From positions 1 to 43,132 of the forward strand of contig JASLVM010000012.1 in the NCBI GenBank assembly GCA_030741355.1: 43,132 nucleotides of DNA, written 5' to 3'. The stretch is from Candidatus Poseidonia sp. Its GTDB lineage: Archaea > Thermoplasmatota > Poseidoniia > Poseidoniales > Poseidoniaceae. The notes below the pieces were generated by a model. It ran no database searches. It had not been told where the DNA came from and was given only the letters and a program-made list of their open reading frames with translations. A program made the position numbers and the translations under genes. How positions within the stretch are numbered: the first letter of the stretch is position 1; each line of letters begins with the position of its first letter. Of this stretch, positions 1 through 43,132 are shown piece after piece.

Positions 1-1457
1 CGTCCAAAGGTGATGCCTGCTTTGCCATGGACCTCCGGTGCACGGTGGAGTTCTGTTTCGTGAACGGGCAGGCGTGTTCGCCCGTCGTGCGACTCCCAGT
101 GCACGTTGTGGATGATCTCTCCCAGCGGAAACAATTCTTGGAGAAGCGGCTTGTCGATTTCGTCCCTGCACGCTGTTTTGAACGATGCAAAAGCTTCTGA
201 GGGGACCTCTTGGAAGCCTTCGCCCTCCACCTGTCGAATATTGATACGACGGAGCAGCAAGCCTTCGCTTCGAATATCACGAAGCAAGGCCATGTTCATG
301 CCGTAGGTCGCTTCGGTCTCACCGTTCAGCCCGGCAATGAAATTCAGTCCGGGCAACAGTTTGGGCAACCCACGCTCACCCCGGACGCTGCCGTGTTTGT
401 TGATGAGTCGAATCGCCGTCTTGAGTTGGGCAGGGTCGCAGTTGAGCCAGTTTGCTTCGTGGACGCTGGGGTCGGCTGATTCCAAACCAAAGGACAGCAC
501 GGCCCCGTCGGAGAGCGTCTCAACCAGCGTCTTGGTGATGGCCTCGGAGGGCTCCATGTTCTCGGCGATGATGGACGGGTTGCCGTTGTCCGTGTGGAGG
601 ATACCAAGCCGCTCGTCTTCACGAAGTCCATGGAGCAACTTGGCGATGGGTTCAGGGTTTGGCACCGGGTATTCCAGTTCACGGACACCCTCGGCCATGT
701 AGGTGTAGGTGTCGGTCATGCCACCAAGGCGCACGTGATGGACACCCGCTTCATGGGCCAATCTCACTTCTTCGATGATGTCCTCGGGTGTCCGCCAAAT
801 CGGAACGCCTTTCTTGGGCTCGATGCAAAATTTGCACCCCCGCTTGTAGCGAACACAGCCCTGGTAGACCTCCACTTCGTAGGTGAGTGGCCCCGGCTGG
901 TTTTCGGTTCCAAGGTCGGGATGTTCGGAAACCGCTTTGCTCGCCGCACCGGCTTGTGCCCACGCCGTCCACTGCTCGGCCGTTCGGCGTTGATGTTTCC
1001 ATTCTCCGCGTTCAAGGAAGTGATGAAGAGTGGCGTCGGTGTCTTGGACAGCGAGGAACAAATTTGGCCGGAGTGGCGTCCAGCCTTGCTGCTTCCAACC
1101 TCGTATGGCCCAGCCGCCAAACAATGCAGGGGTGCCGTGGGGTAAGTTTCGGATAAGGGACTGGGTCTCCCTGAGAGAGATGGGCGTGCCACGGAGGTAT
1201 TTCCCCGGAACGACGGCACCCGCAATGCAGACCATGCCAAGGCAATTCTTCAGGCGTCGTTGAATTGATTCGGGGTCGTTTTTGAGGGCCTGGCGGTAGC
1301 GGTCAACGGTCAGGTAGTCGTAGTCGAGCCCGGCGGATTCCAGCACGCCGCAGACATAACGGATGTGAAACCCAACGTAAGGAGGTACACCAAACGCTGC
1401 AGGCTCGTCTTCGTAGCCGTCCAAAACCAACCAGCGTGGCTCGGACGATTCAACCAT
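1..1457 (-). CDS. Radical SAM protein (archaeal Fe-S oxidoreductase type), 3' end beyond window
   Basis: Manual reverse-strand translation is open from an ATG at 1457 to the window edge: MVESSEPRWLVLDGYEDEPAAFGVPPYVGFHIRYVCGVLESAGLDYDYLTVDRYRQ...YEVEVYQGCVRYKRGCKFCIEPKKGVPIWRTPEDIIEEVRLAHEAGVHHVRLGGMTDTYTY... Cys cluster CX6CX2C. Absent from the ORF track because it has no stop in the window. Confidence 0.85.
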   Translation of the reverse strand, partial: MVESSEPRWLVLDGYEDEPAAFGVPPYVGFHIRYVCGVLESAGLDYDYLTVDRYRQALKNDPESIQRRLKNCLGMVCIAGAVVPGKYLRGTPISLRETQSLIRNLPHGTPALFGGWAIRGWKQQGWTPLRPNLFLAVQDTDATLHHFLERGEWKHQRRTAEQWTAWAQAGAASKAVSEHPDLGTENQPGPLTYEVEVYQGCVRYKRGCKFCIEPKKGVPIWRTPEDIIEEVRLAHEAGVHHVRLGGMTDTYTYMAEGVRELEYPVPNPEPIAKLLHGLREDERLGILHTDNGNPSIIAENMEPSEAITKTLVETLSDGAVLSFGLESADPSVHEANWLNCDPAQLKTAIRLINKHGSVRGERGLPKLLPGLNFIAGLNGETEATYGMNMALLRDIRSEGLLLRRINIRQVEGEGFQEVPSEAFASFKTACRDEIDKPLLQELFPLGEIIHNVHWESHDGRTRLPVHETELHRAPEVHGKAGITFG

Positions 1458-1482
1458 GCCTCAAGGGGCGGGGGTGTCGCCT

Positions 1483-2907
1483 TCAATCCTTCTTTGGACG
1501 TGGGCGTCGGTTGCGCTTCTTGCCGCCTTCGCCTTCTTCGCGGAGGGCTTGGAGCTCTCGTGCGGATTTTCCGCCGCCATCGCCACCTCGGTTTCCGCCA
1601 CGACCGCCTTTGCCACCCTTGGCTTTGGCGATGTCAACCTTGATCTTGCGTCCTTCGACCTCGCTGTTGTTGAGGGCAGAAACCACGGCTTCGCCCTTGT
1701 CTTTTTCAGCGATGAAGACGAAACCAAAGCCCTTCGCTTTGCCACCGGGTCCGGTGGCGAGGATGACCTCGTTCACCGTGGCATGGGCAGCGACCATGGC
1801 CTTGAGTTGGTCTTGGGTGGCAGAGAAGGGAAGGTTACCGATGTAGAGCTTGAGTCCTTCAGGCTCTTTGCGTTCTTTCCGCCCTTTCTTCTTGTCGTCA
1901 TCAGCGTCTCGAACACCGATGCGTCGGCCGTTGATTCGATGTCCGTCGAGAGCCTTGATGGCAGCGTCAGCCATGGATTTCTCGGCGTAGGTGACGAAAC
2001 CAAATCCTCGGTTCACGCCCGCATCGTCGGTCAACACAACACAGTCGGTCATGTCGCCGTGAGACTTGAAGAGTTCACTGAGTTCATCGGTGCCGACGTC
2101 GCGAGGCAGGCCACCGACGAAGAGCCGTGTGCCCGGAGCAGCGCGTTGGCGTCCACCGCCTCGGCCGCCGCCTTGACCTTCGAAACGGAAGTAGGTGCGC
2201 TCTCGACCGTCTTCACGCACATCAGCAGCGATGAAGGTGGCTCGTCCCGCAGGCCCTTTGGCAAACATGGCTTCAGCAGCGGAGCCCCAGCGCTTGCCGG
2301 AGTTGTTGAGAGCGCTTGCACCCTGGTCGAGTTCCGCCCATCCGGCGCCGTAATTGTCGGCAAGGGCACGGTAGGCTTGGTAGCCACAGGTCGGGCACTT
2401 GACGTTCCAGTCGCCATCGAGTTCGGCTTGAAGGGTATCGCCACATGGAGGACAGATGGCGTGCAGAACACCGCAGTCGTCTCGCTCTCGGAAATCAAGA
2501 CGAACGACCGGCTCGACCTCCTTGACGACGGCACGACAGACGTCACGTCGTCGTAGTGCATCGGAAGTCTGGTGCATAAAGCGGTCAACCAAACCGGTGA
2601 CGAAGAATTGACCGTAGAGGTGTTGAGGTTGAATGGAACCGGGTTTGCCCTCAACGGCCAAGATCATGGCTTCACCGTTCTTTTCGTTGAGTTTGACCAC
2701 TTCGCACAAGACCGTGTCGCCCACAACGGGTTCCACGATGGGTTTGGAGGGAGAGACTGAGATGGAGCCTTCGTTCACACGGACGTAGCCGACCACCGTC
2801 GAGATGATGTTGCCGTCAGCGAGGGATGTTCCTTCGCCGTGTTCGTGCTCGCCCTCTTTGGCGATGATGCTTCCGGGGGTGACGAGGCTCGCCGTCATGT
2901 TTCTCAT
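1483..2907 (-). CDS. csl4: Exosome subunit Csl4 (N-terminal region, S1-like domain, zinc ribbon) fused to two C-terminal RRM domains
   Basis: N-term VTPGSIIAKEGEHEHGEGTSLADGNIISTVVGYVRV... and VGDTVLCEVVKLNEKNGEAMILAVEGKPG (Csl4-like); CPPCGDTLQ...WNVKCPTCGYQAYR zinc ribbon; then RRM1 (RNP2 LFVGGL, RNP1 RGFGFVTY) and RRM2 (RNP2 LYIGNL, RNP1 KGFGFVFI) with RG/GG-rich linkers. The ORF extends to 2943 with a GTG start; ATG at 2907 or 2898 is more likely. Confidence 0.85.
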   Translation of the reverse strand: MRNMTASLVTPGSIIAKEGEHEHGEGTSLADGNIISTVVGYVRVNEGSISVSPSKPIVEPVVGDTVLCEVVKLNEKNGEAMILAVEGKPGSIQPQHLYGQFFVTGLVDRFMHQTSDALRRRDVCRAVVKEVEPVVRLDFRERDDCGVLHAICPPCGDTLQAELDGDWNVKCPTCGYQAYRALADNYGAGWAELDQGASALNNSGKRWGSAAEAMFAKGPAGRATFIAADVREDGRERTYFRFEGQGGGRGGGRQRAAPGTRLFVGGLPRDVGTDELSELFKSHGDMTDCVVLTDDAGVNRGFGFVTYAEKSMADAAIKALDGHRINGRRIGVRDADDDKKKGRKERKEPEGLKLYIGNLPFSATQDQLKAMVAAHATVNEVILATGPGGKAKGFGFVFIAEKDKGEAVVSALNNSEVEGRKIKVDIAKAKGGKGGRGGNRGGDGGGKSARELQALREEGEGGKKRNRRPRPKKD

Positions 2908-2994
2908 TCCTTGTGCAGGCATGGCCCGAAATGGGTCGCACACCGTTCGCTGAATTGAGGCGAGGGTTCCTTCCTTTTGAACCCCCCATATGGT

Positions 2995-3657
2995 TCATTC
3001 ATCCGTTTCATGAGCCAGACGAGCGTCGCCATGCCGGAAAAAGCGCCAGCATTTCACATCGGTTGCGCCTTGGCGTTGTCCATGGTGGGCATAGGTGGGT
3101 GGGAGTCGAAAAGTCGTTCGAAGCACGATTTCACCTTCCCATCCTGCATCGATGGCCATCGGTTCGAGGTGGGTGGCTCGGTCGCTGTGAAGCACGTGAA
3201 TCGCCACCGCCTCCGAGGCGAAACCGACGTCCAAAAATGGGCGGTCCGCCCTCGCCCGTTGAACCCCCCAAGGGGGATTCATGACGATGATGTCCGGCCG
3301 TTCCAGGTCGAGTTCATCACCTCCAACATGGGCGTTCAGAATCGTGGCACGTCGTGATAAGGCATCGTCGAGGCCGTCGATGTTCTGTTGGAGGACGGCA
3401 GCGGCGTTTTCATCCGCTTCAACGAACACGACGCGTCCTGCACCGAGCATGAGTGCAGCGATTCCAAGAATGCCGTTTCCCGCTCCGAGGTCAGCCACGC
3501 ACCGTCCTTCCAACCCGTCGAGTTGGTCGACGGCGAGCATCCAATAAGCAGCCAAGTCCCCTTCCGTGGCGTACTGCTCCATGGACACATCCGTGCAGGG
3601 GTGCGGAATCAACTTGGACAGCGCGATGGCCAAGTGCTTTGGGCGCATTCGCCTCAC
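2995..3657 (-). CDS. METTL5-like N6-adenine RNA methyltransferase (predicted)
   Basis: SAM motif VADLGAGNGILGIAALMLGAGRVVFVEAD and catalytic NPPW (IIVMNPPWGVQ). Adjacent to csl4. GTG start overlaps the stop of the upstream zinc-ribbon gene. Confidence 0.8.
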   Translation of the reverse strand: MRRMRPKHLAIALSKLIPHPCTDVSMEQYATEGDLAAYWMLAVDQLDGLEGRCVADLGAGNGILGIAALMLGAGRVVFVEADENAAAVLQQNIDGLDDALSRRATILNAHVGGDELDLERPDIIVMNPPWGVQRARADRPFLDVGFASEAVAIHVLHSDRATHLEPMAIDAGWEGEIVLRTTFRLPPTYAHHGQRQGATDVKCWRFFRHGDARLAHETDE

Positions 3658-3848
3658 CAGCGGCGTTGTTGGTAGTTGTTGCCCTGGGGGGGCTGTTGAG
3701 ATTGCATTTGCAAACGCATGCTGTGAATTTGTTGCGCCTCAATTCGTAGGCGTTGCAGCAGTTGCTCGCCTGGTTGTTGATTGCCGCAGAAGCGACAGAA
3801 GCGGGTCCCATCGGGGTGTTGTTGGCCGCAGTTGATGCAGAATCCCAT
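3654..3848 (-). CDS. Small double-CxxC zinc-ribbon protein
   Basis: MGFCINCGQQHPDGTRFCRFCGNQQPGEQLLQRLRIEAQQIHSMRLQMQ..., 64 aa; overlaps the methyltransferase start. Confidence 0.7.
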   Translation of the reverse strand: MGFCINCGQQHPDGTRFCRFCGNQQPGEQLLQRLRIEAQQIHSMRLQMQSQQPPQGNNYQQRRW

Positions 3849-3893
3849 GGTGCTCCCTCGATTGTGTCAGTGCGTTGATGGATTTAGACCTTC

Positions 3894-4928
3894 TCAACCC
3901 ATGGCCGTCATTTGCAAAAGAATGGGCCATGTCTCCAAGCCTTCAGCGACGGCTCGCTCGCTGATGTCTTCCCAGCGCGGATCATCCATGAAGGCCGATG
4001 GTTCCACCCCCGCATCGATGAGTTCTTGGAAGAAGGCGCGTAATTCGGTTTCGAGTTCGGAAATTTCCGGCTCTTCTTCCACCACTTCTGGAAGTTCGAT
4101 CTTCTCGGGTACGTCGGCCGCTTCTTCGCTGGCCTCTTCCTCGCTTGGCTCGGATGAAGTGGGGGGGAGCGGGACGGGCGCCTCGACCGGCGCCGGTTCT
4201 GACGAAGGAGGAAGTGGGACGGCGGGTTGCTCGTCAGCAGGTGGCTCGGGGGCCGATTCAGGGGTTGCTTCTGAGGGGGCCGGTTCGGGCTCAGGCGCTG
4301 CCGCAGGAACTTCCACGACCGGAGCAGGTTGCGGTTCTGGAGCTGGTGGTTGTGGTTTCTCCAGGCGACCAACGCCCAATACCTCGGCTTGTTGGCGGGC
4401 CATTTCAGCAGCGGCACGTCGTGGCAGGCTGACGAAACATTTCCCCGGAAGCGATTCTGCAGGGTAGGGGAGGAAGTATTGTTCAAGAGCGGGCAGAGAA
4501 GGGTGTCGGAAACACAAGGTTTGGACGGCCTCAAACGCTCGTTGCGAAGGCAGGCCAACCGAGAACGGCGTGGAGGAGAGAGCGATTGAGCTTCGCAACC
4601 ATCCCTCGTTATTGACCAATTGCTGCATCCACGGGCCGAGGTCTGCGGTGGCGATGTTTACGAATTGAAACGAGGCTGCTCGAGGGTCAAACCCCTGTTC
4701 TTTGAGGAGGTCGGCTTCGGCACGGGGGCGGTGGAAGACCGCCACGACGGGTTGGCCGTGTTCGATCATGTCGCCGTGAAGTTCCATCATTTTGCGTTCC
4801 TTTCGCGGGCACAGCAGAAGAATGGTCATTCGGGTCGCACGGGTGTCCCAAATTTCCCCCCAGCGAGAGGACGCCTCTGTCATCAGTTGACCGATGGTCA
4901 TGTCCGGAATCATTGCGGTTATTCCCAT
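3894..4928 (-). CDS. Unknown protein: possible degenerate RecA/KaiC-like N-terminal domain, long Pro/Glu/Ala linker, short acidic helical C-terminal domain
   Basis: Open reading frame (ORF to 5039, ATG at 4928 more likely). N-term TIGQLM...RMTILLLCPRKERKMMELHGDMIEHGQPVVAVFHRP...; linker PQPPAPEPQPAPVVEVPAAAPEPEP...; C-term FFQELIDAGVEPSAFMDDPRWEDISERAVAEGLETWPILLQM. Confidence 0.7.
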   Translation of the reverse strand: MGITAMIPDMTIGQLMTEASSRWGEIWDTRATRMTILLLCPRKERKMMELHGDMIEHGQPVVAVFHRPRAEADLLKEQGFDPRAASFQFVNIATADLGPWMQQLVNNEGWLRSSIALSSTPFSVGLPSQRAFEAVQTLCFRHPSLPALEQYFLPYPAESLPGKCFVSLPRRAAAEMARQQAEVLGVGRLEKPQPPAPEPQPAPVVEVPAAAPEPEPAPSEATPESAPEPPADEQPAVPLPPSSEPAPVEAPVPLPPTSSEPSEEEASEEAADVPEKIELPEVVEEEPEISELETELRAFFQELIDAGVEPSAFMDDPRWEDISERAVAEGLETWPILLQMTAMG

Positions 4929-4968
4929 CCCGGCACCGATGACGAGGAGGTGGTTGTGACCTTTTACC

Positions 4969-6042
4969 CTACGGGTGAACCGGTTTCGTGGAGACCAATC
5001 CTTTCCAATAAGCCAATTCTGCGAGGAAAATGACGCCACCTGCGGCGCCTCGCACGGTGTTGTGGCTGTACGCCTCGAAACGAACCGTGGTCGATGAAGG
5101 GCAAGTCACGTTACCCACGACCACGGCCATGCCTGCAGCGAGGTCCTTGGTGGGGTCGGGATGAACGGGGAATCCTTCACCATCTGCGAACAAATGGAGG
5201 GCGGGCTGGATACGGTCAACGACGGTCAAGGGTTGCTTGGGTGCGCTGGGAAGGTCGCCCATCGAATGGTTTTGCGACCAGGCTTCCAAAGCCAATTGGA
5301 CGCTTTCTGCATCAACAGGTCGCTCAAAAGTGGCGTCCACAAAGACATGATGTCCGTCCGCTCGCATCACCCGTTGACACGTGAGGGAAGCATCGCCCTC
5401 CCATCCCAAGATGTGGGAGAATTCCGCCTCGGTTTTTTCTGCCTCACCGGGAATCTCCGGCGAGACATGGCCGTTTTGTAAGGCGCTCATCATGTACTCA
5501 TGGCCTCCTCCAGAAAGGCCTTGTTCGCTGCGCATGGTGTATCGCTGCAGCCCGTAGGTCTCGTGCAGTGCAGCCAAAGGAAGCATGAGCGGCAAAAGGG
5601 TGCAATTTGTAGCGCAGGCGTGATTCAATTCCTTTCCACCGTTCTCCAAGGAGGTTGGGTTCACTTCCGGAATCACCAGCGGCACGCCCTGTGCACCTCG
5701 GAAAGCACTCGCGTTCGAGAAGACGGTGATGCCGCCGCTGACCCAAAGGGGTTCGAGTAGGGCGGCTTGTTCTCGGGGAAGCGAAGAAAAGGCGATGACG
5801 ACGCCGCTGTTGAACAACTCTGAAACGGTGTCGGCCGAGGCGACATCAAGAACGTTGAGCGGCGGAAGTTCCGGGCGCTGTTCGTCCAGTATCCAAGGAA
5901 CATCACGGAGTCCGTGGTTCTGAAACCGTGGAGAGCCGGCCACCGCCGTCAACTCAAACCAGGGGTGGTTCGCGAGGCGTTGTTGGAGGCGCTGAGCCAC
6001 AAGTCCGCCTGCACCAAGCACAGCGACCTTGAGTCGTTCCAT
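4969..6042 (-). CDS. asd: Aspartate-semialdehyde dehydrogenase
   Basis: N-terminal Rossmann motif VAVLGAGGLVAQRL; FSNASAFRG; catalytic Cys region NHACATNCTLLPLMLPL; SEQGLSGGG. Confidence 0.9.
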   Translation of the reverse strand: MERLKVAVLGAGGLVAQRLQQRLANHPWFELTAVAGSPRFQNHGLRDVPWILDEQRPELPPLNVLDVASADTVSELFNSGVVIAFSSLPREQAALLEPLWVSGGITVFSNASAFRGAQGVPLVIPEVNPTSLENGGKELNHACATNCTLLPLMLPLAALHETYGLQRYTMRSEQGLSGGGHEYMMSALQNGHVSPEIPGEAEKTEAEFSHILGWEGDASLTCQRVMRADGHHVFVDATFERPVDAESVQLALEAWSQNHSMGDLPSAPKQPLTVVDRIQPALHLFADGEGFPVHPDPTKDLAAGMAVVVGNVTCPSSTTVRFEAYSHNTVRGAAGGVIFLAELAYWKGLVSTKPVHP

Positions 6043-6082
6043 GCGCCGGCGACCCCCCCTTTCCCTTTGAGGGCTTCCAAGG

Positions 6083-6790
6083 TCACATCAACGGCTCGGG
6101 GAAGATTCGACGGGTGATCAATTTCCTCAAAATCTGCCAACCGTCGGCGGTTGAGCCGAGTTTTGCTTCGCCGATTCGTGGGCCATAACTGATGGGCTCG
6201 AAACCAAATGGGACGCGCTGATGGACCATGCTGGCGAACATCTCTGCTTCGATCTCAAACGAGCGGCTGTTGAGTTGAAGCGCGTGAATGGCCTCCTTTC
6301 GAAACGCCCAATATCCCGAACAAACATCCGATGTGGTCGTGCCAAAAAGGGCGGTGGCAACCCATGTGAGGAGGTGATTCCCAATGAAGTTCAACCGCGT
6401 CATCGCATCAGGAGCCATCCTCCCGTTCAATCGGTCCCCGATGACCACGCTGTTCGCCTCAAGACCGTTCAGAAGTCGCGTCATCTCTTGAGGCGCATAG
6501 GTGCCATCAGCGTCCAACATGACCACTGCATCGGCTTCCAAACGAAGGGCCTCTCGAAAGCCATGACGAATCGCGCTCCCTTTGCCGATGTCTTCCTGGT
6601 CCACCAGCAACACACCGTATTCCTCTGCGACCTGCTCTGTGCCGTCCGTGCTGTGGCCGTCCATGACCAAGACCGTGGTCCTGTAACCCATGGTTTCCAA
6701 ACGCTTGTGGGGGATGCGTTCCAACACCCAGGCCAAGCCCAAGGCCTCGTTGAGGACCGGGAGCATGACAACAAGATGTTGCATGACCAT
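6083..6790 (-). CDS. Family 2 glycosyltransferase (dolichol-phosphate sugar transferase-like)
   Basis: MVMQHLVVMLPVLNEALGLAWVLERIP...VLVMDGHSTDGTEQVAEE...GKGSAIRHGF...VVMLDADGTYAP...SGYWAFRKEA. ATG at 6790 preferred; ORF track begins at a GTG. Confidence 0.88.
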   Translation of the reverse strand: MVMQHLVVMLPVLNEALGLAWVLERIPHKRLETMGYRTTVLVMDGHSTDGTEQVAEEYGVLLVDQEDIGKGSAIRHGFREALRLEADAVVMLDADGTYAPQEMTRLLNGLEANSVVIGDRLNGRMAPDAMTRLNFIGNHLLTWVATALFGTTTSDVCSGYWAFRKEAIHALQLNSRSFEIEAEMFASMVHQRVPFGFEPISYGPRIGEAKLGSTADGWQILRKLITRRIFPEPLM

Positions 6791-6824
6791 CCCTCGGGCT
6801 CCTTCCACATGTAATTGCCGTTTC

Positions 6825-9122
6825 TCACTCGGTGGTCCAGGTCAACCATTGGAGTTTGACGCCCGTTTTGTCCAAGAGTACGGTGTCCCTGCCCGAAAGT
6901 CCGAGCGGATTGAGCCAAAGGGTTGGCTCCGAACGGTCCCATTCAAGCCGTAATTCGGTCAACTCGCTGGCGTTGTCAACATCAAAGCATGCTTGATGGT
7001 AGCCGGCATCGGTTCGTAGGCCGTGAAAAGGCCGGTCCAGTCCGGTTGCGGATTGGAGATAGAATCCGTCCGTTTGGCCGATGACCTCGTAAACGAGACA
7101 CATGTTGACGGCGTTCTCTGGCGCTTGAACTTGCAGTTCGCCCTCGGTTCCCTCTGGTAAGAAAGGCCGGTCCTCACCGAGGAGAAGTGGGTCTCGGAAC
7201 TTGTGGTTTCTCCAAGGGTCGAGACGCACATCGCATGAAGCGCAATCGTCTTCGTCAATGCCGGTGAGCAACATCACGGGTGCGTTTCCATCGGGATATA
7301 ACTTCCAGAGGGTCGCACCGTCGGATTGGACACTGGCGACCCAATAGGGCGACGCAGCCAGCGTCCACTGCATCGTGCCAAGGGGAGAGGTCAATGCGTG
7401 AAGCATGTCGTGTTTCACGAAGTACGAGACGTTGTCCAGAAACATGGCTTGGGTGGCGTTCGAATGCTCGCTTACCGTGATGTGGACGAGGCCGAGGGTG
7501 GGGATGGAGGTCGTTTGAACGCTGCTCGGTGCGTTCCAAATGTAACCCCAGTGCATGTTTTCGGTGTAGACGGCACCTTCGATGTCCTTCAAGGCCTCAC
7601 GCAATTCCAAATCCCCCGGTGAAACCGCCATGAGTTCTTCGTGCTGAGCGAGCGATATGGCCACTGATTGAGCAAAGAGTGTGCCCAAAACCACCGTGGT
7701 AACCAGCCCCAAAGAGAGGGCGCGCGGCATGGACGAGGCCGTTGATGTGGAATCGTTTTGTTCGGTGAGGCTGGTCTGAGGCGACCACCACAACGCAACC
7801 AACACCGCCAAAGGAATGTGAAAAGCATGCAGGGCCATGGAATACAAGGTGTAGGACAACAAGGACAAGACGGGTATGTATCGCAACCCCTCCACGAGGT
7901 GAACGATGCTCAGCAACCAGAGAAGAGCGAACCACGTGATGGCGATGCGGCCCTCCAGGGTCTTGCGCAGAGCAACAGCTGCGACTCCTCCAAGAAGAAG
8001 CAAGACGCCGTTGTACACGACGAGGGGTTTTCCACCTTGCCAACCGTATTCTGAAAACACGGCCTCATCAAACAATCGGGGGGCGATCACCAGCAGGGCA
8101 ACGGCAAAGCCGACGGTGATGAAGGCCGAAGCGATGTAGGCCAAACGTCGCACGAGTTCCCGATGCTCTTCGTTGTCCATGGCCAAGCCGTGCATCACGT
8201 GGCTGAGCAGCAAAAGAGCGAGGTAAATCGCTCCAGTGGGATGAATCAGCGCCACGGAATAGAGTGCCAAGCACAGACCCACCGTGTGGTGCCTTTGTCG
8301 CTGGTCGGCGTGGCGGAAAAGCACGAGAATGCCGATGACCAGACCCAATTGACTTGCCACGCTGGGGAATCCCGAGTCAAAGGTCTTGGCAAACAAGCCC
8401 AGCCCCAAACCCATTGCGAACATCGCATAGGCCCCTGCGCCATGACGGTCAAGAGCACCCATGAGGCCCATCAAAAGGACAAACAAGGTGTAGTGGCCAA
8501 GGTGAAACACCGATGTTCCCGCATCATGACCGCTGAGCGTGGCCACCCATGCAGCCACCGACGGGAAAGCAGGAGGGTAGGTCCAGAACCCCTCGTTGGT
8601 TCCCGGCAGACTGAGGTTCCCCTCCAACACCAACTGTTGCGTGAGCATTGCAAAGCCGATCCAATCCACGCCAAAAGGGAGGCGTTGAATCATGGGCGTG
8701 AGTATGGCGGTCGCTGCGACCACCATGCTGAGGGCCATCAGCGGCGTGGACCGGTTTTGCTGGAACCCAAGTTGAATTTCAGCTTCCTTGCTCAACGAGG
8801 GCGCGTCACTTTCCTCCGAGAGTTCACCGTGCATCGCAGCTTCCAACATTTGCCATCGAGTTCGTTTTGCCAAAACTTCGTGGCGCTCGTGAATCAATCG
8901 ATACGCCACGATATTGGCGGCCAGCAATCCCGCTGCCATCAAGAGGGGCGACCAGACGTTGAGGAGCACCAGCGTGCCTGACAGGCCATAGAGCAGAAGG
9001 AGACCAAGGGCGGGGGCAAGCAGGACCTTGCGAAACCGGTCGCTGCTTCCATCCAAGACCGTGCTGAGCGCCCAACCCGGCAAGATGCTCGGGGCCAACA
9101 CGACCGCAGCGCTACCGAGCAT
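6825..9122 (-). CDS. Large multipass membrane protein, GT-C-like architecture (predicted glycosyltransferase)
   Basis: Many hydrophobic segments followed by a hydrophilic C-terminal domain; first-loop region FGVDWIGFAMLTQQLVLEGNLSLPGTNEGFWTYPPAFPS; adjacent to GT2. ORF to 9260, but ATG 9122 avoids overlap with the divergent gene. Confidence 0.75.
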   Translation of the reverse strand: MLGSAAVVLAPSILPGWALSTVLDGSSDRFRKVLLAPALGLLLLYGLSGTLVLLNVWSPLLMAAGLLAANIVAYRLIHERHEVLAKRTRWQMLEAAMHGELSEESDAPSLSKEAEIQLGFQQNRSTPLMALSMVVAATAILTPMIQRLPFGVDWIGFAMLTQQLVLEGNLSLPGTNEGFWTYPPAFPSVAAWVATLSGHDAGTSVFHLGHYTLFVLLMGLMGALDRHGAGAYAMFAMGLGLGLFAKTFDSGFPSVASQLGLVIGILVLFRHADQRQRHHTVGLCLALYSVALIHPTGAIYLALLLLSHVMHGLAMDNEEHRELVRRLAYIASAFITVGFAVALLVIAPRLFDEAVFSEYGWQGGKPLVVYNGVLLLLGGVAAVALRKTLEGRIAITWFALLWLLSIVHLVEGLRYIPVLSLLSYTLYSMALHAFHIPLAVLVALWWSPQTSLTEQNDSTSTASSMPRALSLGLVTTVVLGTLFAQSVAISLAQHEELMAVSPGDLELREALKDIEGAVYTENMHWGYIWNAPSSVQTTSIPTLGLVHITVSEHSNATQAMFLDNVSYFVKHDMLHALTSPLGTMQWTLAASPYWVASVQSDGATLWKLYPDGNAPVMLLTGIDEDDCASCDVRLDPWRNHKFRDPLLLGEDRPFLPEGTEGELQVQAPENAVNMCLVYEVIGQTDGFYLQSATGLDRPFHGLRTDAGYHQACFDVDNASELTELRLEWDRSEPTLWLNPLGLSGRDTVLLDKTGVKLQWLTWTTE

Positions 9123-9194
9123 GCTGGGACCACGGAGAAGGCATGCTTTGATGATTCGCCGAAACCTCAAGTAGAAACGGACACTCGCAGGTCC

Positions 9195-9818
9195 ATGACC
9201 TCTATGCCGGCTTTCCATTACCATCCTACGGTGGTGTTTGATGGTCCGTATTGGGTTCACGATTTTTCAAGACCCAGTCCGGAGGGTTGGCAAGCGCCCC
9301 ATCCTTACTCGGTGGGAAGGTACGATGAACGCCGCCCGGCCATGTACACGACTGAACTCTTTGGTGGGGTGCGAGACCACCACGTTGGGTTGGATTTGGG
9401 CGGCCCGGTGAACACGCTCATTCACGCTTTTGGAGAGGGTGAAATCGCTGAGATTGCCTTGAACGATGAAGATGGCTCGTATGGGCCGACCCTCATCACC
9501 AAACACACCTTGCGCCTCCCAAGCGTCGTCGGTGGGCCTCTCGAGGACGAGACTCGAACGTTCTGGGTGTTGTACGGGCACCTCAGTTGGGACAGCATCG
9601 CCCAATGGAAGAAAGGCGACCGATTCATGCAAGGCGATGTTTTGGCGGCGATGGGGGACGAATCCGAAAACGGCGGATGGCCTCCGCATGTTCATGTTCA
9701 AATGACTTGGGAAGCGCCTGTTGACGGCGACTTGCCGGGCGTGGTTCGTCATGAGGACCGAGTCGACGCCCTTCAGCGCTATCCCGACCCTCGCTTGATT
9801 TGCGGGCCACTTTACTGA
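9195..9818 (+). CDS. M23/LytM-like peptidase-fold protein (standalone homolog of the M23 domain found in class III aminotransferase fusions)
   Basis: RDHHVGLDLGGPVNTLIHAFGEGEI, VLYGHLSWDS, ESENGGWPPHVHVQMTW (HxxxxD ... YGHLS ... HxH pattern), 207 aa. Confidence 0.75.
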   Translation: MTSMPAFHYHPTVVFDGPYWVHDFSRPSPEGWQAPHPYSVGRYDERRPAMYTTELFGGVRDHHVGLDLGGPVNTLIHAFGEGEIAEIALNDEDGSYGPTLITKHTLRLPSVVGGPLEDETRTFWVLYGHLSWDSIAQWKKGDRFMQGDVLAAMGDESENGGWPPHVHVQMTWEAPVDGDLPGVVRHEDRVDALQRYPDPRLICGPLY

Positions 9819-10918
9819 ACGCTGTTCAAGTGGGCCTTGAGGGCGTTGATGGGCGCGATGGCCGCAGGGTCCTTTCCGTGCAAGAACGCCAACGTGATGG
9901 AAAGCCAGTCCATCACGAGACAGTGGTAAAGCATGCATTCGAGCAAGGATTCACCTTCGCCAGCGAGGTTCCATGCTGTTTCGGTGGGTGAATGGGCAAC
10001 CATCCAGTCCAAGCGCTGTTGAACTCGAGGGTGCATGCCGGGCCACGTCAACAGCAGCAGGGCTTGCTCGGCCGCTTGGCCGTCGCCGTCCGGTCCGACA
10101 CCGCCCCATGCCACGCTTTCGTTGTGATTCATCTCCGGCAACACGCCAATACGAACGAATCTGGCGGCGTTTTCATTCATCTGATTCTTGAAGCGATTCA
10201 GGGCTGGTGCAAGTTCGGTGGGGCCGATCACCGCAAGAGGTTGATTGAGCAGGCCAGCCGCCAGCAGTGCAATGTCGCCTTCTGGCTGGGCAAGTACGTC
10301 AAAATGTTCGTTGTTGGCTTCCAACCGCTTCAACATGGCGTCCCGTTCATCGGCCGGTTGCGCCGGTACAAGGCCAAGGTGCTCCAAACACGCTAACTGG
10401 CGGCTGAAGATGTGACCAAAGGCGGTACGAGGGGGTTGGCCGCCAACCGTGGGAATCAGGTGGCAGCGTGGTGAGAGTTCGGGAAGGCCGGCGAGGACAC
10501 CCCCTGTGGCGATGACGACCACGGTGGCCCCGAGACCCAAAGCCGCCTCAGCAGCTGCCAGGGTTTCTTCGGTGTTTCCGCTGTGACTCGTAGCGAGCAC
10601 CAACCAGGTGGCGTCAAACCAAGCAGGCAGGGTGTAATCTCGGTGAACCATGACCGGACAACCGCCCATATGGGCGGTCAGGGATGCGAGGAAATCTCCG
10701 CCGGCTGCACTTCCACCCATGCCAAGGCATAGCACGCCGCTCCAAGGGGCCTGCTTGAGTTCGGCGAGCCATGGAAAACGCTCTTCATTAACGGCATCAA
10801 AGCCTTGACGCAAGTCGTCGTGGAACCTTCGGGTAAAGTTCACCATGCCTTCCTTATCCAAACGCTCTGCAAGGTCGACCAGGGTAGGTTCTGGCGTTGA
10901 ATCGGGAGTGTGTTCCAT
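9812..10918 (-). CDS. Bifunctional phosphoglucose/phosphomannose isomerase family (SIS domain)
   Basis: VLCLGMGGSAAGGDFLASL, LVLATSHSGNTEETLAAAEAAL, TVGGQPPRTAFGHIF; C-terminal NHNE and MLYHCLVMDWLSITLA, typical of archaeal PGI/PMI. Confidence 0.88.
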   Translation of the reverse strand: MEHTPDSTPEPTLVDLAERLDKEGMVNFTRRFHDDLRQGFDAVNEERFPWLAELKQAPWSGVLCLGMGGSAAGGDFLASLTAHMGGCPVMVHRDYTLPAWFDATWLVLATSHSGNTEETLAAAEAALGLGATVVVIATGGVLAGLPELSPRCHLIPTVGGQPPRTAFGHIFSRQLACLEHLGLVPAQPADERDAMLKRLEANNEHFDVLAQPEGDIALLAAGLLNQPLAVIGPTELAPALNRFKNQMNENAARFVRIGVLPEMNHNESVAWGGVGPDGDGQAAEQALLLLTWPGMHPRVQQRLDWMVAHSPTETAWNLAGEGESLLECMLYHCLVMDWLSITLAFLHGKDPAAIAPINALKAHLNSVQ

Positions 10919-10920
10919 GT

Positions 10921-11997
10921 TCAATCCTCCACCTGTTCAGGGGTGTCAATGGCCATATGAGGCAGGGCAATCCATTCTTCATCTTGTCGTATCAAGAGCC
11001 CTTTTCTTCCCGGTATGTGTTCAAAGGGCAGACGGACCAGGCTCATTTCCCATGTGTTTGGGTCCAAGAATTCTCCAGCTGTAGCATCTTCGTTGATGAA
11101 GTCCACCTCAACGAATTCGTGACGTTGGGCCAGCACTTTCGCCTGTTCCAAATCTCGCCATGAGGCTCCTGTTCGCTCACGTCGGTCGATACGCTCCATG
11201 ATGGCTCCTTCCTTGGTCCAGGAAGACGGCCGCCACATGTGATGCCTCCATTGAACCACATCTCCGATTTCGTAGCCCGGTTTGCGGTAAAGAAGGGTGA
11301 GTCGTGTGACATCGACACCGTCTTTTCGTCCAACCGTTGAATTGGTCTCAATCACCATGCCGCCGTATTCGCTGATGAGGTGGCGCCCCCAAGCTCTGGC
11401 GAGGCCTTTGCTGCCCAACACCACGTCGTAGCCTCCCGTCACCGGGCCTTCGGTGGTGATGAAGAACATCGGGTCGTCGGATAATTTCTCAAGCACATCA
11501 TCGAGGGTTGCTCGTAACCGTTTGAATTCCTCCTCACTCAAACGTCGAGCACTTGAGCGCAATTGGACGGTCGCCTCGAAGTAATTCCCCGCACGCCGCG
11601 TGCAGGTCAAACAGACGCCATTGGCCATTCTTGCTCGCATGGTGTGCTCTTCTTGGAAGAGGAGGTCATCGATCACACCCTCGAGTTGGATGTGGAGCAA
11701 GGTGTGTCGGTCGGAAACCTTGACCGGTTCCATGCCGAGTTGAATGTCTTCGGCCCGTTCGTGCACCACCAGATTTCGATGCAGCAATTCGTCCCATACT
11801 TCATCCTCAGTGGTGTTTTCCCATTTCCCGTCGATTTCGACGATACCGCACCGAGCACAACGAACCCACGGGACGTTTTCTGGAACCTTTGCGAGGACCG
11901 TGCGGGCCCTCAAACAGGGCTCGCACATTCGGTCGCCAAACAACGGAGGGTCTGCACCACAGACCAAGCAAAATTCGCCACCGAGTCGTGTTGACAT
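10921..11997 (-). CDS. nmd3: NMD3-family protein (60S ribosomal export / NMD3-like)
   Basis: FCLVCGADPPLFGDRMCEPCLRAR...VPWVRCARCGIVEIDGKW...; VCLTCTRRAGNYFEATVQLR; C-terminal domain pattern of archaeal NMD3. Confidence 0.88.
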   Translation of the reverse strand: MSTRLGGEFCLVCGADPPLFGDRMCEPCLRARTVLAKVPENVPWVRCARCGIVEIDGKWENTTEDEVWDELLHRNLVVHERAEDIQLGMEPVKVSDRHTLLHIQLEGVIDDLLFQEEHTMRARMANGVCLTCTRRAGNYFEATVQLRSSARRLSEEEFKRLRATLDDVLEKLSDDPMFFITTEGPVTGGYDVVLGSKGLARAWGRHLISEYGGMVIETNSTVGRKDGVDVTRLTLLYRKPGYEIGDVVQWRHHMWRPSSWTKEGAIMERIDRRERTGASWRDLEQAKVLAQRHEFVEVDFINEDATAGEFLDPNTWEMSLVRLPFEHIPGRKGLLIRQDEEWIALPHMAIDTPEQVED

Positions 11998-12038
11998 GGC
12001 CCTCCCCGTGGCTGTCTCGGGGCATTGCCTTTGAAAGA

Positions 12039-12203
12039 CTACGCCTTGGAATCGGCTTCCTCATCGGTTTTGTCGCTGGCCGCTTCCATGGCGAGGAGCC
12101 GTTCGTCCAGCCGTCGACTTCGCTGCACGACCGTCCACGTCCACAACGCAATGGCGACGAGCATCCCAAAGTAAGCAACGGCGAGGTAAGTCATGCCCTC
12201 CAT
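12039..12203 (-). CDS. CcmD-like short membrane protein (54 aa), missed by the ORF track
   Basis: Manual translation MEGMTYLAVAYFGMLVAIALWTWTVVQRSRRLDERLLAMEAASDKTDEEADSKA*: one TM then a basic/acidic tail. ATG lies 1 nt after the ccmC-like stop, giving CcmC-CcmD gene order. Confidence 0.75.
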   Translation of the reverse strand: MEGMTYLAVAYFGMLVAIALWTWTVVQRSRRLDERLLAMEAASDKTDEEADSKA

Positions 12204-12204
12204 C

Positions 12205-12900
12205 TCAAACACCGCCGTCCAAATGTTGCTGCATGCGCTCCAGTCGCTGTTCCATCGCCGTCAATCGCATGGAGGCCATCATGTGGCCGATGATGAAGAC
12301 GGTAAATGAGACCGCCCCTATCAGCAGCACAAGGCCCATGTCGCTGTTGATGGAACTGCCGTCGCCCGTCGCCACCACGGGTCCGGGGTGGCGGATGGTC
12401 CAGATTCGAGTGGCGATGTAGGTGAGGGGTACCAAAACGAAGCCGTAGAGGCCGAACGCTGCAAAGGTGTCCCGTGTCTCAACGCCATCAGGCTGGCTGT
12501 TTCGGCCAAGGACGACGTAGATGGCAAGGAGCGTGAGCAGTCCAAAGGAGTTCAACCTTACATCGGTCCAATCCCACGGAGTCCCCCATTCTGCAGCCCC
12601 CCAAACACACCCCGACCAAACGGCCATGAGTCCGGTTGCAAGTCCAGCTTCAGAGCCTGCAACATGGAGGCGCCACATCCATTCTGAGCGCTTGAACAAC
12701 CAGCCCGCTGAGCCCACAAAGAGGGCGCCAAAAGCGATGAAGGCAGCCCATGCAGCCGGAACATGCCAGTAAAAAATGCGTTGAGCCGCAGGCGATTCAA
12801 AGGCATTGATGGAAACGCTGGGTGCCCAAAGCAGGGCCAAGAGGAGGGTGGTGCCGATGCCCATGAAACCGATGAACAGCACGGCTTCGCTCAACCTCAT
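12205..12900 (-). CDS. ccmC: CcmC-like cytochrome c biogenesis / heme handling membrane protein
   Basis: FYWHVPAAWAAF, multiple TMs, tryptophan-rich motif SGCVWGAAEWGTPWDWTDVRLNSFGLLTLLAIYVVL typical of the CcmC/CcmF/CcsA superfamily. Confidence 0.88.
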   Translation of the reverse strand: MRLSEAVLFIGFMGIGTTLLLALLWAPSVSINAFESPAAQRIFYWHVPAAWAAFIAFGALFVGSAGWLFKRSEWMWRLHVAGSEAGLATGLMAVWSGCVWGAAEWGTPWDWTDVRLNSFGLLTLLAIYVVLGRNSQPDGVETRDTFAAFGLYGFVLVPLTYIATRIWTIRHPGPVVATGDGSSINSDMGLVLLIGAVSFTVFIIGHMMASMRLTAMEQRLERMQQHLDGGV

Positions 12901-12942
12901 GGTGGCGGGGTTGAATCGTCCTCCTTGAACTTGGTGTTTGGT

Positions 12943-14157
12943 TCACGAAAGAACGCTGATGAGAAGGGAATAGGGTAAAATCAACACCGGTGTCAACAAC
13001 CCAATGAAGACAGCATGCGGTCGTGCCAGGCGTTGGGTCGATCGTTGCATCCATCCCACGCTATGCCACACCAAAAAGCACAACACGGCTCCTGCAACGA
13101 TGATGTGAATTTCCCGAGCATCTTGAAGTCCGTTCGTTGTTAGGAAAGTGAATACAGCGCCGATGGCCAAGGGAATCCAGCCCGCATGAGGCTCCCCGCC
13201 ACCAACCGCACGCCACCATACGCCGGCTCGTTCTTCTCGAAGAGCGGCCACGAGGGGGTCTCCGCAAAGGCCGACCGCCAAGGTGGGGGCAAGGATGAAT
13301 CCCATCCGCTGAAGATTGTCCAATTCCTCCATGAAGTCCCCGAGGGTGAGCAAGATTCCGAGCGTCAAAAGGCCGGCCATGGCATTGGTGTTGAGCCACA
13401 TCATCGTTCGAAGGTGCATTTTCACTCCAAACGCTGAGCGGGAAAGGGGTTTCACTTCACGCGAAGTTCGTGTATCCACCCTTCCAGCAGGGGGGGCGGT
13501 CGTTGTCTGGAATTTACGCTGGTCAACGTCGTAGAGATGGGTGGCTTGAGCCATCACCCGCTCGTCATGCGTGGCCACCAACAATGCGTGCCCCATGGTC
13601 CGCAATTCATTGAGCCATTGACCGAGGATTTCGATGGAGGCATCATCCAGTCCAGCATCGGGTTCGTCCAAAATGATGAGGGCGGGTGTTGGGCTTGCGA
13701 AGGCGGGAAGGAGGCCGGCGAGAACCGCTACTTTTCTCGCTTGTCCCTGGGAGAGATGTGCGACGAGGTCGTTGGCGCGATGCATGAGTTTGAACTGCTT
13801 GAGGAAGGGGTCAACGTCCACGCCATGGCCGCTCATTGACATGGCTGCGTGGAGATGCTCAGTGAGAATCTCACCCCCCAACATCCCGTTTCGTTGGAGC
13901 GCCACCCCCACCGTCAAGGGTGAGTTTCTTCGCCTTCCATCGGCGTCAGCGACCACGACCTCATCGTGCTGTACATGGCCTCGCTCCATCGGGAGCAGCC
14001 CAGCAGCGGTTTCCAGTAGCGTTGACTTTCCGGCGCCGTTGGCTCCGGTCAACACCACAGTTTGGCCTGCTTCAACGGTAAGGGTGCAGCCCTCAAGCAC
14101 CGTGTTCATGCCCCGGCGAACATGAACATCAACGAGGCTGAGGAGGGCCTTGGCCAT
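12943..14157 (-). CDS. ABC ATPase (CcmA-like) fused to a C-terminal membrane domain (CcmB-like by position)
   Basis: Walker A GANGAGKST, signature LSQGQARKV, Walker B ALIILDEPDAGLD, H-loop VATHDE; after residue ~230 a hydrophobic ~170-aa region. ATG 14157 preferred over 14175. Confidence 0.82.
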   Translation of the reverse strand: MAKALLSLVDVHVRRGMNTVLEGCTLTVEAGQTVVLTGANGAGKSTLLETAAGLLPMERGHVQHDEVVVADADGRRRNSPLTVGVALQRNGMLGGEILTEHLHAAMSMSGHGVDVDPFLKQFKLMHRANDLVAHLSQGQARKVAVLAGLLPAFASPTPALIILDEPDAGLDDASIEILGQWLNELRTMGHALLVATHDERVMAQATHLYDVDQRKFQTTTAPPAGRVDTRTSREVKPLSRSAFGVKMHLRTMMWLNTNAMAGLLTLGILLTLGDFMEELDNLQRMGFILAPTLAVGLCGDPLVAALREERAGVWWRAVGGGEPHAGWIPLAIGAVFTFLTTNGLQDAREIHIIVAGAVLCFLVWHSVGWMQRSTQRLARPHAVFIGLLTPVLILPYSLLISVLS

Positions 14158-14258
14158 GGTGCGGGGAGGGGCCAACCAAGCAAGAACCCTCCTGTTTTGC
14201 CCCTGTGAGACATCAACTCAAAAGAGAGGGACGCAAAGGGCTCTGCATGGGCTTCGCC

Positions 14259-15293
14259 ATGTCGCTGTTCAACACGACGGAGTGGCTTGTCCTCTCGTTG
14301 TGGTTTGTGGCCGTCATCGCCCCGATGGCTTACGCCGCACGTACACGCACTTCATTGGCCATGGGCATCACGGTTTCTGTTTTACTGGGGGCCGTGGTTC
14401 AGGTGCTTTGGGCCATGCTCTACAATTGGGGTTTGGTGGACTATTGGGTGTGGAGCGATTTCGTACTCGTTCCTGCCCGCACCTCTGAGCCGGCTTTCAT
14501 GCATACGCTGGCCACCGCAGGATTTCTCCACAGTCAAGGCGACATGATGCATGTATTGGGCAACGTCGTCATTCTGGCCCTGGTCGGTGTTCCTCTTGAA
14601 CAACGTCTCGGCGGGAAGCGATTTGCTATCGTGTATGTCATCGGTCTTCTTGGGGGTTCGCTGGGTTGGGTTGCGTTCAACGCCACGTCCTTTACGCCGG
14701 CTTTGGGCGCCTCTGGCGCAGCGTTTGGGTTGCTCGGCGCTTACCTTGCGGGATGGCCAAAGGACGAAATTCCGTTTCCGCTGTTGTTGATTCGGCCCTG
14801 GCCGGTCGTCTTCATCGCGCTTCTTTATTTCGGACTGGAATTGGCTCGTGCCTTGGCCACGATGGAATCTGGTGTCTCAAGCGGTATTGCCCACATGGCT
14901 CACATTGGAGGATTCATTGCCGCTTATGCCCTCTTGCCCTTGGTCGCCAAGGGCGGTCCTGTTGAACTTGGTGTGGTGGATGGAGGCCCAAGTCAGGGCG
15001 ACGCACATGCGGCAAAACGTCGTCGTCTCAAGGCCACCATGGTGAACCTCAACGACATTGAAGATCCGTGGACAGCACGTGGTCTTGATGTCCCCAAACA
15101 TCTCAGAGAACCGCTCAAAAACTTGGTTCAAGCCAGTGACGAACCTGAGACCAGAGCAGCGTGGATGGAACATCTTGCCGATGCTGGTCGATGCCCGCTG
15201 TGCGATGCGCCGCTGGGCTTGGTCGAGCGAAACTCGGGACCGCATTTGCAGTGCTCAACCACGCCTGAACACTTTGAATGGCCTCCTCGATAG
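14259..15293 (+). CDS. Rhomboid-family intramembrane serine protease with a soluble C-terminal Cys/His segment
   Basis: FLHSQGDMMHVLGNVVIL, ALGASGAAFGLLGAYL (GxSG Ser), AHMAHIGGFIAAY (His); C-term RCPLCDAPLGLVERNSGPHLQCSTTPEHFEWPPR. Confidence 0.88.
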   Translation: MSLFNTTEWLVLSLWFVAVIAPMAYAARTRTSLAMGITVSVLLGAVVQVLWAMLYNWGLVDYWVWSDFVLVPARTSEPAFMHTLATAGFLHSQGDMMHVLGNVVILALVGVPLEQRLGGKRFAIVYVIGLLGGSLGWVAFNATSFTPALGASGAAFGLLGAYLAGWPKDEIPFPLLLIRPWPVVFIALLYFGLELARALATMESGVSSGIAHMAHIGGFIAAYALLPLVAKGGPVELGVVDGGPSQGDAHAAKRRRLKATMVNLNDIEDPWTARGLDVPKHLREPLKNLVQASDEPETRAAWMEHLADAGRCPLCDAPLGLVERNSGPHLQCSTTPEHFEWPPR

Positions 15294-15380
15294 TTTACCC
15301 CCTCATCGGCTCACGCGGTGATACATTTGAGGATAGAATCAAAGGTGGGCAGGCGTTCCAGTCAACTGAGAGGTGAGGTG

Positions 15381-18300
15381 ATGCTCGGTCAACAACAAGC
15401 ATCGTTGCGTACAGGTGCCGTTCTCTTTGCGCTCTTGATGCTCTTCGCCGACATCAGCGGCGGTGTCCTTTCGTCCACCACACCTACCTCTGAAACCAGT
15501 GAATACGAGCCCCCTATTTTGGTAGAGGGTCTTCCCCCATTGATGTGCGGCGAAGAACTGTGCGAACGCCCGACTCGGCATATCGACCGAGGCGACAGGG
15601 CCTCTTCAGAACCAGACCAGTGGTGGCAGGCCTACGGCCCCGACCTCGACTGGAACGGCATGGACGACCGCCTCCAGCGCGTTCTCGCTGGTCAAGAATC
15701 CGTCTCATCGACAGCGATCATGGGCCCCGACGGGCGAAAAACAGTCGCCATCGTGGTTGATTATGCATGGGCGCCCAACAGCGAAGAAATCGCCACGTTG
15801 GTCGAGACCTTGGAGGCCCACGGTTGGGTTGGTGAAGAAGAAGGAGCTTGGTTCCAAGTCATGAACTCCATTGATTCAGTGCTCGTTGACAAGGTGCCGG
15901 TGAGTGCCCTGCTCGACATTTACCATCTCCCCGGTGTGGTCGTTATCGAGATGCAGAACCTCATGGCCCCCACCAACGGTGTGGCGAGCGAAGCAGTTCG
16001 GTCCATGCCTTCCGATGTCTATTCAGCAAGCACCTATTCCCGTGGCTATTACGGTGAAGGCGTGGTCATCGCTGTGCTCGACACCGGTGTTGACAATGAA
16101 CACCGAGCGCTGAACGACTTCGATGACATTGACGATGAGCCCGATAGCGACCCCAACAGTTACAACGACCAAAAGTGGGTCGCAGGGTACGATGCAACAT
16201 CATCGGCTTCCAATCCAGATGGGAGCACCGATCCAGATGATGGAAACGGGCATGGGACCCACGTCGCAGCCACAGCGCTGGGCACGGGGGGCTCGCAACG
16301 CGTCCACACGGGCAGCGGCATGGGGGCCTACTTGGTTGATGTCAAGGTCTTGACCGACACGGGAGGCGGAGGCACAGACCCCGCTGAAAATTCCCAATAC
16401 TCCGCAAACGGCATTCAGTGGGTCATCAATAACAAAGACACGGACTGGGGCAACAACGATTCCAGCCGTGGCATCGACATCGCCTCGATGTCCTTTGGGT
16501 CTCTCGGCACCCCGTTGAATCCCGACGATGAGGGCGACAACGGTTCGGCTGCAGAGGCACGTTTGGTCAACGATGCTCGGGACGCCGGTATTGTTTGCGT
16601 TGTGGCCATGGGCAATGATGGGAGTAAGCGAGTCCCATCGCCAGCTAGCGCAGACGGAGCCATTTCCATCGGGGCCGCCGACGACCGAAACAGTGTCAAT
16701 CGCACGGACGATATCATGGCCTCGTATTCCAATTGGGGGCCTCGATTGGACGACGGTGACGATGACGAGTGGGACGAACTCAAGCCTGATATCTCAGCCT
16801 TCGGCACGGGTATCACGTCGGCCTCAGCAGCAACGGGCCCCTCCTTCCCGGGTCAACCTGAACGCCCGTTGGCCGACAACGACTACGACTCAAAGGACGG
16901 CACCAGCATGGCCACCCCACTCGTTTCAGGAATTGTGGCCTCCTTGCTTCAAGCCGACGACACGCTCTCGCCGGAGGATATTCGCAATATTTTGCGAAAC
17001 TCTTCAGAGGCCCGCGGTTCTGCCTCACAGCCAGATGTCTCAAACCGCTGGAATGAGAAATGGGGCTTCGGTCTGGTTGATGCCTCGTGTGCGCTCGACC
17101 ATGTCCTCGGACGCTCTTGCACCCCGTTGGAGGACAACGGCGGCGTCATCGTAACCCCTCCTCCCGGCGGGGATGGAATCGGTGAAGATGTTTCCATGAG
17201 TGTGCCGGTGAACCAATCGCTCTACCTGGCCGGAAACACACTCTCGGTTGAAGGCACCACCGACACCAGCGAGAACGACTACCTTGAGGTCCAGGTGAAA
17301 TTTGAACAATTTTACGATGACGGCGAAAGCAACGAACTCACCAACTGGCTTGGAGCCGACGGTACCGTAGAGGATTGGTACTTCGACATCACCGTGGATG
17401 ACGATTGGGTTGATGCTGATGAGGCGTACACGCTGATTTACGCCCGTGCCCTCAACGAAGACGGCGAGGCCTCCGTGGTCGATATCCGCGTCGTTTATCT
17501 TGCCCGCATGTCGGTTTCCATCTCAGAGCCACCGCTCGGCACGGCGCTGGTTGGCATGGTTGAATTCTCAGGAACCGCAGAAGGCATTGACCACGACCGA
17601 ATTGAATACAAAATCGACAGCCAGGATTGGCAACTCGGCGATGACCTCAACGAGCAAGAGGAAGGCGTTCAAGACTGGTCCTTTACGTGGGACTCCACCG
17701 CTGTCAACGACGGTTCGCATCGCATCAGTGTGCGAATGGTCAACACTTCGGGCGTGAACAGTGATGTGCAAAAGCGAACTTACGAAGTGGACAACCTTCC
17801 CGCTGCCCCGAACTTTGCCTTTACCGGAACGGTTGGGGTGTACGATGGAGGCCTTCCCGTGAACACGGCCGTCGCGGGGACCGTTCTTGAGGTTCGGTTT
17901 GGTTTGCGAAACATAGGGGATTTGGACGCTAACGAAGTCTATCTGACCTTGGACGGTCCTGGAAGCGATTCCGCAACTTATCCCTCAGAGGGCAAGGTTA
18001 CTTCACTCGAGGAAGGCGAGAGCGTTCAGGTCACCTTGTACTGGTGGGCGACCGAAGCGGGCACGCACGACGTCACGTTATCCCTCGACCCGACCAACCA
18101 ATACGAGGATCCGGACCGCAGCGATAACGACTACACCTTCAGTTTCACCGTCGATGAGCGCCCCGTTGAACCCATGCTTCGTTTCCTCCCGGGTGCCGCC
18201 CGCACGACACCCGATGTGCCGGTTCCCGGAACGCCCTACGACCTCCGTGTCCGAGTTGACAACTTGGGACAAACCGATGCGAGCGGTTTGAGCCTCGGCC

Positions 18301-20267
18301 TTGAACGTTGGATTGATGAGGCTGGCTGGCAACGACTGGATGACCAACCCGTGGCGCTCGTACCCGGTTCGAGTACCACTTCTGGCTATGCCTTTGCTCG
18401 GTTCGCAGACGTTCACGATTCGGTCGGAGCTGTCTCCTACCGCGCAGTGTTGAGCGGCTCGGGTGTTGAAATTGAACACAACACGCTCCGATTCAACATC
18501 ACGGTGGCCAACGTCCAAGCGGGGGCCAAAATCGGTACCTCGCTCTCAACCGGCGAAGTAGCGGTTGATTTCGTTGGTTTGAGCGACGGTGGTCTTCTCT
18601 TCACCACCGTGGACGGTGAACTCCACGCTCGAACCATCACCTCAACGCTGTCGTTGGTTGGCGGGGTGGTGCTTGAAGAAAACTGGGGCGGCGAGTTGGC
18701 CGTTTACCAGCGGGATGATGGCCTTGTTCAAGTCGCCTGGTCTCGACGTTCATTGAGCGTCGAGGGCTACATCCTGACCGACATCGCCATGACATCCATT
18801 TCGGCCGCTGGAAAAACAACCCCCAAACACTACCACATGCCGCCCCTAAAGTTGTCCGAGGGCTCCTATTACGGCTTCACCTTCGATCAGTACGACGGCA
18901 CGATGGTTCTTGCAGGCTATCATCGTGACCTGTCCACCAGTGGCTCCTGGCAAGACATCACTTCGCTCTTCGTGATCTCGTCGACGTCGCCCGACAGAGG
19001 CAATTCATGGACCAGTCCGTTGACCGTTCTCTCCGATATCGATATTCGACCCGGCGACGCTCAACCTCTAGCGGTTGGTCTTGGAGAAGAATACCTCCAT
19101 CTGCTCTATCAAGAGTATCGAGACGATGTCAGCGGCGTTGAACGCGTCGGTTTGATGTACACGCACGGTTCGTACACCACGCCTTCATGGAGTTTCCAAT
19201 ATTCCGTCGGTGACAACGCCAAACATCCCGCCATGGAAGTGCTCGTCGAGGATGAAGAAGACAGGCTCATCGCCGCATGGGTTGAAGGGCAAGGAAAGAT
19301 TTCCAATGTCGTGCTGGCCAACACCAATTCCCTCTGGGCAGGCGATGATATCCAACGCATTCTGACGCCCGGTGTATCCACCCTTGGATTCGCCCAACGT
19401 GATGATGGAATGTACCTCTATCACGACGAGATCAACATCTACGGACCCGTTCATCGAATGGGCTTGGTCTCCGACGAAAGGGGAGCACCTCTTCAGGGGA
19501 TGTCGAACATGCTTGACGACGGCTATTTGTTCGGCATCGGCGTGATGGAAGATGACACCATCATCTGTTCCATCACCCCCGGTGGCTCGCTGAGCTTGAG
19601 TAAGGTGGCCTCGTTGACGGGTTCGAACAATGTTGTTGAATCTCCGGGACTGTTGGAAACCCTCCTCGACTACCTCCCCGGTGATTCAAACGAGGTCAAA
19701 TATCGAATCCTGGCGGGCAGTCTTGGATTACTTGTTCTCTTTTTGGGCGTTGTTGTCGTCATGGTGCGTCGCTCTCACAGCGAAGTGGAGGAATTGCTCG
19801 AAGAAATGGGTGTTGAGGCCGAGGCCGTGGAGGTTATGATCACGCCGGAGCAGGACGAAGGGCCTTTGCTTTCCATTGACGAGGATGGCGAGGAATTGAC
19901 GGTTCAAGAAAGCCAATTGGACGCCGTTTTGGACGATGAGGAAGAATCCCTTGCCGCTGAACTTGAGCGTAAACTCGAGGAAGGTGAAGGCAACGCTCGC
20001 CTTGAACGGCGAATGAAGCGAAAGCAGCAACGCGAGATGGCGGCCGTTTTGCAACAAGGTCTGCCGCCGTTGCCTCTTCCAAATCTCCCCATGCCCAACG
20101 CGCTACCGCCACTTGATGGTGCCGCTCCTCTCCCGGCGCCGGTCTTGCCTCTGCCCGAGTTGAAACGGGAGGCGACCTGTCCGTCATGCCAAGCCAGTTT
20201 CAGCGTGAAGGACTTGATGCTGAAGCGAATCACTTGCCCGGTGTGCGCCGACACCTTTGATCTGTGA
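15381..20267 (+). CDS. Giant secreted/membrane-anchored subtilisin-like (S8) protease with CARDB-like modules, C-terminal TM and cytoplasmic zinc ribbon
   Basis: Signal-like N-term; catalytic VVIAVLDTGVDNEHRAL (D), GHGTHVAATALGTG (H), GTSMATPLVSGIVASLLQ (S); CARDB-like repeats; TM ILAGSLGLLVLFLGVVVVMV; C-term ATCPSCQASFSVKDLMLKRITCPVCADTFDL. ATG at 15381 preceded by gagaggtgaggtg. Confidence 0.9.
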   Translation: MLGQQQASLRTGAVLFALLMLFADISGGVLSSTTPTSETSEYEPPILVEGLPPLMCGEELCERPTRHIDRGDRASSEPDQWWQAYGPDLDWNGMDDRLQRVLAGQESVSSTAIMGPDGRKTVAIVVDYAWAPNSEEIATLVETLEAHGWVGEEEGAWFQVMNSIDSVLVDKVPVSALLDIYHLPGVVVIEMQNLMAPTNGVASEAVRSMPSDVYSASTYSRGYYGEGVVIAVLDTGVDNEHRALNDFDDIDDEPDSDPNSYNDQKWVAGYDATSSASNPDGSTDPDDGNGHGTHVAATALGTGGSQRVHTGSGMGAYLVDVKVLTDTGGGGTDPAENSQYSANGIQWVINNKDTDWGNNDSSRGIDIASMSFGSLGTPLNPDDEGDNGSAAEARLVNDARDAGIVCVVAMGNDGSKRVPSPASADGAISIGAADDRNSVNRTDDIMASYSNWGPRLDDGDDDEWDELKPDISAFGTGITSASAATGPSFPGQPERPLADNDYDSKDGTSMATPLVSGIVASLLQADDTLSPEDIRNILRNSSEARGSASQPDVSNRWNEKWGFGLVDASCALDHVLGRSCTPLEDNGGVIVTPPPGGDGIGEDVSMSVPVNQSLYLAGNTLSVEGTTDTSENDYLEVQVKFEQFYDDGESNELTNWLGADGTVEDWYFDITVDDDWVDADEAYTLIYARALNEDGEASVVDIRVVYLARMSVSISEPPLGTALVGMVEFSGTAEGIDHDRIEYKIDSQDWQLGDDLNEQEEGVQDWSFTWDSTAVNDGSHRISVRMVNTSGVNSDVQKRTYEVDNLPAAPNFAFTGTVGVYDGGLPVNTAVAGTVLEVRFGLRNIGDLDANEVYLTLDGPGSDSATYPSEGKVTSLEEGESVQVTLYWWATEAGTHDVTLSLDPTNQYEDPDRSDNDYTFSFTVDERPVEPMLRFLPGAARTTPDVPVPGTPYDLRVRVDNLGQTDASGLSLGLERWIDEAGWQRLDDQPVALVPGSSTTSGYAFARFADVHDSVGAVSYRAVLSGSGVEIEHNTLRFNITVANVQAGAKIGTSLSTGEVAVDFVGLSDGGLLFTTVDGELHARTITSTLSLVGGVVLEENWGGELAVYQRDDGLVQVAWSRRSLSVEGYILTDIAMTSISAAGKTTPKHYHMPPLKLSEGSYYGFTFDQYDGTMVLAGYHRDLSTSGSWQDITSLFVISSTSPDRGNSWTSPLTVLSDIDIRPGDAQPLAVGLGEEYLHLLYQEYRDDVSGVERVGLMYTHGSYTTPSWSFQYSVGDNAKHPAMEVLVEDEEDRLIAAWVEGQGKISNVVLANTNSLWAGDDIQRILTPGVSTLGFAQRDDGMYLYHDEINIYGPVHRMGLVSDERGAPLQGMSNMLDDGYLFGIGVMEDDTIICSITPGGSLSLSKVASLTGSNNVVESPGLLETLLDYLPGDSNEVKYRILAGSLGLLVLFLGVVVVMVRRSHSEVEELLEEMGVEAEAVEVMITPEQDEGPLLSIDEDGEELTVQESQLDAVLDDEEESLAAELERKLEEGEGNARLERRMKRKQQREMAAVLQQGLPPLPLPNLPMPNALPPLDGAAPLPAPVLPLPELKREATCPSCQASFSVKDLMLKRITCPVCADTFDL

Positions 20268-20276
20268 AGTGATTTT

Positions 20277-22100
20277 ATGTGCGGTATCTTTGGCTACATT
20301 GGGCATCAGCAGGCTCTCCCCATTTTGGTGGAAGGGCTTCGAAGGTTGGAATATCGGGGCTACGATTCAACCGGTGTCGCCGTCGATGATGGCTCCAATG
20401 TTCACACCCACAAAACCGTCGGGAAAGTGGCCGACCTGAAAGCCATCCTCCCAGCAAAGGTAAACGGCACGCGAGGCATTGCCCACACGCGTTGGGCCAC
20501 CCATGGAGGCGTTACGCAGGTCAACACCCACCCCCATGTTTCCGCCGACGGTTCCATCCACCTCGTCCATAACGGCATCATCGAAAATTACCAGCATCTT
20601 CGTCGAGGTCTTTCCGCACGCGGGGTGGAATGTGTCAGCGAAACCGATTCAGAAGTGATTGTTCAAATGATGGCCCTCGAATTACAGGGTGGCGCAACTC
20701 CGCTGGAATCCGTCCAAAACACCCTCCAGCACCTTCGTGGCACCTGGGGGCTTTGCATTCTTTTCCGAGACCATGACCAACTGATTTGCGCCCGAAACGG
20801 TTCTCCGCTCATCATCGGTCAAGGCCAAGGCGAGACATTTGTTTCAAGCGACCCTCATCCATTGACGTCCCACACACAGCGTGTGGTCTATCTCGAAGAC
20901 GGTGATTTGGCGGTCATCAATCGGGGGACGTTCACCATCACCACCACCAAAGGAAAGACGGTTGAACCGAACATTACGGTGCTCGAGGACGACTGGGGTG
21001 AAGCAGAACTCGGTGATGCACCCCATTACATGTACAAAGAAATCTACGAACAACCCGATGCCTTGCGTCAATGCATTGCCGGCCGAGTGGACCGTGAGAT
21101 GGGGTCTGGCCGCCTTGGCGGCATGGGGCTTGACCACGCCTCTCTTGTCCAAGCCCCGCATGTTCGTCTGCTGGGGTGCGGCACGGCTGCCTTTGCAGCA
21201 GAAATCGGCCAGATGCTTATCGAAAAGATGGCACGTATTCCCGCGGTCACCCACATCTCGAGTGAATTCCGCAACAACGACCCGGTCATCAATCCCAAGG
21301 CCATCTACCTCGCAGTATCACAATCTGGCGAGACGGCAGACACCATTTCGGCGGTCAAAGAAATCAAGCTCAAAGGCGGACAGGTGTTCGGCGTGGTCAA
21401 CGTCGTTGGCTCCACCATCGCACGTTTGTGTGGACGAGGCGTCTACATTCATTCGGGGCCTGAACAATCCGTTGCCTCGACCAAAGCCTTCACCAATATG
21501 GTGGGTGCCTTGACCATCTTTGCCACGCAACTTGGACGTACCCGACACCTCTCGAAAGCCGACGGCCGGGACTTGATCCAACACCTGCAGCAAGCGCCCC
21601 ACTTGATGGAAACGTACTTCCAAGACACAGGCCCCATCCAGGAAGCGGTTGACCTCTTGTCTGAAGCGGGTTCGGTTCTCTTTTTGGGCCGTGGCCTCTC
21701 TGCTCCTGTGGCCAAAGAAGGCGCTCTCAAATTGATGGAACTGGCTTACATTCCCTGTTTGGCCTATCCTGCTGGAGAGATGAAGCACGGGCCGATCGCC
21801 CTGCTAGAGGAAGGCAGTCCGGTCGTGGTGGTCGCTCCCAATGACCACCTCAAGGAGAAGACCATGTCTGCCCTGCACGAATGCAAAGCCAGGGGTGCAA
21901 AAATCATCCTCATTCACGAAAAAGGCGACCCCATCGGGGCAGAAGGTGATGTGTCCATCGCCGTTCCTGCCATCCATCCATGGTTGACGCCACTGCTCAC
22001 GGTGCTCCCGTTGCAGTTGATGGCTTACGAAACGGCCTTGAAACTTGGACGGGACGTGGACCGCCCTCGAAATCTAGCGAAATCCGTAACGGTTGAATGA
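20277..22100 (+). CDS. glmS: Glutamine--fructose-6-phosphate aminotransferase (isomerizing)
   Basis: MCGIFGYIGHQQALPILVEGLRRLEYRGYDSTGVA; TRWATHGGVTQVNTHPH; SIS domains (AVSQSGETADT); C-terminal RPRNLAKSVTVE. Confidence 0.97.
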   Translation: MCGIFGYIGHQQALPILVEGLRRLEYRGYDSTGVAVDDGSNVHTHKTVGKVADLKAILPAKVNGTRGIAHTRWATHGGVTQVNTHPHVSADGSIHLVHNGIIENYQHLRRGLSARGVECVSETDSEVIVQMMALELQGGATPLESVQNTLQHLRGTWGLCILFRDHDQLICARNGSPLIIGQGQGETFVSSDPHPLTSHTQRVVYLEDGDLAVINRGTFTITTTKGKTVEPNITVLEDDWGEAELGDAPHYMYKEIYEQPDALRQCIAGRVDREMGSGRLGGMGLDHASLVQAPHVRLLGCGTAAFAAEIGQMLIEKMARIPAVTHISSEFRNNDPVINPKAIYLAVSQSGETADTISAVKEIKLKGGQVFGVVNVVGSTIARLCGRGVYIHSGPEQSVASTKAFTNMVGALTIFATQLGRTRHLSKADGRDLIQHLQQAPHLMETYFQDTGPIQEAVDLLSEAGSVLFLGRGLSAPVAKEGALKLMELAYIPCLAYPAGEMKHGPIALLEEGSPVVVVAPNDHLKEKTMSALHECKARGAKIILIHEKGDPIGAEGDVSIAVPAIHPWLTPLLTVLPLQLMAYETALKLGRDVDRPRNLAKSVTVE

Positions 22101-22102
22101 TT

Positions 22103-22822
22103 TCAAACGATGGTGAATCGCTGCTCGTTTTCTTTCCAGTTGAACGGTTTGTATCCAAGCAGGTGGTTGGTATGGCGCATCTTGACGATGCCGAGTTTAC
22201 GGAAGACATCGTCGCCATGGCGCTCCATCACCAGATGCATGACGCCGTCTGAAAGGTAATCTTCAACACCGTATTCGCCAAACTGTTTGTGGTCTTCACC
22301 GGTCATTTCACAGATGAAGAACGAGGTCAGTTCCAACCGTCGAACCGCTTCAAACAAGCGGAAAATTTCGTCGCGGGGATTCTCCATCTTGGTCAAGGTG
22401 AAGAAGGCACCCAAGGAATCGAACACCAGCAATTCGAAGCCAATGGATTGGCGGTATGAGGTCAACTGCTTGATGAGTTGGCCCATCCAGTCCACTCGGT
22501 TGCTCATGCCTTGTTCGTCCAGTTGGACACGAAGATCAGCGAGGTCGATGATGGCGATTCGGTTGCGCACACGAGGGTCGTCAACGTTCATGCCCATGTT
22601 GGCCATGTGAGAACGTAGAGAATCCTTGCCTTGCTCAAGCGTGACGTAAATTCCACTGGTCTCGCCGTAGAGAACGGCGTTGTAGAGCATCGAAAACGTC
22701 AGGCTGGACTTCATGGCACCGGAGGCACCAGCCACAATGCAAATGTGGCCTTGCGGAATGCCGCCCTGCATTTTCTCATCAAGGCCTTCGATGTGGGTTG
22801 GGATTCGTTCCATCTCGGACAT
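22103..22822 (-). CDS. RecA-superfamily (KaiC/RAD55-like) ATPase with non-canonical Walker A
   Basis: THIEGLDEKMQGGIPQGHICIVAGASGAMKSSLTFSMLYNAV...LLVFDSLGAFF: KaiC-like architecture, single domain. Confidence 0.85.
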   Translation of the reverse strand: MSEMERIPTHIEGLDEKMQGGIPQGHICIVAGASGAMKSSLTFSMLYNAVLYGETSGIYVTLEQGKDSLRSHMANMGMNVDDPRVRNRIAIIDLADLRVQLDEQGMSNRVDWMGQLIKQLTSYRQSIGFELLVFDSLGAFFTLTKMENPRDEIFRLFEAVRRLELTSFFICEMTGEDHKQFGEYGVEDYLSDGVMHLVMERHGDDVFRKLGIVKMRHTNHLLGYKPFNWKENEQRFTIV

Positions 22823-22880
22823 GGGTGCTCACTCGTTTCTCGGTGGACCTTCCGATTCTTCAATATCACCCACGCATTTG

Positions 22881-23486
22881 ATGGGTAATCTCCAAAGTCC
22901 CCGGGCCGCAGTTTGGTGCATGGACGTGTGGTTGGCCTCCAACTCCGAGCGTCGTTACGCCTTGCTAAGCCCTCTTTTTCCAAGTCTCCGGCATGAAGGT
23001 CTACCGGGGGTTGATGAAACGCCTCCAACGGGAACCGTTGAACACCAAGTGTTGACGATTTGTCAGCGGAAGGCTGAGGCTTTACCACCTACAGAAAGCC
23101 CGCTTGTCATCGTCGCTGACACGATGCTGAGCGACCCGGACGACCATTCGCTGAGCATGGGCAAGCCACGGGACAAAATGCACGCAGCCATCATGCTTCA
23201 TCGCCTCAGCGGGCGACTCCACCAAGTTTGGTCGGCGACCGGTGTTCGCTGGAACGGCACCTGGCATTTCTGGTGTGAGGCTTCTGTCGTCTCCATTCCC
23301 GACCTGACCGATGAACAACTTGACAAATTGCTGTCCTCAGATTCATGGAAAGGAAAGGCGGGAGGTTACGACCTTCACGGTCCCATGGGTGAGCATGCAC
23401 GTTTGGTTGAGGGCGCAGAAAGCACCGTTCTTGGGTTCGCGGGGGAGGCGATGGCCTTCCTTGAGACCCTGGCGTCAACACGGTGA
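22881..23486 (+). CDS. Maf-like nucleotide pyrophosphatase
   Basis: VWLASNSERRYALLSPLFP; VIVADTML; GKPRDKMHAAIMLHRLSGRLHQVWSATGV; KAGGYDLHG. ATG 22881 preferred over the track start. Confidence 0.82.
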   Translation: MGNLQSPRAAVWCMDVWLASNSERRYALLSPLFPSLRHEGLPGVDETPPTGTVEHQVLTICQRKAEALPPTESPLVIVADTMLSDPDDHSLSMGKPRDKMHAAIMLHRLSGRLHQVWSATGVRWNGTWHFWCEASVVSIPDLTDEQLDKLLSSDSWKGKAGGYDLHGPMGEHARLVEGAESTVLGFAGEAMAFLETLASTR

Positions 23487-23489
23487 TGG

Positions 23490-24068
23490 TCAAAGCAGGG
23501 GTGTTAGGCCCAACTCGTGTTTTTGCATGTCAACCACGACATTTTGTCCGGGAATCATCAACAACTTATCCTCCGAATCCAACGAAAAGACGCTGACTCG
23601 AGCGTGGTCGGCCATGTGCTTGATTTCCCTTCGACACGCCATTTGATGACTTTCCATGTGAACCAGTGAACGCAAATCAACGATCGCCGTATCGCCCTGC
23701 AAGACCCGTTCAAGCATGGCCGTGGTGGGTATCCGTTTCATGACGTCGGGGGCGATGTAGCGAAGTGCCTTGTTGGGGAGTTGAGGTCGGCGTTGCCGCT
23801 CAACACCAAGGTCGTGGAAGGCCTCACCGTCGGGGGTGACTGGACCGTTCCAACCCAACGGCGGCGTTCGCAAGCGACTGAGGTCGGGTTCCTGATCGAC
23901 CGAGAGCGTGGGGGCAGGCGACGGAGATTGGGCGGGCGTTTCCTCGGGTTGCGTCGCCGTCAATGAAACGGGTTGTTGCGCAGCAGCTGCTTGAGGCGGA
24001 GGGGGTGCTGAGTCCGGGGTGTTTCCTTCCGGGTCGGGCAATCCAAAAAAATTCCACAAACTTCCCAT
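23490..24068 (-). CDS. Divergent SepF-like (DUF552-type) cell-division candidate
   Basis: N-terminal amphipathic-like MGSLWNFFGLPDPEG, Pro/Ala/Gln linker, C-terminal TAMLERVLQGDTAIVDLRSLVHMESHQMACRREIKHMADHARVSVFSLDSEDKLLMIPGQNVVVD resembling the SepF core (GDxxIxDL...D..L...PG). Confidence 0.6.
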   Translation of the reverse strand: MGSLWNFFGLPDPEGNTPDSAPPPPQAAAAQQPVSLTATQPEETPAQSPSPAPTLSVDQEPDLSRLRTPPLGWNGPVTPDGEAFHDLGVERQRRPQLPNKALRYIAPDVMKRIPTTAMLERVLQGDTAIVDLRSLVHMESHQMACRREIKHMADHARVSVFSLDSEDKLLMIPGQNVVVDMQKHELGLTPLL

Positions 24069-24079
24069 GTGCCTCTCTC

Positions 24080-27000
24080 TCAGAAGTCCAAGTCGTCAAG
24101 CAACGACTGCAACTGATTGGAGGCAGGGGTTGGTGGAGTTTGTGAAACTATGGGTTGAACGGGGGCCGGTGCAGGCTGATTTGCAGCCAACCATTGCTCT
24201 CCGTAGTAATTCCACTGTTCCATGGTCCATCCAGCGGGAAGTCCTGAGGCAGGGAGCGGTGGACCGGTGTTGACCGCCGGAGCCGTCTCCATGGGTGAAG
24301 CAACCGACGCAGGTGCGGGTTGGGCTGCTTGAACCGGTGCGGCTGGCTCTGAAGCGGGCAGTGGCTCCATCGTCTTCGGGGCGGCGGCAAACTGACTCTG
24401 CTCAAACATGCCATAATCTTCGGATGTGCTTGCGCCTCGCCGGGTGAACAACAGGAACACCACCAAACCGATGATGACCAACGCCAGAAGGCCAATGATG
24501 GCGGTTGTGGTGGTGCCGATGGTGCTGGTGATGCTCTGAAGGATACCCTCCGGTGGTGCTTCTGCGACCAAGACGGTGATTTCGGTTTGGGTTGATTCAC
24601 CGTCGTCGTCGGTCACGGTGAGCGTGAAAATCCACGTCCCTGCTGGTAGGTCTTCAACGGTCCACGTTGGACCCGTGAAATCCACATCGCCGGTCTTTTG
24701 ACCGTCGAGGTCCGTGTCAAGGTGGGAACTGTCCCACTCGTAGACCAGGTTCTCTTTGTCACTCGCTGTTTCGATGGAATCCGTTCCTGAGAGCGTGAGG
24801 TTGTCGCCTTCTGTAAGGTCGTCGAGCACAGAAATTTCGGAGATGATGGCGGTGGGGGGGAGGTTCAACACGCTTACGTTCATGCTCTGGTGAGCCGTAG
24901 CGCCGTCGTCATCCGTCACGGTGACGGTGATCATGCGGACTCCACGTGTGGTCCAAGATGGTTCAATGTTGGTGCCCATCATTTCGCAGTCGTTGTCAAA
25001 AATGCCGTCGCTGTTGGCGTCAATGTTCGCATCAAGGTCCCAACAAACCTCCAGGGTCGCCATGTCCGATGCAGTATCGGACGGAACCACGGTCAAGTTC
25101 AGTAGGTCGCTTTCGAACACCGGTGTGTTGCCGGGCAAGCCCGTGACGCTTGGCGGTACGTTGTGAATCATGACCATCGCCTGTTGAATCTCTGAAGACG
25201 CTCCGTCAGCATCGATGGCACGAACCTGAACGGTGTGCATTCCCGAAGTGTTCCACGAGACCGCTTCGGAGGAGGAAACACCAATGCTGGAGATGGACCA
25301 ATTCTCGTCATCCAGAGAGGGGTGCCATTCGATGATGACCGTGCCTTCGTCGTTGGAGGTGTCGCTCGCGGTTGCCCTCAGGAGCGCCACTTCATCTTCG
25401 TTGAGGTGCCATGTCCCGTTCTCATCGGGAAGAACTTCTTCGCCACCTTTGAACAACGAGGGCGGTGAGAGCGTTGGTGCCACGTTAAGCACGAGCACCT
25501 CGCTGGTGTGTGTCGTGGTTTCGCCGTCGTCATCGGTGGCCACAGCGGTGATGTTCAACGGTCCTTCGAACATGGGTGTGAAGGTGCACGTGGGTTGCGT
25601 CGTACCTTCATCGCAGTCAAGACCGGGCCATGAGACGGTCACTTGTTGGCCGGTAGGTGAGGAGGTATCGATGTCTTCGATGTCAACGGCCTGAATGGTG
25701 ATGGGGGATTCGACCTCAACCGATTCCGGATGAGTCAAATTGAACGTCGGAGCACGGTTCAAGACGACCACATCAACCACCACTTCGTCGGTGTCCAGTT
25801 CCTCATCAACCACCAAGACCTTGACACTCCAGGAGCCGCTGTTGGACCAGTTCCATTGGGTCCAACAGCCGGGTGCCTCGATGACATCAATGAGGCCTGC
25901 TCGTGATTCAATTTCGAAGCGACAATCCACATCGCCGCCGTCGATATCAAAGCTCTGCGTAGCGTTGAGCGTGACGTTTTCAAAGGTGTATTTTCCTTCA
26001 TCAACCACCAAAGAAGCGTTTGGTGCACGGCCGATGAAGATGGAAATTGAGGCATCGTTGTTGCTGCGGTTAGCGTCGGCGGTCACGTTCTCGTCTGGGT
26101 CGACCGTGAACGTGAGTTGAGCCGTTCCAATCTGCATGTCGGCTGGGACCGACCAGTCCACCAAGATCCGCTCTTCGGCGTACGGCGCAATGGTTGGGAG
26201 AGCACTCCGCGACATAACACCGTCCGGTGTTTCAACTTCCATGAAGGTGGAGGGGGCCGTGAGTACGCCTCGGTTTTGGGCCGGCAGAGAGAAACTGAGC
26301 ACATCGCCTGGCAGAGCATTGTAGCCGATGGCGGCACCAAGGGTCGAGGTGGCGTTGTTCCGGGTCCGTTCAACGATCACCGAACTGGCTTGGGCTACGA
26401 GGTCAATACCGACCACGCTCAAATCTTGCACCACGGTGGTGACGCCGACGATATCGGCTATCGGGTCAAACACCACGACCCCGTTACTGGTGTAATCGTC
26501 GCTGGAAGGCGTCTCGTCAACCTCGTCAGAGACGTTGAGCGAGATTTGCGCTTGACCGTTGTTGTCGGTGGTCGGATTGAGGATGGTGTCCGCGATTTCG
26601 TAGCGGAGTTGGAGGTTGGTGTTCTTGATGGGAATGCTGGGGGAACCGGCTACGCTGTATTCAATGGAAATCTGTTCAATCGCATCGGGTAAGGTCGCCG
26701 TGGCAGCGGTGCTCACCTGGATTTGGGTGTTGCGTCCTCCGGGGGATGAGTCAGGGATGACGCTGTTGGAGTCCGCTGGGTTGTAGGTCTTCAAGAGCCA
26801 ATCGATGGTGAATCCAGCCGAATTCGAGATTCGGATCCATGAATTAAAGCGAACCGCAGGACAGTACCAGTTGAATCCAGCACTTACACCGGTGGCGTTC
26901 CACTCGTTGATTTTGTATGAATCGTCGCATCCTCCGTACTTGATGTTGAGGCCATCCTCGGTAGGAATGCCGTCTGCTGTAACTTGCCACGAATTGTTTT

Positions 27001-27667
27001 CAGCGCCGTTGGTGTCGAATTCACTCGGGTCGAAATAATCCGAGGTTCCACTCACGCTGGTTCCGGACATGAAGGGCATGTACCATTGGTCCCCTGTTCG
27101 TATTGGGAAATCGTACTTTTCTTTCGGAGGGGAGTAATAGGTATCGAAGGAAATGGTGGCGAGCTTTTGCGACAAGAACCCCAGATTGAACGGAGCAAAG
27201 TCGACGTCGAGTTCAAAGTCAGAATAGATGACAGCAAGGTCTCGAACACGAATAATGTCTTCACCCGTGTAATCAATGGTGAGTCTTCCGCTCACGCCTT
27301 CGAGCGTGGCTCCACTGTTTCCTGAAGAGAATTCTCCTTCGATTTTCATCTTGTACGCTAAGGTTTGAATCCCATCAACGGTGATGAAGAAGATGTCTTC
27401 AATTTCGTAATCAGTATCTCCAGTTAGCGTGTTTAAACTTGCTGAAACATTGGCTTGCGCAAGGAGCTGGGCGACATCAAACCGAGTTTCATAGGTCCAT
27501 TCATCCCCAACCCTCCAACTGGGTACATCCACGACAGCATTCCCACCCTGAGAATGTTGTTGAGGTGGCGTTTCATCAAGCTGAATCGACGATTCTACAA
27601 CGCCCATGCCCAATGAGGTGAGGAAGAGGGCGACGAGGAAGGCGGCTTGGCATGTCCGTCCGAACAT
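24080..27667 (-). CDS. Giant surface protein (1195 aa): signal peptide, large N-terminal domain, CARDB-like and PKD-like repeats, C-terminal TM, cytoplasmic tail
   Basis: MFGRTCQAAFLVALFLTSLGMGVVESS signal; PKD-like VTDDDGE... repeats; TM TTTAIIGLLALVIIGLVVFLLF; tail GPPLPASGLPAGWTMEQWNYYGEQWLAANQ. Confidence 0.88.
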   Translation of the reverse strand: MFGRTCQAAFLVALFLTSLGMGVVESSIQLDETPPQQHSQGGNAVVDVPSWRVGDEWTYETRFDVAQLLAQANVSASLNTLTGDTDYEIEDIFFITVDGIQTLAYKMKIEGEFSSGNSGATLEGVSGRLTIDYTGEDIIRVRDLAVIYSDFELDVDFAPFNLGFLSQKLATISFDTYYSPPKEKYDFPIRTGDQWYMPFMSGTSVSGTSDYFDPSEFDTNGAENNSWQVTADGIPTEDGLNIKYGGCDDSYKINEWNATGVSAGFNWYCPAVRFNSWIRISNSAGFTIDWLLKTYNPADSNSVIPDSSPGGRNTQIQVSTAATATLPDAIEQISIEYSVAGSPSIPIKNTNLQLRYEIADTILNPTTDNNGQAQISLNVSDEVDETPSSDDYTSNGVVVFDPIADIVGVTTVVQDLSVVGIDLVAQASSVIVERTRNNATSTLGAAIGYNALPGDVLSFSLPAQNRGVLTAPSTFMEVETPDGVMSRSALPTIAPYAEERILVDWSVPADMQIGTAQLTFTVDPDENVTADANRSNNDASISIFIGRAPNASLVVDEGKYTFENVTLNATQSFDIDGGDVDCRFEIESRAGLIDVIEAPGCWTQWNWSNSGSWSVKVLVVDEELDTDEVVVDVVVLNRAPTFNLTHPESVEVESPITIQAVDIEDIDTSSPTGQQVTVSWPGLDCDEGTTQPTCTFTPMFEGPLNITAVATDDDGETTTHTSEVLVLNVAPTLSPPSLFKGGEEVLPDENGTWHLNEDEVALLRATASDTSNDEGTVIIEWHPSLDDENWSISSIGVSSSEAVSWNTSGMHTVQVRAIDADGASSEIQQAMVMIHNVPPSVTGLPGNTPVFESDLLNLTVVPSDTASDMATLEVCWDLDANIDANSDGIFDNDCEMMGTNIEPSWTTRGVRMITVTVTDDDGATAHQSMNVSVLNLPPTAIISEISVLDDLTEGDNLTLSGTDSIETASDKENLVYEWDSSHLDTDLDGQKTGDVDFTGPTWTVEDLPAGTWIFTLTVTDDDGESTQTEITVLVAEAPPEGILQSITSTIGTTTTAIIGLLALVIIGLVVFLLFTRRGASTSEDYGMFEQSQFAAAPKTMEPLPASEPAAPVQAAQPAPASVASPMETAPAVNTGPPLPASGLPAGWTMEQWNYYGEQWLAANQPAPAPVQPIVSQTPPTPASNQLQSLLDDLDF

Positions 27668-27718
27668 AAAACGAGGTTGCAGTTCTGATACAAAAGAGAA
27701 TGTCCTCTTTGGACTGAT

Positions 27719-30700
27719 TCATCCTTGTGAATCAAGCCACTGTTGGCCGTAGTGTTCCCATTGCTCCATGCTCCATCCTTCGGGGAGTCCACTCTCGGGG
27801 AGCGGTGGTCCAACAGCACCTGCTGAGGGCGCGTTTTGCATGGCTTGTTGGAACAAATAATCGGGCGGAGGGCCTTCGGGTTGTTTTTGACGCAGGCGTT
27901 CCTCTCGGTCCGTGAATAAATCTCCTGTCAAGGCATCGGACACCTCGTCCCACACGCTTTCGTTGGCCTCAACACGATGGCGTCGTCGTGCGAACAACAC
28001 CACGAGCAGCAACATCAAGCCCAGAAGGCCGAGTTGGGCGAGGGGGTTGGCCTCTTCGCCAACCAAAGCAGCTCCGATGTTCTCGATGGGGGTGCGGTCT
28101 GCAGGCAGAACGGCGAAGGTGATCACCTTCGTTCCAGGACGCTCAGGGTCCTCATCCCAAGCCATGACTTTCACGGATTGGAGTCCATCGCGCTTGAAGG
28201 TGTAGGTCACGGTCTTTCCAATCAAGTCGGCGTCGTTGTCGGGAATGCCGTCCTCATTGCTGTCGTCGTTGATATCGATGTCCCATGCTACGGTGAGATC
28301 ATTCACATCGTTCAGTGCGTCGAGTGTGCTGCTGGCATCAAGCAAGCACGCTTCGTAGGCCATGCAGGAAAACGGTGCCGTACGGACGATGGGGGGCGTG
28401 TTGAGCACAAGGACTTCGAGCACTTCGCTGGTGTGGGCGCCGTCGTTGTCGGTAACGTGGTACACGAGTTTGTGGGTGCCGCTTCGATTCCAGGAGATGG
28501 TCAGGTTATTTCCGATGACATCGCAATCGTCGTCAGCGCTGCCGAAATCATCCGAATCCATGCTGGGGTCGATGTCCCAGCAACGCACGAGGGTGTCGAC
28601 GTCCGACGGCGTGTCGGTTGATGAGCCAGACACTCGGATGCTCTGCCCTTCTGCCACAGGGAGCACGGGAGCAATCGGTTCAATGGTTGGCGGTACGTTC
28701 TGCACGCTCACCCACCGTTCCTCAATTCCACTCGTAGCGCCTTCGGAGTCCGTGACTTCGAGTCGCATTTTGTGGAGTCCGGCCTCCAACCAAACCATCT
28801 CGTATTCGGAGGTGCGTCCATCAAAGACACGAATCAGTGAGGGTTGTGCATCGTCAGGCCACCACGTATGCGTCAAGTCGTTGATGTCGTCCACGGAATC
28901 TTGGGCTTGGCCTTTGACCGTGACCGTCTGGTCCTCCTCGACGTGCCATGTGTCTTGAGCGTCCATGGTGATGGGGCCCTCATCGCCGAGCATCTGTACG
29001 TTGAGGCTGTGCGGCCTGATGTTGGTGAATTTGACGTCAAAGGTTGCTGATGCCACCGCACCGTCATCATCGGTGCCGATAGCGGTGAAGGTTTTCCAGC
29101 CCTCGGTGGTTGAGGTCGTGGTGCACACTCGAGTGTAGTAGCCTTCCTTGCAGTTGGCCCCCGGCCAGTAGATGTCGACCACGCCCGGCCAAACCTTCTC
29201 TGAATCCGAATCGTTGGCGTACGCATAGAGCGTGATGGGATATTCGACCTTGGCTTCGGTTCGTTGACTTCGCACCTCTATTTCCGGGTCCCGGTTTTGG
29301 ACGGTGACGTTGAGCACCATCACCGTCTCATCCCGTTCTTCGTCCTCGACGGTGATCTCAACCGGGTAAACGCCATCGTCAATCCAAGTGTATTCAAGGA
29401 GGCAGGTTGGAGATACAATTCGTTCGTAATCCCACGTTCTCGTACCGTCGTCAAAGGGCACGTAAAATTCGCATGAAACATTGCCTCCATCTTCGTCGTA
29501 ACTCGCACTGGCGTTGATGAGAATGGTCTCTTGGGTCAGGCCGATGGGTTCGGGAGCCACCGGGGTCGGCAATCGGCCAACGAACAATTCAATGCTCCCG
29601 ATGTTGTTTTGGAAGTTGGCATCGGCGGCGTTGAGTTGCCCCGTGTCAGCCTCCCATTGAATCTGGAGTGGCCCGATACCGGTGCTGTTGGGCACCTCCC
29701 AAGTCTGGTACATCTTGTAGGCTTGGTAGGTCTCGAGAGGGGGGAGTTCCTCGGTGATGGCCACTCCGTCAGGCATGGTCAGTCGGGCATCGGTCGTGCT
29801 GGATGTGGTGATGCCTCGGTTGTTGAAGGCGACTTCAATGTCGAGTCTGTCGCCGGGCAAGACGTTGTAGCCCGAGAGTGCGTTGAGTTGAGACACGGTG
29901 CAAACATCACCAATGCAGCGTTCGCGCAGGATGACGGCCGCTTCTTCATCGGCAAAAACGTCCAAACCCACGAGGTATTCGTCGAGGGTGACGGTGGCCG
30001 CACCGACCTTGTTTCCTGCCTTGGCGACAAGGCCATGGCTGGCGTAGTCCAGCTGCGTGGCGGAGGAATCCAACGCATCGCCGACGTCGACCACGGCCCA
30101 AGCACTGCCGTTCGCCGCCGTGGTCAGACTCGTCACGAAACCTTCCACTTCGTGGTGGAGTTCAAGTTGCAAACCGGCCGTGTTGGAAAAACACGAGGAC
30201 GATGCATTCACCCAAACCTGCATCGGTGTGTCCAAGGCGGTGATGGAACGTTCCGGAACCACCTCCAAGCAGTCTGACCGGGTGCCGGGGTTGGTGTAAG
30301 GCTCAACTCCTGTGGCGCCAACAGGATCGTATCGCTTGAGTTTGAAATCGATGACCAAGCCAATGTCATCGGCGGTATGGAGCCATGCATAATTGCGCAC
30401 TTCAGGACAATACCATCGGTAGCCTTCAGAAACTCCGTTGCTGTTGAACGAGGTCATCTCGTAGGATTCGTTGCAACCGCCGTAATCGATGCTCTGTCCG
30501 ACGTCATTGGTGGGTTTCCCCACATCGGTCACGACCCAAGTGGTGGTGTTGGTATCGGTCTCGGGGGCTGGAAACGGCGTGATGTAATCGCTTTGGCCAG
30601 ACCATTGCGAGTAGGATGTCGTGGTGGTGGTCCATCGCTCGTCGGTGCGGAGGGGGAAGTCGTAATTTTCGTTGACGGGAGAATACGTGGTGGTGATGGT

Positions 30701-31240
30701 GATGTCGCCGAGAATTTGTTCGAGGAAGGAGATGCCGCTCGGTACGAAGCGAATGTACATGTCAAGCTCGCTTCGAATGGGAGAAAGGTCGCTTACACGA
30801 AGGTATTCGGTTTGGGTGAATTGAATGTAGACGTTGCCGGAGAAACCCTCCAACGACACGCCGGATTTGTCAAAATTAGCCGAAGTTCGAAGGGTGTAGG
30901 CCAGCACCGACATGTTGTCGACGTTCTGGGTTGAGATGCCCGTGACTTCCGTCGTGGTGTCACCTTGTATTTCGCCGACCGTCGCATCCACGCCTGTGTC
31001 CGTGACCAAGACGGTTGGATCGAAGGTTCCGGCGTATATCCAACGGTCGCCAATGCGCCATGAGGGGACATCGGAAACGCCCGGGTCTCCAGCCACGGTG
31101 CGGTGGATAGAGGGTTCCACAAGACGGTCGTGGTGCACAAGCGGCACCATGTTCACCAGCAGCAGCACCACCAAGGCGACGGGGATGGTGCGGCGCAAAC
31201 GTACCTCTCCCATGGTCAAGCCACGGGGAAGGGAGGACAT
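27719..31240 (-). CDS. Giant surface protein, tandem paralog of the preceding gene
   Basis: Same N-terminal pattern (DVPSWRIGDRWIYAGTFDP... vs DVPSWRVGDEWTYETRFDV...; YGGCNESYEM vs YGGCDDSYKI; RWYCPEVR vs NWYCPAVR), PKD/CARDB-like modules, TM LGLLGLMLLLVVLFARRRH, tail GPPLPESGLPEGWSMEQWEHYGQQWLDSQG*. Confidence 0.88.
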   Translation of the reverse strand: MSSLPRGLTMGEVRLRRTIPVALVVLLLVNMVPLVHHDRLVEPSIHRTVAGDPGVSDVPSWRIGDRWIYAGTFDPTVLVTDTGVDATVGEIQGDTTTEVTGISTQNVDNMSVLAYTLRTSANFDKSGVSLEGFSGNVYIQFTQTEYLRVSDLSPIRSELDMYIRFVPSGISFLEQILGDITITTTYSPVNENYDFPLRTDERWTTTTTSYSQWSGQSDYITPFPAPETDTNTTTWVVTDVGKPTNDVGQSIDYGGCNESYEMTSFNSNGVSEGYRWYCPEVRNYAWLHTADDIGLVIDFKLKRYDPVGATGVEPYTNPGTRSDCLEVVPERSITALDTPMQVWVNASSSCFSNTAGLQLELHHEVEGFVTSLTTAANGSAWAVVDVGDALDSSATQLDYASHGLVAKAGNKVGAATVTLDEYLVGLDVFADEEAAVILRERCIGDVCTVSQLNALSGYNVLPGDRLDIEVAFNNRGITTSSTTDARLTMPDGVAITEELPPLETYQAYKMYQTWEVPNSTGIGPLQIQWEADTGQLNAADANFQNNIGSIELFVGRLPTPVAPEPIGLTQETILINASASYDEDGGNVSCEFYVPFDDGTRTWDYERIVSPTCLLEYTWIDDGVYPVEITVEDEERDETVMVLNVTVQNRDPEIEVRSQRTEAKVEYPITLYAYANDSDSEKVWPGVVDIYWPGANCKEGYYTRVCTTTSTTEGWKTFTAIGTDDDGAVASATFDVKFTNIRPHSLNVQMLGDEGPITMDAQDTWHVEEDQTVTVKGQAQDSVDDINDLTHTWWPDDAQPSLIRVFDGRTSEYEMVWLEAGLHKMRLEVTDSEGATSGIEERWVSVQNVPPTIEPIAPVLPVAEGQSIRVSGSSTDTPSDVDTLVRCWDIDPSMDSDDFGSADDDCDVIGNNLTISWNRSGTHKLVYHVTDNDGAHTSEVLEVLVLNTPPIVRTAPFSCMAYEACLLDASSTLDALNDVNDLTVAWDIDINDDSNEDGIPDNDADLIGKTVTYTFKRDGLQSVKVMAWDEDPERPGTKVITFAVLPADRTPIENIGAALVGEEANPLAQLGLLGLMLLLVVLFARRRHRVEANESVWDEVSDALTGDLFTDREERLRQKQPEGPPPDYLFQQAMQNAPSAGAVGPPLPESGLPEGWSMEQWEHYGQQWLDSQG

Positions 31241-31276
31241 CAAGACTTCTCCTCCAGCCGTTTGGCCAGAGCGTGC

Positions 31277-31891
31277 TCAAAGAAGGTCAGCCAGTTCGTC
31301 TTTGATGATTTCAACGGCTTCGAGAATCTCGTCCTTGTGTCGGGCACCGGTGATGACCATCTTTCCGGAACCGAAGATGAGGCAGACGACCTTCGGGTCG
31401 TCAAGTCGGTAGATGAGGCCGGGGAACTGCTCTGGCTCGTATTCCACCTTGTCAAAGGGCAAGTGGAAGGTCAAGTGGTTGAGGTTGAGTTTGCGAGGGA
31501 CACCGGCTTGAGGCTCGCCGGTGAACTTGTCGAGACCGTCGTAGTCCTCTGGGTAGTGAAGAGCGTAGGTGGCGACCATGTTTTGGACTTCGATGGTGAC
31601 GTCCTTCAGGTCCCAGGTCTCAATCCCAGCAGCTCGCAAGTCTTTGATCATGCGGTCGATACCGGTGTGGATGTTGTCTTCGTCCTTACCGCCGGTGCAG
31701 ACAGCGCGGCCGGAGCGGAACATGAGGATGGCGAGTTTTGGCTCGGTGACTCGGTAGACGACACCAGGGAATTGCTCGGGTTCGTACTCACAGTTGAGTT
31801 GAATAGCGATATCGGGGAGGTCAAGTTCTTCGGCAACACGAGTGCTGGCGACGACGTTCACAACAGTTAGGCGTTCTTCATCAGTGGTCAT
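31277..31891 (-). CDS. tbp: TATA-box binding protein
   Basis: Two direct repeats, each with EYEPEQFPGxxYR; LTVVNVVAS / IEVQNMVAT; SGRAVCTGGK / SGKMVITGAR. ATG at 31891 preferred over TTG at 31903. Confidence 0.95.
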   Translation of the reverse strand: MTTDEERLTVVNVVASTRVAEELDLPDIAIQLNCEYEPEQFPGVVYRVTEPKLAILMFRSGRAVCTGGKDEDNIHTGIDRMIKDLRAAGIETWDLKDVTIEVQNMVATYALHYPEDYDGLDKFTGEPQAGVPRKLNLNHLTFHLPFDKVEYEPEQFPGLIYRLDDPKVVCLIFGSGKMVITGARHKDEILEAVEIIKDELADLL

Positions 31892-31911
31892 ATAAAGGGC
31901 CAATGACCTTT

Positions 31912-31924
31912 AGTATATAAAAGG
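31912..31924 (-). promoter_or_regulatory. Putative TATA box upstream of tbp
   Basis: Minus strand reads ...gaaattccTTTTATATActaaaggtcattggccctttatATG; TTTATATA (31914-31921) is centred ~26-27 nt upstream of the tbp ATG. Confidence 0.6.
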
Positions 31925-31961
31925 AATTTCGGCACCAAACGTTACAACAGGGCGGCCATGT

Positions 31962-32945
31962 TCACTCATCGATGCGAACACCCGGATTGCCAAGCCTTGA
32001 GATGAGGACCCGCCCTCCAGCCAATTCGATGGCTTGGCCGGTGGTTTTGGGGTCCCGGGTCAGCGCCACCATGCACCCTCCGCCGCCGGCTCCGGTCAAC
32101 TTCACGCCCAGAGAACTTGGTGCTGCTGCTTGAATCAAATCCTCCAGTTCGGGCGATGACACGCCGAGGTTGCGCAGCAGGAGATGATTCTCGCTCATGG
32201 CATGGCCTACCGCTTCATAATCGCCTCGAATCAGAGCGTCAATGCCCCGGCGTGCAACGATACCAATGGCTTCGATCTCTTGCATACGCTGGGGTTCAGC
32301 GGCCAAAGCTTTGGCGACCATCGCCACTTGGTGAGAGGTCGGAGCGTGGACGCCTGTGTTGCCAAGCACGAGGTAGATGTCATCGGCGGCTGCCGAGAGG
32401 GAATGGACCTCCCACGTCCGCTCGCCTTCGGGGGTTTCAAGACGACGAGTGTAGAGCCAATCGCCTCTTTGTTCCCGTTCATTGGAGAGGATGACCACCC
32501 CGCCTTCGACGCTGGTTGACGCATCCATCGGGGATGCTCGACCGTTCTGCGCATGGGCCTCAGCGAGGTGGGCCAGTGCACTCAAACGGTCCTTGTCAAG
32601 CGAATCATGTTCGGTGGCGATGTGATGCATGGCGGCGCCCACAGCGGCGCTGAGAGCAGCGCTTGAACCGAGCCCTGAGGCGTTGGGGATGTCGCCTGAG
32701 ATGTGCATTGACATGGGTGAGTTTTCGGCCATCAGAGCGTCTTTCAGCATGACGATGTGAGGGTGCTTCTTGTCGCTTAAGGGGCTCCCGTCCACGCTCC
32801 ATGAGGCGGCGGGCGTCATGGCGACCGTCAACCGCTGCTCAATGGCGACTGCAACGGCGGGTTGGCCGTAGACCACGGCATGTTCGCCAAAGAGGATGCA
32901 TTTCCCCGGGGCGCTTGCGACCATCGACATCGTCGCATCACCCAT
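31962..32945 (-). CDS. mvk: Mevalonate kinase (GHMP kinase)
   Basis: MVASAPGKCILFGEHAVVYGQPAVAVAI; DIPNASGLGSSAALSAAVGAA; GVKLTGAGGGGCMVAL. ATG 32945 preferred. Confidence 0.92.
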   Translation of the reverse strand: MGDATMSMVASAPGKCILFGEHAVVYGQPAVAVAIEQRLTVAMTPAASWSVDGSPLSDKKHPHIVMLKDALMAENSPMSMHISGDIPNASGLGSSAALSAAVGAAMHHIATEHDSLDKDRLSALAHLAEAHAQNGRASPMDASTSVEGGVVILSNEREQRGDWLYTRRLETPEGERTWEVHSLSAAADDIYLVLGNTGVHAPTSHQVAMVAKALAAEPQRMQEIEAIGIVARRGIDALIRGDYEAVGHAMSENHLLLRNLGVSSPELEDLIQAAAPSSLGVKLTGAGGGGCMVALTRDPKTTGQAIELAGGRVLISRLGNPGVRIDE

Positions 32946-33077
32946 GAGCCGAACACGCGGTCGGGATTCATATTCCTTGTTGCGCAGTGTATGATTTCGT
33001 CCTTCTTTTGACGGTGGATTGAAAATGCGTCTTGGACTGGAGGAGATAGGCGCGTTCACGCGTCGCCGGTGAACAAC

Positions 33078-35135
33078 ATGGAACACCCCTTGTTTTTGGA
33101 TTACGGCCCGATCCCTGGTTGGGTGATTCTGTTGGTGTTGTTTGGCGTCTCAGGGGGCTTCTTTGGCTACCAAGTGGTCAAAGCCTCTCGTTTGGTCCTC
33201 AAGGGAAAGCCGGAGAACCGATTTGACAACTGGGGTGCTCGAATTTCTGAAGTGCTCACCGGATGGCTGGGCCAGAAGAAGGTCCTCAAGGACCGCGTGG
33301 CTGGCGGCATTCACGTACTGATGTTCTGGGGCTTCCTCATGCTTTCGACCGACATGTTCGATCTCGCAAGCGGTAACCAATTTTCGCAGAAAGTCTTGCC
33401 TGAATTGCTCCGGGGCCCTTGGAACCTTGTGGTTGAAGTTGGCTACACCATCGCCTTTGTTGGTTGTGTCTTGGCGCTGGTCCGGCGCGTGGTGTTCACG
33501 CCTGAGAAACTCAAGGGCAAATCCCAACTTGAAGGCAACGTCATTCTGTTGCTCATCATGACCATCACCACCACCTCCTTTGTCGTTGAAGCCGGCGAAT
33601 CCACGGTATCGTCCACGTGGGAACCCATTGGTTGGTGGGTGGCCAGCACGCTGGTTCCCTCGGCCAGTTTGGTGATCGCCGCCTACTGGGCGCACATGCT
33701 CGCCATCTGTGTCTTCTTGTTCCTCATCCCGCTGTCCAAACACATGCACTTGGTGATGGCCTTCCCGAACGTCTTCTTCCACGACCTTCGCCCCATGGCC
33801 ACCATGGAACCCCTCGCTCGAGGCGAGGACGGTAAAGCGGTCTTGCTCGATGAACTTGACATCGAATCTTTTGGAGCGGTTTCCTACACCGATTTTACCT
33901 GGCGAGACCTCATCGACGGCTGGGCGTGCACTTCGTGCGCTCGCTGCCAGGACGTGTGTCCGGCTTACGCCAGCGGCAAGGCCCTCAACCCCATGCAAAT
34001 CATTCACGACGTACGCCACTACGCCAACGACCACGCTACCAGCATCTTTGCCGATGAATCGCCCGAAGAGGACATCATCGCTCGCTTTGGCGAGGACGCC
34101 ATTTGGGCCTGCACCACCTGCCACGCCTGCGTTGAAGCCTGCCCGATTTACATCGACCACGTGCCTAAACTCACCGACGCTCGCCGCCACTTGATGATGG
34201 AGCGCATGGAGTTTGACGAGAGCGTCGAAGACACCGTCATGCCACTGATGGCCACCATCGAGAATCTTGAATCCGATTCCAACCCCTATGGCCTGCCAGC
34301 TCACGAACGAGGCGACTGGGCAGAAGGCCTCGACGTGAAGGTCGCCGAGCCCGCCGAATACATCTACTTCGCTGGCTGTGCGGCATCCTTCGACGAGCGC
34401 AACAAGAAGGTCGCTAGGGACACCATCAGCATCATGAAAGAAGCCGGTCTTGATGTCGGTATTCTCGGCATGCAGGAAGGTTGCACCGGCGATGCCGCTC
34501 GACGAGCGGGCAACGAGTACCTCTTCCAGATGCTGGCGGAAACCAACCTCTCCACCTTTGAGGAAATCGGCGTGAAGAAGATCGTCGCCTCCTGCCCCCA
34601 CTGCTTCCACACGCTTGGAAAGGAGTACAAGGACTACGGCGGTGAGGACATTGAGGTCATGCACCACTCTCAACTCATCAACCATCTCCAAGTTGAGGGC
34701 AAGTTGCCCCAACCCAAGCATGATGGCACGGTCACCTACCACGACCCCTGTTACCTCGGCCGAATCGGTGGCGAATTGGACGCACCTCGTGACGCCATTG
34801 GTGGTGTTGATGTTGAGGCTGAACGCCACGGGCGCGATTCCTTCTGTTGCGGTGCTGGAGGCGCACAAATGTGGATGGAAGAGCACGTTGACGATGGCTA
34901 CGACCGTGTCAACGTCATCCGTTCAAAGGAATTGGCCGCCACAGGGGCTGAAACCGTCGCTGTGGGTTGTCCGTTCTGTTCGACCATGGTGACCGACGGC
35001 TTGAGCGCCATCGGCTCGGAGATGGAAGTGAAGGACGTGGCCGAACTTGTCTGGGAGCAAATCAAGGCCAACGACGCCAAGATCGAAGCGGCCAAGGCTT
35101 CGGCCGAACCCGCTGCTGAACCCGCTGAGGCCTGA
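33078..35135 (+). CDS. Membrane-bound Fe-S oxidoreductase, HdrDE-like fusion (ETF:quinone oxidoreductase / FadF-like)
   Basis: N-terminal cytochrome-b-like TM region, two 4Fe-4S motifs CTSCARCQDVCP and CTTCHACVEACP, two CCG-type domains (YIYFAGCAASF...SCPHCFHTL; DPCYLGR...FCCGAGGAQMW...VGCPFC). Confidence 0.88.
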   Translation: MEHPLFLDYGPIPGWVILLVLFGVSGGFFGYQVVKASRLVLKGKPENRFDNWGARISEVLTGWLGQKKVLKDRVAGGIHVLMFWGFLMLSTDMFDLASGNQFSQKVLPELLRGPWNLVVEVGYTIAFVGCVLALVRRVVFTPEKLKGKSQLEGNVILLLIMTITTTSFVVEAGESTVSSTWEPIGWWVASTLVPSASLVIAAYWAHMLAICVFLFLIPLSKHMHLVMAFPNVFFHDLRPMATMEPLARGEDGKAVLLDELDIESFGAVSYTDFTWRDLIDGWACTSCARCQDVCPAYASGKALNPMQIIHDVRHYANDHATSIFADESPEEDIIARFGEDAIWACTTCHACVEACPIYIDHVPKLTDARRHLMMERMEFDESVEDTVMPLMATIENLESDSNPYGLPAHERGDWAEGLDVKVAEPAEYIYFAGCAASFDERNKKVARDTISIMKEAGLDVGILGMQEGCTGDAARRAGNEYLFQMLAETNLSTFEEIGVKKIVASCPHCFHTLGKEYKDYGGEDIEVMHHSQLINHLQVEGKLPQPKHDGTVTYHDPCYLGRIGGELDAPRDAIGGVDVEAERHGRDSFCCGAGGAQMWMEEHVDDGYDRVNVIRSKELAATGAETVAVGCPFCSTMVTDGLSAIGSEMEVKDVAELVWEQIKANDAKIEAAKASAEPAAEPAEA

Positions 35136-35144
35136 GGTTGAGGC

Positions 35145-36158
35145 GTGCTGTCAAACAACGACCAGCAGGCGTTGCTGGCGTGGTACGATGAACACCAACG
35201 GGATTTGCCGTGGCGGCAAACCAACGACCCCTGGGCCATTCTCCTCAGTGAAATCCTGTTGCAACAAACTCAGGTCAGTCGAGGGCTGATTTACTGGCAG
35301 CGGATGGTGGAGACGTTTCCCACCGTCGGTTCAATGGCCGCGGCTCCCGTTGATGCCGTCCTGAAGGCTTGGGAAGGTGCGGGTTACTACAGCCGCGCTC
35401 GTCGCCTTCACGCGCTCAGTCAACGCGTGATGATGCCGAAGGCAGAGGGTGGATTCGACGGTCAGTTGCCTTCAACCTACGACGAACTCCTTTCCCTTCC
35501 AGGCATCGGTCCTTACACGGCGGCAGCCGTGGCCAGCATCGCCTTCCGACACCCGGTGGCCTGTGTGGACGGCAACATCCGCCGGGTGATGGCTCGACAA
35601 ACGGCCCAAGCCGACCCCACGCCAAAGCAGGTCCAAGAATGGGCCGACGGTTCGCTAGAAACAGAACGACCCGGGGATTGGAACCAGTCGTTGATGGAAT
35701 TGGGAGCCACGGTGTGCACGCCAAAGCGGTGGGCATGCGGAACCTGCCCTCTTCGAGCATCATGTGCAGGAACTGGAGACCCGGGTGCCTATCCAACACC
35801 AAAGAAACAACGTGTGACTGCGCTTCATCTCGTGGCGGTGGTAGAATTTGCCCTCGACGGCCACCCCGTGTTGCATCAGCGACCGATGTCCGGCATGTTT
35901 GCTGGGCTTTGGGGTCCGATGTACCGAGAGGATGCGATGCCAAAGGACGAGGGCCTGGTCGATTGCGGCACGGTGAATCATCAATTGAGTCACAAGAAGA
36001 TCAAGGTCCAGGTCTATGTCTCTGGTTCATCCCAAGCTCCAAAGGGCATTCGTAGGTCGGATGTAGCGCTTTCAACGCTTGATGAAAAAGTCCTGAACCT
36101 CGCTGCTGAACATGTCTTCGAGGGCGACGATTCTGCAGCGACGAAGGCAAAGGGCTAA
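35145..36158 (+). CDS. mutY: A/G-specific adenine glycosylase
   Basis: LPWRQTNDPWAILLSEILLQQTQV; LPGIGPYTAAAVASIAF; VDGNIRRVMAR; Fe-S CTPKRWACGTCPLRASC (CX6CX2CX5C); C-terminal NUDIX-like domain. GTG start. Confidence 0.93.
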   Translation: MLSNNDQQALLAWYDEHQRDLPWRQTNDPWAILLSEILLQQTQVSRGLIYWQRMVETFPTVGSMAAAPVDAVLKAWEGAGYYSRARRLHALSQRVMMPKAEGGFDGQLPSTYDELLSLPGIGPYTAAAVASIAFRHPVACVDGNIRRVMARQTAQADPTPKQVQEWADGSLETERPGDWNQSLMELGATVCTPKRWACGTCPLRASCAGTGDPGAYPTPKKQRVTALHLVAVVEFALDGHPVLHQRPMSGMFAGLWGPMYREDAMPKDEGLVDCGTVNHQLSHKKIKVQVYVSGSSQAPKGIRRSDVALSTLDEKVLNLAAEHVFEGDDSAATKAKG

Positions 36159-36183
36159 ACGAACCCGTCATGACACGACCACC

Positions 36184-36498
36184 GTGTTGTTCAACATCGA
36201 GCGGGACTGGGACGAGATTTCCCTTCGTTTTCGTCAAATGTTTGGTGGTTTGGGTGTCCTTGACTTGAGTGAACACCTGCTCGAATTTTGCTCCCAACCC
36301 CCTGCCGTTCCCACCGGCATCAGTCTTGACCGTCAAGGGCGCCTCTTGGCCAACATGCCGCTTCATTCCATTGAGTCGTCCTTCACGACCGTGTTTTTTG
36401 ATGGCGGCTTGACCTTTCTTCGATTGGAAGGCCCCGGTGCCTCTTACACGTACACCGTACCTTCGGAAATTCTTGCTTTACGTGTTACGTCTGGTTAG
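36184..36498 (+). CDS. Small protein of unknown function
   Basis: Open frame 36112-36498; likely GTG start at 36184 after mutY: VLFNIERDWDEISLRFRQMFGGLGVLDLSEHLLEFCSQ... No recognised motif. Confidence 0.5.
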   Translation: MLFNIERDWDEISLRFRQMFGGLGVLDLSEHLLEFCSQPPAVPTGISLDRQGRLLANMPLHSIESSFTTVFFDGGLTFLRLEGPGASYTYTVPSEILALRVTSG

Positions 36499-37205
36499 GC
36501 GTCTGATGTTGGACTCAGCGCCTTCGCCTCCAGCAGTTCATGCCGGAAGGAAGCCAAACACGTCATGAGGCCGGCCACCAACACGTATTCGGCTGGGGCG
36601 GCGATGCGAATACCGTCTTGGGCTTGGTTGAGGAATTCAACCGTGGTCATGCCGGTCGGGTCAACGCTGTTGGCTGCCGTCTCGAAGGACACGACCATGA
36701 CCACAAAACCCAGAGCGGCCATCGCAAAACCGATGAGACGCAGTCGTCTGCCTTCGGCCGTGGCTTGATGACCCAAGGCGATGTTCGCCAACAAGGCCCA
36801 AACCACACCACCGCCAAACGCCAACATCGCCGTGAGAATATGTGGATTGATGTGATGGTACATGTCAAAATGGCTGACCAGTATCGAATTGAAGGATGCA
36901 AGCAAGCCGATGAGGGTCGCCACGAACCAAAGACGAGGGCGTTGCGCCTCAAGCGTGTGATAGAGGTGCCAAGCATAGGCCATTTGCACGATGCCACCCA
37001 AGGTCAAACCTACCGTGAACACCAGTCCATCAAGGCCCGTGTAGTCGGCCTCGGAAATGAAAAACGGAACGGCTCGAGGTCCGGCGAGCCCGTGGAGGAC
37101 CATCGCGATGACGATGGTCAGCGATGGCACCATGTAGCTGGCTCGAGCCGCGAGCAAGCCTTGATCGTGCGTCAAAGGAAGACGTCGACCGTATCTTGGA
37201 TGCAT
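36495..37205 (-). CDS. Multipass membrane protein, Frag1/DRAM/Sfk1-like
   Basis: About 6 hydrophobic segments; PFFISEADYTGLDGLVFTVGLTLGGIVQMAYAW resembles the PxIS(D/E)...F motif of the Frag1/DRAM family. Confidence 0.6.
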   Translation of the reverse strand: MHPRYGRRLPLTHDQGLLAARASYMVPSLTIVIAMVLHGLAGPRAVPFFISEADYTGLDGLVFTVGLTLGGIVQMAYAWHLYHTLEAQRPRLWFVATLIGLLASFNSILVSHFDMYHHINPHILTAMLAFGGGVVWALLANIALGHQATAEGRRLRLIGFAMAALGFVVMVVSFETAANSVDPTGMTTVEFLNQAQDGIRIAAPAEYVLVAGLMTCLASFRHELLEAKALSPTSDA

Positions 37206-38191
37206 GTGTCAAAGTCCTCCCATTCCATACCCAAAACATTCTCCGCTTTGGCACTTGAGTAGTCGGTGTCCCCGCCCATCATGTTCTTTGCCACGGCTCG
37301 GGTGAGGTAGCGTTGGCGCCCAAACACGCCGCCCAACCAATCTTGAAACACAGCCACCGGTACCAAGAAATTTGGAAGACTATACTTGGGGGCTTTTGTG
37401 GTGGGGTTGAGGGTGCGAATTCGTTTGCAGATGGTGGCCAGGGTCAAGTTCGCATGGGGGGCCAAAATGAATCGCCCCTCCGCTTCGTCCACCTCAAACG
37501 CTCGACGATGTGCCTTCGCTACATCACGAACATGCACCACTGACATCGGGAATTTCGGCACCACGGGGTAGCTGCCTGCGATGGCGTCTTTGAAAAAATC
37601 CACACTGGGCGTAGGGCGAACAAATCCTCCTCCAAGCACTGCGGTGGGGTTGATGACCCGCAAATCGAGGTCAAGTTCTTCTGCGAGTTTCCATGCCAGG
37701 CGCTCAGATTGTGTTTTGGCGGTCGTGTAGGGGAGCGATGTGTCCGTGTTCCATGCGTTTTCGTCCTTGGTCCTCCCTTTCGGAGAGGTGCCAACGGCGG
37801 CGGTGCTCGAGGTGTAGACGATCCGTTTGATGCCCACCTCCGAGGCGGCGTGGAGGAGATGAGTCGTGCCTTTGTTGGCCGTATCAAGAATCATCGTGGC
37901 CGTCCCTCGGGTTGAGTAGATGGTGGCGGTGTGAAACAACCCGTCACAGTCGCGAAGCATCTCACTCCAGCCGTCGGCTTCCAAGACGTCGCCTTGAACG
38001 AGTTCCAATCGATCCATGAGACCCAAATCGGCTGCATGGGCCAAAACATGGGCCGTCTTTGATTCGTCATCAAGGTCCCGAACCGAGCCGCGCACGAGGT
38101 ACCCATGTTCCAACAAATCGCGGACGATGTGGTTGCCAATGTGGCCATTGACGCCCGTTACGAAGATTCGCTGTTGGGTCTTCTCCTCCAT
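37172..38191 (-). CDS. NAD(P)-dependent epimerase/dehydratase (extended SDR, dihydroflavonol-4-reductase-like)
   Basis: IFVTGVNGHIGNHIVRDLLEHG (GxxGxxG), RIVYTSSTAAVG, YTTAK (YxxxK). Confidence 0.85.
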   Translation of the reverse strand: MEEKTQQRIFVTGVNGHIGNHIVRDLLEHGYLVRGSVRDLDDESKTAHVLAHAADLGLMDRLELVQGDVLEADGWSEMLRDCDGLFHTATIYSTRGTATMILDTANKGTTHLLHAASEVGIKRIVYTSSTAAVGTSPKGRTKDENAWNTDTSLPYTTAKTQSERLAWKLAEELDLDLRVINPTAVLGGGFVRPTPSVDFFKDAIAGSYPVVPKFPMSVVHVRDVAKAHRRAFEVDEAEGRFILAPHANLTLATICKRIRTLNPTTKAPKYSLPNFLVPVAVFQDWLGGVFGRQRYLTRAVAKNMMGGDTDYSSAKAENVLGMEWEDFDTCIQDTVDVFL

Positions 38192-38259
38192 AGGCCACCT
38201 GAGGGGCGCGTCCTGTATGAACCTTCAAGTGCAACCCGTCGTAGGGCGAATTGAGGCCC

Positions 38260-39747
38260 ATGCCCATTCGCCTGCACGACACACGACGCCGAGAAAAGGT
38301 GAACTTCACCACCCTTGAGCCGGGAAAGGTGTCGATGTATGTGTGCGGCGTGACCGTTTACGACCGATGCCATCTTGGTCATGCACGATGCTATCTCGCC
38401 TTTGATTTGATTCATCGTTGGCTTGAATCCAGCGGGTACGATGTTCATTATGTCCAGAATTTCACCGACATTGATGACAAAATCATACAGCGTGCGAACG
38501 AAACCGGTGGCGACTGGAAAGCATTGGTGGACCAAAACATCGAGACCTATTACGAAGACATGGATGCGCTCAACATCCTCCGAGCGGATGATTATCCACG
38601 CTGTACGGAATACGTGGACGACATGATCCGTATTACCCAAGACCTGATTGACAAGGAGCATGCCTATGTCGCCGATGATGGTGTGTATTTTGACGTGGAA
38701 TCGGCACCAGAAAAGTACGGTCAACTGACCGGTCAATCCATCGATGCGGTTCGTTCAGGAGCCGGCGGTCGTGTCGGGGATACCGGCTCGGGTAAGCGTG
38801 ACCACAAGGATTTCGCTTTGTGGAAAGCGGCCAAACCCGAGGAACCGACATGGGATTCGCCCTGGGGGCCAGGAAGGCCGGGTTGGCACATTGAATGTAC
38901 GGCGATGTCCATGGATTACTTTGGCAAGGAGTTTGACATCCATGGCGGTGGCCACGACCTACGATTCCCTCATCACGAAGCAGAAATCTGTCAGGGTGAG
39001 TGCCACACCGGACATTCGCCCGTGGTCCATCATTGGCTTCACAACGGTTTTGTCAACATTGACGGGGAAAAGATGAGCAAATCCCTCGGCAATTTCTGGA
39101 CGATTCGCGACATTCTCACCAAGGTTGATGCCATGGTGCTACGCTTTGCCCTCATCAACGCACATTATCGTTCACCCATCGACATGAACGAAGCCTTGCT
39201 CAACGATGCCGAACGGAATTACAACCGTTTACTGGAGTGCTATGTCGCTTCCCTCAAAGCGCAAGAACATCCGTCACCTGTTGCCCTTCCAAACCCTGAC
39301 CTCGCCTCCTCCCTTCCGCTTGCAAAATCGTTGGGCCTGCTTGAGAAAATGGGTGAAGGGTTCGCCAAGGCGATGGATGACGACTTCAACTCCAGAGAAG
39401 CGGTCGCCAAAGTGTTGGGAATGGTTCGTGAAATCAGCAAGGTCCTCGCCATGGAGATGGAGGCCGCCGACAGAAACGCCTTCGCTCACTATGCAGTTGA
39501 TTTGCTCGAAGAAACAGCCGGACGCGTCCTCGGCGTCTTGCCACCTCAAGACGTGGCCTTGGCTGAGCCCGAGGAGGACCCTCGCAAAGCAGAAATCGCC
39601 GACGAGGTCGAGGACTTGCTCAGTCAGCGTGGTGAGGCCAGAGCCAACAAGGATTGGGCTCTCGCCGACCGAATCCGAGACCAACTGACGGCTTTGGGCG
39701 TGGTGGTGACCGACACCACCAGTGGCCCAGAGTGGGACCTTGCCTGA
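38260..39747 (+). CDS. cysS: Cysteinyl-tRNA synthetase
   Basis: YVCGVTVYDRCHLGHARCYLAFD (HxGH), NFTDIDDKIIQRA, GWHIECTAMSMDYFG, HGGGHDLRFPHHEAE, GEKMSKSLGNFWT (KMSKS). Confidence 0.97.
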   Translation: MPIRLHDTRRREKVNFTTLEPGKVSMYVCGVTVYDRCHLGHARCYLAFDLIHRWLESSGYDVHYVQNFTDIDDKIIQRANETGGDWKALVDQNIETYYEDMDALNILRADDYPRCTEYVDDMIRITQDLIDKEHAYVADDGVYFDVESAPEKYGQLTGQSIDAVRSGAGGRVGDTGSGKRDHKDFALWKAAKPEEPTWDSPWGPGRPGWHIECTAMSMDYFGKEFDIHGGGHDLRFPHHEAEICQGECHTGHSPVVHHWLHNGFVNIDGEKMSKSLGNFWTIRDILTKVDAMVLRFALINAHYRSPIDMNEALLNDAERNYNRLLECYVASLKAQEHPSPVALPNPDLASSLPLAKSLGLLEKMGEGFAKAMDDDFNSREAVAKVLGMVREISKVLAMEMEAADRNAFAHYAVDLLEETAGRVLGVLPPQDVALAEPEEDPRKAEIADEVEDLLSQRGEARANKDWALADRIRDQLTALGVVVTDTTSGPEWDLA

Positions 39748-42291
39748 TCACTCGCTTTCATCGGCCGGTGGTGCCATTGGAGGTGGGGCTGGAACAAAAG
39801 CGCTGGCGGCCTTCGCTGCGGCCTCCTGCTCGTCCCACATTTTCTCAATTTGAACCTCTGCCGCCAAAGCATCTTCGCCACCACGGGAAACCAGATACAA
39901 AGCGAGCAACATGACGGCGATGAGGGCGAAGAACGCCACGAGCGCTTGACCTTCGATGTCATCTTCTTCTGCCTGAGATGTGTCAACAGGAGGGTCCGTA
40001 TTGACGTCGTCTTTGTCCTCGGTATCGGTGGTTTGGTCGTTGTTGTCGTTGTTATTGCCGTTGGCATCGTTGTTGTTGTCGCCGGTGTTGGTGTTATCGG
40101 TCTGACAAGGCGGCATCGTACCGTCTTCACACGGCTCGGGTTCGGGCTCCTCAACCACTTCGAATACCGTGACCGGTTCAAGTGATTCTGCGCGGTCGTA
40201 GTAGCGGTCATAGAGCAACGACATGTCCCATTGGAAATTGGCCGTCCCCGAGTTGTTGAGGACGTTGAAGTAGCGTTCATCGCCGTAGGTGTACCACGGG
40301 TCCAAGCCAACGTTGCCCATGTTTCGGGTGACGCTATCGAAATCGTTCGCATCACCGAAGGCAGCGGTCATTTCCTCCACATCAAAGCGCATGGCCATGG
40401 TCAGGTTTTCGACGATGCTGGCCCAAGTCTGGGCGCCGTCTGGTGCGGCGAGGAAGGTGACATCAACGGCTTTGCCAAACTTACCGGCGGGCTCAATGTC
40501 GTCGCCTTTCAATCCCTCCATCAGGTCTTGGTCTCCATAAACGGCCAGGCCACCGACCACGGTGAGGCGGACATCAGGGTCAACCGCATTGATCAGGTTT
40601 CGATAGGGGTTCGCGTGAATGTTGTCAATCACCACCAAATCGGCGGCTTTTCCGGCTTCCAAGGTGCCGACTTCGTTGTCCCAGTTTGTGGCGATAGCGG
40701 CACCGGAGGTGACCATTTCGACCATTTCGTAATCGGTGAAGATGTCTCCAAGCATTTCGTCATCCCAAAGGTCGGCCACTTTGAGTTCATGAAGCGGAGA
40801 TTTCGACCCGGAGGGTGCCCAATCCGGTGCGAGGGTGATGTGGACGCCGGCTGCCTTGGCTGCGGCGATGTCAGCCGTTTGGCCGTAGAGAAGCAGATTG
40901 GAGAGCGGCGACCAAACCAGTGTGGCACCGACGTTGGCCATTTGTGTGAACTCTTGCTGGCCAAGGGCCACACCGTGGATGAGGACCAATTCGCCAACAA
41001 GCAAGTTGTTTTGCACGAGAATGTCAAATTCTCCACGACTTCGTTCGTCGACGCCTTCGGCGATGTGGATGAACCATGCGTCAAGTTCACCGCTGGCGTT
41101 TCCGGTCTTGATGTGGTTTCCGACATAGTCCGAGGTCAACTCCGTGACCTTGGTGTGAATTTCGTCCCTTCCGAAGTTGTAATCTTCGATGTTTCTCGAA
41201 AGCACGGTAGCGTAGCTGTCGTCGGGGTTGCTTGGACCGCCTTGGGCTGCGGTCGTTCCTCCCACGAGGGATTTCATCTCGATGTATTTCATCGCTTGCG
41301 ATTCCATGTTCCAATAGGGGCCAGAGTGGACCAACATTTTCGGTTTGGTGACCTGTTCACTGTAATCGGGGTGGTTTTTCCATTCGTATCTGTTGTTGTA
41401 GCCGCCCCACGCATTTCGATTGTTTTCCGAAAGGTGAGGGCTCATGTCCCAAAGGGGCGCTTGGTTGTAGTGAAGGTGGTTGTGCAAATCCAGCAGGCCC
41501 GGATAAATCGTGCCGTTGGTTTCGAGCACCGGCACGTTGGTCAGTTGAATATCGGACGGTACATCGTCTTCCCAAACCGCTTCAATCATGCCATCTTTGA
41601 CCAAGATGTGGCCTTCATTGATGACATCAGCCTCACCGGTCATGGGTACGATACGACCCTTCAGCACGTAGGCGCCGGAGTGAACGTTGTCGTTGAGTCC
41701 ATAGCAGCGAACCATGTTTTGGGCCACACCGTAGACGAGGGAATTGTCCCCCCATCCCGGTGTTGGTGGGGAGACTTTGGAAACCGTGCCGTTGTCAGCC
41801 TTCACGTAAGAGGTGTCCCACCACGAATCTTCTTCCGGGAAAGAGAGCGTGTCAATGACATTACCAAAACTGTCCGATATGGTCGCCGTGTCGCCGTCCC
41901 AATAGTCGAGTTCAATCCTTGAACTGTCTCGGAAGATGACGATGTGGCCGTTGGGCTCGATGGTGGTGTTCCATGCAAGACGACAAGGGGCCGAGCCGCC
42001 TTCGCTGATGTCGTCCAGCAACCAGTCGGAAACATCAACGGGTTCAGCACCGCTGTTCCAGAGCTCGATGAATTGGTCCGAGATGGAACCAATGTCACCG
42101 TCGTTGTTCCAGTCCGTGCCGTTGTATTCGGCCGAACTGGCCGAAACGAGAATTTCACTGATGCGTACTTCGCTGGCTCCACGAGCATTGGCAGCGCTCG
42201 CCCCGTCGTCTGCAGGGGGCAGGACGGTGCTGGCGCTCTGTCCGAGAAACAGAACGACGATGAAGAAGGCGAGGGCGAGCGGTCGGCGCAT
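39748..42291 (-). CDS. Membrane-anchored secreted protein: lamin-tail (LTD) domain + metal-dependent amidohydrolase + N/D-rich linker + C-terminal TM
   Basis: Signal-like LALAFFIVVLFLGQSAS; LTD-like VRISEILVSASSAEYNGTDWNNDGDIGSISDQFIELWNSGAEPVDVSDWLLDD...; amidohydrolase GLLDLHNHLHYN, FIHIAEG, VLIHGVAL, LAPDWAPSG; linker DNTNTGDNNNDANGNNNDNNDQ; TM ALVAFFALIAVMLLALYLV. Confidence 0.87.
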   Translation of the reverse strand: MRRPLALAFFIVVLFLGQSASTVLPPADDGASAANARGASEVRISEILVSASSAEYNGTDWNNDGDIGSISDQFIELWNSGAEPVDVSDWLLDDISEGGSAPCRLAWNTTIEPNGHIVIFRDSSRIELDYWDGDTATISDSFGNVIDTLSFPEEDSWWDTSYVKADNGTVSKVSPPTPGWGDNSLVYGVAQNMVRCYGLNDNVHSGAYVLKGRIVPMTGEADVINEGHILVKDGMIEAVWEDDVPSDIQLTNVPVLETNGTIYPGLLDLHNHLHYNQAPLWDMSPHLSENNRNAWGGYNNRYEWKNHPDYSEQVTKPKMLVHSGPYWNMESQAMKYIEMKSLVGGTTAAQGGPSNPDDSYATVLSRNIEDYNFGRDEIHTKVTELTSDYVGNHIKTGNASGELDAWFIHIAEGVDERSRGEFDILVQNNLLVGELVLIHGVALGQQEFTQMANVGATLVWSPLSNLLLYGQTADIAAAKAAGVHITLAPDWAPSGSKSPLHELKVADLWDDEMLGDIFTDYEMVEMVTSGAAIATNWDNEVGTLEAGKAADLVVIDNIHANPYRNLINAVDPDVRLTVVGGLAVYGDQDLMEGLKGDDIEPAGKFGKAVDVTFLAAPDGAQTWASIVENLTMAMRFDVEEMTAAFGDANDFDSVTRNMGNVGLDPWYTYGDERYFNVLNNSGTANFQWDMSLLYDRYYDRAESLEPVTVFEVVEEPEPEPCEDGTMPPCQTDNTNTGDNNNDANGNNNDNNDQTTDTEDKDDVNTDPPVDTSQAEEDDIEGQALVAFFALIAVMLLALYLVSRGGEDALAAEVQIEKMWDEQEAAAKAASAFVPAPPPMAPPADESE
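40015..40110. repeat. Low-complexity gtt/gtc-rich tract encoding an Asn/Asp linker
   Basis: ggtttggtcgttgttgtcgttgttattgccgttggcatcgttgttgttgtcgcc within the LTD-amidohydrolase gene. Confidence 0.7.
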
Positions 42292-42382
42292 GGTTGAACG
42301 AAGCAATCTCGGCTCATAAGACCGTCTGCGAACAGGCTAGCCTTTCACATGCCTTCAAGAAGGGTGAAGATGAGGCCCGTGT

Positions 42383-42763
42383 ATGGCCACATTAGAAATC
42401 AGCGAGCCCATGTTCGCCGAGACAATCGAAAACAACGAACTCGTCCTCCTTGACTTTTGGGCGGAATGGTGTGGCCCCTGCAAAGCCTACGGCCCGGTTT
42501 ACGAACGGGTCTCCGAGGAATTCCCAGACGTTGTTTTCGGCAAGATTGACACCGAGGAACAGCAAGCCTTGGCAGGTATGTTCGGCATACGTTCCATCCC
42601 GACAACGATCGCCTTCAAAGAAGGGATTGGCGTTTTCATGCAACCCGGTGCTCTTCCCGAGGATGCTCTCCGTGATTTGGTCCAACAACTTCAGGGGCTT
42701 GACATGGACGAAGTTCGTGCAGAAATCGCTGCCAAAGAAGCCGAAGAAGCCAAGGACGAATGA
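42383..42763 (+). CDS. trxA: Thioredoxin
   Basis: LVLLDFWAEWCGPCKAYGPVYERVSEEFPDVVFGKIDTEEQ...FGIRSIPTTIAFKEG. Confidence 0.93.
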   Translation: MATLEISEPMFAETIENNELVLLDFWAEWCGPCKAYGPVYERVSEEFPDVVFGKIDTEEQQALAGMFGIRSIPTTIAFKEGIGVFMQPGALPEDALRDLVQQLQGLDMDEVRAEIAAKEAEEAKDE

Positions 42764-42814
42764 TGGGAACACCGTTCCGATTGATTCAAGTCAGTCCCAT
42801 GCGCCGGTTCACTC

Positions 42815-43132
42815 ATGGACCTGAAACCGCTGTTGGTGGTGCTGCTCTTTTCGACCAGCATGCTCGCTGGTTGTTTTGGTGAAAATGAAGCCGTTGAAGG
42901 CTCAGAAAGCGCTGATACGGTCTATCCTGAACCATGGGACCGCTTTGACCGTTCCTACGACGACCAAGATATCTACGCCCGGGTAAGCGTCAACGGGTCC
43001 TACCCACTCGACGATGTTCGTTCGGTCTACGTTCCCGTGCCCTCCATCACGGCTGCCGACGGTGGGGCGGGATTGACCGGTGATGCCACGGTCCACCTCG
43101 GCTTGTGGCTCCCCGTTATCGAAGGATGCGAC
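42815..43132 (+). CDS. Predicted lipoprotein, 3' end beyond window
   Basis: Manual translation MDLKPLLVVLLFSTSMLAGCFGENEAVEGSESADTVYPEPWDRFDRSYDDQDIYARVSVNGSYPL... with lipobox LAGC; open to the window edge and absent from the ORF track. Confidence 0.75.
   Translation, partial: MDLKPLLVVLLFSTSMLAGCFGENEAVEGSESADTVYPEPWDRFDRSYDDQDIYARVSVNGSYPLDDVRSVYVPVPSITAADGGAGLTGDATVHLGLWLPVIEGCD

Follow-up and report, generated by a model that had tools for sequence, protein, structure and literature searches.

Fusion of the exosome cap subunit Csl4 to RRM domains across the archaeal order Poseidoniales

Introduction

The specificity of the archaeal exosome is attributed to Rrp4, Csl4 and DnaG, and DnaG already provides RNA binding to the cap. 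A different route is known from the NEXT complex, in which RBM7 brings an RRM to the exosome as a separate adaptor that acts via a helicase complex. Archaeal Csl4 itself, as in Archaeoglobus fulgidus (AF0206; PDB 2ba1; model NF034126), is made up of an N-terminal domain, an S1 domain and a zinc ribbon.

The consequences of adding an RNA-binding domain to Csl4 have been explored with an engineered protein. Hou et al. (2014) attached the N-terminal domain of DnaG, which binds RNA, to the C terminus of Sulfolobus Csl4, on the reasoning that Csl4 is anchored to the ring by its own N-terminal domain (PMC4227792). The chimera showed poly(A) binding, and of the Sulfolobus exosomes compared, the one containing it was the quickest to degrade poly(A) and an A-rich tail; the fusion also altered substrate preference (PMC4227792).

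Here we describe a natural csl4 gene in the marine archaeal order Poseidoniales that continues in frame into two RRMs. It was found in the window, by which we mean the whole stretch of 43,132 nucleotides that was analyzed (contig JASLVM010000012.1 of the Candidatus Poseidonia sp. assembly GCA_030741355.1). The three Csl4 domains and the conserved methyltransferase gene upstream are shared with other archaeal Csl4 loci, but 2ba1 (179 aa) and most Csl4 proteins of the sister order stop after the zinc ribbon, whereas the protein described here adds about 285 residues that comprise a conserved linker and the two RRMs. The added RNA-binding domains occupy the same place as in the engineered fusion (PMC4227792), the C terminus of Csl4; that protein, however, was a Sulfolobus laboratory construct with an unrelated RNA-binding domain, while the Poseidoniales fusion is natural, carries RRMs and coexists with DnaG. 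In open-access papers on Csl4 and RRMs in archaea, and on RRMs or the exosome in Poseidoniales, we found no earlier description of the fusion; subscription papers are mostly outside that coverage.

Results

Architecture of the fusion protein

Translation from the ATG at 2907 yields 474 aa. The preliminary description had placed the gene correctly but gave its length as 486 aa, which needs a GTG at 2943; in most relatives the start codon corresponds to the ATG at 2898. The features are collected in Table 1.

The N-terminal half of the protein is an archaeal Csl4. NF034126, the NCBIfam model for this family, matched residues 8 to 187 at 98.9 bits, with a whole-protein score above the curated cutoff of 90 bits. 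ECR1_N (Pfam) scored above its own cutoff, and the A. fulgidus structure 2ba1 aligned with residues 8 to 189 (E 9e-14). The protein thus has a Csl4/Rrp4-type N-terminal domain, then an S1 domain, then a zinc ribbon. RRM_1 (Pfam; cutoff 20.7 bits) scored 112.5 bits over the whole protein in two further stretches (72.9 and 47.6 bits), both with the RNP1 and RNP2 aromatics intact. The preliminary description had proposed both halves, and both assignments hold. Its mention of RG/GG-rich linkers was overstated: we found one short variable G-rich stretch (GGGRGGGRQRAA), a G/K/R-rich tail and few RG dipeptides.

An AlphaFold2 model built from 49 sequences had a pLDDT of about 80 in both RRMs as well as in the first two Csl4 domains (N-terminal and S1), a lower value in the zinc ribbon, and values mostly below 50 in the linker and tail. 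Because the pTM was only 0.36, the mutual placement of the domains in the model is undefined. When the model was used for a fold search of the PDB, the top match was 2ba1_A (Csl4), which was followed by the tandem-RRM proteins Sxl, HuD and HuR. These proteins and hnRNP A1, also high in the fold search, resemble the Poseidoniales protein in having a serial RRM pair with canonical RNP motifs, but common descent is unsupported beyond the RRM fold, and the RRM arrangement in the model is unreliable at this pTM.

Table 1. Features of the csl4-RRM locus in the window
Feature	Position	Strand	Details
csl4-RRM fusion gene	1483..2907	minus	474 aa, stop codon included in span; ATG at 2898 also possible as start
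Csl4 N-terminal domain	2728..2886	minus	aa 8-60; PF14382, NF034126, 2ba1; pLDDT about 83
Csl4 S1 domain	2482..2727	minus	aa 61-142; NF034126 and 2ba1 alignments; beta-rich in model
Csl4 zinc ribbon	2347..2481	minus	aa 143-187; C152/C155/C171/C174
Conserved linker, candidate interaction motif	2173..2346	minus	aa 188-245; 80% mean identity; pLDDT mostly <50
Short variable G-rich linker GGGRGGGRQRAA	2137..2172	minus	aa 246-257; alignment
RRM1	1897..2136	minus	aa 258-337; RRM_1 72.9 bits; pLDDT about 80
RRM1 RNP2, LFVGGL	2107..2124	minus	F263 in 46/46
RRM1 RNP1, RGFGFVTY	1987..2010	minus	F302 and F304 in 46/46
RRM2	1624..1860	minus	aa 350-428; RRM_1 47.6 bits; pLDDT about 78
RRM2 RNP2, LYIGNL	1831..1848	minus	Y355 in 46/46
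RRM2 RNP1, KGFGFVFI	1711..1734	minus	F394, F396 and K392 in 46/46
Basic G/K/R-rich C-terminal tail	1486..1623	minus	aa 429-474; mostly disordered; short conserved SRELxAxREE helix
Methyltransferase gene, upstream neighbor of csl4 (context only)	2995..3657	minus	78/80 named relatives
Radical SAM gene, downstream neighbor (context only)	3..1457, runs off window	minus	PF04055; 75/80 relatives

Constraint and the conserved linker

Purifying selection acts on every module of Csl4-RRM. In an alignment of 46 sequences, the RNP aromatics (F263/F302/F304 and Y355/F394/F396) and the zinc-ribbon cysteines (C152, C155, C171 and C174) were invariant, and dN/dS against six close relatives was about 0.00 to 0.12 in both RRMs. 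The least conserved Csl4 module is the N-terminal domain (46% mean identity; dN/dS of 0.11 to 0.19); since this is the domain that anchors known archaeal Csl4 to the ring, binding of Csl4-RRM to the ring is not guaranteed. The most conserved segment of the protein is the linker at residues 188 to 245 (80% mean identity), yet it is predicted to be unfolded. Apart from a single weak hit interrupted by a stop (E 1.5e-4), a profile of this linker retrieved only Csl4 genes of this order.

The linker invites another reading, in which substrate selection is not the task of the RRMs (or, in the sister family, of the zinc finger and its single RRM). They would instead hold the exosome at a particular place, for example on ribosomes, on nascent transcripts or at a helicase, or work as an RNA chaperone, and the linker would be the main protein-docking motif. 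A segment that is both the best conserved and specific to the order suits protein-protein contact, and the related stand-alone RRMs belong to the bacterial Rbp type. The retention of DnaG, already an RNA-binding part of the cap, counts against the capture model proposed below, as the RRMs may serve another role. We nevertheless consider tethering or chaperoning unlikely: the invariance of the RNP aromatics in both RRMs suits RNA rather than purely protein contact, and a docking partner was not identified in this analysis.

Exosome partners and genomic context

An Rrp4-Rrp41-Rrp42 gene cluster and DnaG are encoded in the same genome. Rrp41 scored above its curated cutoff; Rrp4 and Rrp42 scored below theirs, but these were the best models for genes that cluster with Rrp41. 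No Csl4 other than Csl4-RRM was found in the genome, a second match to the Csl4 model being best explained as Rrp4. Of the 80 named relatives, which are the best 80 loci of a profile search of genome contigs, 78 have a methyltransferase gene upstream of csl4 in the same orientation, and 75 have a radical SAM gene downstream. The methyltransferase-csl4 pair is also present at the short csl4 genes of the sister order and of other members of the phylum, which supports orthology of the fusion with ordinary csl4.

Subunit-by-subunit identities indicated that the exosome subunits of the order have all diverged somewhat, not Csl4 alone. The DnaG profile match looked split in the order, and we considered whether the C-terminal domain of DnaG had diverged together with Csl4. 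We rejected this idea; because divergence spans the whole complex, we claim no special link between DnaG and Csl4.

The divergence of Csl4 raises the question of whether the fusion product has parted from the exosome and now acts as an independent RNA-binding protein whose Csl4 domains are incidental. Such a departure would fit the scores of the Csl4 core (about 73 to 128 bits in the order, versus 126 to 200 for full-length short Csl4 outside it), the status of the anchor domain as the fastest-evolving Csl4 module and the loss of zinc-ribbon cysteines in one genus (L020). It is very improbable, however, given that the protein is the sole Csl4 found in the genome and sits at the conserved csl4 locus, that Rrp4, Rrp41, Rrp42 and DnaG are all retained, and that the other exosome subunits of the order have diverged as well.

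We also detected a third RNase PH-type gene in the genome of the window (L212:534-1370; G000:C39), which NCBIfam identifies as a bacterial RNase PH (TIGR01966, 242 bits; cutoff, 141.5). The extra gene was present in sampled genomes of both families of the order, while sampled members of the sister order and of the rest of the phylum had two RNase_PH matches only.

Distribution across the order

To survey the fusion, we compared the contig and open-frame lengths of Csl4 and RRM listings row by row, by eye, for 116 genomes of the same order. NF034126 matched in 115 of the 116 and an RRM in 114. The RRM shared an open frame with Csl4 in 111 of the 114 RRM-bearing genomes. Two of the three nonfused cases (G082 and G054) are contig ends; the third, an apparent split gene in G091 (L052), was rejected because of ambiguous bases at the break. 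In L169 and L186, RRMs that looked additional or remote were likewise rejected: both frames cross blocks of N, so scaffold gaps account for them. The fusion was also found at each of the best 80 loci of the contig search, all from the Poseidoniaceae/Poseidoniales lineage and among them a single-contig MG-II chromosome of 2.06 Mb (L134); that search speaks for this lineage and has no bearing on other archaeal phyla.

These comparisons confirm that the csl4-RRM fusion is real and conserved across essentially the whole order; what the preliminary description had read from one genome is not peculiar to it, and separate genes or an assembly error, which we looked for in related genomes, are not the case. 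Although the source genome of the window is fragmented (127 contigs), the chance that an assembly or frameshift artifact joined two separate genes is negligible, as the fusion was seen independently in 111 genomes, in a single-contig chromosome and in several records not labeled MAGs, and the exceptions are accounted for by contig ends, runs of N and ambiguous bases.

Origin and remodeling of the fusion

The two families of the order differ in what follows Csl4. In the family of the window (f1; Poseidoniaceae, Marine Group II), Csl4 is followed by two RRMs. In the second family (f2), which is probably Thalassarchaeaceae, it is followed by a CxxC-x17-CxxC zinc finger and a single RRM (e.g., L033:1432-2706). 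The zinc finger lies between Csl4 and the RRM and was recognized by TIGR04272 (50.8 bits; cutoff, 36) and PF23477; a degenerate second RRM in this linker was rejected on that basis. In the sister order of the same class (f3), which is probably Marine Group III, Csl4 stands alone (frames of 185 to 235 aa in most genomes) and an RRM is encoded by a separate gene (frame of 85 to 105 aa). Other RRMs found in the phylum are also in short frames (81 to 158 aa).

Apart from a few exceptions (e.g., G064), genomes of the order are without an RRM outside Csl4. G064 represents a divergent genus within the family; its locus, L020, no longer encodes all the zinc-ribbon cysteines of Csl4, and the genome has four RRM matches rather than two.

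In a tree of 77 RRM domains (83 columns), in which the finer branching order is unsure, a branch with 98/98 support separated all the fused RRMs from stand-alone archaeal, bacterial and yeast PABP domains. For this reason, a single fusion event is the simplest history: one fusion in the ancestor of the order would have been followed by tandem duplication of the RRM in f1 and gain of the zinc finger in f2. Fusion by the joining of neighboring genes found no support, as csl4 and the RRM gene were not seen adjacent in the sister order: in those of its genomes in which we located the two genes, they lie on different contigs.

Among NCBIfam models, the bacterial Rbp type, NF058537, scored best with the fused RRMs (100.2 bits for the whole protein; cutoff, 100). 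The stand-alone RRMs of f3 exceed this cutoff, and a stand-alone f3 RRM is up to 59% identical to a betaproteobacterial one. Bacterial Rbp proteins are small, stand-alone, single-RRM proteins; the Poseidoniales protein, with two RRMs inside a 474-aa fusion on an exosome subunit and a score that just reaches the cutoff, is not a member of that group. The suggestion that the RRMs are eukaryote-style is unsupported, because they score best with the bacterial model; moreover, the sister order and other parts of the phylum have stand-alone RRMs, and the fused RRMs form a cluster of their own.

Discussion

Because the fusion is genuine, conserved and subject to purifying selection, and because the other exosome genes have been kept, an exosome with extra RNA-binding modules is the best reading of the locus. 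We postulate that Csl4-RRM is probably an exosome cap subunit of Poseidoniales permanently fused to flexible RNA-capturing arms. That the protein binds RNA, is built into the exosome and may prefer certain sequences is our inference. In this model, Csl4-RRM would be held on the Rrp41/Rrp42 ring by its N-terminal domain, with the S1 domain lining the entry pore. Reaching out on a linker of roughly 70 residues, the RRMs would catch single-stranded RNA and so enrich it near the pore, and such capture would shift which RNAs are degraded or tailed, and at what rate. With up to three Csl4 subunits per cap, an exosome might carry up to six RRMs.

We speculate further, and more tentatively, that these arms prefer particular sequences, so that substrate selection would be built into a core cap subunit instead of being delegated to separate adaptors, and that the arrangement was fixed once in the ancestor of the order and later remodeled, by tandem duplication in one family and as a zinc finger with a single RRM in the other. 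The likeness to RBM7 and the NEXT complex drawn in the preliminary description stands at most as a functional analogy, since there is no separate adaptor here and the RRMs sit in the cap subunit's own reading frame.

An entire order of abundant surface-ocean archaea has added RRMs to Csl4, while sampled relatives keep RRMs on separate small proteins or lack them. The Poseidoniales fusion is a natural counterpart of the engineered fusion that altered substrate choice, and it makes RNA choice by the exosome directly testable with recombinant Poseidoniales proteins. It points to the recruitment of RRMs into RNA decay outside eukaryotes.

Follow-up and report, generated by a model that had tools for sequence, protein, structure and literature searches.

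A conserved Trp-rich tail of unrelated Poseidoniales surface proteins as a candidate cytoplasmic docking mini-domain

Unrelated surface proteins of the Poseidoniales, which are uncultured and the most abundant archaea in the plankton of the surface ocean (PMC6461757), carry behind a predicted membrane helix a tail with the consensus GPPLPxxGLPxGW(T/S)MEQWxxYGxQWL, hereafter the GW motif. We interpret this tail, with a probability of about 0.6, as a so far undescribed mini-domain that docks, on the cytoplasmic side, to a partner shared by the carriers and not yet identified. The interpretation starts from the observed sequence, predicted topology, distribution, constraint, ectodomain diversity, and predicted helix of the tail, and all results derive from sequences of uncultured organisms, mostly MAGs.

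The window, i.e., the whole stretch of 43,132 nucleotides that was analyzed, contains two copies of the motif in neighboring genes:

27719..31243, minus strand: P0002, 1174 aa, PKD ectodomain, one C-terminal transmembrane helix
27989..28042, minus strand: predicted membrane helix of P0002, residues 1068–1085, followed by RRR
27725..27811, minus strand: GW tail motif, second copy, P0002 residues 1145–1173, reading GPPLPESGLPEGWSMEQWEHYGQQWLDSQG
24080..27667, minus strand: P0001, 1195-aa type I surface protein with a PKD/CARDB-like ectodomain, one C-terminal transmembrane helix, and a predicted cytoplasmic tail
24446..24502, minus strand: predicted membrane helix of P0001, residues 1056–1074, followed by TRR (positive-inside)
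24179..24265, minus strand: GW tail motif, first copy, P0001 residues 1135–1163, reading GPPLPASGLPAGWTMEQWNYYGEQWLAAN
24083..24112, minus strand: conserved tail peptide LQSLLDDLDF, extreme C-terminus of the P0001 family
23490..24068, minus strand: P0004, 192-aa SepF-fold protein, directly downstream of P0001

P0001 and P0002 are tandem minus-strand paralogs (33% identity), both composed of a PKD-type exported ectodomain, a single hydrophobic helix towards the C-terminus, and a linker rich in Pro and Ala. Both copies quoted in an earlier sequence-only reading agree letter for letter with those in P0001 and P0002; the first had been placed a few bases off, at 24181–24270 instead of 24179–24265. 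In P0002 a single residue stands between the motif and the stop. In P0001, by correction, the motif is not the end of the protein, as a variable linker and then a second conserved tip, LQSLLDDLDF, come after it. The pattern LxxLLDDLD[FLI] at the C-terminus of the P0001 family (24083–24112, minus strand) resembles acidic-hydrophobic recruitment tips. The gene group is flanked downstream by a KaiC-like ATPase (22103–22822, minus strand) and upstream by TBP (31277–31903, minus strand), and similar neighbors recur at the loci of relatives.

A search with a motif model retrieved eight strong copies from the home genome, at E values of 1e-15 to 1e-18 per genome, six of them beyond the two in the window, plus weaker ones; judged from these E values, the eight copies are not due to chance. 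In a class-wide search, the motif was present in 271 of 272 Poseidoniales genomes from two families, with 1–12 copies each. About ten GW-tailed giant surface proteins per genome are found in one family, ten strong copies in the complete genome G060, and a single strong copy only in several genomes. None of the 21 sister-order genomes has the motif, nor has any of the 263 phylum genomes outside Poseidoniales, and the 127 positive genomes in a phylum-wide search all lie within this order. The titles of motif-bearing GTDB loci are Poseidoniales, Poseidoniaceae, Thalassarchaeaceae, Marine Group II, Poseidonia, and unclassified Euryarchaeota; the family names Poseidoniaceae (f1), Thalassarchaeaceae (f2), and Marine Group III (f3) were assigned by inference. 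Viral spread was rejected, as the viral contigs scanned contained no relative.

Among 52 orthologs of P0001, the mean identity was 0.83 in the motif, 0.26 in the preceding linker, 0.48 at the end of the ectodomain, and 0.74 in the C-terminal tip, and among 13 orthologs of P0002, it was 0.83 in the motif versus 0.41 in the linker, in keeping with the initial impression of a constrained segment amid poorly conserved linkers. The P0001 orthologs were picked with a pattern including part of the motif, so that the value for the motif is partly circular. Positions P5, G8, L9, and P10, which lie outside the search pattern, are 99–100% conserved in 150 distinct copies, and the non-hydrophobic positions G8, P10, Q17, and G22 are strictly identical. 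The location of both window copies in tandem paralogs might suggest recent duplication or gene conversion without functional constraint. However, at residues shared among the eight home-genome copies (67% amino-acid identity), four-fold degenerate sites agree in only 76 of 257 comparisons (29.6%; base-composition expectation, 28.5%). Since these sites are at random identity, the likeness of the motif is old and has been kept by protein-level selection. The saturated silent sites rule out recent duplicates, for which the unrelated ectodomains and the order-wide occurrence also leave practically no room. Confinement to two recent duplicates, which would have refuted the sequence-only reading, is excluded, and the motif occurs on several unrelated ectodomain families.

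Within the home genome, P0001 and P0002 are the sole full-length homologous pair of carriers, and comparison of the ectodomains detected no mutual likeness among the other carriers (C48, C116, C71, C127, C56, and C36); in G060, one further carrier pair has a common local stretch. Among the carriers are a CARDB-containing subtilase, proteins with arrays of PKD or of NPCBM/Ig-like domains, and one that is propeller-like; others have no Pfam match. The window also encodes P0003 (15318–20267, plus strand), an S8 subtilase surface protein whose predicted cytoplasmic tail ends instead in a zinc-ribbon-like CPSC...CPVC. This ending was rejected as a second shared tail class, because only its own copy was retrieved (E > 0.07 for the rest of the genome).

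Of 201 distinct ORFs bearing the motif, 195 have enough upstream sequence for analysis of the topology. In all 195, a hydrophobic 19-mer ends 28–150 residues (median, 71) before the motif, and no hydrophobic helix follows it; the matches are thus consistently C-terminal to a predicted membrane helix, with none in a non-membrane context. In these ORFs, Lys and Arg together average 2.7 per ten residues behind the helix versus 0.12 ahead of it and, because of the positive-inside rule, the tail is placed on the cytoplasmic side. Helix and topology were called by hydropathy and this rule, with neither a trained predictor nor an experiment, and the cytoplasmic location in vivo is inferred. As lineage-specific C-terminal elements on unrelated exported proteins, the GW tails are comparable to the PGF-CTERM/archaeosortase, PEP-CTERM, LPXTG, and MYXO-CTERM systems. 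The signatures of those sorting signals, however, stand before or at the terminal helix with a short basic end, whereas the GW motif lies 28–150 residues behind the helix, on the predicted inner side. This spacing, with no NCBIfam model scoring above its cut-off, led us to reject a signal of the PGF-CTERM/archaeosortase type. In most carriers the motif is terminal or near-terminal and the carriers are very long exported proteins, as would suit a biogenesis or turnover signal by which a cytosolic factor (an export-completion check, a chaperone, or a protease) licenses or removes giant membrane proteins. Yet 30–100 residues extend beyond the motif in the P0001 family, unlike a C-terminal degron, and tails of another kind are present on further giant exported proteins, e.g., on the subtilase P0003, making such a role distinctly unlikely.

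AlphaFold modeling of the 41-residue P0002 tail as a single chain, with an alignment of 50 diverse rows, gave a Pro-rich segment in extended conformation and a helix spanning residues 26–40, with pLDDT of 83–90 by ten-residue block for residues 11–40. The segment alone is thus predicted with confidence as an extended-plus-helix unit, although a confident 30-residue model is no proof of autonomous folding. Packing of the Pro segment on the aromatic helix, inferred from the predicted secondary structure alone, would explain P2 and P5 together with W18, Y21, and W25. In PP-fold and Trp-cage mini-proteins, a polyproline segment lies beside an aromatic helix; the GW tail is similar to them only by predicted secondary structure, and a PDB fold search with the tail gave no match. 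The predicted helix is Trp/Tyr-rich and amphipathic (hydrophobic moment, 0.35–0.47), properties that would also suit a peripheral membrane-binding helix on the inner leaflet. The motif is, however, neutral to acidic throughout with almost no basic residues, for which reason a protein is favored over an anionic membrane as the target, and the strict identity of the non-hydrophobic G8, P10, Q17, and G22 likewise makes membrane binding very improbable. WW domains have two Trp residues ~20–23 apart and form a three-stranded sheet. Among the WW entries only the LPxGW start matches, and this identity was rejected because the tail is modeled as an extended chain plus helix without strands. Neither the tails nor the tail regions of the whole proteins scored above the curated cut-offs of Pfam-A and NCBIfam. 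In the open literature (subscription papers being outside the scope), the motif strings retrieved nothing relevant and the papers on Poseidoniales that were searched contain no description of it. Altogether, the order-wide spread, the unrelated ectodomains, the topology, and the absence of a library-model match support the original suggestion of an undescribed cytoplasmic mini-domain on surface proteins.

A shared cytosolic reader is proposed because a strict unit occurs on unrelated exported proteins, always behind a helix and on a drifting leash. Each carrier would be exported by its signal peptide, its large ectodomain folding outside the cell, and anchored through a single membrane helix towards the C-terminus. 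Inside the cell, a flexible leash of ~30–150 residues, rich in Pro and Ala, would then present an identical small plug, consisting of the extended proline-containing chain GPPLPxxGLP beside or leading into the α-helix T-MEQWxxYGxQWL. A shared cytosolic partner may read this plug, so that unrelated surface proteins (protease, PKD adhesin-like, Ig-like, and propeller) would be retained or gathered at common sites. No partner has been identified, and a single common partner, the clustering or retention outcome, and any link to cell division are inferred. It is also conceivable that no adaptor is involved and that the carriers associate directly through their aromatic helices, since the amphipathic helix is rich in Trp and Tyr, one genome has the motif on many surface proteins, and other tails contain diverged variants in tandem. 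The invariant Pro-rich half and the conserved residues all around the helix nevertheless exceed the needs of simple helix contact, and several genomes have a single strong copy, so that we regard self-association as unlikely. Sorting, clustering, and docking cannot be distinguished here, and the confidence figures of the docking reading and its rivals overlap; the interpretation that needs the fewest assumptions is docking to a shared partner.

A candidate partner is encoded next to P0001. P0004 begins with the near-invariant MxxLWxFFGLPDP, followed by a Pro-rich linker, an FHDL element, and a domain at the C-terminus. Its N-terminus, MGSLWNFFGLPDPE, is amphipathic and membrane-anchor-like by sequence, and the AlphaFold model shows no helix there. 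The top Foldseek matches of the model are SepF structures (PDB IDs: 3zie, 3zih, 3zig, 6scp, and 7al1; probability, 0.91–1.00; target TM-score, 0.63–0.77), with a best E value of only 0.018. When its profile was compared with that of the canonical Poseidoniales SepF, an E value of 1.2e-4 and an hhalign probability of 55% were obtained, with [FY]HDLG in common. On the basis of this model, P0004 meets the criterion of the SepF core fold. P0004 itself has no Pfam match, and its best family member (E value, 0.051) does not reach the cut-off of Pfam SepF. The canonical SepF is encoded elsewhere, by its own gene, in 38 of the 39 Poseidoniales genomes sampled; P0004 represents a second SepF-like family of the order, always downstream of a P0001 homolog in the opened loci.

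Binding of the GW tail to P0004 would connect the surface proteins with the FtsZ/SepF machinery of division or of the cortex. The SepF fold is consistent with such a role, as are the recurring gene order P0002–P0001–P0004 and the pairing of a P0001 homolog with P0004 in ~52 loci plus every further locus opened in both families, and this pairing hints at an envelope or division link. The distribution of P0004 (97 of 98 Poseidoniales genomes and 0 of 21 sister-order genomes) also equals that of the motif, but co-distribution inside one order is weak evidence. In several Thalassarchaeaceae loci (L251–L254 and L262), moreover, the P0001-like protein encoded just ahead of the SepF-like gene lacks the GW motif and ends in an acidic stretch, e.g., DPEDIEALFEE. 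The motif has thus been lost in some homologs and is not always needed for P0001, and these neighbors keep P0004, which weakens the case for it as the ligand. P0004 is probably not an obligate ligand, and we see only a small chance that the GW tail binds it. Because the neighbors without the motif keep the acidic-hydrophobic end, this C-terminal tip is a likelier partner of P0004 than the GW motif, in the absence of binding data. A GID motif has been described for archaeal FtsZ (PMC8178401). The FtsZ proteins of Poseidoniales (L156–L185) end in RxxxxFVN or NNLDFHRFE, with no obvious GID motif at these loci, and LLDDLDF was rejected as a mimic of the FtsZ tail for want of direct likeness to these ends.

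Weaker relatives are found at the equivalent position of further giant surface proteins as tandem units, such as VPDGWTLEDYQRWLEGPLPEGWKTEQWVAYVEE in C41, VPGWTAEMVEQYLNQGWTMDQLATYYQEQ in C37, and FPQWTQEEIQGYFDQGWNIESLQDWVNNQ in C83, and the C37 tail has GWTM(E/D)Q in common with the main motif. Related-looking two-helix tails, FPxWTxExIQxYxDQGWTxEQLxxYY, form the C-termini of further giant surface proteins of 1600–2000 aa (L238, L263–L285, and L288–L292). Homology between the two-helix and GW types is not proven. One of these diverged tails weakly resembles the helical UBA/CUE mini-domains (Pfam CUE; E value, 0.099; 12.8 bits versus a cut-off of 21.1), and a CUE/UBA identity was rejected on this sub-threshold score; the main GW motif has no UBA/CUE match. 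Another tail element, ANSMYGG, belongs to the C116 family of proteins in one of the two archaeal families, whereas in the second it is borne by relatives of C48. The pattern ANSMYGG..[DE]IF (tails of L010, L222, L232, L233, and L286) thus stands on unrelated ectodomains in both families, which, as far as the sequences allow, is a sign that tail modules may be swapped between ectodomains. In a wider and speculative scheme, possible though rather unlikely as a whole, an order-specific "tail code" of Trp-rich cytoplasmic mini-domains (GW and two-helix) would connect roughly twelve giant surface proteins from within the cell to one cortical scaffold, in which the SepF-fold P0004 takes part, linking envelope architecture to FtsZ/SepF.

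The chemoreceptor NWETF pentapeptide, the FtsZ C-terminal peptide, and the SSB tip are C-terminal recruitment peptides on flexible leashes. Like these, the GW tail is a short conserved end of a variable linker, occurs on several proteins or partners, and would have a cytosolic reader; it differs in its length of ~28 residues, its folded-looking Pro-plus-helix organization, and its giant carriers with unrelated ectodomains, and has no sequence relation to them. Eukaryotic type I receptors bear cytoplasmic-tail docking motifs such as ankyrin, ERM, and PDZ ligands, with the same location in the protein and a common inner tail on unrelated ectodomains, whereas the GW tail is archaeal, longer, more strictly conserved, and not homologous. 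The leashed cytoplasmic docking element is therefore known as a kind; what is new, as far as we have found, is the GW family, together with its use throughout the order and the archaeal setting. If the docking reading is true, a strict inner tail common to a protease, adhesin-like proteins, and other surface proteins would be one of the few prokaryotic examples in which unrelated ectodomains rely on the same cytoplasmic docking module. A synthetic 29-residue GW tail may be used as bait for the partner, and the motif provides a sequence label for major Poseidoniales surface proteins in any metagenome.
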